A DNA stretch of 64,000 nucleotides from Acetomicrobium flavidum. GTDB taxonomy: Bacteria; Synergistota; Synergistia; Synergistales; Acetomicrobiaceae. The stretch spans positions 310,001 to 374,000 of the forward strand of contig NZ_FSQZ01000001.1 of assembly GCF_900129645.1 (NCBI RefSeq), given 5' to 3'. Shown here in pieces: positions 1 through 64,000 of the stretch. Each line of letters opens with the position of its first letter. The first letter of the stretch is position 1. The translations under genes were made by a program, and so were the position numbers. The notes under the pieces were generated by a model. The model ran no database searches, was not told the origin of the DNA, and saw only the letters and a list, made by a program, of their open reading frames with translations.

Positions 1-94
1 CACACACTATTATCTTGAATCCAAATAGCCTCCAAAGGTCAGTAAATATCTCCCGACCTAGGGCAATAACTTCCTTTTCATTATCGATCTCCAT
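1..94 (-). CDS. V/A-type ATPase subunit F, N-terminal fragment (runs off window)
   Basis: Only 31 codons are visible, starting at an ATG preceded by a GGGAGG ribosome-binding site seven bases upstream. Residues 9-30 match the start of subunit F: a strand, then G-x-E, then R-L-x-G-x-K (seen as ALGREIF and WRLFGFK) leading into a second strand. Subunit F is the regulatory central-stalk protein of the A/V-type rotary ATPase. It follows subunit C by 18 bases, as in the archaeal/Thermus order G-I-K-E-C-F-A-B-D, and that context is half of the argument. The rest of the gene lies outside the window, so the identification rests on a short stretch. Confidence 0.6.
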   Translation of the reverse strand, partial: MEIDNEKEVIALGREIFTDLWRLFGFKIIVC

Positions 95-112
95 GGAATT
101 GCCTCCCAGCAA

Positions 113-1150
113 TCACTTAGTAGGGATCAACCTTCCTATGATTTTATCCGGGTTCAATCTGAAGGCAGTACCTATAGCAATGATGTTCAAGTTACTCCAT
201 TCTGCCAGGGCCTTTGCAATGTATCCGAAAGGCACCTCAAAGCCTAAGGGGTCCTTGCGAAATAAGGAGATCTGCCACCTCCAAAATTCCCTTTGGATAT
301 GCCATTGGAATTCCATTGTAGAGTTAAATGTTTTTGTTCTAACGGCTTTGTACCACGGAGTCCATCGAATAACGTCAGTTATGACCTTGGCGTTAGATAA
401 ATCCTTAGGATTGATCCATGCTCCCCCCGGAAGGTAATCCGCAGAGGATCTGCTTTCTTCTGCCCCTATCCTTTGTTTAAGCCATAAGTTTAGATTCCAT
501 AGGTCGACTAGCCTTCCGAGATATTCCTTGACTATGGCACCATTTTTATTGGGAAACTTTGAGATTGATGTTTCGTAATATCCGATGTAGTTTAATATCA
601 ACTCTCGCTCAGCCAAAATAAGGTTTTTAGACGTTTGCAAAACTGCCAAGGCACTATCCAATATAGCTCCCCGTGGATTGCCAAAAAGATAGATGCGTTC
701 CCTGGCCATAGTAATGCTATCAGACTCCCATAAATTCTTGAAAAATTTCCTTGGAAGATCACCGTAGAGGTGCCAAAGATATTCTTGCTCCTGATGGGAG
801 CCTTTGCTCGCAAACCTTCGAAGGATAATGCGAAAGTTGTGCAGATCAGCCTGACTTAAAACAACGGACATCAGTTCATGCGGTTCGCCCTGGGCCTTCA
901 AATGAGCCGATCTTAAACGCCTTGTGATCTCAAACATGATTGCAAGCTCGATCTTGCGCAATGGAGAGGACAAAGAAGATAACAATTGCGAGCGATAGCT
1001 CTCGCTATATCGTCCCTCCAGAAATTCAGATTTCAAGGACTCAAAACCGCCGCGAGCAAGCGAGGAAAGCTCTTCCCATGTATAAAATCTGGCCGCCCTG
1101 GCTCTTAGGGCGGCGCATAGGTAACTGTAATTTTCTTCATGACCTCTCAA
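113..1150 (-). CDS. V/A-type ATP synthase subunit C
   Basis: Subunit C caps the central stalk and couples the soluble V1/A1 rotor to the membrane ring. The protein is 345 residues when started at the TTG at 1150, which gives MRGHEENYSYLCAALRARAA, close to the family's usual Tyr-rich start (YAYLNARVRAL type). This start overlaps the 3' end of the subunit E gene by 14 bases. The longer open frame up to 1375 only reads the E gene in another frame. The body is largely alpha-helical with many Trp and Arg residues, and 345 residues is normal for the family. The position between E and F supports the call. The exact start is the least certain part. Confidence 0.85.
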   Translation of the reverse strand: MRGHEENYSYLCAALRARAARFYTWEELSSLARGGFESLKSEFLEGRYSESYRSQLLSSLSSPLRKIELAIMFEITRRLRSAHLKAQGEPHELMSVVLSQADLHNFRIILRRFASKGSHQEQEYLWHLYGDLPRKFFKNLWESDSITMARERIYLFGNPRGAILDSALAVLQTSKNLILAERELILNYIGYYETSISKFPNKNGAIVKEYLGRLVDLWNLNLWLKQRIGAEESRSSADYLPGGAWINPKDLSNAKVITDVIRWTPWYKAVRTKTFNSTMEFQWHIQREFWRWQISLFRKDPLGFEVPFGYIAKALAEWSNLNIIAIGTAFRLNPDKIIGRLIPTK

Positions 1151-1748
1151 TCTTTTCCATAAGCGGAGACATAATGGCTCCGATCCTTTGAAGGATGATC
1201 GGCGAGAGTCTTTCAAACCTTCCCCTAACAGTATTTTCGACAACTTTTTCCTCCTCTTCGTCCGTGACCACAGGTCCTCCCCACTGGTCATCCCTTTCGG
1301 CAATGGCAAGCCTGAAACCCACTGGCAAACTGGCCAGAAGCTTCTCCTCCTCTGGCAAAAGCCAAATTGTGCCACATTCGCAGGATAAAACTTCCAGGGC
1401 CTCTTCGAGAAGCTTGTCTAGCATAAAGCTATAGTTCGCTGAATTTGCTCTGGCGTTAAGGGTGATTTTTTCAGCCATTTCCCTAGCTTCGCAAAAAACT
1501 TCATTTGCAGCATTTGCAATAGCATCCTTGCCTGCTTTTACAGCTTTCATTTTGATCAAATCCAAGCGTTCCCGGAGTTGCTCTAAACGATGTCCTTTAA
1601 TTTCTTCAGCTTTCTTCTCAAACTCTAAAGCCTTGGATGCAGCGATTTCGGCCAGCTCTTCCTCAATTTTCTGCTCGTATTCCTTTATGCGCTTTTCATA
1701 CTCATCTTTTAAAAAGTTCTTGAAATTGATAAGATCTTGCGAGACCAT
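1137..1748 (-). CDS. V/A-type ATP synthase subunit E
   Basis: This is a peripheral-stalk (stator) subunit of 203 residues. Residues 1-110 form a long charged coiled coil rich in Glu, Lys and Ala (for example EYEKRIKEYEQKIEEELAEI). A smaller C-terminal globular part has the family pattern GGPVVTDEEEEKVVENTVRGR followed by RFERL. It pairs with subunit G in the stator and holds the catalytic head against the membrane subunit I. It sits between K and C in the operon and overlaps C by 14 bases. The length and the two-part layout agree with the family. Confidence 0.93.
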   Translation of the reverse strand: MVSQDLINFKNFLKDEYEKRIKEYEQKIEEELAEIAASKALEFEKKAEEIKGHRLEQLRERLDLIKMKAVKAGKDAIANAANEVFCEAREMAEKITLNARANSANYSFMLDKLLEEALEVLSCECGTIWLLPEEEKLLASLPVGFRLAIAERDDQWGGPVVTDEEEEKVVENTVRGRFERLSPIILQRIGAIMSPLMEKIERS

Positions 1749-1759
1749 GAATGATCACT

Positions 1760-1969
1760 CTATAAGATAAGCATAATAGCAACGACAAAACCTAATATTA
1801 CCATAGTCTCAGGTATTGCCTCAAGTATTATCATGATTGCAGCGGTTTCCGGTTTTTCGGCGACCGTAGCAGCGCCTGCACTTCCTATTTTTGCCTGAGC
1901 GTAAGCCGTGGCTAAAGCCGGAATGCCAACTGCCAGGGCTGCAGCCAATCCTAATAAGGCCTTTTCCAA
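1760..1969 (-). CDS. V/A-type ATP synthase subunit K (membrane rotor ring)
   Basis: This 69-residue protein is a single two-helix hairpin of the proteolipid type, which builds the ion-translocating rotor ring. It starts at a TTG at 1969 with a GGAGGG site seven bases upstream and overlaps the end of subunit I by 19 bases. The ion-binding carboxylate is Glu54 in helix 2 (IPETMVILGF), followed by Thr55. Helix 1 carries Gln25 in AYAQAKIG, which aligns with the Na+-ligand Gln of Enterococcus NtpK helix 3. The Q/E/T set makes Na+ coupling plausible, but the second-helix position often occupied by Gln is Met56 here. The hairpin is half the size of the four-helix NtpK. Confidence 0.95.
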   Translation of the reverse strand: MEKALLGLAAALAVGIPALATAYAQAKIGSAGAATVAEKPETAAIMIILEAIPETMVILGFVVAIMLIL

Positions 1970-3867
1970 GCGGTTTCCCTCCTTCGCCTGAACGGTTTAT
2001 AGTTGTTTCCTTTCCCCTCATAGAATTTGCCAAAAAACTCCACGTAATGTAAGCGAGCAGAGTGCAATGCAGATCCCACTATGGCTATTATCAAATTAAG
2101 CAGGTGTATTAAAAGGGCAAGCGCTATCCCAAAAAAGGATACTCCGAGTACGTCTACAAACTTTGTGGCGACCATGGCAAGTATTGCCGACGACAAGCCT
2201 ATCGCTGCTATGCGGATGTAGCTTAATATGTTTCCAATGGACCCTATCGTCTCGACTAATCCCGTAAGACCTCCTCCTCTTACCAGAAAAGCCAACCCAA
2301 ACACTAATAATCCGAGCGCCGGCCACAAAAGATCAATTTGGATGATTTTAGCCCGATCCGCCACGAAAGCGATGATGCCCAGTATCATGAAAATCGTCCC
2401 AACTCGTTCGTATATATGACGTTTGTTGTTGCTCTTTAACCCTTCGTATGCCCCCAATATCAACCCCAATGTCACGTGCGTGAAGCCCAAGGCAACCGCA
2501 AAGGCCATCACGGGAATAACCCCTTGCGTCCTTTCAACCCATACCGGCCGCAGATGCAACAGCCTGTGACCTAGGTCGCCAAAGAATTCGCCGTATAAAA
2601 AACCCCACAAGATACTCAATATGGAAACATTTATCAGTATCTGCGAGATATCACATAACAATCCGTTGTTTCCGCCATTTCTTCTCTTTGCCCAAATTCC
2701 GCAGAGCAAAAATATTATCCCATACCCTATATCGCCTATCATACACCCTGCGAACATAGGAAAAAATATGGCGATCAGCGCGGTCGGATCCACGCTTTTA
2801 TATCCCGGCAGGGGAAGAAGCTTCAAAAAGACCTCAAACGGTCTTGCCCATTTGGGGTTTTCAAGCAAGACGGGGACCTTATCCCATTCTTCAGGCTGTG
2901 GAGGCCTCCATGTGATCAAGATGCGATCTTTAAAACGTTCCTTTAGAGACGAGATGACCTCGTCCAGGTTGGAGCGAGGAACCCAAGCATTTAAAGTGAA
3001 ATATTCCCCTCCTTTTATTAGTTTTTTCTCTAATGCTAGGGATTCAAGCCTTTCGTCCATCAGTATGTAGAGGGCCGCCAATCGGGGTCCCCACTCTTTT
3101 CTTGTTTCCTCAAGCGCTTCATTTGCCTCAGCCAACTTCTTGGGAAGCCATTTCAATTCCATTTGCGTCTTATGCGGCGACTCTACCGCCAAACCATCCA
3201 TGGCTATACCAAACGTTTTATAAGGTATACCTCCCAAATCTTTCAGGACCTCTATTAGGGTTGGCTCTATATCAGGGTTGGTGCTCAAGGCAACTAAAGA
3301 AAGATTTTCGCCCTGCGGAAGAGTCTTATGATTGAAAAAAGGTCGTTGGCCCACAGGGGTGACTGAACGGACCTTTTCTTTCAAGATCTGCAACAAACCA
3401 TTAAGCCTGTTTGACTCTATAAGCCACAAAGAAACCGCATTTCCCTTACTTCTTTCTGACGTAACAAAAGGATGGAAATAAACCGCCAGATGATGGACTT
3501 GTTTAAGGACAATTGCGGACTCTTCTAAAGCTTTTATTTCGTCTTTGATCTCCTCAAGCCTTTTTTTAAACTTTACTAAGCTATTTTCTATATCTTCTAG
3601 AGAGGCAATATCATCGATAGGTACAACTTTGCGAAGATATTCTATCGACTCCCAGTCGAGATTATCCCAATCTTTCCAGTTTAGGTCCTCTAACAGTCCA
3701 AGAAGACCGGCACGCAAAAACCGCATCTTTTCTATGACGGGCCCCTTCACTGCTCCAGGGGGATAGTCATTGTTTTCTTCAACTATATGTAAAATTCCTA
3801 AATCCCTGATATGTTCTATCAGCTCTTTTATATCGCTTTTTAGCCCCAGCATCCTAAGGTTGACCAT
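1951..3867 (-). CDS. V/A-type ATP synthase subunit I (membrane stator, subunit a)
   Basis: This large membrane subunit carries the two half-channels for ions. The chosen ATG at 3867 gives MVNLRMLGLKSDIKELIEHI, a typical subunit I start eight bases after the stop of the preceding gene; the longer frame to 3942 reads through that gene. The protein is 638 residues. Residues 1-310 are a soluble dumbbell domain with coiled coils (around 85-125 and 230-265). From about residue 340 there are seven or eight membrane spans, including GCMIGDIGYGIIFLLCGIWA and the conserved VETIGSIGNILSYIRIAAIG, which faces the ring. It is translationally coupled to subunit K. Confidence 0.95.
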   Translation of the reverse strand: MVNLRMLGLKSDIKELIEHIRDLGILHIVEENNDYPPGAVKGPVIEKMRFLRAGLLGLLEDLNWKDWDNLDWESIEYLRKVVPIDDIASLEDIENSLVKFKKRLEEIKDEIKALEESAIVLKQVHHLAVYFHPFVTSERSKGNAVSLWLIESNRLNGLLQILKEKVRSVTPVGQRPFFNHKTLPQGENLSLVALSTNPDIEPTLIEVLKDLGGIPYKTFGIAMDGLAVESPHKTQMELKWLPKKLAEANEALEETRKEWGPRLAALYILMDERLESLALEKKLIKGGEYFTLNAWVPRSNLDEVISSLKERFKDRILITWRPPQPEEWDKVPVLLENPKWARPFEVFLKLLPLPGYKSVDPTALIAIFFPMFAGCMIGDIGYGIIFLLCGIWAKRRNGGNNGLLCDISQILINVSILSILWGFLYGEFFGDLGHRLLHLRPVWVERTQGVIPVMAFAVALGFTHVTLGLILGAYEGLKSNNKRHIYERVGTIFMILGIIAFVADRAKIIQIDLLWPALGLLVFGLAFLVRGGGLTGLVETIGSIGNILSYIRIAAIGLSSAILAMVATKFVDVLGVSFFGIALALLIHLLNLIIAIVGSALHSARLHYVEFFGKFYEGKGNNYKPFRRRRETAWKRPY

Positions 3868-3875
3868 CTCGGCGA

Positions 3876-4259
3876 TCAAGTTACATCCATACTCCTTCCC
3901 TTGCTCAAAAAAGTTTCGTTCTGGTCGTCGAGGCCTGGCCATAATTCCTTTGAAATATCATGCAATATAGATTCGATTAACTTGGATTTATCGATCTCTT
4001 CGATGAGGCGTTCGGCCTTCCCTTTATAAGTTTGTTCGAGATTTCCAGCTTGAGAAAGTGCTTTTCTTTCCTGTTCGTCCAATTCTTCCACGAGGGAGCC
4101 CATTTTTTTGATGTACATTTCCTGGATAGTTTTCAACATTTCGTCCTTTTTTTTGTTGACCTCAGCGATTTTCTGTTCATATTCACGCTCCAGGACGCTT
4201 CTGAACGATTCTATCTCCTCTATGAGATCTTGGCCTGTTTGCCTTTCCCCTTCACCCAT
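3876..4259 (-). CDS. V/A-type ATPase peripheral-stalk coiled-coil subunit (G/H-like)
   Basis: The protein is 127 residues from the ATG at 4259, where GGGGGAG lies six bases upstream. The open frame extends to 4289, but that start has no ribosome-binding site. Residues 10-105 are an almost unbroken charged helix (DLIEEIESFRSVLEREYEQK), like the G/H stator subunit that pairs with subunit E. Its place directly upstream of I matches the G-I-K-E-C-F order of archaeal-type operons. Coiled-coil proteins are hard to assign by sequence, so context carries much of the call. Its start overlaps the CBS gene's stop, implying coupled translation. Confidence 0.72.
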   Translation of the reverse strand: MGEGERQTGQDLIEEIESFRSVLEREYEQKIAEVNKKKDEMLKTIQEMYIKKMGSLVEELDEQERKALSQAGNLEQTYKGKAERLIEEIDKSKLIESILHDISKELWPGLDDQNETFLSKGRSMDVT

Positions 4260-4716
4260 CCAAGACTCCCCCTTCCATGAGAAATTCACAGAAAGCGCTT
4301 CTGTCTATGATTCCCATTAATTTTCCGTTTTGAACAACTGGGAGCCTCTTGATCCTCTTCCGTATCATGAGATCAGCAACGCTCATAAGGCTTGCTGAGG
4401 GTTCCACGTAAATCACCTCCTTGGTCATAAAATCCTCCACCTTTCTAAATCCTATGCCATGTATCTTGTCGAAGAGTCCAAGCTCTCCTTCTTTGTCCAG
4501 AAAAGCTGACGAGGTTATTGTTTCTAGATATGTCGGGAGTGCAGCCTTTATAATGTCGCTTTCGGAGATAAAACCAACCAGACACCAATTCCCCTCTATC
4601 ACTGGCACACCCGTAACCTTATGAATATAAAACATCTTCACTGCATCAACGATAAAATCCTCTTTTGACAGCGCAGTAAGATCCTTCTGCATGATATCCA
4701 AGGCCGTTATTCCCAT
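4252..4716 (-). CDS. CBS-domain protein heading the V/A-ATPase operon
   Basis: This 154-residue protein is made of two CBS motifs and nothing else. The first is residues 1-62 (ITALDIMQKDLTALSKED to VGFISESDIIKA) and the second is about 90-148 (VEDFMTKEVIYVEPSASL to MGIIDRSAFCEFL). CBS pairs usually bind adenine nucleotides and act as energy sensors. The ATG at 4716 has GGAGG eight bases upstream; an in-frame TTG one codon earlier is possible. It overlaps the glycosyltransferase stop and the stalk subunit's start, so it is translated with the ATPase. A regulatory or assembly role for the ATPase is inference only. Confidence 0.88.
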   Translation of the reverse strand: MGITALDIMQKDLTALSKEDFIVDAVKMFYIHKVTGVPVIEGNWCLVGFISESDIIKAALPTYLETITSSAFLDKEGELGLFDKIHGIGFRKVEDFMTKEVIYVEPSASLMSVADLMIRKRIKRLPVVQNGKLMGIIDRSAFCEFLMEGGVLDG

Positions 4717-6428
4717 CAATCAATCCTCCTGGTGTAAAGGCCAAACCTGGTAAGGACGACTAACGCCATAAAGATCGGCAATCTGATTATTCGCTTGAAC
4801 CGCCAAGGTTCTTGCATGGTGCGATAAAGCCATTCCAAGCCCACCTTTTGCCACGCTTCTGGAGCCCTCTTTAGGCGACCGGATATGACATCGAAACTTC
4901 CCCCGACGCCAATGGCTATGATGCCCTTAAGCCTCCCCAAATTGGACTTGATCCATAGCTCTTGCTTTGGCACCCCCAAACCCACGAAAAGTATTTTGGC
5001 TCCGCTTTCGTTTATCATCTTGCATATCTTCTCATCTTCATCTTGAGAGAAATATCCATGATGGAAACCCGCTATCCTCAAATTCGGATAGTCCTTTGCG
5101 AGGCGATTTGAAGCCTCCTCTACCACCTCAGGTGTTCCACCCAAAAGGAATACGGGCATATCCCTATGCTGTGCAATTTGACACAAGCTTTTCATGAAGT
5201 CTATGCCCGTTATCCTTTCCTGTATCTTGACTCCTAATATCTTGAAGGCCCATATAAGCCCTGCTCCATCGGGCAATGACAGGTCTGCGGACTTTACTGC
5301 CTCCCGCAACTTAGCGTCATATCTCGACCTTTCGGCAACCAATGCATTAGGCGTTACTATCATATAGCTTTGGTCACTCTCCTGAGTGGCCCAAAATATT
5401 ACTTTATTCAAAACGTAATCCATAGACACATTGTCCACAAATATACCCCACAACGCTGGCCTGCGTTGGTCTTCGCGAACCACGTTCTTAAATATGTAGA
5501 TCAGAAAGGCCATCGTTCCCAAGACGAACACCAGAAGGGAGATTCTAAAACCCCAGGGAGAGCTTATAAGCTGAAATAGGGAAACGGAAACGCCTAGGGT
5601 CATACAGAAGGCGGACACCAACCTCACAGATTGCGGGTGATCGATGCCCATCGAGACCAGCCTTTCATAAAGCGAAACGTTCCAGCGTCCTTTATCCGTG
5701 AAGGTCTTGCCAACGAACCCAAGGGAAGCCTCCATTATCGGAAGCGCAAACAAGGACAATGGCAGCAATATAGTTGCAAAGGTTATGCCTTTACTGACAC
5801 CTATGAGGGACGTGCCAGCTATAAGTGTGGACCAGAAATACACAAGCGGATCTCCAAGCCTTCTGTAGGTATGACCTATCCTGCTCCAGAAGATGAGACA
5901 TATGAGGATTCCGGCAAAGGACATCCACATGGCGTCCTTTAAGTCCTGGCCCAAAAAGAAGCTCACGCCCCACAACAAAACCCATGTAATAGCCATCAAA
6001 TGGCCCGACAATCCCGAAATTTCATCTACCTCTCTCATGAAAGCTTGACACAACAACAACCACATGGCCGTCGCCACGACAGCTGCATTCGGAGATAGGT
6101 AATAAAGGTTATCCTCACCCAGGGTAATAAAATGTATTTGAGGTCCTTTAAAGGCAAAGGCCACGGCCAAAGAGATCTTCAATATAGGCCAAAGCATCGA
6201 CGTGTACAACCTTTCGCCCATGGCCGCAACAGCAAAGATTACCCCAAACCCTATTATTACAGAGGAAGAGCGACTTCCGACGCTTATGGAGAGCAAAGAC
6301 ATGCTGGCCAACATCAGCAGGTCTCTTGTATAATCCCATTGGTCCATGGAGAGTCGTCTTTTCGTCAACTTCTCGAATACTAGACAACCTAAGGCCGTGA
6401 GCGTGATCAAAAGATAAACTTTACCCAT
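4716..6428 (-). CDS. Fusion: WecA/MraY-like membrane module plus WecG/TagA/CpsF glycosyltransferase
   Basis: This is a 570-residue two-part protein. Residues 1 to about 320 hold nine or more membrane spans, with echoes of the WecA/MraY phosphosugar transferases (for example RRLGDPLVYFWSTLIAGTSL in place of the family FLGDGGS loop, and RWNVSLYERLVSMGIDH in place of the HxHHRL loop). The catalytic Asp pairs of that family are absent. Residues from about 325 are a complete WecG/TagA domain: VTPNALV, LPDGAGLIWAF, RITGIDF, FLLGG, VGLGVPKQELWI and GVGGSFDVISG, ending in WLYRTMQEPWRFKRI. TagA-type enzymes add N-acetylmannosamine (ManNAc) or ManNAcA to lipid-linked GlcNAc, consistent with wecB and wecA-like genes elsewhere in the window. 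It is the first gene of the run into the ATPase operon. Confidence 0.82.
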   Translation of the reverse strand: MGKVYLLITLTALGCLVFEKLTKRRLSMDQWDYTRDLLMLASMSLLSISVGSRSSSVIIGFGVIFAVAAMGERLYTSMLWPILKISLAVAFAFKGPQIHFITLGEDNLYYLSPNAAVVATAMWLLLCQAFMREVDEISGLSGHLMAITWVLLWGVSFFLGQDLKDAMWMSFAGILICLIFWSRIGHTYRRLGDPLVYFWSTLIAGTSLIGVSKGITFATILLPLSLFALPIMEASLGFVGKTFTDKGRWNVSLYERLVSMGIDHPQSVRLVSAFCMTLGVSVSLFQLISSPWGFRISLLVFVLGTMAFLIYIFKNVVREDQRRPALWGIFVDNVSMDYVLNKVIFWATQESDQSYMIVTPNALVAERSRYDAKLREAVKSADLSLPDGAGLIWAFKILGVKIQERITGIDFMKSLCQIAQHRDMPVFLLGGTPEVVEEASNRLAKDYPNLRIAGFHHGYFSQDEDEKICKMINESGAKILFVGLGVPKQELWIKSNLGRLKGIIAIGVGGSFDVISGRLKRAPEAWQKVGLEWLYRTMQEPWRFKRIIRLPIFMALVVLTRFGLYTRRID

Positions 6429-6460
6429 TGTTGGGATCTCTCCCCTCTTGAAATTCTGGT

Positions 6461-6466
6461 TATAAT
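6461..6466 (+). promoter_or_regulatory. Candidate -10 box for the DUF2993-like gene
   Basis: A perfect TATAAT lies in the 44-base gap between two divergent genes, seven bases before the first possible ATG. No convincing -35 hexamer sits 16-18 bases upstream. If this box is used, a transcript starting near 6473 would leave the first ATG leaderless, which favours ATG 6485 or 6494 as the real start. Confidence 0.35.
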
Positions 6467-6472
6467 TTTATC

Positions 6473-9016
<2,544 letters not shown>

Positions 9017-9054
9017 CGATACCCTCCTCCTTCAGTGAGTAAATTTTAACAGAG

Positions 9055-10287
9055 TTATATGTCGCCATTTTGATGAAGCAGATGCCCCATCTTTTCCTTT
9101 TTTGTCCTAAGGTAATCTGAATTATAGGGGTTAGGCTCGACTTCTATGGGAACTCTTTCCACGATCTTTAAGCCATACCCTGCAAGGCCAATGACTTTTT
9201 TGGGGTTATTGGTCATAAGGCGAAGCTTTCTTACCCCGAGGTCGAAAAGTATTTGAGCCCCCACTCCGTAATCCCTTAAGTCAGGGCTTACTCCCAGCTT
9301 GATATTAGCTTCCACCGTATCCATTCCCTTTTCTTGAAGCTCATACGCTTTAAGCTTCTTATAGAGTCCTATGCCCCTTCCTTCTTGGCGCATGTACAGG
9401 ACAATGCCCTTGCCCTCGCGCTCTACCATCTCCATGGCCTTGTGAAGTTGCGCACCGCAGTCGCATCTCAAAGATCCGAATACATCTCCGGTAAGGCATT
9501 CGGAATGCACCCTTACCAGCACGTCATCCTCTTCCCCGATCTCCCCTTTTACTAAGGCTATATGCAGGCGATCGGGATCGTCGTCCAGTATCCAGCGATA
9601 GGCATGGGCGATGAAGTTCCCGTACTCCGTTGGAAGTTTGACCGTTGAGACTTTTTCGACAAGCTTATCTCTCATATGTCTGTAGCGTATGAGGTCCTTT
9701 ATGGTCATTATCTTCAAGTCGAACTTCTTTGCAAATTCGATCAGCTGAGGCAATCTGGCCATCGTACCGTCGTCGTTCATTATCTCGCATATGACACCGA
9801 CGGGCTCTAATCCAGCAAGCCTTGCCAAGTCCACTGCTGCCTCCGTATGACCGGCCCTTTTAAGTACTCCGCCCTTCCTTGCGATCAAGGGAAACATATG
9901 CCCAGGACGTCTGAAGTCTGACGGCTTCGCCTCTGGACTTGCAAGCAGGCGGGCCGTTATGGCCCTATCTTCGGCGGAAATGCCCGTGGTGGTGCCCTCT
10001 TTAGCATCTACGGAAATTGTAAAGGCAGTGCCATGGGGATCGGTACTATGAAGTACCATGGGCTCTAACTCAAGCTGTTTTGCCTTTTCCTCAGTAAGGG
10101 GAACGCACACCAATCCACGACCGTATTTGGTCATAAAATTTATGGATTCGCGCGTCACCTTGGAGGCCGCCATCAAGAGATCTCCCTCGTTTTCTCTGTC
10201 TTCGTCGTCGACGACGATGATCATCCTTCCCTCTTTGATCATGTTTATGGCTTCTTCCGGCGACGCAAATACATCATCTAAAGCCAT
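9055..10287 (-). CDS. ribBA: Bifunctional DHBP synthase / GTP cyclohydrolase II
   Basis: The protein is 410 residues with two catalytic halves. Residues 1-200 are 3,4-dihydroxy-2-butanone-4-phosphate synthase ([11 protein letters not shown], the acidic metal loop near residue 27, and [14 protein letters not shown] near 145). Residues 205-405 are GTP cyclohydrolase II, with the zinc-ligand cluster [20 protein letters not shown] and RQEGRGIGL. It supplies both starting branches of riboflavin synthesis. It sits between ribE and ribH. Confidence 0.97.
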
Positions 10288-10311
10288 AATACATCACTCT
10301 CCTTCCGATAT

Positions 10312-10968
10312 TTACTGCCATCCGTATTCGGCCAGCTTTTCCCATGTCAGCTCCTCTTGTTCATCTGCCTTACCACGAGAGGAAGCCTTTAAAAAACGTT
10401 CAATATACTTGCCTATTATATCCGTCTCCAGGTTTACGGGGTCTTTGACTTTTAGGTTACCCAAGGTCGTGAGCCTTAAGGTGCTTGGTATTACTCCAAC
10501 GGTAAAATCAGTATCCGTGACGCTTATCACCGTAAGGCTAACACCGTCTATTGCTATGGAACCCTTGGGCACTACGTAGCGCAATATCGATACGTCAGCC
10601 TGTATCCTTATAACGCACGTCTGTGTCTTTCTTGAAATTTCACTGACCGTGCCAATCCCTTCCACATGTCCAAGGACAATATGCCCTCCAAGGCGGTCTC
10701 CTGCTTTAAGGGCGCGTTCCAGATTGACCCTGTCAAAGGGCTTTAACATACCAAGTTTAGTAACTGTAGCAGTTTCTTCCATCATTTCCGCCGTAAAACT
10801 TGTCATCCCTGCCTTGACTACGCTAAGGCAAGCCCCGGATACGGAAATCGATTCGTTTAAAGAAAGCTTTGGGGCAATGTCGGGCGCTTCAATCTCGATG
10901 TTGGTCACCTCTCCATGCCTGTCGATCGAGCGCACAACCCCTACGGTCTCAACCAATCCCGTGAACAT
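10312..10968 (-). CDS. ribE: Riboflavin synthase alpha chain
   Basis: It dismutates two lumazines to riboflavin plus the pyrimidine precursor. The ATG at 10968 gives MFTGLVETVGVVRS, the invariant family N-terminus, and overlaps the ribD stop as TGATG. The longer frame to 11127 is ribD in another phase. The protein is 218 residues with two lumazine-binding barrels: residues 1-95 (ISVSGACLSVV) and 96-195 (IAIDGVSLTVISV). The C-terminal helix needed for trimer formation (VNLETDIIGKYIERFL) is present. The gene is also named ribC in some genomes. Confidence 0.96.
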   Translation of the reverse strand: MFTGLVETVGVVRSIDRHGEVTNIEIEAPDIAPKLSLNESISVSGACLSVVKAGMTSFTAEMMEETATVTKLGMLKPFDRVNLERALKAGDRLGGHIVLGHVEGIGTVSEISRKTQTCVIRIQADVSILRYVVPKGSIAIDGVSLTVISVTDTDFTVGVIPSTLRLTTLGNLKVKDPVNLETDIIGKYIERFLKASSRGKADEQEELTWEKLAEYGWQ

Positions 10969-12056
10969 CACGCATCGACCTCCAAAGAGAGATCTCCTCC
11001 CAATCTCCTGACGTTTTTTATCTTGACTTGCGGTACATTTGACATGTCGGCAAAGGACAATTCCGAGAACATACCGATCCCCTTGCCCATTACCTTGGGC
11101 GCATAAAATAACGCCATGTCGTCGCATAAACCTGCCCTGAAGAAGGACGACAATATCTTGGGTCCGCCCTCGACCAGGAGATAATGTACCTCCATGGATG
11201 GCAGCTTAAAGACCAACTCCTTGATATCCAGTTTGCCGGAATCGGTCGGAACCTGAAGCACGCTTACTCCCCTTGATATCAATTCTTCTACCTTTTGCGA
11301 TGGCGAATCCTTAGATGTCACTATCAACGTCATGCCTTCGTTGAACAGCTTGGCGTCGAAGGGAATCCTTAAATTAGTATCTAGCACTATTTTAAGCGGA
11401 TTTCTGCCATCGGTCATCCTTACAGTAAGCTGAGGATCGTCCCTTAAGACGGTGCCGATTCCTACAAGTATTGCATCCGTTTCAGCTCTAAGCAAGTGGG
11501 CTCGTTTGAGCGAACTTTGTCCCGTTACCCACCGACTGCTTCCATCTTCCAAGGCGACGTTGCCATCTAAGCTCGAGGCAGCTTTTAAAGTGATCCACGG
11601 TCTTCCTTCCTCGTAAGCCTTAAAAAACCCGCGATTGAGCCATCTGGCCTCCTTCTCGAGAATGCCGACTGTAACATCTAATCCACGAGAGCTTAGATAT
11701 TCTATCCCCTTGCCTTGAACCTTTGGGAAGGGGTCCTTAGTGGCTATGAAGGCCCTTTTTATCCCGCTTTGGACGATCAGTGGACAGCACGGAGGCGTTC
11801 GACCGTAATGAGTGCAAGGCTCCAAATTTACGTAGAGAGTCGCTCCTTCTGCCATTTCACCTGCCTCAGATAAAGCCTCGACCTCGGCATGCGGCCCACC
11901 TGGGTAGCGATGAAAGCCCATGCCAACGATGGTGCCGTCCTTGACCACGACGCATCCGACCCTCGGGTTAGGGGTCGTCGTGCCCGTTCCTCTTTGTGCC
12001 AAACTCAACGCCATGCGCATATAATATTCATGAGATCTTCTTTCCGACATCTTCAT
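10968..12056 (-). CDS. ribD: Bifunctional riboflavin biosynthesis deaminase/reductase
   Basis: The protein is 362 residues. Residues 1-145 are the zinc pyrimidine deaminase: HAEVEAL supplies His and the catalytic Glu, and PCTHYGRTPPC supplies the two Cys ligands. Residues 146-362 are the NADPH-dependent reductase, related to dihydrofolate reductase (WVTGQSSLKRAHLLRAETDA, VEGGPKILSSFF). Together they convert the GTP cyclohydrolase product to 5-amino-6-ribitylaminouracil phosphate. I chose the ATG at 12056 because AGGTG lies nine bases upstream; a GTG at 12068 and a later ATG are alternatives. It overlaps the uvrC 3' end by 29 bases. Confidence 0.95.
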   Translation of the reverse strand: MKMSERRSHEYYMRMALSLAQRGTGTTTPNPRVGCVVVKDGTIVGMGFHRYPGGPHAEVEALSEAGEMAEGATLYVNLEPCTHYGRTPPCCPLIVQSGIKRAFIATKDPFPKVQGKGIEYLSSRGLDVTVGILEKEARWLNRGFFKAYEEGRPWITLKAASSLDGNVALEDGSSRWVTGQSSLKRAHLLRAETDAILVGIGTVLRDDPQLTVRMTDGRNPLKIVLDTNLRIPFDAKLFNEGMTLIVTSKDSPSQKVEELISRGVSVLQVPTDSGKLDIKELVFKLPSMEVHYLLVEGGPKILSSFFRAGLCDDMALFYAPKVMGKGIGMFSELSFADMSNVPQVKIKNVRRLGGDLSLEVDA

Positions 12057-13539
12057 CTGTAATTTCACCTTTTAAGTATTTAAGGATATGTCTTGCCAAT
12101 TTAGGCCCAATGTTATCGACCTCTTCTAATTCTTCGGGAGTTCTGGTGGCAATATGCGTTACGCTTCCAAACTGCGCCAGGAGAGCCGCCGCCCTTCTTT
12201 TGCCCACCCCAGGTATATCTTCCAGCGCGGAGCGTTTGTAACGTTTATTAAACTTGTTGCTGTGGGAAGAAAGCGCAAATCTGTGAGCCTCATCCCTTAC
12301 CCTTCTAAGCAGGTTAAGCCCAGGATCATCAAGCGAAAGCCTTATCGGTTCTTTGGCGTTTGGGACATATATCTCCTCCTGTTCTTTTGCAAGGGCTACA
12401 ATGGCCATATTAACTATATTAAGCTCCTTTAGAGCTCTAATCGCAAAGGATAGCTGTTGTGCACCCCCATCGATGAGAAGCAGCTGCGGAAGCGGCTGAC
12501 CTTTTTCGATCAGCGAGGAATAGCGCCTTTTGACGATTTCCTCGATTGAACGAAAGTCATCTATGCCCTCCACGCTTTTAATGCTGTACTTCCTATATAG
12601 CGAGGGATTTGGCACACCCTGCTCGAATACCACAAATACGCCGTAGGACTCCCTTCCGCTTAAGTGCGATATATCACAGCCCTCTATGCGCCAAAGGGGC
12701 AATGATATGCCCAAAACATCTTGCAGCCTCTCCATTGCGCTCCAAATTTCATTGTCGATAGGATCCCTGAGCGTAATGGAGATCTGCTGTCTGCTCAAGC
12801 GCCATATAGCCCTTATGGCATCCCTATAAAATGCCGCCTTTTCGAAGGCCAAAGCCATTGCTGCCTCGTCCATCCTTTTTCTAAGGCCTTCGACCAAGGC
12901 GCTCGTCTGACCTCTTAGGAGCAATATTACGTCGTCAACGCGTTCGCGGTATTCTTTCGGCGTGCAGAGACCAGCGCATGGCCCCAAACACTTCCCAAGG
13001 TTATAACGCAGACAAGGGCGATTTTGCACAGGGGTTTCCTTAAGGTTTAGGCTGCAGTTCCTCAGAGGGAAATAGCGCTCCATCAGCCTCAAAACCTGCC
13101 TAAGCTCTTTAACCCTGATGTAAGGACCCATGTATATGGCATCGTCTTCTCCTCTGTGCCTTGTTATGATCACTCTGGGAAAAACTTCGTTTGTAATCTT
13201 TATGTAAGGGTATCGTTCGCCCATCTTTAGTTCGATGTTAAAAAACGGTTGATAATGTTTGATCAGGCGCGCCTCCACTATGAGGGCTTCTGCTTCGGTT
13301 TCTGTCCTTATAAATGAGATGTCCTTGGCCAATTGGACGAGCTTTCGAAGCCGCGGAGAGGCAAACCCCTGGTGACGGAAGTAAGATGAGACTCTCTTCT
13401 TAAGCGACTTTGCCTTGCCCACATATAGAACCTCGTTGTCCTCGCCATGGAAGATGTACACTCCCGGTCTATTCGGAAGGCTTTTAAGCTTTTCCTTCAA
13501 ATTATTTGATTCGTTACGATCTTCAGTTTTGTCCTGCAT
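12028..13539 (-). CDS. uvrC: UvrABC excinuclease subunit C, short form
   Basis: This subunit makes both incisions in nucleotide excision repair. Domains in order: GIY-YIG nuclease (RPGVYIF and LYVGKAKSLKKR, residues 22-55), a Cys cluster (PCLRYNLGKCLGPCAGLC, about 163-180) proposed to bind an iron-sulfur cluster in relatives, UVR helix (RMDEAAMALAFEKAAFYRD), RNase H-like nuclease (IEGCDISHLSG, LLIDGGAQQL, DEAHRFA) and tandem helix-hairpin-helix (LEDIPGVGKRRAAALL). It is 503 residues against about 560-610 usually; the shortfall falls between the UVR helix and the RNase H domain. Both nuclease sites look intact, so it should be active. The SD GGGAGG is 17 bases from the ATG, so the start is uncertain. 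Confidence 0.95.
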   Translation of the reverse strand: MQDKTEDRNESNNLKEKLKSLPNRPGVYIFHGEDNEVLYVGKAKSLKKRVSSYFRHQGFASPRLRKLVQLAKDISFIRTETEAEALIVEARLIKHYQPFFNIELKMGERYPYIKITNEVFPRVIITRHRGEDDAIYMGPYIRVKELRQVLRLMERYFPLRNCSLNLKETPVQNRPCLRYNLGKCLGPCAGLCTPKEYRERVDDVILLLRGQTSALVEGLRKRMDEAAMALAFEKAAFYRDAIRAIWRLSRQQISITLRDPIDNEIWSAMERLQDVLGISLPLWRIEGCDISHLSGRESYGVFVVFEQGVPNPSLYRKYSIKSVEGIDDFRSIEEIVKRRYSSLIEKGQPLPQLLLIDGGAQQLSFAIRALKELNIVNMAIVALAKEQEEIYVPNAKEPIRLSLDDPGLNLLRRVRDEAHRFALSSHSNKFNKRYKRSALEDIPGVGKRRAAALLAQFGSVTHIATRTPEELEEVDNIGPKLARHILKYLKGEITDEDVGKKIS

Positions 13540-13585
13540 TTTTCGTATCTTGCTTTCCTCCCGCGCTTCCTAATTTCCCATTCTT

Positions 13586-13614
13586 ATTATAGGATTGTTT
13601 AGGATTATTGTCGT
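13586..13614 (-). promoter_or_regulatory. Candidate promoter for uvrC-rib-serS
   Basis: Read on the minus strand there is ACGACA (13614-13609), a 17-base spacer and a perfect TATAAT (13591-13586). The -35 matches the consensus at the last four positions. Transcription would start near 13579, about 40 bases before uvrC. The same AT-rich gap must also hold the promoter of the divergent cysS gene. Confidence 0.55.
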
Positions 13615-13645
13615 AATTTTGACATGCAAGAAAGGAGAGGACAAG

Positions 13646-15070
13646 ATGGGCTTAATGTTGTATAATGATTTAATGCGTCGTAAGGATGAATTTATTCCCC
13701 TACACCAGGGAAAGGTAGGTTTTTACGTATGCGGACCAACCGTATATGATTACATTCACATCGGAAATGCCAGGCCCTTCGTAGTATTCGACACCTTGAG
13801 GAGATACATGGAACATAAAGGTTTCGAGGTCGTCTACGTCCAAAACTTTACCGACATAGACGACAAGATGATCAATAAGGCCAATGAGCTCGGCATTACG
13901 GTTAAAGAGCTGGCTGAACGATTTATAAAAGCATACTTCGAGGATGTCACCCCTTTGGGCGTTAGACATGCCACGGTACATCCCCTGGCTACGGAACACA
14001 TCGATGAAATAATTGCTCTCATATCGCGGATAATGGAAAGGGGCCATGCATACGTGGTCGAGGGCAACGTCTACTTCGACGTCAAAAGCTTTCCTGGTTA
14101 CGGTAAACTTTCAGGCCAAGGCTTAGAAGAACTTCAAGCTGGCGCGCGCATAGAGGTGGATGCCAGGAAAAAACACCCCCTCGATTTTGTGCTGTGGAAG
14201 GCAAGAAAGCCTGGTGAGCCGTGGTGGGATAGCCCCTGGGGCCCGGGAAGGCCGGGATGGCATATAGAGTGCAGTGCCATGGCAATGAAATATCTGGGAG
14301 AAACAATAGACATACATGGAGGCGGAAGCGATCTCATATTCCCTCACCACGAAAACGAAATAGCTCAATCGGAGGCTGCTACGGGCAAACAGTTCGTGAG
14401 ATACTGGATTCATAACGGCTACCTGCTGATCAATAAGGAGAAGATGTCGAAGTCGCTCGGCAATATACTTACCGTAAGGGAGTTGATTGGAAAATACCAA
14501 CCGTTGGCCGTCAGGCTTTTCATATTGGGAGCTCATTATAGAAGCCCCCTTGATTTCTCTGAGGAATCTCTCACGCAAGCCGTCAGGAGCATGCAGCGTC
14601 TTCGAAACTGCTATTCTGATTTGATATTTTATATGGAAAGAAGCGAGGAGAAAGATACCCCTGACACCTGGCTAGATGATGTAATTCGTAAGGGATACAT
14701 CAAGTTCTGCGAGGCCCTGGACGACGACTTCAACACGGCGGGTGCGTTGGGCAGCGTCTTTGAGATCGTGAGAGACTTGAATAACTATTTGAAGGACAGC
14801 GCATCTCTGGACAAGAACGCTCTGATTAACGCTAAAAAGTTCTTCGATGCCGTAGAAGAGATCATGGGCGTCATTGGCATAGATACGATATTTGCCACGG
14901 CCGAGGAGCTATCGCCCGACGAGATTGAAAAGCTCATAAAAGAAAGGAACGAAGCAAGAAGGAAGCGCGATTTTGCCAGGGCAGATGCCATACGAAATGA
15001 GCTAGCCTCAAAGGGCATCATATTGGAAGATACTCCCCTAGGCACTCGTTGGAAGAAAAAAGAAGACTAG
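13646..15070 (+). CDS. cysS: Cysteine--tRNA ligase
   Basis: This class I synthetase charges tRNA-Cys. The ATG at 13646 follows GGAGAGG at good spacing and gives MGLMLYNDLMRRKDEF; the open frame back to 13595 crosses the promoter region. The protein is 474 residues. Signatures are the HIGH-type motif (YIHIGNARPFVVFDTLRRY), WHIECSAMAM with zinc-ligand Cys and HENE, and KMSKS (NKEKMSKSLGNILTV). A helical DALR-like anticodon region follows. The gene is convergent with the response-regulator gene, leaving only two bases between the stops and no terminator. Confidence 0.97.
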   Translation: MGLMLYNDLMRRKDEFIPLHQGKVGFYVCGPTVYDYIHIGNARPFVVFDTLRRYMEHKGFEVVYVQNFTDIDDKMINKANELGITVKELAERFIKAYFEDVTPLGVRHATVHPLATEHIDEIIALISRIMERGHAYVVEGNVYFDVKSFPGYGKLSGQGLEELQAGARIEVDARKKHPLDFVLWKARKPGEPWWDSPWGPGRPGWHIECSAMAMKYLGETIDIHGGGSDLIFPHHENEIAQSEAATGKQFVRYWIHNGYLLINKEKMSKSLGNILTVRELIGKYQPLAVRLFILGAHYRSPLDFSEESLTQAVRSMQRLRNCYSDLIFYMERSEEKDTPDTWLDDVIRKGYIKFCEALDDDFNTAGALGSVFEIVRDLNNYLKDSASLDKNALINAKKFFDAVEEIMGVIGIDTIFATAEELSPDEIEKLIKERNEARRKRDFARADAIRNELASKGIILEDTPLGTRWKKKED

Positions 15071-15072
15071 GT

Positions 15073-15756
15073 CTATTTCTTCCTTTCCAGAACGTCTAAG
15101 AGTTGCTCGGGAGTATTTTGTGCAAGGCCTGTCTTCCAAGCAAAAACTGCCGCCTGCGTTCTGTCGGAGAGGTCAAGTTTTTTTAAGATGCGGCTGACGT
15201 GGTTTTTAACTGTCTTTTCGGACAGATACATTACCTTGGCTATGTTTTGATTGGAGAAGCCCTGGGATAACCAATACAAGACCTCCTTTTCCCTGGGGGT
15301 CAAGTGGTTTAGTTGGTTAGCGTCGTCTTCCAGGGAAATGATATGGTCTTCACGCACCTCTAGTCGCGGATCCATATATGTTTCGGCTTTAGCTGCATAC
15401 CTGATCGCTAAAAGAAGGTCCTTTAACTTCGATGACTTCAACACGCATCCGTATATGCCGAGCTTCTTTAAGCTGTTCAGAGGAGGAAGGCTGGTCTGTG
15501 CAGTGACGAGGACATATCGTAGGGAGTTGAATTTTTGGGACAGCTCGCGAATGACTTCCACCGTATCGTCCCGGGTTAGATTTTCATCATAAACCAGTAC
15601 ATCAGGATGAGCCATGTCGACAATGTTATTAATTTCGTCGGCATGGCTCATCTCGCCTACGACGGATATATCCATTTCCATTTCCAATATGTGTTTGATG
15701 CACTCCCTGTATAACCTGTGCTTATTTGCTATTGCGACCCTTATCGTCTGCGGCAC
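15073..15756 (-). CDS. LuxR/NarL-type response regulator with altered receiver site
   Basis: The protein is 227 residues from the GTG at 15756, which has AGGAGG seven bases upstream. Residues 1-120 are a receiver fold: a phospho-acceptor Asp (VLVYDENL), the switch Thr (VLVTAQ) and the conserved Lys (GCVLKSS) are kept. The acidic pair normally at the end of strand 1 (ADDH) reads ANKH, so Mg2+-dependent phosphorylation is doubtful. Residues 155-215 are a clean LuxR helix-turn-helix (LTPREKEVLYWLSQGFSNQN, TVKNHVSRILKKL). It lies directly after tRNA-Sec and no partner histidine kinase is adjacent. The longer frame to 15798 would read into the tRNA. Confidence 0.88.
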   Translation of the reverse strand: MPQTIRVAIANKHRLYRECIKHILEMEMDISVVGEMSHADEINNIVDMAHPDVLVYDENLTRDDTVEVIRELSQKFNSLRYVLVTAQTSLPPLNSLKKLGIYGCVLKSSKLKDLLLAIRYAAKAETYMDPRLEVREDHIISLEDDANQLNHLTPREKEVLYWLSQGFSNQNIAKVMYLSEKTVKNHVSRILKKLDLSDRTQAAVFAWKTGLAQNTPEQLLDVLERKK

Positions 15757-15763
15757 TTGATAT

Positions 15764-15769
15764 CCTCCT
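15764..15769 (-). promoter_or_regulatory. Shine-Dalgarno AGGAGG abutting the tRNA-Sec CCA end
   Basis: On the minus strand the sequence runs GCCA-AGGAGG-ATATCAA-GTG. The ribosome-binding site of the response-regulator gene begins at the base immediately after the encoded CCA. It fixes the GTG start at 15756. Cutting the tRNA 3' end would leave an mRNA whose first bases are this site. Confidence 0.85.
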
Positions 15770-15867
15770 TGGCGGAGGCGAATGGGAATCGAACCCACCC
15801 GGGCCAGCCCTTACTGACCCACACCAGATTTGAAGTCTGGGGGCCGCACCAGCGACCAATCGCCTCC
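15770..15867 (-). tRNA. selC: tRNA-Sec (anticodon UCA), CCA encoded
   Basis: The RNA is 98 bases including GCCA at the 3' end. The acceptor stem has 8 base pairs (GGAGGCGA with TCGCCTCC), the hallmark of bacterial tRNA-Sec. The anticodon loop reads CT-TCA-AA inside the stem CCAGA/TCTGG, so it decodes UGA. There is a long variable arm (TGTGGGTCAGTAAGGGCTGG region) and a T arm GTGGG-TTCGATT-CCCAT. It sits 22 bases after the sigma-factor stop and touches the response regulator's ribosome-binding site, so it probably lies inside their transcript. selA, selB and selD are not in this window. Confidence 0.96.
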
Positions 15868-15889
15868 TTCGGACTACTAAATCTTATAG

Positions 15890-16381
15890 TTATTCCCCTC
15901 CCTTGTCCAGTTGTCTCAGGATGTCAGCCTTTTTTCTCGCCCTTGCCACGGCGTTTTCCACCCTTTTATACGGCCATGACAGTGTTTTCGCTGCCTCTAC
16001 TACGCTTCCCGAACTAAGAAAAGCTTTAAGAGCTTTAGATTCCATTGGCGTCAGTAAAGCGTAAAGACTCCCTAAAAAATCCTTTTGCCTTAGCGTTTCG
16101 TCCAGGCTCGTTTCGTCCTGTTGATCCGGAAGGGCTTCCAGCGATATGAGGTCTTTTGTCCTTGCCTTGTTCTTTCTAAGATAGGATATCATCGCATTGC
16201 GAACGCACTTCTTCGCAAAGGCCGGGAAACTTCCCCTGTCTTTACGATAATATCGTATAGCATGATATAATGCTATGTAGCCCTCTTGCGTTAAATCCTC
16301 CTTGAGATGAGGATCCCCGTTCGATAGCAACGAAGCCATCTTGAGGACTAAAGGGGTATACTTCGTTAATATTTCATCCAA
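15890..16381 (-). CDS. Sigma-70 family RNA polymerase sigma factor, SigH-like
   Basis: The protein is 163 residues from the TTG at 16381 (AAAGGAG nine bases upstream); an ATG at 16402 is the alternative but lacks a well-spaced site. Region 2 is clear at residues 28-75 (LKEDLTQEGYIALYHAIRYY, SFPAFAKKCVRNAMISYLRK), closest in style to SigH of Gram-positive bacteria. Region 4 spans about 110-155 (LTPMESKALKAFLSSG, RVENAVARARKKADI). No anti-sigma gene is adjacent. tRNA-Sec follows in the same direction. Target promoters are unknown. Confidence 0.85.
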   Translation of the reverse strand: MDEILTKYTPLVLKMASLLSNGDPHLKEDLTQEGYIALYHAIRYYRKDRGSFPAFAKKCVRNAMISYLRKNKARTKDLISLEALPDQQDETSLDETLRQKDFLGSLYALLTPMESKALKAFLSSGSVVEAAKTLSWPYKRVENAVARARKKADILRQLDKGGE

Positions 16382-16423
16382 CTGATATTGCTCCTTTCTC
16401 ATGTCCTAGGAGGTTTGAAGGTA

Positions 16424-17257
16424 TTGGACAGAGATATATTAAATAGACTGAAATCGGAAAGCAACATTAAAAATGACCTTGTCGTCGTGCCATTTAAATC
16501 CATAAAGGCAGCTTCGAAACAAGGCATACCTGAGAAGACCTTAGAAATCATGCTGCTCGAGGAGGGCCTTGTCCCTGAAAGGTACGAGAGAAACATCGGA
16601 ACCTTCGACATTTCAGGGCAACTTCGGTTATTGAAAAGCAGCATACTAGTGGTCGGCTGCGGTGGCCTGGGCGGATGGAACATCGAGATACTGGCACGAG
16701 CAGGAGTTGGTCATCTCCGCTTGGTTGACTTTGACCGCTTTGAGGCCCATAACCTAAACAGGCAGCTTTTGGCTACTGAAGCTACGCTATATCGACAAAA
16801 GGCTTTGGTGGCTGCAGAAAGGGTCAGAGAGATCAACGCCAGCGTTGACGTTGAAGCGTGCGTTTGCATGTTTGACCAAGATACGGCCAAAGGCTTGATC
16901 GATGGAATCGACGTGGCAATCGACGCCCTAGACAACAACCGCTCAAGACAGCTCCTCTTTGAGGTTTGTCGAGCTTCGGCCATTCCTGTCGTTCATGGAG
17001 CCATAGGGGGATTTGTAGGACAAGTTAAAGTAATAATGCCCAAAGATCCACATCCGCTGGAGATCTTCGGGGAAGATGTCCCCGACAAGGGTATCGAAGT
17101 CGTGTTGGGAAACCCGCCGCAGACTCCAGCGCTGGTCGCCGCCTTGCAGTCCAATGAGGCAATTAAAATTCTCCTGAAGAAGGAGCACATATTGAAAGAT
17201 CGTCTCCTTTGGCTCGATATCGAGCACGACGAATGGATGTCGCTGCAGTTACGCTAA
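16424..17257 (+). CDS. ThiF/MoeB/HesA-type adenylyltransferase lacking zinc cysteines
   Basis: The protein is 277 residues from a TTG at 16424 with AGGAGG nine bases upstream. Residues 1-60 are a helical N-terminal extension. Then comes the E1-like Rossmann fold: VVGCGGLGGWNIEILARAGV (nucleotide loop), LVDFDRFEAHNLNRQ (ATP and arginine-finger region), DALDNNRSRQLL. Family members adenylate the C-terminal glycine of ThiS/MoaD-like carriers. The four zinc-binding cysteines typical of MoeB and ThiF are absent, and no carrier, thiamine or molybdopterin gene is nearby, so the substrate cannot be named. It is divergent from the sigma gene by 42 bases and overlaps punA's 3' end by nine. Confidence 0.8.
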   Translation: MDRDILNRLKSESNIKNDLVVVPFKSIKAASKQGIPEKTLEIMLLEEGLVPERYERNIGTFDISGQLRLLKSSILVVGCGGLGGWNIEILARAGVGHLRLVDFDRFEAHNLNRQLLATEATLYRQKALVAAERVREINASVDVEACVCMFDQDTAKGLIDGIDVAIDALDNNRSRQLLFEVCRASAIPVVHGAIGGFVGQVKVIMPKDPHPLEIFGEDVPDKGIEVVLGNPPQTPALVAALQSNEAIKILLKKEHILKDRLLWLDIEHDEWMSLQLR

Positions 17258-18073
17258 ACGAAAATTGCATAATCCCCGCAGTATCGTCACAAGCTTACCC
17301 GAAGCCCTGCCCATCTCCTCCAAAACTTCCTCGTGAGTCAAAACCTTGCCCTCCATGCCCGCTGCGTAGTTCGCCACGCACGAAATAGCGCAAACGCGCA
17401 TACCCATTTGCCTCGCTACAATGGCTTCAGGGACGGTCGACATTCCAACCACGTCTGCACCAAGAAGCCTTGACATCCGAATTTCAGCCGGAGTCTCAAA
17501 GGATGGCCCGCTAAAGGCTATGTAAAGGCCTCGTTTCAATATAATGCCATTTTCTTGTGCTATATGCTCGCATAGATCCATCAATTTTGAATCGTAAACA
17601 AACGTCATATCGGGAAATCGAGGCTCGAAGAAATCTCTATCTTCGCTCCTCAGGGGATTTACCCCCATGAAATTTATGTGGTCGTATATTAAAACCAGGT
17701 CTCCCGGCTTAAGTCCATAATTTATGCCACCCGAGGCGTTGGTCAATACAAGCGTCTTTACGCCGAGCAAACCGCAAACGCGAACAGGAAATGTCACCTC
17801 ATCCATCGAATAACCTTCGTAGTAGTGAACCCTGCCATTTAATGCGATCACGTAATTATTTCCCACATGCCCAATAACCAGTCGTCCTGCATGTCCCGGG
17901 ACGGTCGACCTTGGCCAAAAGGGAATATCTTCGTAAGGTATCTCAACGGCCTCTTGGATCTCATCTGCAAAACTGCCCAACCCCGATCCTAAGACTATAG
18001 CTACCTCTGGTACTTCCGAAATCTTTGTCCTCAAAAATTCTACGGCACTATAAACCTTTTCTTTATATGTCAT
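17249..18073 (-). CDS. punA: Purine-nucleoside phosphorylase
   Basis: It cleaves purine (deoxy)nucleosides with phosphate to free base and (deoxy)ribose 1-phosphate. The protein is 274 residues, matching the trimeric low-molecular-mass family. Visible signatures are VLGSGLGSFAD (phosphate loop), GHAGRLVIGHVG, LNGRVHYYEGY, LTNASGGIN near 118 and MSTVPEAIVARQMGMRV with the base-recognition GPSFETPAEIRM. GGGAG precedes the ATG. It is the last gene after xerD and deoB, the same order as in Bacillus (ripX-drm-punA). Confidence 0.96.
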   Translation of the reverse strand: MTYKEKVYSAVEFLRTKISEVPEVAIVLGSGLGSFADEIQEAVEIPYEDIPFWPRSTVPGHAGRLVIGHVGNNYVIALNGRVHYYEGYSMDEVTFPVRVCGLLGVKTLVLTNASGGINYGLKPGDLVLIYDHINFMGVNPLRSEDRDFFEPRFPDMTFVYDSKLMDLCEHIAQENGIILKRGLYIAFSGPSFETPAEIRMSRLLGADVVGMSTVPEAIVARQMGMRVCAISCVANYAAGMEGKVLTHEEVLEEMGRASGKLVTILRGLCNFRLA

Positions 18074-18105
18074 TTAGCTTCAACTCCCGTCGCATATTGG
18101 TACGA

Positions 18106-19272
18106 TTACCTTAAAATCAATGAGGCAAATGAAACGCCATCCAATCCATCATCATCTACGCTATAAACCTCTGCCAACGTCTTAGCCAGGCAGCAAAAAC
18201 CGCTGAAGGTCCCCATGTTGCCAGTGCGAACCTTGCCGCCATAAACGAGAAGCGGCACGTACTCCCTGCTATGATCCGTACTGGGAGTAAGTGGATCATT
18301 TCCATGATCGGCAGTGATGATCAAAAGATCGTCCGGGCGAATGCGGCCTATGAACGACTCAAGCCAGCTGTCAAACTGGAGCAGCGCATTGGCATATCCA
18401 GGAGGATTGTTTCTGTGACCATATTTCATGTCAAAATCTATGAGGTTGCAAAATAGCAACCCGTTGAAATCATCTTCTACAAATTTCGAAAGGAGCTTCA
18501 TGCACTCGTCGTTATCCGGGCAATGAAGGGGCTTGGTAATGCCGCGGCCTGCGAATATATCGTCCAGTTTACCTAAGGTTATGACGTCGTAACCTCCTTG
18601 GCAAAGCTTATCCAAAAGCGTCTCCCTGGGCGGTGGAAGCGAAAAGTCCCTGCGCCTTGGGGTCCTAAAAAAACTGCCAGGTTTTCCTGCAAAGGGCCTT
18701 GCTATGACGCGCGCTACAGCATTTTTACCTTGAAGCAGTTGGCGGGCAATTTTGCACCATTCATACAGAACGTCCACAGGCACTATATCCTCATGCGCCG
18801 CTATCTGAAACACGCTGTCAGCAGAGGTGTAAACTATCGGATATCCGGTCCTTAAATGCTCAGGTCCAAGTTGTTCTATTATAACCGTCCCTGACGCCGG
18901 ATAATTACCCAATATCTTCCTGCCTATGGCCTTCTCGAAGCTTTCTATGATCTCGGCGGGAAAACCATCCGGAAAGGTGGGAAAGGGGTCGCGTAAAACC
19001 GTTCCCATCAGCTCCCAATGTCCTGTTGTCGTATCCTTACCCGGAGACAGTTCGCGTAGCCTTGCTGCAGCACCAAGGGGAGGCCAAGAGACATAACTTC
19101 CCGGAACGTCGACGATCAATGGCAGTCCAATCTTCGCAAGGTTGGGCAAATTTACGCCACCCATAGCTAATGCTACATGATAAGCCGTATTGCTGCCTTC
19201 GTCACCGTAGAGAGCAGCATCGGGCGCTTCGCCTACACCAAAACCATCCAGAATTATCAGAAACGTTCTCAA
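18106..19272 (-). CDS. deoB: Phosphopentomutase
   Basis: It interconverts (deoxy)ribose 1-phosphate and 5-phosphate, taking over the product of PunA. The protein is 388 residues of the alkaline-phosphatase superfamily with Mn2+ ligands: IILDGFGVGEAPDA at the start (first Asp ligand), GKDTTTGHWELMG (catalytic Thr), TADHGNDPLTPSTDHSREYV near 318-337. The start is a TTG at 19272 with AGGAGG nine bases upstream. It lies 24 bases after xerD and 32 before punA. Confidence 0.96.
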   Translation of the reverse strand: MRTFLIILDGFGVGEAPDAALYGDEGSNTAYHVALAMGGVNLPNLAKIGLPLIVDVPGSYVSWPPLGAAARLRELSPGKDTTTGHWELMGTVLRDPFPTFPDGFPAEIIESFEKAIGRKILGNYPASGTVIIEQLGPEHLRTGYPIVYTSADSVFQIAAHEDIVPVDVLYEWCKIARQLLQGKNAVARVIARPFAGKPGSFFRTPRRRDFSLPPPRETLLDKLCQGGYDVITLGKLDDIFAGRGITKPLHCPDNDECMKLLSKFVEDDFNGLLFCNLIDFDMKYGHRNNPPGYANALLQFDSWLESFIGRIRPDDLLIITADHGNDPLTPSTDHSREYVPLLVYGGKVRTGNMGTFSGFCCLAKTLAEVYSVDDDGLDGVSFASLILR

Positions 19273-19296
19273 ACAAACACACCTCCTGGCTCAGAC

Positions 19297-20190
19297 TTAT
19301 GCACGGGGATGACATTTGTCATATATATCTCGAAGCTCCAAGTCCAGGTGCGTGTATCGCTCAGTAGTAGCTATCGAAGCGTGGCCAAGAAGTTCCTGCA
19401 ACGTCCTTAAATCCAATCCTCTTCTTAACATGTGCGTGGCAAGCGAATGTCGCAGTACATGCGGATGAAGCCTTACGGCCGGGATACCTGCAGCCTTTCC
19501 CCTTCGGCGTATGATTCTCCACAGGTCCTCCCTATGGAGCTGTCGTCCCGTCCTTGTCAAAAATAGCCAACGCTCCCCGAATTTATCGAGCTGTGGACGT
19601 ACGGTATCCACATATTTTTTTAGCTTTTCCTTGATCGATCCAAGCAGGGGTACGACCCTTTCCTTGTCGCCCTTTCCTTTAACCCTTATCGTGTTTGCAT
19701 GCCAATCTATATCACCTGTAGTTAAAAGGCAAACTTCCGAAGCTCTAAGGCCACAGCCGTATATTATCTCAAAAATGGCCTCATCCCTGTCGCCCAGGAT
19801 CGAGCCGTCTCTGCAGGAAGAGATCAGGCGCTCAACTTCTCCCTCGCTCAAAATTTGAGGAAGCTTTTGCTCTTTGGATGGAAGGGAGGGCAACCATTGC
19901 TCTTCATCAACCAACCCCTCCAGGGAAAGATAGCGATTCCACGATCGTATGGTAGCGGCGTAACGTTGTAAAGATGACTTAGCCTTTCCCTGTTCTGCCA
20001 ATTCCTTTAAAAATTTAGCTATAAATTCATGCTTAGGAGGAAAGGGGTCGATGGCATGACGCGCACAAAAATCGAACCACTTTGTCAGGTCCGATATATA
20101 TGCCTGAACCGTATTTTCGCTATATCCCCTTTCAAAGCGCAAGTAGCCCGAAAACCCGTCAATGAGCGAGTCATCATTAAAATTGGCCAC
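19297..20190 (-). CDS. xerD: XerC/XerD-type tyrosine recombinase
   Basis: This site-specific recombinase resolves chromosome dimers at dif with FtsK. The protein is 297 residues if started at the GTG at 20190 (AGAGG eight bases upstream); an ATG two codons earlier is equally readable. Residues 8-90 are the core-binding domain. The catalytic set is complete: Arg in GCGLRASEVCLL, Lys in VKGKGDKERVVPL, HVLRHSLATHML, His in LLGHASIATTERYTH and the nucleophile Tyr in ERYTH. Synteny with deoB and punA as in Bacillus argues for chromosomal XerD rather than a phage integrase. Confidence 0.92.
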   Translation of the reverse strand: MANFNDDSLIDGFSGYLRFERGYSENTVQAYISDLTKWFDFCARHAIDPFPPKHEFIAKFLKELAEQGKAKSSLQRYAATIRSWNRYLSLEGLVDEEQWLPSLPSKEQKLPQILSEGEVERLISSCRDGSILGDRDEAIFEIIYGCGLRASEVCLLTTGDIDWHANTIRVKGKGDKERVVPLLGSIKEKLKKYVDTVRPQLDKFGERWLFLTRTGRQLHREDLWRIIRRRGKAAGIPAVRLHPHVLRHSLATHMLRRGLDLRTLQELLGHASIATTERYTHLDLELRDIYDKCHPRA

Positions 20191-20240
20191 CTGCATCACC
20201 TCTTGGCGATAAAATTTCTTTCATGATATCACAAAATAAG

Positions 20241-20288
20241 CAAAAACAATGCAACTACGCCTCGTTCCTTTGAGGCGTAGTTGCATTG
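20241..20288 (-). terminator. Rho-independent terminator after the nudix gene
   Basis: A perfect 17-base-pair stem (20247-20263 with 20272-20288), with an 8-base loop, is followed on the minus strand by TTTTTGCTTATTTTG. It ends the def-to-nudix operon, 20 bases after the nudix stop, and separates it from xerD. Confidence 0.9.
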
Positions 20289-20307
20289 CAGTAAAAACAA
20301 ATATCCC

Positions 20308-20868
20308 TTAGTTTTTGCTAGGCAATATACTCTTTATCTGGTTCAAATACCATAGCAACGCTGCTAAAGTCTTCGCATCCTCGATCTTCTTTTCTTCGAT
20401 TAGCCGTTTGCACTCCTCTGGATTTAGCCTTATGCCCTCTATGATTTCATCCTCATCGCTATTCAGCTTCGAAGGAAAGATACCCGTAGCGTAGAAAAGG
20501 TGTATGATCTCATCGCTAAAGCCGGGAGACGAGTAAAAGCTGGCTATATGCTTCAGATATCCTGCATCATACCCTACTTCTTCTTTCAGTTCTCGCCTCG
20601 CCGTTTCCTCGGGCGACTCGCCTTTTTCCATGATGCCTGCAGGTATCTCAAGCAGCTCTTTTCCGGTCGCATACCTGAACTGGCGCACGAACAGGACGTT
20701 GCCTTCATCGTCAACGGCCAAGATGGCCACTGCCGGGGCATGCTCCACGACCTCCCGTTGCGTTAAATGGCCATTAGAAAGTGCGACCTCATCAACGCGC
20801 AATTTTACTATCTTGCCGCTATAAATATGCTTTGAAGTAATGCTATATTCGCTTTTATCCATAATCAT
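20308..20868 (-). CDS. NUDIX hydrolase, ADP-ribose pyrophosphatase type
   Basis: The protein is 186 residues. The nudix box is complete at residues 78-100: G-x5-E-x7-R-E-x2-E-E-x-G, seen as GIMEKGESPEETARRELKEE then VGY. Flanking features fit the ADP-ribose pyrophosphatase group (FVRQFRYATGKELLEIPAGI before the box, YSSPGFSDEIIHLFYAT after it). Such enzymes split ADP-ribose to AMP and ribose 5-phosphate. An alternative start is the ATG at 20862. It is the last gene of the oxidoreductase operon, 17 bases after the gamma subunit, and a terminator follows. Confidence 0.9.
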   Translation of the reverse strand: MIMDKSEYSITSKHIYSGKIVKLRVDEVALSNGHLTQREVVEHAPAVAILAVDDEGNVLFVRQFRYATGKELLEIPAGIMEKGESPEETARRELKEEVGYDAGYLKHIASFYSSPGFSDEIIHLFYATGIFPSKLNSDEDEIIEGIRLNPEECKRLIEEKKIEDAKTLAALLWYLNQIKSILPSKN

Positions 20869-20885
20869 CCTAGAGGGATCATCTC

Positions 20886-21449
20886 TTATTTGGCTTGAAC
20901 CATATATTGTTTCCCTATTTCCTGCCCCTTTTCGAAGGCCTTTAAGTTGATCTCCAGCAAACTGGCCTTTTTCGCGCCCAGCAACTCTTTGAGAGCTTCC
21001 TTCAGCGATTCGACAGAAGCCATGTCCGTAACCTCGGCCAAAGCCCCCAATACCACTATGTTTGCGACCCTTTCATTGCCCAGCTCCAATGCTATGCTGT
21101 TGGCGTTAACGCCAACTATGTTGATGTCGTCGCGGGGATGGTCATAGGTCACAAGGTCTGTGTTATATACTAAAATTCCGCCTTTCTTTAGCCTGTTGAC
21201 GAACTTCGCAAGCGACGGTTGATTCATAACCACCAATATGTCGGGAGAGGAGATCAAAGGAGATGCTATCTCGCCATCGCTCACTACCACGCTACAGTTG
21301 GCAGTGCCACCACGCATCTCAGGGCCATAAGAGGGTATCCATATGACGTTTTTGCCATCGTACATGGCTGCATGGGCTATTATCTGACCCATCAGCATTA
21401 TGCCCTGTCCACCGAAACCGGCAGCTATCATTTCTCTGTAAAAGCTCAT
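20886..21449 (-). CDS. 2-oxoacid:ferredoxin oxidoreductase, gamma subunit
   Basis: The protein is 187 residues from ATG 21449 (AGGTG six bases upstream); a GTG at 21458 is possible. The N-terminus MIAAGFGGQGIMLMGQIIAH and the motif PSYGPEMRGGTANCSVVVSD are diagnostic for the gamma domain of the pyruvate/2-oxoglutarate/2-oxoisovalerate ferredoxin oxidoreductase family. It forms one enzyme with the three genes upstream. Substrate (branched-chain 2-oxoacids or 2-oxoglutarate) cannot be decided from sequence alone. Confidence 0.93.
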   Translation of the reverse strand: MSFYREMIAAGFGGQGIMLMGQIIAHAAMYDGKNVIWIPSYGPEMRGGTANCSVVVSDGEIASPLISSPDILVVMNQPSLAKFVNRLKKGGILVYNTDLVTYDHPRDDINIVGVNANSIALELGNERVANIVVLGALAEVTDMASVESLKEALKELLGAKKASLLEINLKAFEKGQEIGKQYMVQAK

Positions 21450-21463
21450 CTGATTCACCTGCC

Positions 21464-22207
21464 TTAGTTGGGGAGCTTAAACTCGCCCAGGGGATAGTAA
21501 GGGATCATGTTCTCTTCCAACCACTTTAAGGCCTCCGCGGGACGCATGCCCCAGTTCGTCGGACAAGTGGAGAGCACCTCTACCAATGAAAAGCCCTTTC
21601 CGTCTATCTGGGTTTGGAATGCCTTCCTGATCGCTTCCTTTGCCTTCATGACGTACTTCGGCCTGGCTACAGTGACGCGAGCTATATAACCTGGAGCCTG
21701 TAAAGTTGCGAGCATTTCCGCTATCCTTATGGGATAACCATTGACCTTGGGATCTCTTCCAAAGGGACATGTTGTCGTCTTTTGATTTATGAGGGTGGTT
21801 GGAGCCATTTGGCCTCCCGTCATGCCATAGATGGCGTTATTGATAAAAATTACCGTTATGTTTTCGCCTCGATTGGCGGCATGCACTATCTCTGCAGCCC
21901 CAATGGAAGCCAAGTCTCCGTCTCCTTGATAAGTGAAGACGGTTAAATCGGGTCTGACTCTTTTACAACCGGTTGCAACTGCTGGGGCCCTTCCGTGAGC
22001 AGCCTCATACATATCTGTATTTATGTAGTTATACATCAGCACGGCGCATCCAACGGGGGCTACGCCGACGGTCTTTTCCTGGATTTTAAGTTCATCGATC
22101 ACCTCGGCTACCAGACGATGCACAATGCCATGCGTACATCCTGGGCAGTAGTGAGTGGACACGTCCGTCATTGATTTAGGGCGCTCGAAAATTTTTACCT
22201 CAGGCAT
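21464..22207 (-). CDS. 2-oxoacid:ferredoxin oxidoreductase, beta (TPP-binding) subunit
   Basis: The protein is 247 residues. It carries the thiamine pyrophosphate motif [20 protein letters not shown], with Mg2+ ligands continuing to [16 protein letters not shown], and the N-terminal [14 protein letters not shown] with two Cys. It performs decarboxylation of the 2-oxoacid and passes electrons toward ferredoxin. The sequence resembles the subunits called VorA or KorB. It lies 14 bases from the gamma gene and 17 from alpha. Confidence 0.94.
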
Positions 22208-22224
22208 CCTTATCCCCCCTATGA

Positions 22225-23286
22225 TTAACCTAATGCATTCTTAGCGGCTTCTTCTATCTCGTCAACCGATGGTGCCATTCCGCCGCATCTCCCGTAAAAG
22301 CTGACGGGAACCTTGCCACATACTCCCAGCTTAACATCCTCAACCATCTGGCCACAGCTCATCTCAACCACCAGGACGCGTTTTACGCTCTCGGGGAGAT
22401 CGCTAAAAGCCTTATAAGGGAATGGATACAAGCTTTGTGGCCTTATAATTCCCGCTTTAATTCCCTGTTCCCTCAGTTTCTTTATGGCAGACTTAGCGAT
22501 CCTGGATGTTGTGCCATAAGCTGCTATGACTATTTCCGCATCTTCTACGCCTGCGGACTCGAACCTTACCTCTTTTTCTTCCATTAGGCGATATTTCTTC
22601 TGAAGTTTTTTATTGTGCTGTTCAAGCACCTCCGGGTCCAGGGACAAGCTCTTTATCAAGGCCCTCTTGCCCCTTTGGGCCATATATCCTATGGCCCACT
22701 CCTTGACGTCGGGTATATCGTAATCCAGCTTCACCTTTTTAAACTCGACGGCCTCCATCATTTGTCCCATGAATCCGTCAGTCAGTATCATCACCGGGTT
22801 CCTATAGAATTCCGCCAAATCAAAGGCCATCATTATAAACTCCGTGGCTTCTTGCAGGTTGCCGGGAGCTAGGACCAAAAGCCTGTAATCACCGTGCCCG
22901 CCACCTTTAGTGGCCTGAAAGTAATCTGATTGGGCAGGCAGTATGCCTCCCAAACCGGGCCCTCCTCTCATCACATTGATGATCACGCATGGCAATTCTG
23001 CAGCGGCAATATAACTTATACCCTCGCTCATGAGCGATATGCCAGGGCTCGACGAGGAGATCAACACCCTGTGTCCGGTTCCTGCTGCTCCGAAGATCAT
23101 GTTGATGCCGGCCACTTCGCTTTCCGCTTGAAGGTATACCCCACCTACTTCCGGGAGCCGTCTTGACATATATTCCGGTATCTCATTTTGTGGGGTTATT
23201 GGATATCCGAAGAAATACTTACACCCGGCATGCACTGCGGCCTCGGCAAAAGCTTCATTGCCTTTCATTAAGACTCGATTGGACAC
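22225..23286 (-). CDS. 2-oxoacid:ferredoxin oxidoreductase, alpha subunit
   Basis: The protein is 353 residues from a GTG at 23286 with GGGGGTG six bases upstream; the ATG at 23301 has no ribosome-binding site. It starts [20 protein letters not shown], followed by [17 protein letters not shown], which carries the YPITP substrate and CoA motif of the family. Further marks are [20 protein letters not shown] and a C-terminal transketolase-like domain ([10 protein letters not shown] pattern seen as [12 protein letters not shown]). It resembles proteins annotated VorB. Confidence 0.94.
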
Positions 23287-23305
23287 TGATTGCACCCCCA
23301 TTTTA

Positions 23306-23521
23306 TTAAGATTCTATGCGGTATACCTCAATTGCCACATCGGGACACATCATGGCACACATCTTGCAGGCTACACAACCATCCTTGTACTGCTCTGCGG
23401 GCCTATAGCCTTTGCTGTTGATGCGATCGGAAATCTTGAGCACCTTGTTGGGACATGCATCGACGCAAAGTCCGCAGCTTTTACATTTTTCCTCCAAAAC
23501 TTCGATTCGCCCTTTGGGCAT
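23306..23521 (-). CDS. Small 2[4Fe-4S] ferredoxin subunit of the oxidoreductase
   Basis: The protein is 71 residues with two CxxCxxCxxxC clusters: CKSCGLCVDACP near residue 13 and CVACKMCAMMCP near 49. This is the delta (ferredoxin-like) subunit that takes electrons from the TPP-bound intermediate and gives them to free ferredoxin. The ATG has GAGG five bases upstream. It comes first in the four-subunit set delta-alpha-beta-gamma. Confidence 0.95.
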   Translation of the reverse strand: MPKGRIEVLEEKCKSCGLCVDACPNKVLKISDRINSKGYRPAEQYKDGCVACKMCAMMCPDVAIEVYRIES

Positions 23522-24244
23522 TTAAACCTCACTCCTTTCCCAAGGCATTAAAATTTTTCGGGCTAAAGGCCAGATTGCAACGTCCTTAACCCTAGCTGCA
23601 ACATCGTGATAATTCGAGGTGGTAGTGCTAAGGTAGTACAATGGAGTTCCATTCTTCATTGAATACCTCTTTACTACCTCGTACCCCGAAATTACATTCT
23701 CGCTGGTTGTCTCATTTCCAAGGTTTGGATTGCATATCAGACCGTCAATTGACAAGCCAGACGTCTCTTCTATGGCTTTCTTCAACCTGTCAATCTCTTC
23801 CTCCGTGGAACTCATTGGTCTAAATGGATTGATCACGTACAAAATTGTGTGTCTATACTGCTCTATTTCCGGAAGAAGCTGCGTTAAGGCTAAGGCACCT
23901 TTAGCGTCTCCTCCAATATCCAATAATACTCTGCTATCCTCCAGTATGGCATTGTGCACCTCAGAGCTCACCAGAGGCAGGTCGCTCCACTTGGTATCCC
24001 CCGGAGGGGTAATAACCTCATACCCATCATTTTGTAACGTGGATGCTATCTCTCTTACACAAAAATAGGGATTGGTTATGTCCACATCTACTATCGTTAC
24101 CCTTTCGCCCTGCGCCTTAAAGGCACTTGCCAAGCTTAGCAAAAACTCCGTCTTACCGGAACCAAGCCTTCCGGTAACAGCGATTATCTTGCCCCAATTA
24201 TGTCTCATTAAAGCCTTCTGCCTTATCTCATCCCAATCCGTCAA
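23522..24244 (-). CDS. P-loop NTPase of unknown role in the oxidoreductase operon
   Basis: The protein is 240 residues, starting at a TTG that overlaps the fmt stop as TTGA. Walker A is GRLGSGKTEFLLSLA near residue 25, and VTIVDVDITNPYF resembles the MinD/ArsA-like deviant Walker switch region; LLDIGGDAKGALAL is a candidate Walker B. No iron-sulfur Cys motif is visible. It abuts the ferredoxin gene with no gap, so it is produced with the oxidoreductase. Cluster delivery or cofactor assembly is a guess only. Confidence 0.8.
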   Translation of the reverse strand: MTDWDEIRQKALMRHNWGKIIAVTGRLGSGKTEFLLSLASAFKAQGERVTIVDVDITNPYFCVREIASTLQNDGYEVITPPGDTKWSDLPLVSSEVHNAILEDSRVLLDIGGDAKGALALTQLLPEIEQYRHTILYVINPFRPMSSTEEEIDRLKKAIEETSGLSIDGLICNPNLGNETTSENVISGYEVVKRYSMKNGTPLYYLSTTTSNYHDVAARVKDVAIWPLARKILMPWERSEV

Positions 24245-25179
24245 GACAACACATCCCCCTCACGTAAACGTAAGCCATTTAAGAATGATCGACCGTCAAT
24301 GGGGGGTTTGCCCTCCCATTGAACTTCCCGCAACGATATCGCTCCTTTGATACAGGCAACTACCGGATGATCTTCCTTGATATTTAAAATTGTCCCAGGC
24401 AAGCCTAGCACATCCTCCCTGTTAATCAGGCTTGTCCTCCATACTTTAAGCCTTTTACCTCTTATGAAGGTATGCGCACCTGGCCTGGGGTTCAATGCCC
24501 TCACCTTGTTATGCACATTGATCGCTTCATGGTTGAAATTAAAGTAGCTTTCTTCGTTCGTTATCTTGGGCGCATATGTTGCCTTCGACTCGTCCTGCTC
24601 CTTAAGTTGAGCAGTCCCGCTAACGAAATAGTGTAATGCCTCAGTTAAGAGATTTACGCCCTCGGAAAGAAGCTTCATGCCTAGGGTATAGGCTGTATCA
24701 TCGAGATCGATTAAGACCTCCCTTTGGGCTATTATCGGTCCTGCGTCCATTTGTTCCGTTAGTTTAAATACGGTAACGCCTGTCATTTCTTGGCCGTCCA
24801 TTATTGCCCTTTGGATTGGAGCAGCCCCTCTGTATTTGGGTAAAAGGGAGGGATGTAAGTTAATGCAACCGAACTTTGGGGTAGACAGATATGGTTCCTT
24901 CACTTTTTGTCCAAAATCTATGACTAATATGACGTCGGGCTTCCTGACTTGGAGCTCTTTCTTGAGTTCTTCGTCGAGGTTTATGTTGTCGCTCCTCCGT
25001 ATAAAACATTCCAATGAGGCTGCCGCCTCCTCAACCTCATTGGGTTTCAACTTCAACCCCCTTCCGGAAGGTTTCGGATGGGCGGTAATCACCATTTCCG
25101 GAAGGAGATCCTTCTTTTCGCGTAGTTTTAGCAGGCACTGTGCACCCCAAGAGCCCGATGCCATATACCAAAACCTCAA
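24241..25179 (-). CDS. fmt: Methionyl-tRNA formyltransferase
   Basis: It formylates initiator Met-tRNA using 10-formyl-tetrahydrofolate. The protein is 312 residues from a TTG overlapping the def stop (TTGA). Residues 1-190 are the Rossmann-type catalytic domain with GCINLHPSLLPKYRGAAPIQ, which holds the catalytic Asn-His pair, and MDAGPIIAQ. Residues 200-312 are the C-terminal tRNA-binding barrel. It is paired with def, as in most bacteria. Confidence 0.96.
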   Translation of the reverse strand: MRFWYMASGSWGAQCLLKLREKKDLLPEMVITAHPKPSGRGLKLKPNEVEEAAASLECFIRRSDNINLDEELKKELQVRKPDVILVIDFGQKVKEPYLSTPKFGCINLHPSLLPKYRGAAPIQRAIMDGQEMTGVTVFKLTEQMDAGPIIAQREVLIDLDDTAYTLGMKLLSEGVNLLTEALHYFVSGTAQLKEQDESKATYAPKITNEESYFNFNHEAINVHNKVRALNPRPGAHTFIRGKRLKVWRTSLINREDVLGLPGTILNIKEDHPVVACIKGAISLREVQWEGKPPIDGRSFLNGLRLREGDVLS

Positions 25180-25667
25180 CGCGCTACACCCTTTTTAGAT
25201 CGTTGTTTTAGCTTCTTTTGAATCAAACTTCTCTTAAAAGGTGACACCATGTCTATGATTAGCCTACCGTGTAAATGGTCTATCTCATGACAGAAGGCCC
25301 TGGCCAACATGCCCGAAGCCTCGATCGTATACCTTTCTCCTTTTTCATTACAGGCCTCAACTTTAACCGTTTCAGGCCTTTTGACCTCCTCAAATATCTC
25401 AGGAAAGCTTAGACACCCTTCCTCCCCAACCTGTTCTCCCCTTGCTTCTATAATTACGGGATTAATGAGAGTAAACTTTCTGCCCTCATGATCCACCACG
25501 GCTATCATTAGGTTGATGCCAACCTGAGGAGCGGCAAGCCCCAGACCGTCGTTGGCATACATGGTTTCAAACATATCATCTATTATCTTCTTCAAGTTTT
25601 CGTCGAAGACGATTACGTTTTTATTCTTAGCGCGAAGGACAGGGTCTGGATATTTTCTGATCTCCAT
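25176..25667 (-). CDS. def: Peptide deformylase
   Basis: It removes the formyl group from new proteins. The ATG at 25667 gives MEIRKYPDPVLRAKNKNV, the usual start; the longer frame to 25772 crosses a hairpin and promoter and is not coding. The protein is 163 residues. All three family motifs are intact: GLGLAAPQVG near 43, EEGCLSFPE near 88 (Cys metal ligand) and HEIDHLHG near 131 (HExxH metal site). It is the first gene of the operon running to the nudix gene. Confidence 0.96.
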   Translation of the reverse strand: MEIRKYPDPVLRAKNKNVIVFDENLKKIIDDMFETMYANDGLGLAAPQVGINLMIAVVDHEGRKFTLINPVIIEARGEQVGEEGCLSFPEIFEEVKRPETVKVEACNEKGERYTIEASGMLARAFCHEIDHLHGRLIIDMVSPFKRSLIQKKLKQRSKKGVAR

Positions 25668-25698
25668 AATTGCCACCCTACAACTGCCCCTTTCCCGA

Positions 25699-25732
25699 AC
25701 AAAGAGGCGCCTTTGAATATGCGCCTCTTTGT
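25699..25732. repeat. 12-bp inverted repeat in the rpsA-def gap
   Basis: The arms are 25699-25710 and 25721-25732 with a 10-base loop (arm sequence ACAAAGAGGCGC). On the minus strand it lies 59 bases after the rpsA stop, inside the probable def leader, and is followed by only a short T tract broken by other bases (TTTGTTCGGG). It could be a weak rpsA terminator, an attenuator for def, or an mRNA stabiliser. Confidence 0.6.
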
Positions 25733-25758
25733 CTCCTTTTACACTAGCTTTCGTATTG

Positions 25759-25787
25759 ATTATAGCATACACATTAAGAAAAAGAAA
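25759..25787 (-). promoter_or_regulatory. Candidate extended -10 promoter for def-fmt operon
   Basis: On the minus strand TGC-TATAAT occupies 25767-25759, an extended -10 element with a perfect hexamer. The -35 position (25787-25782, TTTCTT) is poor, as is common with extended -10 promoters. Transcription would start near 25752 and run through the inverted repeat before def. Confidence 0.5.
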
Positions 25788-25790
25788 AGT

Positions 25791-27347
25791 CTAAACTTTC
25801 AACTGTCCCTTTAGGACGTCGCCTATGGTCACCATGCCCTCTTCGCTCTCCTGCGCTTGATGGCTGTTTTTGGATTCCCTAGGAGCCTGTGCTTCCTTTC
25901 CTTCCTTTTCATCCTTTTTGTCGCGCTCTCCCTGTTGGTGTTGCTTCTCTTCCTCTTCCTCCAGAGCCTTAATGCTCAGCCTTATCCGTTTCTCCTTGGG
26001 ATCGACCTCTAATACCCTTGCCCTTATCTCATCGTCCCTCTTTAACACCTTCGATACATCGCTAACGTGACTCTTGGAAATTTGCGATATGTGTATGAGG
26101 CCTTCCACACCTTTTTCTATTTCCACGAAGGCCCCGAAGTCGACTATCTTCACGACCTTTACGGTTACATCCTGTCCGGGTTGATAACGCTCGGCAACGG
26201 TTTCCCACGGATCATGCAGCTGCTTATAGCCAAGGCTTATCCTTTTCTGCTCTACATCTACGTCCAAAACCTGGACCTCAATTTCCTGGCCTTTTTTCAG
26301 CACTTCGCGCGGATGATCGATATGTCCCCAGGAGATATCGCTGATGTGAATCAAACCCTCCACCCCTGGCTTTATCTCGACGAAGGCTCCGAAGTCAACA
26401 GTGTTGGTCACACGACCCGATAACCTATCTCCAGGTTTGACCTCTTGTCCTACTACCTCCCAAGGATCCGGCTCCGTTTGTTTGATGCTGAGGGAGATCT
26501 TCTCCTGCTCGGGATCTACGCTCAACACCTTAACCTTAACCTTGCTGCCCTTTTTAACTATGTCGCGAGGTTTTACGTTTTTGCTCCAGGACAGCTCGCT
26601 TATATGGACCAGTCCTTCAATGGGGCCCAAATCCACGAATACTCCAAAGGATGTTATGCTGGTGACTACTCCCTCGAGGATGTCTCCCGCCTTTACGTTT
26701 TCGAAAAATTCCTTTTTCCTGTTGGCCATTTCCTGCTCCAAGATCAATCTCCTGGAGAAGATAAGCCTTCTTTTTCTACGATCCTTCTCAAGCAGTTTAA
26801 CCTCGATCTCCTGATTGATGAACTTGGAAGGGTTGATCATCTTGCCCTCTTCCGCCAGATGGGAAATGGGAATAAACCCCTCAAGCCCGTAGGCATTTAC
26901 GACTAGCCCGCCTTTTACCTTTCTCAGGCCAACGACCTTTATGGTCTCATTGCTCTTCAAGGCATTTTCCAGATCGTTCCATCTTTCGTCAAAGAGAAGG
27001 CGCCATCTGCTAAGCAATACTTGAGACTCCTCGCCATGGACAACCCTAGTTACCTCGGCACGAACTCTATCGCCAACGCTCGGATCGCTGTCATCGTCAA
27101 CCAATATCCTGTGGGTCCATTCACGCTTGGGCAGGAATCCTTCGCATTTAAATCCTATGTCGACTAGCCATCCGTCATCGGTGCTGTCGATGATAACGCC
27201 CTCTACCACTTTACCTCTATGTACATTCTCAAGGCCATGTTGCGTTATCAGTTCCTCCATAGTCTCCTGGTTCTCCTGTGCGGGAGGGAGATCCATAGCT
27301 TCTCCTCCGATTTCCTGTTGTCCCTCTCGCTTTTCTTCCTCTACCAT
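25791..27347 (-). CDS. rpsA: 30S ribosomal protein S1 (five S1 domains)
   Basis: The protein is 518 residues from ATG 27347 (GGGAGG ten bases upstream; a TTG two codons earlier is possible). Five S1 RNA-binding barrels can be read: about 42-110 (VVEGVIIDSTDDGWLVDIG), 125-195 (VVGLRKVKGGLVVNAYG), 212-280 (LEGVVTSITSFGVFVDLG), 298-365 (LSGRVTNTVDFGAFVEI) and 383-450 (VTVKVVKIVDFGAFVEI). A charged, low-complexity tail rich in Glu, Lys and Gln follows. E. coli S1 has six domains. It directly follows ispH, an arrangement (sometimes a fusion) seen in many clostridia. Confidence 0.95.
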   Translation of the reverse strand: MVEEEKREGQQEIGGEAMDLPPAQENQETMEELITQHGLENVHRGKVVEGVIIDSTDDGWLVDIGFKCEGFLPKREWTHRILVDDDSDPSVGDRVRAEVTRVVHGEESQVLLSRWRLLFDERWNDLENALKSNETIKVVGLRKVKGGLVVNAYGLEGFIPISHLAEEGKMINPSKFINQEIEVKLLEKDRRKRRLIFSRRLILEQEMANRKKEFFENVKAGDILEGVVTSITSFGVFVDLGPIEGLVHISELSWSKNVKPRDIVKKGSKVKVKVLSVDPEQEKISLSIKQTEPDPWEVVGQEVKPGDRLSGRVTNTVDFGAFVEIKPGVEGLIHISDISWGHIDHPREVLKKGQEIEVQVLDVDVEQKRISLGYKQLHDPWETVAERYQPGQDVTVKVVKIVDFGAFVEIEKGVEGLIHISQISKSHVSDVSKVLKRDDEIRARVLEVDPKEKRIRLSIKALEEEEEKQHQQGERDKKDEKEGKEAQAPRESKNSHQAQESEEGMVTIGDVLKGQLKV

Positions 27348-27367
27348 TACCAACCATCCTCCCTTAA

Positions 27368-28210
27368 CTACCTACATGATAGTGAACTAATCACGTCATT
27401 TATAAGCCAATCCGGGGTTGAAGCTCCGGCAGCTATGCCTATTATACTTTTATTTTTAAGCCAATCTTCGTCTATTTCGTCAGATTTGGCAATCCAAAGG
27501 ACATCGCATCCCTCTTTCTTGGCCACCTCGACGAGCTTGGCCGTATTGGTGCTGTTATGCCCACCGATAACTATTACCCCTTCTGTCTCAGATGCTAACT
27601 TTTTTACAGTTTCCTGTCTGTGCAGGGTGGCCTTGCAGATCGTATTGTATACCCTCAACTCCCGTGACTTGGGCACCAAAGCACTTACAATGGCAAGCAG
27701 CATGCCCTCTTCCTGTGTGGTCTGGGATACCACGCCTATTTTGTCCTTCGCGGGGAAAGCTTCGACATCCTTTGGGGAAGTTACGACATATACCTCGCCC
27801 AAAGCATGACCTTTTATGCTTTGAACCTCGGGATGTTTGGGATCCCCGACCACCACAACATTGTAGCCTTCTTTTGATAAAAGACGAGCCTTCTCTTGGG
27901 CATTTTTAACGGAGGGGCATGTGCCATCTATCACAATACTTCCCTTCTTGCGCACCATGTCGAATATCTCCGGCGTTGTGCCGTGGGCCCTTATAAAAAC
28001 TACCGCGTTCGGCGGCAAGCATTCCACCTTTTCGATTAACTTCAACCCCATAGAAATTAATCTCTTGACCTCTTCCTCGTTATGAATGGGGCTTCCCAGT
28101 GCGTAAACTTCGCCATATCTGCCTAGGGCTCTTTCGAGTTCGTCTATGGCACGCTTTACCCCAAAACAGAAACCTAAGGGTTTTCCGATGACTAACTTCA
28201 TGAAATTCAC
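27368..28210 (-). CDS. ispH: 4-hydroxy-3-methylbut-2-enyl diphosphate reductase
   Basis: It makes isopentenyl and dimethylallyl diphosphate, the last step of the non-mevalonate pathway. The protein is 280 residues. The three iron-sulfur Cys are visible: PLGFCFGVKRAI near 15, IDGTCPSVKNAQEKA near 98, and VYNTICKATLHRQE near 190. VIGGHNSTNTAKLVE is also diagnostic. The GTG at 28210 overlaps the miaA stop; the family-like ATG (MKLVIGKPLGF) three codons later is an equal candidate. dxr and ispG lie at 39.8-43.0 kb. Confidence 0.96.
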   Translation of the reverse strand: MNFMKLVIGKPLGFCFGVKRAIDELERALGRYGEVYALGSPIHNEEEVKRLISMGLKLIEKVECLPPNAVVFIRAHGTTPEIFDMVRKKGSIVIDGTCPSVKNAQEKARLLSKEGYNVVVVGDPKHPEVQSIKGHALGEVYVVTSPKDVEAFPAKDKIGVVSQTTQEEGMLLAIVSALVPKSRELRVYNTICKATLHRQETVKKLASETEGVIVIGGHNSTNTAKLVEVAKKEGCDVLWIAKSDEIDEDWLKNKSIIGIAAGASTPDWLINDVISSLSCR

Positions 28211-29160
28211 TTGACTCCCATATGTTCCTTTATTTTATCGACGATACTGCTGACAGCAACATCTTCATCGATCTCGTCTAAATCATACCACACAATGGGC
28301 TTAAACCTCTTAAACCAAGTCATCTGCCTCCTGTATAGGGATTTTGTTGCTTTGATATAATATGTCAAAGCTTCGTCCATACTGTAGAGCCCTCGCAGGT
28401 ACCTAACAACCTCCCTGTAGCCCAATCCTTGCATGGAAGGGAATCTCTCGTCAAAGCCATTTTTAAGGAGCCAACGAACTTCATCGATTAATCCCCTTTC
28501 AAATTGACGCCTGGCCCTCTGCTCTATCTTGTTATAGGCGACTTCTCTCGGCCTAATTATCCCTATGTAGAGGACATTATAAGGGCTCTTAATCTTTTTG
28601 CCATGTCTATACCACCATGAGGCAGGTTTTCCGGTCGTGTAAAATACCTCAAGCCCTCTGACTATCCGAGTCAAATCGTTGGGATGAATGCGCAGCGCCA
28701 GATCAGGGTCATGGATTTCAAGCTTCTTATAGAGGTATCCCTTTCCTTTTATCTCAGCCTCCTTGAGCAAGGACGCTCTCACTTCAACGTCGCTTGCAAG
28801 CGAAGTCGTGAGCATCTCGCCAAAAAGGGCATTGTAGTAAAATGGCGTTCCGCCAACGAGCAAGGGCCTTTTTTCCCTGGCTATGACCCTTTTGATGGTA
28901 CCGTTAGCCTCCTCGACAAACCTGGCTGCAGTAAAGGTGTCATCGGGGTCAGTTACATCTACGAGATGGTGAATTACATGGCGTCTATCTTCCATGGACA
29001 CCTTATCTGTCCCTATGTCCATGTATCTGTATACTTGCCTGGAATCCACAGATATTACTTCTCCCTCGATGGCAGGCGCTACCGCAAGCGAGATGGCCGT
29101 CTTGCCAACTGCTGTGGGGCCTATAATGGCAACTATCGGGGATTTAGGCTTGCCCATCAA
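28207..29160 (-). CDS. miaA: tRNA dimethylallyltransferase
   Basis: It adds the isopentenyl group to A37 of tRNAs reading codons that start with U, using dimethylallyl diphosphate made by the neighbouring IspH. The protein is 317 residues. Marks: P-loop IIGPTAVGKTAISLAV, DSRQVYRYMDIGTDK, PLLVGGTPFYYNALF and the C-terminal QGLGYREVVRYLRG, plus YRRQMTWFKR. It overlaps ispH by four bases and follows ruvX by 16. A TTG and an ATG one codon apart compete as start. Confidence 0.96.
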   Translation of the reverse strand: MMGKPKSPIVAIIGPTAVGKTAISLAVAPAIEGEVISVDSRQVYRYMDIGTDKVSMEDRRHVIHHLVDVTDPDDTFTAARFVEEANGTIKRVIAREKRPLLVGGTPFYYNALFGEMLTTSLASDVEVRASLLKEAEIKGKGYLYKKLEIHDPDLALRIHPNDLTRIVRGLEVFYTTGKPASWWYRHGKKIKSPYNVLYIGIIRPREVAYNKIEQRARRQFERGLIDEVRWLLKNGFDERFPSMQGLGYREVVRYLRGLYSMDEALTYYIKATKSLYRRQMTWFKRFKPIVWYDLDEIDEDVAVSSIVDKIKEHMGVK

Positions 29161-29176
29161 ATCGCTTCACTCCACT

Positions 29177-29599
29177 TTACGTTTTGTTTTGATTTCGGTA
29201 GTCTAAATAGCTTTGAAGCAAGAGCGTAGCCGCGATCATGTCGACCTTGCTCCTTTTTTTCTTCCCCGACATGTTGCTTTCAAGCAAAAGTCTTTGCGCT
29301 ATCACTGTCGTGTAACGTTCGTCCCAAAGCACGAAGGAAACATCGGGAAACATTCTCTTTAATTTGTCCACCATACTTACGACCTTACCTGCTTCCCTGT
29401 CGTGCTTGCCCGAGGTGCGAACGGGAAGGCCAACAACTACCGTTGAGACATTGCGTTCTTTGATCATCCTGTCCAATTGGTCAAGCCAATCGCTCTTTGC
29501 GTCCAAAAAACCGACCCCCTGGGCAAATGTGCCAAAGGGGTCGCTTATCGCTACTCCGATGCGAACGCTACCCACATCTAAGGCTAAAACATGATCCAA
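29177..29599 (-). CDS. ruvX: YqgF/RuvX-type putative pre-16S rRNA nuclease / Holliday junction resolvase
   Basis: The protein is 140 residues with an RNase H-like fold: ALDVGSVRIGVAISDP at the N-terminus (first catalytic Asp), VVGLPVRTSGKHDREAG, and LWDERYTTVIAQRLL with the second acidic site; DMIAATLLLQSYLDYRN closes the site. In E. coli YqgF matures 16S rRNA ends. The start is TTG 29599, with GGGGG seven bases upstream, just after the alaS stop. Confidence 0.93.
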   Translation of the reverse strand: MDHVLALDVGSVRIGVAISDPFGTFAQGVGFLDAKSDWLDQLDRMIKERNVSTVVVGLPVRTSGKHDREAGKVVSMVDKLKRMFPDVSFVLWDERYTTVIAQRLLLESNMSGKKKRSKVDMIAATLLLQSYLDYRNQNKT

Positions 29600-29601
29600 C
29601 C

Positions 29602-32244
29602 TTATACCCCCAACATCTCTTGCAGAATCCTGGGCACGGAATTTAACGCGTCTTCAAGCCTGCTGGCATCTTTACCCCCGGCCTGAGCGACGTTTTCTCT
29701 TCCGCCTCCGCCTCCGCCCACTATCGCTGCAATCTTGTTTATCAGTTTGCCGGCATGGACACCACGTTTTACAGCCTCCTCGTCAGCCATGGCAACCAAC
29801 GATACCTTTTCGCCATAGGTGCTGCCCAGTACTATCAAGACTTTGTTGAGTCCCCTCTTCAAATGGTCCCCAACCTGCCGTAAGGTCTCGGGTTCAAGGT
29901 CTTCGAACTTTCCCAAAAGTACGGTTACATCCCCCACCACTTGGCGCTGAGAGGTTATCTTTTCGCACTGGTGCAAGGCTAACTTCAACTTTGCCCCCTG
30001 CAACTCGACCTTGAGGTTTTTAAGCTCCACCAGCGTGGAGGCAAGCTTTTCCTTTAGGGATTTTACGTCGACGCTGCACATAGACGCTAAATCCTCAGCA
30101 AGGAACTGCAGCTCCTGATGATGAGATACCGCCGGCATGCCTGCCAGAGCAGTTATACGCCTAAGCCCCGATCCAATGCTTTCGTCCTTGACTATCTTTA
30201 TAGTGCCTATCTCGCCGGTGGCATTTACATGGAGGCCCCCGCATAATTCAGCACAATAACCAGGTATCTGAATCACACGTACCCTTTCTCCGTACTTTTC
30301 GTCGAAAAAGGCCTTCGCCCCTATCCTTTTGGCCTCGTCCATGGTTGTTTCAAAGATGTTGACCTTTATGTTTGCTTGAACGACCTCATTGGCTATGCAC
30401 TCAATCGCCGTAAGCTGTTCGCGCGTTATGGGGTCAAAATGATTGAAGTCAAAGCGCAGGTAATCCGGGGCAACGTAGGATCCGGCTTGCCTAACATGAG
30501 GCCCCAACACCCTTGCCAAGGCCTCATGTATTATATGCGTGGATGTGTGGTGGCGTCTTATGGCGTTTCTCCTCGTTACGTCGACCCGTGCATCAACTTC
30601 ATCACCGATCGCCACATATCCAGATCTTACCTTGGCTTTATGGGCTATAAGCGTCTCTAGGACGGAATAGGTATCAAGCACTTCAAGCTTGCAGCCAGAC
30701 GATTCCATCCATCCCCTATCTCCCACTTGGCCACCCCTCTCGGCGTAAAAGGGAGTTTTATCCAAGAATATCTCCACTTCCTCTCCCTCTTGAGCCTCGT
30801 AAACTTCCTGCGATTCCTTAAATATAGCTACGACTTTCGCGCGTACCTCATTTAGCTCGTAACCAACAAATTCGCTACCGCCGCACTTAGATAGAAGAGA
30901 GGAGTAACTTTCTTTCTTCGTTGCAGAGCTTAACTGCTTGCTTGCTGCCCTTGCCATCTCCCTTTGATGTTCCATACATTCGATGAAACCATCCCTATCC
31001 ACCTTTATCCCGTGCTCCTGGCATATTTCTTCCGTAAGCTCCAGCGGGAAACCGTAGGTATCGTATAGCACGAAAGCCGTCTCTCCTGGCAGGACGTCTT
31101 TGCCCTCCTTCTTGAGTCGGGATATCTCTTCTTCAATCAGAGCACTGCCCTGGTCCAGGGTCCTGCTGAACTTCTTTTCCTCAAGGTTTATCACGGATTC
31201 TATGACATTTATATTTTCCACTAGCTCTTTATAGGGGTCTGCCATCAACTCGACTAACGTAGGAAGCAGATCAACCAAAAAGGGCCTCTCCAGGCCGAGC
31301 AGCCGTCCGTAGCGAGACGCCCTTCGAAGAAGCCTCCTCAACACGTAGCCTCTTCCCTCGTTCGAGGGAAGTACGCCATCAGCTATCATGAAGGCCAATG
31401 CCCTGACGTGGTCGGCGATGACCCTCATTGCCATATCGTGTTGCTTATTCATGGCATACTCTACGCCCGATATATTTGATATCTTGTTTATCATGGGCAT
31501 GAAGAGGTCAGTTTCGAAATCCGACCTGACACCTTGCACCACAGAGGCGAGCCTCTCCAGCCCCATGCCCGTATCTATGTTTTTCCTTGGTAAGGGGGTG
31601 AGATTTCCCGCTTCATCCCTGTTATACTGCATAAAGACTAAATTCCAAATCTCAAGATATCTGTCGCAGTCACATCCGACGAAACAATCGGGCTTTCCGC
31701 ATGAAAACTCAGGCCCCTGATCGTAAATGAGCTCAGAGCATGGCCCACAAGGTCCAACCGGCCCGGCTGCCCAAAAGTTGTCCTTCTCGCCCATGCGCAC
31801 TATTCGATCTTCAGGAATACCTACCGTCTTGTGCCATATATCGAAGGCCTCATCATCGTCAAGATATATGGTTACATACATCCTCTCCGGCAAAAATCCT
31901 ATCTCCTTGGTAAGAAACTCCCAAGCCCATGGAATGACGCTTTCCTTGAAGTAATCTCCAAAGCTGAAATTCCCAAGCATCTCAAAGAAGGTATGGTGCC
32001 TGGATGTCCTTCCCACGTTTTCTATGTCGTTTGTACGCAGACATTTTTGAGATGTCGTCGCCCTTGGGACATCGGGTTGTTTAAGGCCTAAAAAATATGG
32101 TTTAAAGGGGACCATGCCGGCTATGGTAAAAAGCAAAGAAGGATCATCTGGAACCAGGCTGAAGCTTGGATATCTTTTATGCCCCTTTTGTTCAAAATAC
32201 GATAAAAAAAGCTCCCGCAACTCTCTTCCACTTCGTCTTTTCAC
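29602..32244 (-). CDS. alaS: Alanine--tRNA ligase
   Basis: The protein is 880 residues, a full-length bacterial enzyme. Domains in order: class II catalytic core (PSFSLVPDDPSLLFTIAGMV; RTNDIENVGRTSRHHTFFEM), tRNA-recognition helices, editing domain with zinc motif HTSTHIIHEAL and CAELCGGLHVNATGEIG, then a coiled coil and C-terminal DHHA1 domain ending with the glycine-rich GGGGGGRENVAQAGGKD. The GTG start at 32244 gives MKRRSGRELRELFLSYFEQK. It heads alaS-ruvX-miaA-ispH-rpsA. Confidence 0.97.
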   Translation of the reverse strand: MKRRSGRELRELFLSYFEQKGHKRYPSFSLVPDDPSLLFTIAGMVPFKPYFLGLKQPDVPRATTSQKCLRTNDIENVGRTSRHHTFFEMLGNFSFGDYFKESVIPWAWEFLTKEIGFLPERMYVTIYLDDDEAFDIWHKTVGIPEDRIVRMGEKDNFWAAGPVGPCGPCSELIYDQGPEFSCGKPDCFVGCDCDRYLEIWNLVFMQYNRDEAGNLTPLPRKNIDTGMGLERLASVVQGVRSDFETDLFMPMINKISNISGVEYAMNKQHDMAMRVIADHVRALAFMIADGVLPSNEGRGYVLRRLLRRASRYGRLLGLERPFLVDLLPTLVELMADPYKELVENINVIESVINLEEKKFSRTLDQGSALIEEEISRLKKEGKDVLPGETAFVLYDTYGFPLELTEEICQEHGIKVDRDGFIECMEHQREMARAASKQLSSATKKESYSSLLSKCGGSEFVGYELNEVRAKVVAIFKESQEVYEAQEGEEVEIFLDKTPFYAERGGQVGDRGWMESSGCKLEVLDTYSVLETLIAHKAKVRSGYVAIGDEVDARVDVTRRNAIRRHHTSTHIIHEALARVLGPHVRQAGSYVAPDYLRFDFNHFDPITREQLTAIECIANEVVQANIKVNIFETTMDEAKRIGAKAFFDEKYGERVRVIQIPGYCAELCGGLHVNATGEIGTIKIVKDESIGSGLRRITALAGMPAVSHHQELQFLAEDLASMCSVDVKSLKEKLASTLVELKNLKVELQGAKLKLALHQCEKITSQRQVVGDVTVLLGKFEDLEPETLRQVGDHLKRGLNKVLIVLGSTYGEKVSLVAMADEEAVKRGVHAGKLINKIAAIVGGGGGGRENVAQAGGKDASRLEDALNSVPRILQEMLGV

Positions 32245-32289
32245 GGGAAATCGCAGCCCCCTTTCCTAATATGCACGGCTTAAAACTAA

Positions 32290-32305
32290 ATTATAATTTA
32301 TAGCA
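32290..32305 (-). promoter_or_regulatory. Candidate extended -10 promoter for alaS
   Basis: On the minus strand TGC-TATAAA (32305-32297) is an extended -10 element, and a second TATAAT follows at 32295-32290. No good -35 is visible. It lies between the mtaD stop and alaS, giving a leader of about 45-50 bases, and would let alaS be expressed apart from the long upstream run. Confidence 0.4.
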
Positions 32306-32307
32306 GG

Positions 32308-33639
32308 CTATATAGCTAGCAACTCCTTCCTGGCTTCTTTTGCATCATACATGACCTTCTCGTAGTCCAAGGAAGGGAACTCGCCGTCTTTATATACCCA
32401 TTTGCCGTTAACCATGGTCCCGCAGACATCCCTCGAGCTCCCTGAGAATACGATGAAGCTCGCAAGGTTATCCTTGTTCCATCCTATATAGCGCGCGTTG
32501 TCGAGGTTTATGACGGCAAAGTCGGCCTTCCATCCTTCCTCAATCATGCCGACATTTGAGAAACCTAGCGCCTTGCATCCTGCATAAGAAGCCATTTTAA
32601 GCGCATCCTTTGATTTCATCAACATTGGATCTTTATAATACCCCTTTTGCATCAAGGAGGCCGTTCGCATCTCCAGCCACATATCCAGCCTATTATTGCT
32701 TGCCGCCCCGTCGCTTCCCAAGGCGACGTGGACGCCTTCCTTCAGCATCTGCGAAACGGGCGCAAAACCGCTCCCCAGCTTCATATTGCTGCTCGGGTTA
32801 TGAACGACCGCAATGTTGTCTTTGGCAATTTCCTTCAGCCTATTTTCGGGAAACCATACGCCATGGGCCAATATCAGGCTTGTCACGTCAGCAAGCCCTG
32901 TTTCATAAAGAAGGTCGATTGGGTCTTTCTTTAGCTCCTGTTCTATATAGCTTCTTTCCCATTCGGTCTCAAGCCAGTGGATGTGAATCCCTGCGTTAAG
33001 GCCCCTTGCTGCGCCAGCTACTTGCGTCAGCAGCTTAGGCGATACGGTGTATGGAGCATGAGGGCCAAGCTGCACGGTTATCAGGTCGTTCTTGCCGTGC
33101 CAGTGGTCATACAGCCTTATGCCTTCCTTCAGCTTTAACGAAAAAAGCGGGGCATTTCCTATCAATCCCTGACACAGTCCACACCTTACGCCCACCTCGG
33201 TGGCCACCCTTGCAACCTCGTCCATGTGGAAGTACATGTCCCCAAAGCAGGTTATGCCGCCGCTTATCATCTCAGCTACTCCAAGTTGGGTTCCTATCCT
33301 AATGTGCCTGGGCTTAAGTCGACCCTCTACGGGCCAAATGTGTTTTTCAAGCCAATCCTTTAATGGGCTTTCCTCGCCTAAACCTCTAAGCAACGTCATC
33401 GCAACATGTGTGTGGCTATTTGCAAAACCGGGCAGCAAGGCCTTTCTTTCTCGGCAAAAATATTCATCCTTAGCCCTTATCTTTGACCTTTCCTCTCTCG
33501 AAAAAAGGCGCAGTATACGACCTTGCGTTACTGCGACATCGCAAATTTCAGCTCTGTCGCGCGCCCCGTCCAACACTACGGCATCCCTGAATACCAAGTC
33601 CGCTTCCGCTAAGCCCTGCTCATTGAGGCTGGGGGTCAT
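32308..33639 (-). CDS. mtaD: Amidohydrolase, 5-methylthioadenosine/S-adenosylhomocysteine deaminase type
   Basis: The protein is 443 residues from ATG 33639, overlapping the ahcY stop as ATGA, with AAGG eight bases upstream. Metal motifs of the amidohydrolase superfamily are present: GFANSHTHVAMTLLRGL near 74-90, HIHWLETEWE near 222 and LGSDGAASNNRLDMW near 303-317. The family deaminates the adenine of MTA, SAH or adenosine to the inosine form. Position beside ahcY and mtnA supports that role; guanine or chlorohydrolase activity is the main alternative. Confidence 0.88.
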   Translation of the reverse strand: MTPSLNEQGLAEADLVFRDAVVLDGARDRAEICDVAVTQGRILRLFSREERSKIRAKDEYFCRERKALLPGFANSHTHVAMTLLRGLGEESPLKDWLEKHIWPVEGRLKPRHIRIGTQLGVAEMISGGITCFGDMYFHMDEVARVATEVGVRCGLCQGLIGNAPLFSLKLKEGIRLYDHWHGKNDLITVQLGPHAPYTVSPKLLTQVAGAARGLNAGIHIHWLETEWERSYIEQELKKDPIDLLYETGLADVTSLILAHGVWFPENRLKEIAKDNIAVVHNPSSNMKLGSGFAPVSQMLKEGVHVALGSDGAASNNRLDMWLEMRTASLMQKGYYKDPMLMKSKDALKMASYAGCKALGFSNVGMIEEGWKADFAVINLDNARYIGWNKDNLASFIVFSGSSRDVCGTMVNGKWVYKDGEFPSLDYEKVMYDAKEARKELLAI

Positions 33640-34880
33640 TCGTCCCACCTTCCCATGTATTCTTCCTGCTCGGTCGTCATCTTTTCGAGCTTAATTCCCA
33701 AAGCTTCAAGCTTCAAATGCGCTACATTCTTATCTATTTCATTTGGAACCGGATAAAGTCCCGGTTCCAAATCCCTTTCCTTTATGTACAGGACGGATAG
33801 GAGTTGAAGCGCAAAGGACAAATCCATGATCTCAATCGGGTGTCCGTCACCACCCGCCAGGTTCACAAGCCTGCCTTCCACCAGGAGGTGAAAAGACCGA
33901 CCGTCCTTGGTCACATAGGTAGTTACGCCTGGCCTTGTCTGTGATTTTTGAACTGCAATTTCGTCCAAGTCCGTACAGGATATCTCAACATCGAAATGTC
34001 CGGCATTGGCCAGGATCACACCGCTTTTCATTAACGCAAAGTGCTCTTTTCTTATGACGTTGATGTTTCCCGTTGTCGTTATAAAGATATCGCCCGTTCG
34101 TGCAGCAGTTGGCATGTCCGTGACGTAAAAGCCATCCATATAGGCCTCCAGGGCCCTATGTGGATCGGACTCCACGATGGTAACGCGGGCTCCAAGCCCG
34201 CAAGCTCTCGAGGCGACACCTCTGCCGCACCATCCGTATCCGCACACCACGACTTCCTTTCCGGCTACCAGCATGTTCGTCAGCCTACATATGGCATCCC
34301 ATACCGATTGACCGGTCCCATATCTGTTATCGAAGAGGTGTTTGCTTAAAGCGTCATTTACTGCCAGCATTGGAAAGGCTAGTACCCCCTCGTTGGACAT
34401 AGCCCTTAACCGCTTCACTCCGGTCGTAGTTTCCTCGCATCCGCCTTTGATGTAAGGCAACAGGTCGGGTCTTTCCTTATGGACCAAGGTTACAAGATCG
34501 CCACCGTCATCTATCAGTATTTGCGGCGACCATGCCAACAAAGCGTGCAGGTTCCCGTAATATTCATCCATCGTCATTCCATGCCAGCTGTATACCTTGA
34601 TCCCATGGGCCACTAAGGCGGCACAGATATCGTCCTGAGTAGATAATGGATTGCTTCCTGCGGCCACGACTTCCGCTCCCAAGGCCTTAAGGGCCCTTAA
34701 CAAACATGCCGTTTTGGCTTCAAGGTGTAGGCATGCAGCAATCCTGGTCCCTTTGAGGGGACGCTCATCTTTGTATTTCTCCTGCAGGAGCTTTAGAACA
34801 GGCATGAAGTTCCATGCCCAGGCGATTTTAATTTTGCCCTGATCCGCTAAAGCGGGATTGGCGATTCTATATTCCTCCAT
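33636..34880 (-). CDS. ahcY: Adenosylhomocysteinase (HxExK subfamily; possibly S-inosylhomocysteine hydrolase)
   Basis: The protein is 414 residues, shorter than animal and proteobacterial forms (about 430-470). Residues 52-56 read HLEAK, the HxExK variant found in archaea and Thermotoga, in place of HxTx(E/Q). Other marks: DDGGDLVTLVH, GCEETTTGVKRL, LFDNRYGTGQS, the NAD loop VVCGYGWCGRGVA and NAGHFDVEI. It splits the SAM by-product SAH to homocysteine and a nucleoside. The neighbouring deaminase raises the option that the true substrate is S-inosylhomocysteine, as shown for Methanocaldococcus. GGGAGGG precedes the ATG. Confidence 0.93.
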   Translation of the reverse strand: MEEYRIANPALADQGKIKIAWAWNFMPVLKLLQEKYKDERPLKGTRIAACLHLEAKTACLLRALKALGAEVVAAGSNPLSTQDDICAALVAHGIKVYSWHGMTMDEYYGNLHALLAWSPQILIDDGGDLVTLVHKERPDLLPYIKGGCEETTTGVKRLRAMSNEGVLAFPMLAVNDALSKHLFDNRYGTGQSVWDAICRLTNMLVAGKEVVVCGYGWCGRGVASRACGLGARVTIVESDPHRALEAYMDGFYVTDMPTAARTGDIFITTTGNINVIRKEHFALMKSGVILANAGHFDVEISCTDLDEIAVQKSQTRPGVTTYVTKDGRSFHLLVEGRLVNLAGGDGHPIEIMDLSFALQLLSVLYIKERDLEPGLYPVPNEIDKNVAHLKLEALGIKLEKMTTEQEEYMGRWDE

Positions 34881-35970
34881 CTTCTGACCCTCCCTGTTTT
34901 AAATAGGAATCCGCCCAATGGGCATCCTCAAAATTGACATCTATACGCATTGCCGTTTCTATGGATTCTCTGTAAGGGGCTTTCAAGATGCCTGCCTCTG
35001 TTATTATCCCGGATATCAAATCGCCTGGCGTTACGTCAAAGGCAGGGTTCCAAGCCGGAATATCTTCGAGGAAGATCTTTACGCCTCTAACGGTACGCAC
35101 CTCATCGGGATCTCTTTCCTCTATGGGTATTGCCTCGCCATCCTTTATGCTACAGTCGATGGTGCTTCTGGGCGCAGCGACGTAAAAGGGGATACCGTGA
35201 TATTTACAAAGCACCGCTAAATTATACGTACCGATCTTGTTGGCCGTATCGCCGTTGGAAGCTATCCTGTCTGCTCCAACGATGACCAGGTCCACTTTGC
35301 CCTTTTTCATTAAAAAGGCTGCCATATCATCGCATATGACGGTTACATCCAGCCCATCCATCCAAAGTTCCCATGAGGATAACCTGGCCCCTTGAAGGAG
35401 TGGCCTGGTTTCATCGCAATAAACTTTTATCGCCTTCCCAATCTTTTGAGCCATCCGTATTACCCCTAAGGCGGTGCCAATCCCACCCGTAGCTAAAGCC
35501 CCTGCATTGCAATGAGTCAATACCTGACAATTGGGAGGCACTATAGACTGGCCATGCAGGGCAATCAATTTCTCTATCCGTCTTTCCTCTTCGTGAATAC
35601 CCACGGCCACTTCTAACAAATGATCTTTAAGGATTAACCCGGGATCTTTAGCGGTTGCGTCATGGAAATCAGTCGCTGCCCTCTCCATCTTCTCTAGGGC
35701 CCAAAAGAGGTTTACAGCGGTAGGACGAGTTTTAGATAGACGAGAGACGGCCTCCTTGACCATAGGGAGTCCGCCATGAGATGCTAAAACGATTCCATAG
35801 GCGGCAGCTATCCCTATTGCAGGAGCCCCTCGTACGATCATCTTTTCTATGGCTTCGGCCACGTCTTGATAGTTGGTACATTTCAGATATTCGACTTCAA
35901 ACGGTATCCTTCTTTGGTCCAACAGGTATAGGAAACCATCTTCCCACTTAATGGGATCGGGCATGGACAA
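34867..35970 (-). CDS. mtnA: S-methyl-5-thioribose-1-phosphate isomerase
   Basis: The protein is 367 residues, related to eIF2B. Marks: IVRGAPAIGIAAAYG near 47-61, QVLTHCNAGALATGGIGTAL with the catalytic Cys near 161, DETRPLLQGARLSSWEL near 198, VIVGADRIASNGDTANKIGT with the catalytic Asp near 248. It isomerises methylthioribose 1-phosphate in methionine salvage; in anaerobes without MtnK it may work on products of MTA phosphorylase, or on 5-deoxyribose 1-phosphate. The start is TTG 35970, with GGAG eight bases upstream. It overlaps ahcY by 14 bases. Confidence 0.94.
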   Translation of the reverse strand: MSMPDPIKWEDGFLYLLDQRRIPFEVEYLKCTNYQDVAEAIEKMIVRGAPAIGIAAAYGIVLASHGGLPMVKEAVSRLSKTRPTAVNLFWALEKMERAATDFHDATAKDPGLILKDHLLEVAVGIHEEERRIEKLIALHGQSIVPPNCQVLTHCNAGALATGGIGTALGVIRMAQKIGKAIKVYCDETRPLLQGARLSSWELWMDGLDVTVICDDMAAFLMKKGKVDLVIVGADRIASNGDTANKIGTYNLAVLCKYHGIPFYVAAPRSTIDCSIKDGEAIPIEERDPDEVRTVRGVKIFLEDIPAWNPAFDVTPGDLISGIITEAGILKAPYRESIETAMRIDVNFEDAHWADSYLKQGGSEDGGI

Positions 35971-35998
35971 TTATGTCACTCCTTAAGTAAAATATTGA

Positions 35999-37243
35999 TT
36001 ATTCTCCCTTTGGATGTAAGGACTTTATTTCGGCTTGGGCCCTTCCGTCTACCATGCATAGGAATACCTTGTCTCCTATGTCAATTTGAGATAGCGAAGT
36101 CACTATCTCTTCCTCTTCCGACAGGCAGGTAATCCATCCCCTTGATATGGACTTCAGAGGAGACAGGGCATCTAAAGAAGCAGCAGCATGGGCTAGCCTC
36201 TCTTTTGCTTCGGCAATGATCCTATCTATACCCTGTCGAAGAGCCTGTGATTTTTGAGTTAATTTAAGGTCCGAAGGATGCAGATATAAGTTCTTTACCG
36301 TGTTCTGCAGCCTGGCAAGTTGTCTCTCGCATAGGTTGAAGGCGTCTTGGTATCTATGAGCTGTTAGCGAGATTAGCCTTGCCTTTATGTGCAGTATCTG
36401 TTTATAGATCTCTCTGCGATCGGGAAAGACCTTTTCTGCAGCGGCAGATGGAGTGGGCGCATAAGCGTCGGCCGCATAATCGGATAAGGTTCTGTCTATC
36501 TCGTGACCTATTCCGGTTACGACGGGAAATGGACAGGCCCTAATGCACCTCACGACCCTTTCATCGTCAAAGGGGGTCAAATCGTCTCGACTCCCGCCGC
36601 CTCTCACCAGTAGCACCACGTCAAGCTCCTTGGTTGCAGCCAATCTCATGGCCCTTGCTATATCTTGAGGCGCTTCGATTCCCTGCACTAACGTGGGAAA
36701 TATGTATATCTCGCATTGGGGAAAGCGTTTTTTAGCCACCTTTATTACGTCCTTAACAGCGGCTCCCGTCTTGGACGTCACCACCCCTACCCTCTCAGGG
36801 AAGGTGGGGAGCTTTCTTTTTATTCTAGGATCGAACAGACCTTCCTTTTCAAGCCTCTTTTTGAGCTCTTCCTTCGCCCTCATTTGAGCTCCCTTGCCTA
36901 AGGGCAGTATATTTCGAGCGTACAACTGATATGTACCCTGAGGTGGGTAAACTCCAATGCTTCCTTCTACCACCACTTCATCCCCGGCCTGTGGCCAAAG
37001 CGGCACGTAGTTGGCGCTGCTTCTAAACATCACGCAAGACAAGCGGGATTGTTTACTGCCCAGGGAAAAGTAGACGTGACCACTGCTGTGGTGTTTGATC
37101 TCTATGATTTCTCCCCTTACCGCGATGCTTTTGAGTAAAAGATCATTTTCCAACAAATCTTTAATGTAAAGGGTCAATTCGTCGACAGAGAATATCTCGA
37201 TCCTTTTGGCGAAATCGTTAAGCAGGGGCGCTTCCCTCGACAT
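35999..37243 (-). CDS. xseA: Exodeoxyribonuclease VII large subunit
   Basis: The protein is 414 residues from ATG 37243, with AGGAG nine bases upstream (the frame extends to 37264). The N-terminal OB fold (IAVRGEIIEIKHHSSGHVYF) is followed by the nuclease core (VGVVTSKTGAAVKDVI, VLLVRGGGSRDDLTPFDDE, GIGHEIDRTLSDYAADAYAP) and a coiled coil of about 100 residues. The small subunit gene xseB is not next to it here. It overlaps nusB by 26 bases. Confidence 0.95.
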   Translation of the reverse strand: MSREAPLLNDFAKRIEIFSVDELTLYIKDLLENDLLLKSIAVRGEIIEIKHHSSGHVYFSLGSKQSRLSCVMFRSSANYVPLWPQAGDEVVVEGSIGVYPPQGTYQLYARNILPLGKGAQMRAKEELKKRLEKEGLFDPRIKRKLPTFPERVGVVTSKTGAAVKDVIKVAKKRFPQCEIYIFPTLVQGIEAPQDIARAMRLAATKELDVVLLVRGGGSRDDLTPFDDERVVRCIRACPFPVVTGIGHEIDRTLSDYAADAYAPTPSAAAEKVFPDRREIYKQILHIKARLISLTAHRYQDAFNLCERQLARLQNTVKNLYLHPSDLKLTQKSQALRQGIDRIIAEAKERLAHAAASLDALSPLKSISRGWITCLSEEEEIVTSLSQIDIGDKVFLCMVDGRAQAEIKSLHPKGE

Positions 37244-37673
37244 CCTTACCCTCTCCTTCGGCAAGGGATCTCACGATCTTTCCCAATACGCCGTTTACGA
37301 ACTTCCCTGAATTTTCCGTGCCGAAACGCTTGGCCAGCTCTATTGCTTCAGAAATCGCTACGGGTATGGGCACAATCTTGCTGTATAGGCCCTCAAAAAG
37401 AGCTAACCTTATAGCCTCCAGGTCTACAGTGACCATCCGCTCAGGACGCCAGCCCGTTATATGCATTCTTATGAGGTTGTCAATCTCTATTCTCTTCTCC
37501 CATATACCCCTTACCAGCCAAGTAGCGTATCTCAAGACTTCCTCGGATTCCCCCTCAGAGGGAAAAAGAGAGATGGCCTCATCAGGGGTTTGATCGTCTC
37601 TCATATCTAAGGCATATAACAACTGTAAGGCTATTTCTCTAGCCCTTCGTCGCTGCTGTTGTAGCAAAGACAA
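37218..37673 (-). CDS. nusB: Transcription antitermination protein NusB
   Basis: The protein is 151 residues from TTG 37673, which has AGGAGG nine bases upstream and gives MSLLQQQRRRAREIALQLLY. The longer frame to 37853 reads through the membrane-protein gene. The all-helical NusB fold shows ARG-rich helix 1 (boxA RNA binding), MVTVDLEAIRLALFEGLY and the family signature AISEAIELAKRFGTENSGKF followed by VNGVLGKI. It acts with NusE in rRNA antitermination. Confidence 0.94.
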   Translation of the reverse strand: MSLLQQQRRRAREIALQLLYALDMRDDQTPDEAISLFPSEGESEEVLRYATWLVRGIWEKRIEIDNLIRMHITGWRPERMVTVDLEAIRLALFEGLYSKIVPIPVAISEAIELAKRFGTENSGKFVNGVLGKIVRSLAEGEGKDVEGSAPA

Positions 37674-37690
37674 GTTTGCCTGCCTCCTGT

Positions 37691-38179
37691 CTAACGTCCT
37701 TTGTTCAATAAGCGCGATATTAGATCGTTTAACTTGCCGCTTATAACCGCCTTGGCAACTGCCCATCCAATGATCCCAAAAAGTACGCACAAGCTTAGGC
37801 CTTTTATGCCAAGTTGCGATATACCAGCGACCAATGCCACTAAAAACGCCCAAAATATAGGACGCTTCTTAAGCTTATTCATCAGACCTAAAAAATCAAC
37901 ATTCTCTTCTTCCTTGAACGCCCATGACAATTGAACTTTCAATCCTAAAGGGGCAAATAAACGAGCCAGCTTTGTCTTTAATTCGCTTTCAATCTTTACG
38001 TCCTCTTCGCCCATACTGAAGGGTGTGGAGATGACCACATTGACGATGTCCTCCCCACCCAAAAGCGAAGCATCGATAGCTCGATATCCGCTCGGCATGC
38101 TCGTATTCGCTAAAGCTATCACTGCGTCCTTGGAAAGCCATAGATCACCCTGATTGCTTCTGTGCCAATGAAACTCCAT
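37691..38179 (-). CDS. Hypothetical protein with two C-terminal membrane helices, Asp23 neighbour
   Basis: The protein is 162 residues and I do not recognise the family. Residues 1-95 look soluble with mixed strands (LGGEDIVNVVISTPFSMGEE). Two hydrophobic helices follow: about 107-125 (PIFWAFLVALVAGISQLGI) and 127-145 (LSLCVLFGIIGWAVAKAVI). AAGGAG lies 11 bases before the ATG. It sits between an Asp23 gene and nusB; in Firmicutes, Asp23 genes are often beside small membrane anchors such as AmaP, so an anchoring role is a reasonable guess but unproven. Confidence 0.7.
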   Translation of the reverse strand: MEFHWHRSNQGDLWLSKDAVIALANTSMPSGYRAIDASLLGGEDIVNVVISTPFSMGEEDVKIESELKTKLARLFAPLGLKVQLSWAFKEEENVDFLGLMNKLKKRPIFWAFLVALVAGISQLGIKGLSLCVLFGIIGWAVAKAVISGKLNDLISRLLNKGR

Positions 38180-38209
38180 GACCTATATAACTCCTTCTTA
38201 CCACAAGCT

Positions 38210-38233
38210 CGGGAGGTGCCGCAAGCACTCCCG
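38210..38233. repeat. Intercistronic hairpin between asp23-like and membrane-protein genes
   Basis: Arms CGGGAGGTGC (38210-38219) and GCACTCCCG (38225-38233) pair with one bulged base and a loop of about five bases. There is no T tract on either strand, so it is not a classic terminator. It may tune stability or expression of the two parts of the transcript. Confidence 0.45.
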
Positions 38234-38247
38234 CAGGCATACCAAAT

Positions 38248-38712
38248 TTATGGATTTATCAGATCTTGACTTTGAGATTTGTTCTCGGTGAAGTGAATGC
38301 CTTGAACGTGCACGTTGACAGCTTTAACCGTATAGCCTGTGTAGTTTTCAATCTGGTTTTTTATGGCCTCTTGAACGTCCCAGGCAATGTCAGGGATTCT
38401 TAAGCCATATTTCACGGATATGTATGTATCGACGATCACTTCATTCGGGGCCCCTTCTTCGATAGTGATCTTTACACCACTCGACGTCCTCCGCCCCAAA
38501 CGCAGGTTTGCCACTAACCCGGAGCTTGCAGGCAAAACGCCAGGCACGCTTTTGAGCGCCTCAATGGCCATCTGAGATATGACCTCCTCAGATATCTTAA
38601 CCTCTCCCTTTGGCTGAGCTTCCTCTATGCCAGGTTCTTGGCTCTGCTGTGTTTCGGAACTCTGATAATAGTCCTGGTTGGTCATGTGCATTTCCTTTTC
38701 TTCCTCCATCAT
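38248..38712 (-). CDS. Asp23/Gls24-family envelope stress response protein
   Basis: The protein is 154 residues: a Gln/Glu-rich, low-complexity N-terminus (residues 1-38) then the Asp23 domain. Family marks are KISEEVISQMAIEALKSVPG, KITIEEGAPNEVIVDTYISV, YGLRIPDIAWDVQEAIKNQI and VKAVNVHVQGIHF. Asp23 proteins form membrane-associated sheets or filaments in Gram-positive bacteria. GGGAGGG lies seven bases before the ATG pair. A second Asp23-like domain occurs in the gene at 45170. Confidence 0.9.
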   Translation of the reverse strand: MMEEEKEMHMTNQDYYQSSETQQSQEPGIEEAQPKGEVKISEEVISQMAIEALKSVPGVLPASSGLVANLRLGRRTSSGVKITIEEGAPNEVIVDTYISVKYGLRIPDIAWDVQEAIKNQIENYTGYTVKAVNVHVQGIHFTENKSQSQDLINP

Positions 38713-38725
38713 TTGCTATCCCTCC

Positions 38726-39130
38726 CTATTTATTCAACTTTCCTTGGTCGATGAAGCGACCGCAATTGGGGCATATCAAGATCTCGCCTTCTTCAAAAAG
38801 GCTTGGATTGAACATGAAGGTATAGTCGCACTCTGGGCAAATTGCCGACTCATAGAAGTCTTGCTCGTCTTCTTCGCCTTCATAATATTCATATAGATCC
38901 TCTACCGCCTCTTCCAGCTCATCCAGTTCAGAGTCCATCCTGGCACAGAATGAGGCCAATTCCTCTAACTTTTTATTTTGTGCTTCTATTTTATCACGCA
39001 ATGCTCTGATCTCCTGGAGCATGCCTTCAAAGAGGTCAACCAAAGCTTTTTGCGCAACCATGCTCGACTCGGGCAAATGGGCATCCGATAACGCTTCCCT
39101 AAGTTTTTGAATGCTGTCATCCAAGCTCAA
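38726..39130 (-). CDS. Hypothetical coiled-coil protein with C-terminal zinc ribbon
   Basis: The protein is 134 residues. Residues 28-85 form an acidic coiled coil (RALRDKIEAQNKKLEELA, ELDELEEAVEDLYEYYEGEE). Residues 95-125 hold two CxxC knuckles, ICPECDYTF and ICPNCGRFI, a rubredoxin-like zinc ribbon. Similar short proteins in clostridia lie between efp and asp23, and their function is unknown. The start is TTG 39130, with GGGGG eight bases upstream, just after the efp stop. Confidence 0.8.
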   Translation of the reverse strand: MSLDDSIQKLREALSDAHLPESSMVAQKALVDLFEGMLQEIRALRDKIEAQNKKLEELASFCARMDSELDELEEAVEDLYEYYEGEEDEQDFYESAICPECDYTFMFNPSLFEEGEILICPNCGRFIDQGKLNK

Positions 39131-39133
39131 GAG

Positions 39134-39715
39134 CTACGCCCCCTTGGACTTATCCCTCTCTAAATATTCCCCGGTACGGGTATCCACCAAAACGATATCC
39201 CCCACCTCAACGAACATAGGTACGGTTATCGTCAATCCGGTCTCTAGCGTAGCAGGTTTACCCCCACCCGATACCGTGTCTCCTTTATATCCGGGAGGGG
39301 TGTCAACTACCTTCAGGGAAACGGTGTTGGGAAGTTCTATTCCCACGATATTTCCTTCGTAAAGCTCCAGGCTCACTTCGAGATTGTCGCTCAAATAGAG
39401 CGCCTTGTCGCCTAGCACGGACTTGGGCACGTATATTTGATCATAACTTTCCATATCCATGAAGACATAGTTGTCGCCTTCCTTATAAATGAACTGGGCC
39501 TTTCGCTCGTCGAACACAACACGCTCAAACCTCTCACCCGCCCTGAAGGACGTCTCGATGATTGAACCCGAGTAGATGTTTCGAAGCTTGGTCCTTACGA
39601 TTGCCCCGCCACGCCCCATCTTATGATGCTGGCAATCGAGAATCTCCCATATGCTATCTTCCCATTTTATCATCATTCCCTGTCTGAAGCTATTCGTATC
39701 AACTATTTGAGCCAT
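39134..39715 (-). CDS. efp: Elongation factor P with Arg at the tip
   Basis: The protein is 193 residues with three barrels, normal for EF-P, which rescues ribosomes stalled at polyproline. The tip loop reads HKMGRGGAIVRTKLRN, so residue 35 is Arg where E. coli and Bacillus carry a modified Lys (PGKG), and Pro is replaced by Met33. C-terminal marks YVPKSVLGDKALYL and VVDTPPGYKGDTVSGGGKPA with LETG are typical. GGGAGG precedes the ATG at good spacing. Confidence 0.96.
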   Translation of the reverse strand: MAQIVDTNSFRQGMMIKWEDSIWEILDCQHHKMGRGGAIVRTKLRNIYSGSIIETSFRAGERFERVVFDERKAQFIYKEGDNYVFMDMESYDQIYVPKSVLGDKALYLSDNLEVSLELYEGNIVGIELPNTVSLKVVDTPPGYKGDTVSGGGKPATLETGLTITVPMFVEVGDIVLVDTRTGEYLERDKSKGA

Positions 39716-39768
39716 ATAACTTCCTCCCTAAATAATTTATTATCATATCAGCAATTCAATATATATCG

Positions 39769-40815
39769 TTACAGCATATCCTTGAAAAGCGACCCTATTT
39801 TCTCCATCTCCTCTTCTCCCAAATGACCTACCACCTCACCCTTTTTAAATATCACAACTCCATTGGGAGTGCCCGCTACGCCTATGTCGGCATCCATGGC
39901 CTCCCTCGGGCCGTTCACTTCGCATCCCATAATGGCCACGACAGTGCCGTCGGGTAAGTCCTTCAATGCAGGTCTTATCTCTTCCACAAGCTTTGACACA
40001 TCCAAACGTCGTCTCCCACAGGCAGGACAAGAGATCACCTCGACACCCCTTTTTCTTAAGCCCAAAGACCTAAGCAGGGCATATCCCGCTCTTACCTCTT
40101 CGCTAGCTGGCGCCGATAAGCTTATCCTGAGAGTATCGCCTATTCCCTGCATCAAGAGCAAGGAAATCCCTGCTGCCGATTTTATTAGGCCCTCCGGGAT
40201 TGCCCCAGCCTCCGTCATCCCGATGTGAACGGGATACTGCGGAAAGTGCCTTGAGACTAACAAGTTAGCATTGATCGTCTCGGCAATGGAAGTAGATTTG
40301 CTCGAGAGGATGATGTCGTCAAAGCCCATATCCTCCAGGATTTTCACCTGTTCTTGTACTGCAATAAATAGGGCTTTAGCTTTATTGCCCATGGCCTGTT
40401 CCAGTTGGACATTGTTCAACGAACCGCTGTTGGATCCTATCCTTATGACGGCTTTTTTCTCCTTTGCCAATCTTACGACGTCTGCAAGTCCACCTTTCGG
40501 CATATTGCCAGGGTTGATCCTAATGGCCATACAACCCGCTTCAAGAGCCGCTTTAGCCAGCTTGGCGTCAAAGTGAATGTCGGCCATAATCGGTATTTCC
40601 GAAATTTCTAGGAGTGCTTTTAGCGACTGAAGACAACTCATTTCCGGGAAGGCCACCCGAACCAGTTCGCAACCTTCAAGTTTAAGGGTCTTCAGCTCTT
40701 GCCGACACCCATCGATATCCGTTACAGGGGTCTTTAGCATGCTTTCTATCCTTATGGGTGAACCTTTTCCTATCTCCAACCCGCCTATGTTCACCGACTT
40801 TTTTTGAGATTGCAT
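39769..40815 (-). CDS. ispG: 4-hydroxy-3-methylbut-2-en-1-yl diphosphate synthase
   Basis: The protein is 348 residues from ATG 40815 (AGGTG six bases upstream); an ATG two codons earlier overlaps the rseP stop. The TIM-barrel half has MLKTPVTDIDG, PIMADIHFDAKLAKAA and INPGN; the iron-sulfur half has VISCPACGRR, GTVVAIMGCEVNGPREAMDA and the closing GVAGTPNGVVIFKKG. It converts methylerythritol cyclodiphosphate to hydroxymethylbutenyl diphosphate. It is the short two-domain form without the plant insert. Confidence 0.96.
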   Translation of the reverse strand: MQSQKKSVNIGGLEIGKGSPIRIESMLKTPVTDIDGCRQELKTLKLEGCELVRVAFPEMSCLQSLKALLEISEIPIMADIHFDAKLAKAALEAGCMAIRINPGNMPKGGLADVVRLAKEKKAVIRIGSNSGSLNNVQLEQAMGNKAKALFIAVQEQVKILEDMGFDDIILSSKSTSIAETINANLLVSRHFPQYPVHIGMTEAGAIPEGLIKSAAGISLLLMQGIGDTLRISLSAPASEEVRAGYALLRSLGLRKRGVEVISCPACGRRRLDVSKLVEEIRPALKDLPDGTVVAIMGCEVNGPREAMDADIGVAGTPNGVVIFKKGEVVGHLGEEEMEKIGSLFKDML

Positions 40816-40820
40816 CTCCA

Positions 40821-41858
40821 TCACCTGTTGAATATCCTCGTTATGTCTTGCCATGTGATCAAAGCTATTAACACTAGCAATACGACCATTCCTATGAAAT
40901 GCACTTTCTGCTCGATGTATTCAGGCACTTTCTTACGAAATATCATCTCCACAGTAACGAAAAGCAACCTTCCTCCGTCCAAAGCGGGAAAGGGTATGAG
41001 ATTGAACAAACCAAGGTTTAAATTTATTATCCCCAGGAAGAACAGAAACGTCCAAAGCCCGTTCTTTGCGGCTTCACCTGCCATCTCGGCTATCCCAACA
41101 GGACCCGTTACATCGATCTTTTGTCCGGCGAACAGCCAGTTAATGATGGAGCTAAAAATGTTTTTGGTCATCTCCCAAAGGTAGCGCAATGAGTAATTAA
41201 GAGCCGCAATGCCTTCATACTTTACCAGAGCAGGCTTGACACCTAGAATATATGCACCCGTTGACGGATCTGGCTTGAGGAATACATCCTTGAAGGTTAT
41301 CTCCCCTACCCCAGGACGCTCTACGACGATAGTGATAGGTTTATCGGCATAGCTCTTGATTGTGGATGCCATATCAGGCCAAGTGGTTACCTTCTTATCG
41401 TTTATGGCTAGGACGGTATCCCCGGGGCGCAATCCTATAGCTTGTGCGGGATATCCTGGCATGAGCTCGCCGATCCTTGCATGTTCCATGTCCAGCACCC
41501 CATGCCCCCATAGGAAAAATGTCGCTATTATGACGGCAAGGAGTATATTTACTATAGAACCGGCAGCCAATATCAACCATCTGCGCCATGCGCTCTTTGC
41601 ATTGAAGCTCCTTTGAGGATCCTCAACCTCCCCCTCGATGGCTTCGCCCATGCCGGCCAGCCTTACAAAACCACCTATGGGGAGTATCCTGATCGACCAA
41701 AGGGTCTCGTTTTTTCTCCGTTTGAATATGGCTGGTCCCATGCCAAAGGCAAACTCATGCACCTGCACGCCAAGCAACTTTGCAGACAAGAAATGGCCAA
41801 ATTCATGGGAAATTACACAGACTCCGATTACTATTATGAAAGAAACTAGAGCAAACAT
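40821..41858 (-). CDS. rseP: Site-2 zinc metalloprotease RseP
   Basis: This intramembrane protease usually releases anti-sigma factors. The protein is 345 residues. Span 1 carries the zinc motif VISHEFGHFLSAKL; a PDZ domain lies at about 120-190 (GYPAQAIGLRPGDTVLAIND); the last spans hold NLGLFNLIPFPALDGGRLLF, which supplies the third ligand. It sits between dxr and ispG, the common uppS-cdsA-dxr-rseP-ispG order. No anti-sigma target is visible in the window. Confidence 0.95.
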   Translation of the reverse strand: MFALVSFIIVIGVCVISHEFGHFLSAKLLGVQVHEFAFGMGPAIFKRRKNETLWSIRILPIGGFVRLAGMGEAIEGEVEDPQRSFNAKSAWRRWLILAAGSIVNILLAVIIATFFLWGHGVLDMEHARIGELMPGYPAQAIGLRPGDTVLAINDKKVTTWPDMASTIKSYADKPITIVVERPGVGEITFKDVFLKPDPSTGAYILGVKPALVKYEGIAALNYSLRYLWEMTKNIFSSIINWLFAGQKIDVTGPVGIAEMAGEAAKNGLWTFLFFLGIINLNLGLFNLIPFPALDGGRLLFVTVEMIFRKKVPEYIEQKVHFIGMVVLLVLIALITWQDITRIFNR

Positions 41859-41866
41859 TAAATTCT

Positions 41867-43033
41867 TTATCTCCTTTCGCTAAAAAGGCGACTCAACCTT
41901 CCTGCTTCGCGACGACCGAAATCGACAAGTGCAATGGCCTCTTCTAAGCTATTTAGGTTTGACGGTCCATTATAGGATAAAAGTGTCCTTTCCAACAGGG
42001 GGAAGATGTCGACCATGGAGATGACGCCCCCCAAGAAAGCTTCAACCGCAGCTTCGTCGGCGCCAACCAATATTGGAGGGTAGGCATTGCCCATCTGCAA
42101 TGCCCGCCTGGCTAGGCCATAGCAGGGAAATTTCTCTTCGTCTATTTTCAAAAAATTAACTTTCCATTCGGTAATCTGCGGACGATGAAACGCCTCGTCT
42201 AGCCTCAATCGCCTAGGGTATGACAATGCAAAGGAAATTGGGATTCTCATGTCCGGTTTGCTTAAGAGCAATTTGGAGCTTCCATCGCAAAAGCGCACGC
42301 AACCGTGAATTAAGGAATCGGGCTGAACCACGGCCTTGACCCTATCAAGGGGCATGGAAAAAAGGTAACATGCCTCTATTATTTCAAGTCCTTTATTGAA
42401 TAAAGTCGCACTATCGATGGTGATCTTTGCGCCCATTCTCCAGGTTGGATGCTTCAAGGCAATTTCGGGGGTTGCGTTTTTCATCTCCTCGTAAGTTGCA
42501 TGTAAAAAAGGACCACCCGATGCCGTCAAGGCGATCTCCTCGATATCCTCTCTTCTTTCTCCTAAAAGGCATTGCCATATCGCGCTGTGCTCGCTGTCTA
42601 TTGGCCGCAACTGATCAAATGAGTCTACCGTCTCCATCACCCAGGGGCCGCCCACAACCAAGCTTTCCTTATTTGCCAGCGATACTTCCATTTTTCTCGC
42701 GAGGGCCATCATGAGGGCAGGTATTGCATCTGTCCCAGACGAGGCAAACACGATATGATCCAGATCTTCCTGAACAAGCAATTTTAGCCCCTCTTTTCCT
42801 TTTAAAACCCTTGTACTGTCAAAGAGAGGCACGTAATCTCGCGCTGCCGCTTCTTCGTAAATTACCACAAATTTTGGCTTGAACTCCCCTTCTAAGGCTT
42901 TCAATCCCTTGAGGTTTGATCTGACAGCTAAAGCCCTGACCTCAAAAGCTTCGGGAAACCTCCTGCATATATCCAAAGCCGACCTTCCGATGGAGCCGGT
43001 AGCTCCAACGACCGCCAATCTCTTTTTATTCAA
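41867..43033 (-). CDS. dxr: 1-deoxy-D-xylulose 5-phosphate reductoisomerase
   Basis: The protein is 388 residues from TTG 43033, overlapping the cdsA stop as TTGA with GAGGTG eight bases upstream. NADPH loop VVGATGSIGRSALDI, SLANKESLVVGG, PIDSEHSAIWQCL (metal ligands), ALTASGGPF and the hinge GAKITIDSATLFNKGLEIIE are all intact. It commits carbon to the methylerythritol route to isoprenoids. Confidence 0.96.
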   Translation of the reverse strand: MNKKRLAVVGATGSIGRSALDICRRFPEAFEVRALAVRSNLKGLKALEGEFKPKFVVIYEEAAARDYVPLFDSTRVLKGKEGLKLLVQEDLDHIVFASSGTDAIPALMMALARKMEVSLANKESLVVGGPWVMETVDSFDQLRPIDSEHSAIWQCLLGERREDIEEIALTASGGPFLHATYEEMKNATPEIALKHPTWRMGAKITIDSATLFNKGLEIIEACYLFSMPLDRVKAVVQPDSLIHGCVRFCDGSSKLLLSKPDMRIPISFALSYPRRLRLDEAFHRPQITEWKVNFLKIDEEKFPCYGLARRALQMGNAYPPILVGADEAAVEAFLGGVISMVDIFPLLERTLLSYNGPSNLNSLEEAIALVDFGRREAGRLSRLFSERR

Positions 43034-43833
43034 CTTAATATCACCTCAAAGACCAGGAATATCAGCGTGGAGTTAATTAGAATGCTGTCAAACCTGTCCA
43101 AAAAACCTCCATGGCCAGGTATTAAATTACCGCTATCTTTGACCTCCGCTTCCCTTTTAAAGAGGGATTCGTACAAATCCCCTATTTGGCCCGCTACACC
43201 GATCAATGCTCCAAGCAATATCCACGGTAGGGGTGGTATTTTAAAGCAAAGGGAAAGGATCCCTGCACAAAGCACGCTTCCCATGAAGCCGCCTATGAAT
43301 CCTTCCAACGTCTTTTTAGGGCTGATGTTTCGGGCAAATGGCATTTTGCCGAAACTCCTTCCTATTAAATAGGCAAAGACATCACAGCTCCACGTACAGA
43401 GAAATAACGAGAATAGCAGTTTTTCCCCGAAGGGCCTTTGTCTGAGCACCACTAAAAATACCCATGGAAGCACCACGAAAACCAGGCCACTCAATAAGCC
43501 GCTCATGTTCAGTAGGCCCGAGCTTTTATTATGGGCAACCTTTCTTAATGTTTCTATCGATAAGACAACGTAGGATTGTAGGATCAATAATGCGATGACG
43601 GCAGAAAAAGACGCCCCCTTGGAGGACATATACAACATCAATGCTCCAGCTATCAATCCTATGCCCTTCGATATGTGACCGAAGCGTGAAAATAGATCAT
43701 AGTATTCCCATAGCGATGCCAAGGCAATGACTGAAGACAAAACAAGCCAAAGGTAGCCTCCTATATAAATCCCCGTAAGTATGCAAATTACTATGACAGC
43801 ACCACTTATAGCGCGAGTCCGAAGTTCGCTCAT
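43030..43833 (-). CDS. cdsA: Phosphatidate cytidylyltransferase
   Basis: The protein is 267 residues with about eight membrane spans. It makes CDP-diacylglycerol for phospholipid synthesis. The C-terminal signature S-x2-K-R-x4-K-D-x5-P-G-H-G-G-x2-D-R-x-D is complete, seen as SLFKREAEVKDSGNLIPGHG then GFLDRFD. It overlaps dxr by four bases and lies eight bases after uppS. Confidence 0.96.
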   Translation of the reverse strand: MSELRTRAISGAVIVICILTGIYIGGYLWLVLSSVIALASLWEYYDLFSRFGHISKGIGLIAGALMLYMSSKGASFSAVIALLILQSYVVLSIETLRKVAHNKSSGLLNMSGLLSGLVFVVLPWVFLVVLRQRPFGEKLLFSLFLCTWSCDVFAYLIGRSFGKMPFARNISPKKTLEGFIGGFMGSVLCAGILSLCFKIPPLPWILLGALIGVAGQIGDLYESLFKREAEVKDSGNLIPGHGGFLDRFDSILINSTLIFLVFEVILS

Positions 43834-43840
43834 TGGGGTT

Positions 43841-44572
43841 TTAAATCCCTCCGTATCGTCTCTCTCTTCTTTGATATTCCTCCACGGCCTCCCTTAGCCT
43901 GACTTCATCGAAATCGGGCCAAAGGACGTCAGTGAAGTAAAGTTCACTGTACGAAGATTGCCACAGCCAAAAATTGCTGATCCTCTTTTCTCCACTGGTC
44001 CTTATAATAAGGTCAGGATCCGGAAGGTCGGGGAGGTAAAGGTAAGACCTAAAGCTTTCTTCATCGATCTGCTTTGGTCTGGTTTCAGGGTCTGTATCCA
44101 AAATCCTGTTAACTGCATCTATTATTTCCTGCCTGCCTCCGTAGTTAAGACATACGACTAAATCCATTCTATTTCCCTTTTCGGTCTCGTCCTGCGCCCA
44201 GAGGATCAAGTCCTGCAAATCTTCGGGCAGTAAATTTGTGCGACCCGAGAAACGCAGGCGTATATTTTCCTCTTTTAGCTTCTTGACTTTACATTTTATG
44301 TAATATCTGAACAAGCCAAACAAGCCCAACACTTCGCCTTTAGGGCGTTTCCAGTTTTCTGTGGAAAAGGCAAATAGAGAAAGATATCGTATTCCTATAT
44401 TTGTCGCCGCAATGACGGTCCTTTCAACAGCCTTGACTCCGGCGTAATGCCCCATTATCCTTGGTAAATGCCTTTGTCTCGCCCATCTTCCGTTGCCATC
44501 CATTATGATGGCAACGTGAGCAGGTATTATTTCTACCTCATTTTCTACCTCGTTTGCCTTACCTTGTCCCAC
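43841..44572 (-). CDS. uppS: Undecaprenyl diphosphate synthase (cis-prenyltransferase)
   Basis: The protein is 243 residues from GTG 44572 (AGGAGG ten bases upstream); ATG 44602 is an alternative that overlaps the UDG gene by 58 bases. Motifs: IIMDGNGRWARQRHLPR with the catalytic Asp, LSLFAFSTENWKRP, and DPDLIIRTSGEKRISNFWLW followed by QSSYSELYF. It builds the C55 lipid carrier used by MurA-downstream steps, the WecA-like enzyme and the TagA-family enzyme. Confidence 0.95.
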   Translation of the reverse strand: MGQGKANEVENEVEIIPAHVAIIMDGNGRWARQRHLPRIMGHYAGVKAVERTVIAATNIGIRYLSLFAFSTENWKRPKGEVLGLFGLFRYYIKCKVKKLKEENIRLRFSGRTNLLPEDLQDLILWAQDETEKGNRMDLVVCLNYGGRQEIIDAVNRILDTDPETRPKQIDEESFRSYLYLPDLPDPDLIIRTSGEKRISNFWLWQSSYSELYFTDVLWPDFDEVRLREAVEEYQRRERRYGGI

Positions 44573-45177
44573 TGGGCCTTTACCTCCTGTATATCCTGCC
44601 ATGTCAGATGCCTTGGGCTTCCCACCTTGCGCGACTGATTTCTTAGTAAGTAACTGGGATGAAACATGGGCATGAGTTTAATGCCGTACCAATCGAACCA
44701 CTTGCCCCTAAGCTGAGTGATGCCCTCATGGGTGGTCTTAAGCAGCCATTTAGTCGGTGTATTCCCCAGGGTCACCAGGATCTTAGGCTGAACTAGTGAG
44801 ATTTGGGCAAAGAGGTAATCGTTGCAGGCTGCACATTCCTCTATCGTTGGCACCCTATTTTGAGGTGGACGACACTTGACGACGTTGGTTATATATACCT
44901 CTTCTCTTTTGATCCCGGCAGCCGTAAAGATCTGGTTTAGCAGCTGTCCGGCGCGACCCACAAAGGGCAGCCCCTGAGCATCTTCCTCTGCACCAGGGCC
45001 TTCGCCCACGAACATCAGCTCTGTGTTTTTGGCTCCTTCGCCAAAGACGCTTTGGGTTCTGCTTTCACATAGAGGACACTTCTGGCATTTCCTTACCTTT
45101 TCTTCTATCGCCGTCCACGTTTTGTCAATCTCGCGCTTGATTTCTTCTTCGGTCAGAGAATAAAGAATCTCAGTCAT
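44545..45177 (-). CDS. Family 4 uracil-DNA glycosylase
   Basis: The protein is 210 residues. It has the iron-sulfur type layout: N-terminal CQKCPLCESRTQSVFGEG with Cys ligands, the active-site loop GEGPGAEEDAQGLPFVGRAG, then NVVKCRPPQNR and CAACNDYL for the other ligands, and MFHPSYLLR. Family 4 enzymes are typical of thermophiles and many anaerobes; they remove uracil formed by cytosine deamination. It overlaps the P-loop gene by eight bases and uppS by 28. Confidence 0.93.
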   Translation of the reverse strand: MTEILYSLTEEEIKREIDKTWTAIEEKVRKCQKCPLCESRTQSVFGEGAKNTELMFVGEGPGAEEDAQGLPFVGRAGQLLNQIFTAAGIKREEVYITNVVKCRPPQNRVPTIEECAACNDYLFAQISLVQPKILVTLGNTPTKWLLKTTHEGITQLRGKWFDWYGIKLMPMFHPSYLLRNQSRKVGSPRHLTWQDIQEVKAQWDKVRQTR

Positions 45178-46009
45178 TGTTCCTCTTCCATCCTCCGATC
45201 AATACGTTGATTTCATTCAGGTCCAAACCTGTCAAAAAGGGCAAAACGGCAAATATCCTTCGTTGGACCTTGTTTCCTACCTCCATGAAGGTATATTTGC
45301 CGGCAGTAACTACTATCGAGACGTTAACGGAAACGACCCCTTCTTCTTCCGTCTTTACCTTGACATCTTTCACCTCGTCAACCTGAGTCACTAACGAGGC
45401 CACGTGTCTAACTATCTGCTCTATCGCATAAGGGCCTATTTCTACCTGGCCGTAATAGCTAAAAGGCGGCCTTACAATAGTCTTTTCGGCATCGTCCAAA
45501 CCGCTGCGCACGCGTGCCGACCAAAAAGTCTTAAGGCGTCCGACGACCTTGCCTGCAAAGTTCCGCCTTACCTGCACGTAAGCAACGGGGATCACATGCT
45601 GTTTTTTAGTGTGACGCTCCCTCAGCGCCTGCTCGATTTCCTCTCTGGTTGCTACTTCTTCAATGTAAATGTAGCGTTCCGGCTCGGGAAGTGACAGTTG
45701 TCTACATATTTTAACAGCCATTCCGGGGGAGGTAGCAACTATGAGAATGGTGCAAGGTGCAGCTTTTTCAAGGACCCTTTTGACCTGATCTCTATGATCG
45801 GGAAACTCAAACAAGGCCCTTCTTATGGCCCTGACCTGGTTCTGCTCGGTCTTTGCGCTCTTCCCGCATACGATCTTTCCGTCTTTAATAAGAAGACCAT
45901 CATCGATTATGTAGTTTGCGCCAAACTGCCGCGCTATAAAATGAGTCCTCTGGCTTTTGCCGGTGCCCGCCGGCCCGACGAAGGCCAGTACCTTAAATTC
46001 GCCTGCCAA
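45170..46009 (-). CDS. Fusion: P-loop nucleotide-binding domain plus Asp23-like domain
   Basis: The protein is 279 residues. Residues 1-130 form a P-loop domain (FVGPAGTGKSQRTHFIARQF; ILIVATSPGMAVKICRQL). The middle is basic with HTKKQHVIPVAYVQVRRN. Residues 185-275 read as an Asp23 domain: YYGQVEIGPYAIEQIVRHVA, VKDVKVKTEEEGVVSVNVSI, TFMEVGNKVQRRIFAVLPFL, TGLDLNEINVLIGG. I know no experimentally described protein of this layout. The TTG start overlaps hisC by 17 bases. Function is unknown; a nucleotide-controlled envelope scaffold is speculation. Confidence 0.8.
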   Translation of the reverse strand: MAGEFKVLAFVGPAGTGKSQRTHFIARQFGANYIIDDGLLIKDGKIVCGKSAKTEQNQVRAIRRALFEFPDHRDQVKRVLEKAAPCTILIVATSPGMAVKICRQLSLPEPERYIYIEEVATREEIEQALRERHTKKQHVIPVAYVQVRRNFAGKVVGRLKTFWSARVRSGLDDAEKTIVRPPFSYYGQVEIGPYAIEQIVRHVASLVTQVDEVKDVKVKTEEEGVVSVNVSIVVTAGKYTFMEVGNKVQRRIFAVLPFLTGLDLNEINVLIGGWKRNND

Positions 46010-47108
46010 GTCGTCTCATCAGCTTTCTTAAAGTGCTTATAAGTTGCTCGTTCTCCTCGGGCAATCCGATCGAAACCCGCAGGAAACCATTTAAGCCCAA
46101 GTCGCTTGCAGGGCGCACGATTATTCCCTCTTTAAGCAGTCCATCGTACATCCCCTGTTCGTCATCCACCTTCACTAAAATGAAGTTCGTAAACGTATCC
46201 CTTACTTCCATCCCCATGTTTATAAGTGCCCTAGTAACCTTTTCCTTCTCCAGCAACGTCTTCTCTCTGATGTCCTGAATGTAGTCATCTTCTTTTAAAG
46301 CAGCGATGGCAGCTGCCTGCGCTATGGAGTTGACATCGAAGACGCGCCTCACCTTTTCGTATGCCTTTGTGATAGGCTTAGGGACGATACCATATCCAAC
46401 CCTCAATCCGGCAAGACCGTATATCTTAGAAAAGGTCCTCAAGATGACGACGTTGCCAATCTGATGGAACAGCTCTATTCCGGATAGATATTCCGGATCC
46501 GTCACGAATTCGGCGTATGCCTCATCGACGACCAGCAGTATGTTTCGTCTGTTCAAAAAGGCAGAAAGCGTCAATAAGTCGTGACGCGGCAAAAATAATC
46601 CCGTCGGATTGTTTGGATCGCACAAGACCAACAATTTGGTATTGTCCGTACAGGCGTCCATCAAGCTTGTCACGCTTACCCTGAAATCGTGGTCTACCGG
46701 AACCTCTATGCATTTGCTCCCACAGGCCAGCGTGGCAAGTTTATAAAGCGGGTATGTGGGCTTCAGGATTACAACCTCGTCGTCTTCCTCCAGCAGCGCC
46801 TGAAAAAGGGCAAAAGTAACCCCTTCTGTGCCCGCTCCGACGATGACCTCTTGAACGGAAACTCCCAACTTTTTTGCTATGGCCTTTCTAAGGGAATAGG
46901 CCTCTGCGTCGGGATAGCGGTTAACTTCGCGCGAGGCATCCTGTATGGCCTTTACGACGCTTTCGGGAAGCGGCCAAGGGTTTTCATTAGAGCAAAGTCG
47001 CACGACATGGCTAAGCCCCAACTCCCTTTTGAGCTCTCCAATAGATTTCCCGGGCTTATATGGCTCTACATCCATTATTGATTTACGTATAAAATTTTCT
47101 AACCACAT
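45993..47108 (-). CDS. hisC: Histidinol-phosphate aminotransferase family (class I/II PLP enzyme)
   Basis: The protein is 371 residues from ATG 47108, with GGGAG eight bases upstream. HisC-type marks: KLCSNENP-like RLCSNENPWPLP, VIVGAGTEGVTFALFQALLE, CDPNNPTGLFL, LVVDEAYAEF and the PLP lysine in RTFSKIYGLAGLRVGYG. There is no other his gene around, so it may serve mainly as an aromatic or general aminotransferase. It sits between murA and the P-loop/Asp23 fusion. Confidence 0.88.
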   Translation of the reverse strand: MWLENFIRKSIMDVEPYKPGKSIGELKRELGLSHVVRLCSNENPWPLPESVVKAIQDASREVNRYPDAEAYSLRKAIAKKLGVSVQEVIVGAGTEGVTFALFQALLEEDDEVVILKPTYPLYKLATLACGSKCIEVPVDHDFRVSVTSLMDACTDNTKLLVLCDPNNPTGLFLPRHDLLTLSAFLNRRNILLVVDEAYAEFVTDPEYLSGIELFHQIGNVVILRTFSKIYGLAGLRVGYGIVPKPITKAYEKVRRVFDVNSIAQAAAIAALKEDDYIQDIREKTLLEKEKVTRALINMGMEVRDTFTNFILVKVDDEQGMYDGLLKEGIIVRPASDLGLNGFLRVSIGLPEENEQLISTLRKLMRRLGRRI

Positions 47109-47132
47109 GATCGCATCTCCCATCGTTAATCA

Positions 47133-48422
47133 TTATTTGCCTTGGGGTTCTCCAACCTCTTCGCGTATCTGCGCTCCAAGGGGTATCAATTTTTCTACCA
47201 TATCTTCATAACCCCTCTTAAGGTGATGGGTATCGTAAATTACCGTTTCTCCTTCCGCAGCCAAACCAGCCAGCACTAAGGCTGCACCTCCACGCAAGTC
47301 CGTAGCGTAGACCTCTGCACCAATTAAGTTCTTTTGGCCATGAACTATTGCAGTATTGCCCTGAAGCTCGATTTGAGCACCCATCTTTTGAAGCTCGCTT
47401 GCATGGAGGAACCGCGATTCAAATATGGTCTCATGTATTATGCTCGTCCCTTCAGCAAGAGAAAGGACTGACATCATTTGCGGCTGTAGGTCCGTAGAAA
47501 AACCGGGGTAGGGCATGGTTTTAAGCGTTATGCCCTTGGGACGTCTAGGATTGGCAACGCGAAGGGCGTTCCCGCTGTTTATAACTTCAATTCCGGCCTC
47601 GTCTAGTTTGGCGAGCAATGCATTTAAATGCTCTGGAATTACTCCTTTAACCGTTATATCTCCCTGCGTTATTACGCCCGCCAAAAGATACGTGGCAGCT
47701 TCGATGCGATCGGGTATTATGTCTACCGATGCAGGTCTTAGTTCTCCCTTGCCCTTTATCCGAAGGATTCCTGTGCCCTCACCCTCTATGGAGGCACCCA
47801 TAACCTTTAAGGCACAAACCAGGTTGTCAATTTCGGGCTCCCTGGCGGCATTTTCTATCAGCGTCTCGCCTTCGGCCAGCACGGCCGCCATGAGCAGATT
47901 TTCGGTGGCACCCACCGACGGAAAATCGAGGTATATTCTGGTGCCCACAAGCCTATCGGCGCGCGCCGTTACGGCACCCTTATCCAACTCTATTTGTGCA
48001 CCCATCTTGGATAGTCCCTTAAAATGAAGGTCCATCGGCCTGCTGCCGATGGCACACCCGCCAGGAAGGGGCAACACCACCTTGCCGCAACGAGCAAGAA
48101 GCGGACCTAAGACAAGCGAAGAGGCCCTCATCTTCCTTACAAGCGATGCGGGCGTCTCCCAGGCAAGCTCGCCAGAAACTTCTATGGTCATGTTGTGATC
48201 GTCACGGTAAACTTTAGCGCCCAAGCCGATGAGAAGTTCGCTCATGGTGTGTATATCCAGCAGCTTCGGTACGTTGCGGAGATGAACCTTGCCATCGCGC
48301 AACAACAATGCAGCAGCCATTATAGGCAGAGCCGCGTTTTTCGATCCTTGGGCCTTTACCTCGCCTTTTAGTAAAGTGCCTCCCTTTATCCTTATAAAAT
48401 TTGATTCTGAATTTCCCTTCAT
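47133..48422 (-). CDS. murA: UDP-N-acetylglucosamine 1-carboxyvinyltransferase
   Basis: It starts peptidoglycan precursor synthesis by adding enolpyruvate to UDP-GlcNAc. The protein is 429 residues. The N-terminal GEVKAQGSKNAALPIMAAAL and the catalytic-loop Cys in LPGGCAIGSRPMDLH (fosfomycin target) are present; DIIPDRIEAATYLLAGVIT and PYPGFSTDLQPQMMSVLSLA are further signatures. GGGGAG precedes the ATG. It follows wecB by six bases. Confidence 0.97.
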   Translation of the reverse strand: MKGNSESNFIRIKGGTLLKGEVKAQGSKNAALPIMAAALLLRDGKVHLRNVPKLLDIHTMSELLIGLGAKVYRDDHNMTIEVSGELAWETPASLVRKMRASSLVLGPLLARCGKVVLPLPGGCAIGSRPMDLHFKGLSKMGAQIELDKGAVTARADRLVGTRIYLDFPSVGATENLLMAAVLAEGETLIENAAREPEIDNLVCALKVMGASIEGEGTGILRIKGKGELRPASVDIIPDRIEAATYLLAGVITQGDITVKGVIPEHLNALLAKLDEAGIEVINSGNALRVANPRRPKGITLKTMPYPGFSTDLQPQMMSVLSLAEGTSIIHETIFESRFLHASELQKMGAQIELQGNTAIVHGQKNLIGAEVYATDLRGGAALVLAGLAAEGETVIYDTHHLKRGYEDMVEKLIPLGAQIREEVGEPQGK

Positions 48423-48428
48423 CTTCTT

Positions 48429-49559
48429 TCACTCCCCGAGGCAATGTTCGTTTGCGTTCAAGTATTGCATCAATATATCGACTATAGTTTCAGCAGCCCT
48501 TCCCTCGCCGAAGGGAGAGCTTGATTTTGATAGAAGTCTTTCCCTAAAATCGTCGTCTAGCAAGACCTTAAGGGCAAGTTCTACTATCTTCGAAGGCTCT
48601 CTTCCTGCAAGCAGAGCCGTGCCTTCACTTAAAGCTTCAGGCCTTTCCGTGACATCTCTAAGTATCAAAACCGGCTTTTTTAAAGTTGCAGCCTCCTCCT
48701 GGATGCCACCGCTGTCGGTCAATATCAAGGTACTTCTGTTCATGATCCAAACGAAATCATCATATTCCAATGCATCGCAAAGGATGACGTTTGGGATGTC
48801 ACTTAAATATCTCTGCCATGTTTCTCTAACTAGCGGGTTTTTATGCATGGGTATTATAATCCAAAGCCTTGGGAATGACTTCAGTATTTCGATCAAAGCC
48901 TCACAGACTGACTCAAGGGGCTTGCCCCAAGATTCCCTTCTGTGAACCGTAACCAACAAAAGCGGCACATGGGGAGGCAATTTTTCTTTCAAAAATTCGG
49001 GCTCTCCCTTTAGCCCCTTGACCATCATCAAGGCATCCACGACGGTGTTGCCGGTCACCCAGATTCTGGATGGATCGCAACCCTCCTTTAGAAGATTGTT
49101 TTTCGCTATCTCCGTTGGCGCAAACCAAAAGGTGGCCAATTTATCTACCATGATCCGATTAGCCTCCTCCGGAAAGGGAAGGTATAGGTTCCCGCTCCTT
49201 AGGCCAGCTTCTACGTGTCCGACAGGGATCTTTCTGTAAAAGGAGGCCAACGCGGAGGCAAACGTCGTCGTCGTATCGCCATGGACCAATACTACTTTGG
49301 GCTTCACATCATCTAATGCCTCACCCGCCTTTGTCAGTACCGCCGAAGTTATGTAATCTAGACTTTGTCTCTCGCGCATTATGGATAAGTCTCTATCGGG
49401 CATAATATTAAACGTCCTTAAGGCTTGAGTTAAAAGGTCGGTATGTTGCCCTGTTGCCAGCACAAAGCAACTTAGTCCGCGCTCTTTCAACTTCAATATC
49501 ACGGGAGCCATCTTGATGGCCTCAGGACGAGTGCCTATAATACAACAAATCGTTGACAT
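48429..49559 (-). CDS. wecB: UDP-N-acetylglucosamine 2-epimerase (non-hydrolysing)
   Basis: The protein is 376 residues from ATG 49559, with GGAGG eight bases upstream and MSTICCIIGTRPEAIKMAPV at the start. Other marks: LVHGDTTTTFASALASFYRK, VGHVEAGLRSGNLYLPFPEE, TVHRRESWGKPL and ILTDSGGIQEEA. It makes UDP-ManNAc, the expected donor for the TagA/WecG-type enzyme at 4716-6428. It is flanked by the wecA-like gene and murA. Confidence 0.96.
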   Translation of the reverse strand: MSTICCIIGTRPEAIKMAPVILKLKERGLSCFVLATGQHTDLLTQALRTFNIMPDRDLSIMRERQSLDYITSAVLTKAGEALDDVKPKVVLVHGDTTTTFASALASFYRKIPVGHVEAGLRSGNLYLPFPEEANRIMVDKLATFWFAPTEIAKNNLLKEGCDPSRIWVTGNTVVDALMMVKGLKGEPEFLKEKLPPHVPLLLVTVHRRESWGKPLESVCEALIEILKSFPRLWIIIPMHKNPLVRETWQRYLSDIPNVILCDALEYDDFVWIMNRSTLILTDSGGIQEEAATLKKPVLILRDVTERPEALSEGTALLAGREPSKIVELALKVLLDDDFRERLLSKSSSPFGEGRAAETIVDILMQYLNANEHCLGE

Positions 49560-49606
49560 TGCCATAACCTCCAACTGCTGTCGTGATAGCTGTAACCGGA
49601 TAAGGT

Positions 49607-50497
49607 CTAAAAGATTTTTAAACCCAGCAAAACGAGGATAGCATGCAAAGAAGACATTATCCCCAATACGAATAAAGTTGGCAGCCCTCTTCGTATCAGG
49701 CGATGGTGAATGTGCTCCTTATCAGGGTAAAAAGGAGAGACTCCCTTGGCAGTTCTTCTTATTATCGCCAAAGACATATCCAAGAAAGGAATCCCGCCGG
49801 CCAGGGCCAGGAAGACGCAGAAAGGAACAAATGATTTATCCAACACGTCTGACCAAAAAAGACAATATAAAAGCAGGCAAGCGTGCGTAAACCCAAGCAG
49901 CGTGCTTCCCCCGTCTCCTAAAAATGTCCTCGCTCTCGGGTAGTTCCAGGGCAAAATTCCAAGCGTTATTCCAATGCCAAAGGCCCAAAAGACATTTTTG
50001 AAGGCGAAAAGAAATATACAGGAACTTACGGCAAATATGCTAAGCACTAAACCATTCATGCCGTCAATCATGTTATAGGCACTGATCATCGAAGCTGTCC
50101 ATAGAGATGCGACAAGCCACCCCCACACCGGCAGGCTGCCGCTTCTATACAGCGGGAGCAAGGCCACTGTCGAAGCGATCAAATGTAGGATCAGCCTCAC
50201 GGTAGGCGCCAGGCTTTTCATGTCATCCAGGTATCCGACCATGAATATAGCGCTCGCACACCAAGCAAAAAGCGTTAAATTCATATCCATATAATCCCTA
50301 TAAAAGAGCACGAATAAAAGTACCCCGCTCCATAGCACGATACCTCCCCCTCGGGGGGTAATCTCCCTATGGAGCTTTCTTTTTTCGGGAACGTCGAGAA
50401 TTTGATACCTGAAAGAAAGGGGGATGGAGATCTTAGTTACCGCCCATCCCCATATAAATGCGAAAAGCCCGAATATTATCATCCCACTCATGGTCAT
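49607..50497 (-). CDS. WecA/MraY-type undecaprenyl-phosphate sugar-1-phosphate transferase
   Basis: The protein is 296 residues with about ten membrane spans. Catalytic motifs are complete: VGYLDDMKSL (Asp pair), AYNMIDGMNGL, RTFLGDGGSTLLGF and DKEHIHHRLIRRG. It loads a sugar phosphate, probably GlcNAc-1-P, onto undecaprenyl phosphate, beginning a secondary cell-wall polymer or O-antigen-like glycan. Next to wecB it fits a WecA/TagO role. This intact enzyme contrasts with the motif-poor module fused to TagA at the other end of the window. Confidence 0.9.
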   Translation of the reverse strand: MTMSGMIIFGLFAFIWGWAVTKISIPLSFRYQILDVPEKRKLHREITPRGGGIVLWSGVLLFVLFYRDYMDMNLTLFAWCASAIFMVGYLDDMKSLAPTVRLILHLIASTVALLPLYRSGSLPVWGWLVASLWTASMISAYNMIDGMNGLVLSIFAVSSCIFLFAFKNVFWAFGIGITLGILPWNYPRARTFLGDGGSTLLGFTHACLLLYCLFWSDVLDKSFVPFCVFLALAGGIPFLDMSLAIIRRTAKGVSPFYPDKEHIHHRLIRRGLPTLFVLGIMSSLHAILVLLGLKIF

Positions 50498-50503
50498 GAT
50501 GCA

Positions 50504-52547
<2,044 letters not shown>

Positions 52548-52561
52548 TGACAATCCTCCAA

Positions 52562-54391
52562 TCACTTATGTTGATCGATATCCGGCAAAAAATCTATGGG
52601 GACCCAATCCCTAAAGGGTATGCCGTCAACGTTTCCAAAAATGGCCAACAGAGGCTCAAATGCGATTTCCTTAAACAAAACCTTTCTCTCCGGCAGTTCA
52701 ACCGATATTTTCCCTGCAAGCCCAGCCAAGCCTGGGACCTCACTTTGCAATGGCGGAGAGAACATGATCTTCCCTCCCGACATGTGCGAAAGCATCGTCA
52801 GGCTAAGGGGTAAGGGCCCATCCTTTAGATATAGATCGACAGCTATTCCCTCTCTAAGGCATAACCCTGCCAACATTAGCACAAAATCATCACTTATTCC
52901 AGAAAGCGAAGGGTTCTGCTCTAAGACAATCCTCGAAGGCCACTTCTCTCCGGCGTTGTACATGTCCCTTAAAAAAACATCGTAGCTTTTCATCGACGAG
53001 ACCTCATAGAGCAAACCTCGGTTGACATATGCATCCTCTTCCCATCTGCTTGCCAGAAGGATTTTACCAAAACCTGCCTTGATCGACGGTACCTCGAAAT
53101 TTAGATCGGCCACAACAGGAACGTATAGGTTTGACTTTAGGCTTAAAGTACCGTTATTTAAGTCCTTTTGCATCATATGAAGATTGGCGAAGGCTGTCAG
53201 ATCTTCCTGTTTAAACGTCTGCTTTATCCAGAAAACGTTGTCCAAAGCCGCATCGAAGGCCATTATTTCATTGTCGTTTCGAGTCAGGCACCAGCAATTC
53301 GTCAGCTTCCCATCGATGATCTTATTGAAAGAGCCGCCCTTAACATTTGCTTCGTATAACGATCCATCCTCTCCTAACGCAAAACATTTCGCCGGCGAAA
53401 CCCATTCCACGTCCCTTAACATATCTGCCTGACCCTGAAAGACGACCTTTTTTGACCACGGGTCCATGACGATTAGAGAATTAGATCCCCTGTCCACAAT
53501 AGCTACCAAATAACCACCGTAAGATAATGCCAAAGGCTCAAAGCGGGATTTGTCATTCGGTCTCCAATCGCCAAGGACCTTTCCTGTATCCGTGTCAAGA
53601 TAAACTAGCTTGCCGTCCGCCGCATCGCTCACAAGTAAAATTTTTCTTCCGATAATAACAGCATCAGATAGGATCGAAGGAATTTCGGTCAACTTTTCTA
53701 AGCTCAAATCCTTAGTCCTCTTATCCTTTTCGGTCAAAGTCGCCCTGTATATTTGTCCGTTCCTGGTCGCTACGATGAGTTCGTTTGAACTTAAAGGCAC
53801 AGCAGCCACCGGCTTTTCGATGTCGAAGACATAGGGCTTTTCGTCCTTTTTTATCAAAAAGATCCTGTTGCCTTCTGTGTCAGAAATCCAAGACCTTCCC
53901 TCAAGACAACTTGCCTTTCCTATGGCTTTCGCTCGGGGCTTTGCGCCCAAGGGAAGGTTAAAAAACAACGAAAGAGGTTGTTTGTAGGCCTGAGTTGATG
54001 CTACCTCAATCCTGCCGGACAGGATTTCCTTTAAAAGATCCCTTTCCTTTACTATCTGACCTTCAATTAATTTAGCACGTACGTCAGCACTGGCAACTTC
54101 CAAATAATAATGTATGGACGTCAAAGCATCGCCCCACATGCCCAAACGCCTCTGACATAAAGCCCTTAACAGATAAGTGCTCACTAGATATATGTCATCT
54201 TTCTGAGCTAATTCCAGTTCCTCGAGACACCCAAAGTAATCCCGACTTAAAAAATGTCGCCGAGCTACCATCATATGCCGCTCGGCCTCTATTTTGTTTG
54301 CCTGTGGCAAGGTATATAGTGTGCCAGTTTCTGCATGCACCGACGATGCCAAAACAAAGAACAAAACCGCAAGGATTGCGATCTTTTGCAT
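52562..54391 (-). CDS. Secreted protein with helical repeats and beta-propeller-like region
   Basis: The protein is 609 residues from ATG 54391 (GGGGTG five bases upstream). A signal peptide is clear (MQKIAILAVLFFVLASSVHA). Residues 30-125 are helical and TPR-like (ARRHFLSRDYFGCLEELELA, LRALCQRRLGMWGDALTSI). Residues 170-410 show propeller-style strands (LIVATRNGQIYRATL, LVSDAADGKLVYLDTDTG, VAIVDRGSNSLIVMDPWS). The tail (about 455-610) is mixed alpha/beta and slightly recalls a von Willebrand A fold (SGISDDFVLMLAGLCLREGI; LSHMSGGKIMFSP). I cannot name a family. It is followed by meaB after 14 bases. Confidence 0.75.
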   Translation of the reverse strand: MQKIAILAVLFFVLASSVHAETGTLYTLPQANKIEAERHMMVARRHFLSRDYFGCLEELELAQKDDIYLVSTYLLRALCQRRLGMWGDALTSIHYYLEVASADVRAKLIEGQIVKERDLLKEILSGRIEVASTQAYKQPLSLFFNLPLGAKPRAKAIGKASCLEGRSWISDTEGNRIFLIKKDEKPYVFDIEKPVAAVPLSSNELIVATRNGQIYRATLTEKDKRTKDLSLEKLTEIPSILSDAVIIGRKILLVSDAADGKLVYLDTDTGKVLGDWRPNDKSRFEPLALSYGGYLVAIVDRGSNSLIVMDPWSKKVVFQGQADMLRDVEWVSPAKCFALGEDGSLYEANVKGGSFNKIIDGKLTNCWCLTRNDNEIMAFDAALDNVFWIKQTFKQEDLTAFANLHMMQKDLNNGTLSLKSNLYVPVVADLNFEVPSIKAGFGKILLASRWEEDAYVNRGLLYEVSSMKSYDVFLRDMYNAGEKWPSRIVLEQNPSLSGISDDFVLMLAGLCLREGIAVDLYLKDGPLPLSLTMLSHMSGGKIMFSPPLQSEVPGLAGLAGKISVELPERKVLFKEIAFEPLLAIFGNVDGIPFRDWVPIDFLPDIDQHK

Positions 54392-54437
54392 CATATCACC
54401 CCATACATGGCGTTGAATAACAATCGCGAACCCGATC

Positions 54438-54665
54438 TTACCTCAATATACTAATTCCTGCGAAGGCATAAAATCCCAAGACCACGGAAGCGGCAAGCAA
54501 AAAACCCAACAAAACTCGAAGGTATAAGACCCAAAGCACCCCTCCCGGCCATTTCTTCGAGTTGATGTTATTGATGATCCTTGCAACAAGTAGGGCAATG
54601 GCAAACAGTGCGATTGCCACTAAAGCTTGAACGTTGACGTCAGGTATCGAATGCAACAAAGACAT
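54438..54665 (-). CDS. Small two-span membrane protein, unknown
   Basis: The protein is 75 residues from ATG 54665 (GGGGTG six bases upstream); an in-frame ATG at 54710 overlaps the preceding gene and lacks a ribosome-binding site. Two hydrophobic helices are visible: ALVAIALFAIALLVARII near 14-31 and LRVLLGFLLAASVVLGFYAF near 49-68. No family is recognised. It lies in a short run of envelope-type genes upstream of the secreted propeller protein. Confidence 0.6.
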   Translation of the reverse strand: MSLLHSIPDVNVQALVAIALFAIALLVARIINNINSKKWPGGVLWVLYLRVLLGFLLAASVVLGFYAFAGISILR

Positions 54666-54681
54666 ATCCTGCACCCCAAAC

Positions 54682-54867
54682 TCAATGTGCTGCGCCGGAA
54701 TGTCTTTCATATATCAATTTCAATATTACATTATCCATGAAAATCCTATCAGGCCTGTGATAAGTGCATGCAATAATAACCAGCGATAGGGTAGCTATTA
54801 TGACTATGAGCAAAAGAATGATTTGATTGGCTAAGTTGTCTCTGTGTTTTCTTATGTCCTTCGCCAA
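54682..54867 (-). CDS. Small single-span membrane protein, unknown
   Basis: The protein is 61 residues starting at TTG 54867 with AGGTG eight bases upstream. It has a basic N-terminus (MAKDIRKHRDN), then one long hydrophobic helix (IILLLIVIIATLSLVIIAC) and a polar tail, like an FtsL/FtsB-style bitopic protein in size. No family is recognised. It begins 14 bases after the T tract of a terminator, so it needs readthrough or its own promoter. Confidence 0.55.
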   Translation of the reverse strand: MAKDIRKHRDNLANQIILLLIVIIATLSLVIIACTYHRPDRIFMDNVILKLIYERHSGAAH

Positions 54868-54881
54868 GGTCGCATCACCTC

Positions 54882-54916
54882 ATAAAAAAATAGAGGGAGC
54901 TTTTTCTCCCTCTATT
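54882..54916 (-). terminator. Rho-independent terminator after the Gfo/Idh/MocA gene
   Basis: An 11-base-pair stem (54889-54899 with 54906-54916) with a 6-base loop is followed on the minus strand by TTTTTTT. It lies about 70 bases after the oxidoreductase stop. Bases 54917-54984 hold nothing else I can name. Confidence 0.88.
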
Positions 54917-54984
54917 CTACAATACTAAGCGTCAACATTAAATGCAGCATCATCAATTGATAAAGACGTGAAGGTCAATTAATT

Positions 54985-55962
54985 TTAGAGCAACGTTTCG
55001 ATGTTTCCCTGAAAATCTGCCAGCTTATTTTTATGAATCTGTCTTAACACCTCTACGGCCACCTCGAGAGCTCTTTTGCCGTCGGCTATCCCAACCATTG
55101 GCTGCCTGCCCTCTCTTACGCACGATATGAAATGCTGCAACTCCATCTTGAGAGGTTCGTGTTTGGGAAACACTGGGTGTTCTATCACTTCCATTAAGCC
55201 CATGCCGTTATCCCTGATGCATCTGTGGATCGACACATCTTGAGTTTCGTAATTTAGCGTTATGTAGCGCTCCTTCTCCATTATCTCAAGGGTTCTCAGC
55301 CTTTTTTCCGAGACCCTGCTCACCAATATATGCGAGATAGTGCCGTTAGCAAAGGTCAAATGTGCCGATGCGATGTCTTCATGCTCCGTGTATACGGAAC
55401 GTCCATATGCGGAGATCTCCCTAATCTCAGAGCCAACTAACGATAAAATTATGTCGATGTCGTGTATCATTAGGTCCAGGACAACGCCTACGTCAGCGAT
55501 TCTTGGAGAAAAGGGCCCCAGCCTTCTAGTTTGAATGTAAAGGGGCGGATTGCAGATGCCTCTAACATATTGTACTGCACTGTTGAAGCGCTCTATATGG
55601 CCGACTTGAAGCACTAAGTTTCTCTTGGCAGCTATCTTTAGCAACTCTTCTGCCTCATCGACGGTCTTCGTCACCGGTTTCTCGATGAGCACGTGTATGT
55701 TTTTCTCCATAACGCTCTTTGCAACTTCGTAATGCGCTACCGTGGGCACCACGATACTTAAGGCATCCGGATGGGCTTTTTTCAGAAACTCCTCTAAGTC
55801 TGTATAATACGGAACCTGCAAGGTCTCTCCTACGGAGGCAGCCCTTTCCTCATCCGTATCCATGATGCCTACCAATTTTGTCTCCAGAAGCTCAGTGTAT
55901 ATCCTCGCGTGATGATATCCCAGATGACCTACTCCAACAACGCCCACACGCAATGGATTCAT
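54985..55962 (-). CDS. Gfo/Idh/MocA-family NAD(P)-dependent oxidoreductase
   Basis: The protein is 325 residues from ATG 55962 (GAGGTG nine bases upstream; a GTG at 55974 is the alternative). The Rossmann part has GVVGVGHLGYHHARIY and VLIEKPVTKTVDEAEELL (the EKP motif); the C-terminal part has GHIERFNSAVQ and VLDLMIHDIDIILSLVG with the catalytic His. The GHIERFNP-type motif resembles UDP-GlcNAc 3-dehydrogenases such as GnnA, so a nucleotide-sugar substrate is plausible. No GnnB-type aminotransferase is adjacent. Confidence 0.85.
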   Translation of the reverse strand: MNPLRVGVVGVGHLGYHHARIYTELLETKLVGIMDTDEERAASVGETLQVPYYTDLEEFLKKAHPDALSIVVPTVAHYEVAKSVMEKNIHVLIEKPVTKTVDEAEELLKIAAKRNLVLQVGHIERFNSAVQYVRGICNPPLYIQTRRLGPFSPRIADVGVVLDLMIHDIDIILSLVGSEIREISAYGRSVYTEHEDIASAHLTFANGTISHILVSRVSEKRLRTLEIMEKERYITLNYETQDVSIHRCIRDNGMGLMEVIEHPVFPKHEPLKMELQHFISCVREGRQPMVGIADGKRALEVAVEVLRQIHKNKLADFQGNIETLL

Positions 55963-56058
55963 GCCTTCATTCACCTCTTGTCGTCAGATCCGCGTATAAG
56001 CTCCCATTAATTATTATCACTTACACTTTCATTTTTTTGGCCTTACCAGCGTAATATT

Positions 56059-57381
56059 TTATGAGCCCATGATCTTCTTTATGGCGCCAATCAGGTATAG
56101 ACTACCGCAAATCACGATGAAGCCATTGTCTTTCGTGGCTTCATCCAGGGCCCTTTGCAATTCCGGTTCGATCGCAACAATCGACCTTGGAAATACCTCT
56201 TGGACGATAATCGCCAGCTCCTGCGCCTGTTTACTCCTCTGCAATCCCGGCACCTGAGTACAGATTATCTTCCTTATCGACAAACCTTCCAATTTCTCCA
56301 AAGCACCTTCTATGTCCTTGTCCTTCATCATAGCCATAAGGATAACGACGTCTTCTTTGGCCGGCAACGCAGATTTTAGCGAGACGGCCAAGGCCTTCAT
56401 GCCATCCGGATTATGCGCACCGTCAAGTATGACGGTCTTTCCGTTAAGCCTGATCACCTCAAACCGACCGGGCCAACGCGCCGAAAGCAGTCCATCTCTT
56501 ATAGATTTTCTGTTTATTGAAGGAAAGACATTTTCGGATAAAAGCACGGCACCAAAGGCAGCCAAGGCAGTATTTTGCGTTTGATACGCTCCAGCCAACC
56601 TGGTCTCCAGCGCGCAAAAGCAGTTGCCGCGAGAGGTCCACAGATCATACACTACGCCGTCCAAGGACAGATGCCGAGGCCTTACAACACATTCCCGCGA
56701 AAAGATATGGCCTTCCGCTACCATTTTCATGCATCTGGCAATGAACACATCTTCTACATCATCGGGGCCTCCCATGTAAAGGGCCTTTGCCCCAGGCCTT
56801 ATCACGGCAAACTTTTCATGAGCTATTTGAGAGGGAGTGGTGCCCAGGTAGCTGGTATGATCCAGGGAAATAGTAGTAAAAAGGGATAATGCCACATTCC
56901 CAAGCAAGTTTGTTGCATCAAGCCTTCCGCCCATGCCTGCCTCTACAACCGCCACATCGACATTTTCACGAGCCATTATCAAAAAACATACGGCAGTGAT
57001 GAGTTCAAAGGCCGTGGGCCGATCTTCGGCCGCGAAGTTATCTTTAATTATCGATTTAACCTCTTCCCACGCTTCCTGCCATTTGTTTTGCTCCACCAGG
57101 AAACCGTCTATGCGCAATCGTTCGCCCATGTGTATCAGATGAGGGCTAGTGTATAAAGCCGTCTTTAAGCCGGAAGCCGTCAGAATGCTCGCAAGGCTCG
57201 AGGCCGTTGAACCCTTACCATTGGTACCTAACACGTGGACGGCCTTAAATTTATCCTGCGGATTGCCAAGCAATTTTAAACATTTAGCCATCCGTGATAA
57301 GCCCGGGCGTATGCCCGGGCTCGCTACTACAGATATATCCTGCTCCATCAGGTCGTAACTCGCATAATCTTTGTCGATCAT
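56059..57381 (-). CDS. folC: Folylpolyglutamate synthase / dihydrofolate synthase
   Basis: The protein is 440 residues. Mur-ligase-like ATP loop VLGTNGKGSTASSLASIL near 50-67, YTSPHLIHMGERLRIDG, VVEAGMGGRLDATNLL, ISLDHTSYLGTTPSQIAHEK and VILDGAHNPDGMKAL are all present. It adds glutamate to folates and may also make dihydrofolate from dihydropteroate. It lies 20 bases after valS, a common pairing. Confidence 0.96.
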   Translation of the reverse strand: MIDKDYASYDLMEQDISVVASPGIRPGLSRMAKCLKLLGNPQDKFKAVHVLGTNGKGSTASSLASILTASGLKTALYTSPHLIHMGERLRIDGFLVEQNKWQEAWEEVKSIIKDNFAAEDRPTAFELITAVCFLIMARENVDVAVVEAGMGGRLDATNLLGNVALSLFTTISLDHTSYLGTTPSQIAHEKFAVIRPGAKALYMGGPDDVEDVFIARCMKMVAEGHIFSRECVVRPRHLSLDGVVYDLWTSRGNCFCALETRLAGAYQTQNTALAAFGAVLLSENVFPSINRKSIRDGLLSARWPGRFEVIRLNGKTVILDGAHNPDGMKALAVSLKSALPAKEDVVILMAMMKDKDIEGALEKLEGLSIRKIICTQVPGLQRSKQAQELAIIVQEVFPRSIVAIEPELQRALDEATKDNGFIVICGSLYLIGAIKKIMGS

Positions 57382-57401
57382 TTGAGTTCCTTTGTTCTCC
57401 T

Positions 57402-60074
57402 CTAATTTTCCTCAAGTGAGGCTATATTTTCGTTTATCCTCTTTATTCTTTCTCGTGCCTTTTTCAAGCGCTCCTGTTCTTTTTCCACGACCTCTTTAGG
57501 AGCTCTTTGGAGGAAGGACTCGTTGGACAACTTGGATAAGCTCTTTTGTTCCTCTGCCAACAAGCTCTCTCTTTCCTTCTTTAATCTTTCTATCTCTGAC
57601 GGTATGTCAATGATTTCACCCACAACAAGGTATATATTACCCCACGGAAGGACTGATACCAAAGAATGTCCCGGTCTCGTCCTGTTCACGTTTATATGAC
57701 CCACCTTGGTCATGAATTTTATCATGTCCTCATTTCGGGCGATTATATCTTCAGCCTCCGCGCTGGTGGGACTAAACACCACATGCGGTACGACCATTTG
57801 GGGAGCCAGATTGGCTTCCGCTCGCAAGTTTCTTATCGATCTAATTGTCTCTTGTAGTATGTACATCTCATTTTCTATAGATGCCTTCGTCGTCTCATCG
57901 AACAGATCTTCTGCAGACGGCCATGGCTCTTCTTCTATCGAATCGACGCTAAAACCAAAGGCATGCCATAGCTCCTCCGTTATGAAGGGAATGAAAGGAT
58001 GAAGGAGCAAAAGCGTCTTCCTAAAGACGTAGCCAAGCACTTGCTGCGAAGCAGTTTTTCTGCGATCTCCTTCGTCTCCCTTTAATGCAGGCTTTGCCAT
58101 CTCGATGTACCAGTCGCACAGTTCACCCCATACAAAGTCATAAAGCAATCTGCTTGCCTCGCCAAAGAAATAACCTTCAAGAAGCTCTGTCGTTTCTTTA
58201 ACGACCTGGTTTATGCGTAAAAGAATCCACTTGTCGTGCAACCTCAAATTATCTTCCGACTTTACAGAATGGCTTTTATCTAGGTTAAAACCTCCCAGGT
58301 TCATTAACGCAAAGCGCCCGGCATTCCAGATCTTGTTCATGAAGTGCCTGTAGGATTCGATCTTCTGCGTGCTCAGGTAAATATCGCGCCCCTGTACGGT
58401 CAAAGACGACAGCGTAAACCTCAGTGAGTCGGCTCCATATTTAGCTATGACATCAAGGGGATCTATTACGTTGCCCTTAGATTTGCTCATCTTTTGGCCC
58501 TTTTCATCGCGAACTAGGGCATGGATGTAGACATCCTTAAAGGGTACGTCTCCCATGAACTTGAGTCCCATCATTATCATTCTGGCTACCCAGAAAAAGA
58601 TGATGTCAAAGCCGGTCACCAAAAGCGACGTGGGATAAAAATATCTCAGTTCGGGCGTATCTTCGGGCCACCCCATAGTGGAAAAGGGCCAAAGGGCACT
58701 TGAAAACCAGGTATCAAGCACATCTTCATCTTGGACGATATTACCGGAACCGCACTTCCCGCACTTCGTCGGATCTTCCTCCGATACGGTTATGTGGCCA
58801 CAATCCTTACACGTCCAAGCGGGAATTCTGTGTCCCCACCAAAGTTGTCTTGAAATACACCAGTCCCTGATGTTTTCCATCCATTGGTAATAGGTGTTTA
58901 CCCAGCGTTCAGGAATCCAACGGATTTTTCCCTCTCTTACCACCTCAATGGCCTTTTTCGCCAAGGGCTCGGTGCGCACGAACCACTGTTCCGACAGGAA
59001 GGGCTCCAGGACTGTGTTGCATCTGTAGCAATGTCCTACGGCATGTTCATGCTCTTCGATTTTGACAAGCAAGCCCGCTGCCTCGATATCCTTGACGATC
59101 GCTTCTCTTGCCTGGAACCTGCTCATTCCCCTGTAGCGGCCGGCATTTTCGTTCATGAAACCGTCTGCATCTATCACTTGAATGGGCTCCAGGCCGTGCC
59201 GCTGTCCCACCAAAAAGTCATTAGGATCGTGAGCCGGGGTTATCTTGACCATTCCCGTACCAAAAGACGGATCGACCATCTCATCCTCGATGACGGGGAT
59301 GATTCTGTCGACCATTGGGACCTTAACCCTTTTGCCCACAAATTTTGAGTTATTGGGGTCGTCTGGGTGCACCGCGATGGCGACATCTCCCAATATAGTC
59401 TCAGGCCGCGTTGTGGCCACGACGACAAATCCGGTCTCTCCTTCTATTGGGTAGGCTACGTAGTAAAGTTTTCCCTTTTCCAGAGCATGTTCAACTTCTA
59501 AGTCGGATAGCGCCGTATGGCAACGAGGACACCAATTGATTATGTATTTGCCCTTATATATGAGGCCCTCTTCGTAGAGGCGAACAAACACGCACCTGAC
59601 TGCCCTTGATAGCCCCTCATCCATGGTAAAGCGTTCTCTTGACCAATCACAGGATGCACCAAGCCTTTTAAGCTGCGAGATGATCCTGCCGCCGTATTCG
59701 CTTTTCCACTCCCATACCTTTTCAAGGAAAGCCTCTCTGGTCATGTCCTTCCTTTGAATCCCGCTTTTGGCCAACTCCCGTTCAACTACATTCTGCGTGG
59801 CTATGCCTGCATGATCGGTCCCCGGGATCCACAGGACGTTAAACCCTCTCATGCGCTTATAACGACAAACTATATCCTGTAATGTGTTGTTCAGAGCATG
59901 GCCCATATGAAGCGATCCAGTGACGTTTGGAGGCGGAATGACCATGCTGAAAGGTTCCTTTTCCTCGTCCACTTCAGCATGAAATAACCCACGCTTTAGC
60001 CACCACTCATACCACCTTTGTTCCAATTCATCAGGTTCATATTCCTTTGAAAGAGGCATGTCGTCAGCGCGCAT
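57402..60074 (-). CDS. valS: Valine--tRNA ligase
   Basis: The protein is 890 residues. HIGH-type motif PPNVTGSLHMGHALNNTL near 50, editing domain with TTRPETILGDVAIAVHPDD, a zinc-like pair (CKDCGHITVSEEDPTKCGKC), KMSKSKGNVIDPLDVIAKYG near 525 and a C-terminal coiled-coil arm (SEIERLKKERESLLAEEQ) are all visible. ATG 60074 has GGGGAG ten bases upstream; ATG 60059 (MPLSKEYEPDELEQRWYEWW) is an alternative. It precedes folC. Confidence 0.97.
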   Translation of the reverse strand: MRADDMPLSKEYEPDELEQRWYEWWLKRGLFHAEVDEEKEPFSMVIPPPNVTGSLHMGHALNNTLQDIVCRYKRMRGFNVLWIPGTDHAGIATQNVVERELAKSGIQRKDMTREAFLEKVWEWKSEYGGRIISQLKRLGASCDWSRERFTMDEGLSRAVRCVFVRLYEEGLIYKGKYIINWCPRCHTALSDLEVEHALEKGKLYYVAYPIEGETGFVVVATTRPETILGDVAIAVHPDDPNNSKFVGKRVKVPMVDRIIPVIEDEMVDPSFGTGMVKITPAHDPNDFLVGQRHGLEPIQVIDADGFMNENAGRYRGMSRFQAREAIVKDIEAAGLLVKIEEHEHAVGHCYRCNTVLEPFLSEQWFVRTEPLAKKAIEVVREGKIRWIPERWVNTYYQWMENIRDWCISRQLWWGHRIPAWTCKDCGHITVSEEDPTKCGKCGSGNIVQDEDVLDTWFSSALWPFSTMGWPEDTPELRYFYPTSLLVTGFDIIFFWVARMIMMGLKFMGDVPFKDVYIHALVRDEKGQKMSKSKGNVIDPLDVIAKYGADSLRFTLSSLTVQGRDIYLSTQKIESYRHFMNKIWNAGRFALMNLGGFNLDKSHSVKSEDNLRLHDKWILLRINQVVKETTELLEGYFFGEASRLLYDFVWGELCDWYIEMAKPALKGDEGDRRKTASQQVLGYVFRKTLLLLHPFIPFITEELWHAFGFSVDSIEEEPWPSAEDLFDETTKASIENEMYILQETIRSIRNLRAEANLAPQMVVPHVVFSPTSAEAEDIIARNEDMIKFMTKVGHINVNRTRPGHSLVSVLPWGNIYLVVGEIIDIPSEIERLKKERESLLAEEQKSLSKLSNESFLQRAPKEVVEKEQERLKKARERIKRINENIASLEEN

Positions 60075-60121
60075 TTTATAACGGTCTCCCCTTATAACTT
60101 AAGTTTTTATATCAAATAACG

Positions 60122-61405
60122 CTAGGCTACTTCTTCGTCCCTGGAAATATATATTGGAGATGCTCCCTTTAAGACGCACTCCTCGGTGATCCTCACCTTG
60201 GCGATCTCGCTTGCGATATTGGGCAGATCGTACATGATGTCGAGCATTAGCTTCTCCATTATTGACCTAAGACCCCTTGCCCCAGTGTTTCTTTCCTGTG
60301 CCACGCGGGCTATTGCCAGCAAGGCCTCGTCGGTGAACTCCAGATCAACGTCTTCATAGCTGAACAACTCCTTGTATTGCCTTACCAAAGAGTTCTTGGG
60401 TTCTTGCAGGATATGTACAAGAGCGTTTTTGTCCAGACCTTCCAGCGGAACAATTACCGGCAACCTGCCTATAAATTCCGGAATAAACCCATATTTCATG
60501 AGGTCATCGGGTTGTATCTCCTTTAAGATATCCCAGGATGCCTTTTGCTTTGATCCAACGATGTCTCCGCCAAAGCCGATGGTCCTCTTGTGAATACGCC
60601 TTGCTATGATGTCCTCTATGCCGCCAAAGGCTCCGCCGCAGATGAAAAGTATATTGGTAGTATCGACTTGGATGAAATCCTGATATGGGTGTTTCCTTCC
60701 TCCCTTAGGAGGAACGTTGGATACAGTGCCTTCGAGCAAACGCAAAAGACCCTGTTGGACTCCTTCGCCGGACACGTCACGCGTGATCGATGGAGAATAG
60801 CTCTTGCGGGCTATCTTGTCAATTTCGTCGATGTAAACTATTCCCCTCTCCGCCAAGGAGACGTCGTAATCACAGTTCTGCAGCAATCTTACCAAGATAT
60901 TTTCAACGTCTTCTCCTACGTAACCAGCTTCAGTCAGGGTTGTAGCGTCGGCAATGGCAAAGGGCACGTTGAGCATTTGAGCCAAAGTTTGGGCTAACAG
61001 AGTTTTACCGCATCCCGTTGGTCCCAAAAGCAGAATGTTGCTTTTCTGGACTTCCACTTCACTCTCATTCTTCTTCAGCTTAAAAATGCGCTTGTAATGG
61101 TTATGTACCGCAACAGATAGGACCTTCTTGGCGTATTCCTGGCCGACGACATATTGATCCAGGTAGGCTTTTATCTCGCTTGGCTTTGGCAACACGAAGG
61201 AATCCGATAAGTCCTTCCCGTGGCAATCTATGCTATGCAGAATTCCTCTTTCTTCGTTCAATATTATATTGCATAGGTGAATACACTCATTGCATATGCA
61301 AACGCCGGGCCCCGTGATTATCTTTTTTACCTCGTCCTGGTCCTTCCCGCAGAAGGAACATCGAAGCCCCTTCTTTTTAATGTCCTTGTCGTTGCTTTTT
61401 GGCAT
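60122..61405 (-). CDS. clpX: ATP-dependent Clp protease ATP-binding subunit ClpX
   Basis: The protein is 427 residues. N-terminal zinc finger ([27 protein letters not shown]), Walker [19 protein letters not shown], Walker [15 protein letters not shown], the pore loop [11 protein letters not shown], sensor 2 [13 protein letters not shown] and the ClpP-docking IGFGGD loop are all present. It unfolds substrates for ClpP encoded just upstream, with a terminator between the two genes. Confidence 0.97.
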
Positions 61406-61479
61406 TTCCTCATATTTCCTCCTTGCTTGAAATTGCGTAAAACTGTCGGTCGCTCATACAGATAGTTTAGCCCAAATGC

Positions 61480-61527
61480 CGTTTATAAACAAACGAGAGA
61501 GCATCCTCTAAGCCCCCTCGTTTGTTT
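61480..61527 (-). terminator. Rho-independent terminator between clpP and clpX
   Basis: Arms 61487-61502 and 61512-61527 form a 16-base-pair stem (two G-U pairs on the RNA) with a 9-base loop; on the minus strand the descending arm ends in TTTGTTT followed by AT-rich sequence. It lies about 25 bases after the clpP stop, so clpX likely has its own promoter within 61406-61479. Confidence 0.75.
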
Positions 61528-61552
61528 AGAAAAGGAGTTTGCAAAAGACAAA

Positions 61553-62131
61553 CTATCGTTTTTCTATCACTTTGTCAACTATCCCATAGGATAGAGCCTC
61601 TTCAGCCGACATGAAGAAATCTCGATCGGTATCGCGAGCTACCTTTTCTATGTCTTGATTGGTGTGCTTTGCTATGATCTCGTTAAGCCTATCTCGTATC
61701 TTTTTGATTTCTTTGGCATGTATCTCGATATCGGTCGCCTGCCCCTGTACTCCCCCAAGGGGTTGATGAAGCATAATCCTGGAGTTTGGCAGCGCAATCC
61801 TCTTGCCCTTTGTGCCAGCTGCCAAAAGCACTGCAGCCATGCTGGCAGCCTGACCAACGCATATGGTCGAGATGGGACATTTGATGTATTGCATCGTGTC
61901 GTAGATGCCCAAGCCGGCAGTTACAGAGCCTCCGGGGCTGTTTATGTATAGGTTTATGTCCTTATCTGGGTCCTCGCTTTCGAGGAACAACATTTGAGCT
62001 ACAACCAAATTCGCAATGTGATCTTCGATGACATCGCCCAAGAATATAATTCGATCCTTTAGCAGCCTGCTGTATATGTCGTAAGCACGTTCGCCTCTAC
62101 CCGTCTGTTCTATCACTATCGGAACTAGCAT
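61553..62131 (-). CDS. clpP: ATP-dependent Clp protease proteolytic subunit
   Basis: The protein is 192 residues from ATG 62131 (AGGAGG eight bases upstream; an earlier ATG at 62137 has poor spacing). The start [20 protein letters not shown] is typical. The catalytic Ser is in [15 protein letters not shown], the His in [20 protein letters not shown], and the Asp in [20 protein letters not shown]. It overlaps tig by 35 bases, the common tig-clpP-clpX order. Confidence 0.97.
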
Positions 62132-63566
62132 CGTCATTACCTCCTCTTGCTTCGTTGCTTAAAACTTGCGGCACTTCCTCTGCTGATGTCGCCTTTAGCT
62201 TTTCCAACAGTTCTTTCACGGCGCGCTCGTATTCCTCTTTTTCTAACTCTTTGACCTTTATGTGTTCAAGTATTTTGTCCAAGGTCTTTTCCGTCATGAT
62301 ATCATAACTTACCTTGTACAGCCTTTCTTGGTCAGACGCAATGAATGCTGACAACTTCTCTGGGCTGATGTTATAGGAGTTTGCCATGCGGGCAACGTAA
62401 GATTTAATGTCATCAGGGTTCACCTTTATCTCGAAGCGCTTCGTGAGCTCCTCCAGGACCAAGGAGTTTAACACCCTCCTATATGCCTGTTTCCTCAAAC
62501 TATTCTTGTACTCCTCAAAGTCAATCCCGGATTGTCTTGCGTATTCTTCCAGCGTCAAATTGTAAGCTTGCTTCACCCTTGCTTCCTCTTCATGCAGCAA
62601 GCTGTGAAGCTCCCTTTCGACCATTCGGTCAGGCACTTCCACCTTGGCCATGCTTGCAATTTGCTGTAAAGCCAAATTGATCGCATCGCTTTTCGCCCTG
62701 GCCTCAAGGTTTCTTTGAAGCTGCTCCCTTATTTGGGCCTTGAACTCCTCCAAGGTCTTTCCTTCAGCGCCAACTTTCTTCAAAAATTCCTCGTCAAGCT
62801 CGGGAAGGACCTTTTTCTTTAAGCCCCTTATCTCCATGGTATAGGTGATCTGCTTACCGGCCAACTCGCTGCCGTCATCGGGGTGAGTCACTGTAGACGT
62901 TACGGTCCTGCCCACGGTTTGGCCGATCAAATCCTTCTTTATGTTCTCGTCCAAATAATTAGCCGACAGGTCTATGGTGTCCTCCATCTCTTTCCCTTCA
63001 AACTCGAACCTTTCGCTGTCGTCGCCCTCATCGCGTTGGACTTGCGCAACAGCCTTCACTAAGACGATGTCGTCTTCTTTGATAGGCCTGTCCTCTTCGA
63101 GGTCTGCATATTCTGCATTTCTCTCTCGCAGGTCATTTATGACCTTTTCCACCATCTCATCGGTCACAACGGGCTTAAGCATTGGGACTTCTATCTGTTC
63201 CAGGTCGGGCAAATCCACCTCGGGCATGACCTCGTATTCTATCTCAAGAACGACGGGCGATCCCTCTTTGGGTTCGCCTTGAACCTTGACCTTTGGTTCG
63301 GCCACCAGCTCTAATTCATATTCCTCCTTAATCTCCTCTACGACTTCGGGGATTAAGTTTTCTAAGGCCTCCCGATACAGGCTCTCTTTGCCAAAATAGA
63401 GTTCGATGACGTTTCGGGGCACCTTCCCTTTTCTGAAGCCCTTGATGTTGGCCTTTTGGCTGATCTCCTTGACTACATCTTTAACGGCATTTTCGAATCT
63501 TTCTGCTTCAACTTCAGCCTTTATCTTTACGACGTTCTTTTCTTGGGACACTAGCTCAGTCTTCAT
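62097..63566 (-). CDS. tig: Trigger factor (ribosome-associated chaperone, PPIase)
   Basis: The protein is 489 residues from ATG 63566, giving [20 protein letters not shown]. The frame extends to 63593, but that start lies against a terminator T tract. Residues 1-115 hold the ribosome-binding motif [20 protein letters not shown]. Residues 150-235 are the FKBP-like domain, and the remainder is the helical substrate cradle. The tail is rich in Glu, Ser and Asp. A GTG two codons upstream is a rival start. Confidence 0.95.
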
Positions 63567-63594
63567 GGCCACCCAAACTCCTTTCTTCAACATG

Positions 63595-63626
63595 AAAAAG
63601 CCTCGGTGTATATTTTAACACCGAGG
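63595..63626 (-). terminator. Rho-independent terminator after tRNA-Leu
   Basis: A 9-base-pair stem (63601-63609 with 63618-63626) with an 8-base loop is followed on the minus strand by CTTTTTC. It lies 17 bases after the tRNA-Leu 3' end and before tig, so the tRNA appears to be a separate transcript. Confidence 0.85.
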
Positions 63627-63643
63627 TCGCACTTATGTTCCAA

Positions 63644-63727
63644 TGGTGCGAGAGGTGGGATTTGAACCCACACGGCCGAGGCCACGGGATCCTAAGTCCC
63701 GCGTGTCTACCATTCCACCACTCTCGC
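63644..63727 (-). tRNA. tRNA-Leu (anticodon UAG), CCA encoded
   Basis: The RNA is 84 bases including ACCA. The acceptor stem pairs GCGAGAG with CTCTCGC. The anticodon arm is CGGGA-CTTAGGA-TCCCG, anticodon UAG, reading CUN leucine codons. The long variable arm (TGGCCTCGGCCGT) is the class II type expected for Leu, and the T arm is GTGGG-TTCAAAT-CCCAC. Confidence 0.96.
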
Positions 63728-63746
63728 CCTTCAAGTCAACACTAAC

Positions 63747-63791
63747 GGCAGGGCTTTTCGTTATCGCTGCATCAGGCTCGATAACCCTACC
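63747..63791 (-). other. Structured 5' leader of the tRNA-Leu transcript
   Basis: On the minus strand GGTAGGG-TTATCG (63791-63779) can pair with CGATAA (63766-63761) and, after a 7-base bulge, with CCCTGCC (63753-63747), one pair being G-U. The apical loop is 12 bases. It lies between the candidate promoter and the tRNA, about 20 bases from the tRNA 5' end, in a leader of about 140 bases. No protein frame of note is in this leader, and no known RNA family is recognised. Confidence 0.45.
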
Positions 63792-63872
63792 ACGACTTAA
63801 AAGTTCCCTGCGACATCACTTCGCGCGACCCTCGTCGCATGCAACGTAGTCGATGTTTCATGTTGCTAGCGT

Positions 63873-63902
63873 ATATTATCATGCTCTCAATTTGAAAGTC
63901 AA
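63873..63902 (-). promoter_or_regulatory. Candidate promoter for tRNA-Leu
   Basis: On the minus strand TTGACT (63902-63897), an 18-base spacer and TATAAT-like TAATAT (63878-63873). The -35 matches five of six consensus positions. Transcription would begin near 63866. Confidence 0.65.
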
Positions 63903-63963
63903 TGCCAACTAGCTTGAAATGCCTCAAAGGCTGGCATTGCGACTAAGGCCACGAAACAACAGC

Positions 63964-64000
63964 AAAACTCCCTTGTCATCGATCAAGGTAACAAGGGAGT
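63964..64000 (-). terminator. Terminator of an upstream minus-strand gene outside the window
   Basis: Arms 63967-63976 and 63991-64000 (ACTCCCTTGT/ACAAGGGAGT) form a 10-base-pair stem with a 14-base loop; on the minus strand the stem is followed by TTTTGCTG. The stem may extend beyond the window edge. It isolates the tRNA-Leu unit from whatever lies upstream. Confidence 0.75.

Follow-up and report, generated by a model that had tools for sequence, protein, structure and literature searches.

How is a protein gene expressed when its ribosome-binding site begins at the first base behind a tRNA? This question is raised by the selC locus of Acetomicrobium flavidum, which lies on the minus strand of a 64,000-nt stretch of genomic DNA (the window). 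Along this strand, the stop codon of a sigma factor gene is followed after 22 nt by the gene for the selenocysteine tRNA (tRNA-Sec) with an encoded CCA. Next come the Shine-Dalgarno (SD) sequence AGGAGG, the seven bases ATATCAA and the GTG of a NarL/LuxR-type response regulator (Table 1). A first-pass annotation of the window had described this geometry, and its description agrees with the sequence base for base.

Table 1. Features of the selC locus, in window coordinates.
Feature	Position	Strand	Description and evidence
Sigma-70 family factor	15890..16381	-	Start TTG 16381 or ATG 16402; ORF ends at 15890; ancestral upstream neighbour of selC; Pfam Sigma70_r2 (7e-17); TIGR02937 66.8 bits, above cut-off
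Predicted selC promoter	15881..15909	-	-35 TGGACA (within last sigma codons), 17 nt, -10 TAAGAT
tRNA-Sec (selC), encoded CCA	15770..15867	-	ARAGORN and Rfam RF01852, 81.3 bits
Junction CGCCUCC-GCCA-AGGAGG	15764..15780	-	3' acceptor strand, CCA (15772-15770) and Shine-Dalgarno (15769-15764); sequence, folding; genus-restricted
NarL/LuxR-type orphan response regulator	15073..15756	-	Start GTG, first base 15756; degenerate receiver, acidic pair replaced by N-K

The tRNA gene is called by both ARAGORN (anticodon tca) and Rfam. As in other bacterial tRNA-Sec genes, its score exceeds the gathering score of RF01852 (47), the anticodon is UCA and the CCA is encoded; no other match to RF01852 in the genome is over the cut-off. 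Among 43 tRNA and tmRNA genes inspected in individually retrieved loci of the genome, tRNA-Sec is the only one whose CCA is abutted by a ribosome-binding site and start codon. The selB gene is found at C1:96969-98852, about 227 kb from selC, so selC neither lies inside selB nor overlaps it. SelB scores over its cut-off in five of the six Acetomicrobium genomes; in the sixth it is fragmented at contig ends. Its presence shows that Sec decoding exists, and nothing further.

According to the first-pass annotation, the gaps are too short for separate promoters. This is wrong, since a position-conserved candidate of the sigma-A type spans the sigma stop codon. Its -35 box lies within the codons for Leu-Asp-Lys of the sigma tail, and its -10 box lies beyond the stop, 13 nt before tRNA-Sec; transcription would be expected to begin about 5-7 nt ahead of the tRNA. 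When the tRNA-Sec loci of the order are aligned, the -35 box is mostly TGGACA or TAGACA, with other forms in some families. The 17-nt spacing is found in 42 of 53 loci, the -10 box mostly lies 11-15 nt ahead of the tRNA, and a few loci have no clear promoter.

Within the window, TGGACA-N17-TANNNT occurs once. A promoter consensus scan of positions 14900-16700 matched the selC site and no other promoter-like site, and found none between tRNA-Sec and the regulator. By itself, a sigma-70 consensus scan gives matches no more often than expected by chance or in shuffled sequences. It was rejected as stand-alone evidence, and the case for the promoter therefore rests on positional conservation. A promoter upstream of the tRNA, as a tRNA-mRNA dicistron should have, is thus present as a prediction from sequence. 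A weak promoter for the regulator, unlike the scanned consensus, may also lie inside the unit.

Many selC genes of the order end in a recognizable way. Outside Acetomicrobium, a terminator-like hairpin with a T-run lies within 110 nt of the CCA in 26 of 48 selC loci, compared with 6% in shuffles. It is absent from all six Acetomicrobium loci, where the regulator begins instead, and no terminator was found in positions 14900-16700. Between tRNA and reading frame there is neither a recognizable terminator nor a recognizable promoter, as in a dicistron, and the distance from CCA to SD is zero. The abutting ribosome-binding site and the lack of a terminator are most simply explained by read-through from selC into the regulator.

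Evidence that the junction is more than an accident of one genome can be provided by its relatives. The first-pass annotation had named absence from close relatives as what would speak against its proposal; the order sigma-selC-regulator is in fact common to all six Acetomicrobium genomes examined. The exact junction CGCCTCCGCCAAGGAGG (CCA-AGGAGG) occurs in 6/6 of these and in none of 182 other Synergistota genomes searched, and AGGAGG always begins 0 nt from the CCA. While the SD is invariant, the start codon varies (GTG, ATG or TTG) and follows it after 7 or 9 nt. Synonymous sites are saturated between genome G000 and the others. Together these observations indicate that the SD and the start are real, and that the SD is constrained.

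The conserved SD favours initiation at the GTG over an upstream start reading through the tRNA. The upstream start was rejected, since in G000 the frame stays open for only about 18 further codons, and this differs from genome to genome. A looser search for a tRNA, CCA and AGGAGG outside the genus returned apparent chance matches and one spacer. The latter, at a tRNA-Gly (L214), was rejected as a second case because it is the spacer between genes of a tRNA cluster. The conservation in six genomes of a single genus may nevertheless go back to one founder event, after which selection on the junction did little more than keep an SD.

The sigma factor is an old neighbour of selC. The pair is conserved over several Synergistota families in a xer-pnp-(thiF)-sigma-selC block (window 15890-17257; L055-L058 and L087-L090 elsewhere), where it occurs without the regulator. 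Judging from this distribution, the adjacency is ancestral. The gap between the two genes is 21-22 nt in the six Acetomicrobium genomes and 48-67 nt in four measured genomes of other families. Upstream, thiF and sigma are divergent (window 16381-16430), with start codons apparently within about 45 nt of each other and an SD-like sequence before each, so that each gene probably has its promoter within the coding region of the other.

The regulator came from elsewhere. It has the Response_reg and GerE domains of the NarL type, and its gene is convergent with cysS (cysteinyl-tRNA synthetase), the stop codons being 2 nt apart (window 15070-15073). Likely orthologues in other Synergistota, assigned by best matches and synteny, are about 36-49% identical; they adjoin a ttcA-like gene and, in many cases, fliD. 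Some of them directly follow a NarX/LiaS-like histidine kinase, giving a ttcA-(HK)-regulator-fliD locus, and many have the canonical ADDH receiver. Acetomicrobium still has the ttcA-like gene, but the regulator is gone from beside it. No histidine kinase adjoins the regulator at selC, and no orthologue of the kinase of the relatives was found in the six genomes, the best match being about 32% identical over the kinase domain only.

The receiver has decayed as well. In all six genomes the acidic pair DD of the phosphorylation pocket is replaced by N-K, N-E or N-R, while the phospho-acceptor Asp, the Thr and the Lys are kept. The helix-turn-helix (HTH) is nearly invariant, with a dN of 0.05 between G000 and G005 compared with 0.35 for the receiver. 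Between close genomes the dN/dS of the regulator is 0.13-0.24, which indicates purifying selection. Pocket residues have also been lost in relatives of the regulator from several Synergistota families, still beside the ttcA-like gene (L186, L187, L191, L195-L199); receiver decay is thus not specific to relocation. Taken together, the sequences suggest a relocated orphan NarL-family protein that is probably independent of phosphorylation. Loss of the acidic pair is no proof of such independence; the phospho-acceptor Asp is retained.

In our view, selC and the regulator likely form a tRNA-mRNA dicistron that expresses the orphan regulator from a promoter at the end of the sigma gene. RNA polymerase would start at the promoter overlapping the sigma gene end, transcribe tRNA-Sec and, because no terminator lies behind selC, continue into the regulator. 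No terminator separates sigma from selC either, so a longer transcript that includes sigma may add to this expression. With the kinase neighbour and the acidic pair both lost, the activity of the regulator would probably be set by its amount, and this amount would follow selC transcription.

Maturation of the tRNA would have to separate it from the mRNA, and would thereby physically affect the mRNA. An endonuclease cut near the CCA would leave an mRNA that begins at the ribosome-binding site, with a 13-nt leader opening with the SD. Alternatively, a cut farther downstream followed by 3' exonucleolytic trimming would destroy that site. RNase Z of the Thermotoga maritima type cuts exactly after the CCA. 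No RNase Z was confidently recognized in Acetomicrobium: the best candidate scores far below the TIGR02651 cut-off and did not match any RNase Z of solved structure. For Propionibacterium acnes, mapping of 5' ends has located cuts both a few nucleotides downstream of the CCA and within it (PMC3848588), which makes both processing outcomes plausible.

Several other readings of the locus can be considered. The first-pass annotation saw sigma, selC and regulator as one unit without internal promoters, to which the lack of a terminator between sigma and selC and the gap of only 21-22 nt in six genomes lend some support. A promoter lies directly before selC throughout much of the order, however, and the sigma-selC neighbourhood exists elsewhere without any regulator, so that a three-gene unit of this kind is very improbable. 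What survives of that proposal is a transcript very probably shared by tRNA-Sec and the regulator, for which the missing terminator and internal promoter, the abutting ribosome-binding site and the conservation across the genus all speak. Since the selC promoter lies across the sigma stop codon, sigma is at most an extra source of read-through and not part of the core unit. It is also conceivable, though we doubt it, that a rearrangement simply placed the regulator behind selC, where read-through or a weak promoter of its own drives its expression, and that the arrangement has no regulatory meaning. The restriction to a single genus, the ancestral sigma-selC synteny and the decay of receivers at the ancestral locus in other lineages would all fit such an accident. 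Against it, the regulator is under purifying selection, and the SD has stayed directly at the CCA in genomes that have diverged to saturation at synonymous sites.

The remaining readings concern the tRNA as a control element. The CCUCC of its 3' strand, which is also the anti-SD sequence of 16S rRNA, has two possible partners, the GGAGG at the 5' end of the tRNA and the SD. The first-pass annotation had suggested that the unprocessed tRNA fold could cover the ribosome-binding site; folding predictions give the reverse, since the SD is free when the tRNA is folded and is masked by CCUCC-GGAGG pairing when the acceptor stem is open. It can thus be imagined that CCUCC acts as a built-in anti-SD, and that folding and processing of the tRNA gate synthesis of the regulator. 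With the acceptor closed the SD would be free; with the acceptor open, or in a 3' fragment, translation would be blocked. Such gating would be compatible with the dicistron. Consistent with it, the two predicted folds are nearly isoenergetic in all six genomes (-59.6 to -65.2 kcal/mol with the acceptor closed, -59.1 to -64.4 kcal/mol with the SD hairpin, the latter minus the former being -1.9 to +3.6 kcal/mol), and the zero spacing is kept in all of them. In G000 the SD has a predicted accessibility of 0.20 in the precursor, compared with 0.84 in an mRNA cut after the CCA. In the other five genomes, however, cleavage barely shifts it (0.50-0.58 to 0.54-0.62). Any AGGAGG right behind tRNA-Sec would pair with CCUCC, and none of the paired bases differs between the genomes, which leaves no room for covariation. 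These points make the switch hypothetical, and the tertiary structure and coaxial stacking of the tRNA, which lie outside the folding model, favour the tRNA. We consider such gating unlikely, and the fuller proposal, in which tRNA-Sec serves as 5' UTR and switch so that its maturation doubles as translational control, quite improbable. A feedback from selenium, in which charging or binding of the tRNA by SerRS, SelA or SelB alters processing and makes the regulator selenium-responsive, is hardly credible. The tRNA serves Sec alone, and SelB is encoded in the genus, but charging requires a mature 3' end and so follows the cut. No link between the regulator and selenium genes was found either, its orthologue elsewhere adjoining fliD and the ttcA-like gene.

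The dicistron has relatives among known systems. In the E. coli operons thrU-tyrU-glyT-thrT-tufB, metY-nusA and secG-leuU, tRNA and mRNA share one transcript and are separated by tRNA-processing enzymes. These have spacers between tRNA and mRNA, whereas in Acetomicrobium the spacer between CCA and SD is zero and the tRNA is tRNA-Sec. The regulator resembles NarL/DegU-type orphan response regulators with degenerate receivers in its domain order, lost acidic pair and conserved HTH, and differs from them in its position behind selC. In Alphaproteobacteria, Gammaproteobacteria and Nitrospirae, selC can be nested in or overlap selB, and an effect of processing on SelB has been proposed (Mukai 2021, PMC8124441). 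There too tRNA-Sec is embedded in an mRNA, often immediately ahead of a downstream reading frame, but selC lies inside the selB frame of a sel cluster. In Acetomicrobium it lies outside any annotated reading frame, with its own predicted promoter, an unrelated orphan regulator downstream and a ribosome-binding site that starts at the CCA. Operons of the selABC kind (PMC5330540) likewise have selC and protein genes together in what appears to be a single transcription unit; here the partner is no sel gene and selB is far away. In the literature that was searched, this selC-regulator arrangement is not reported. Judged by its sequence, the locus appears to be a variant of tRNA-mRNA co-transcription that is new in its partner gene, its own promoter and its geometry at the CCA.

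The locus offers a clean natural case in which a functional tRNA would form nearly the entire leader of a regulator mRNA. It allows testing of whether tRNA maturation sets protein output, and of how a response regulator without a kinase may be rewired to control by its level of expression.
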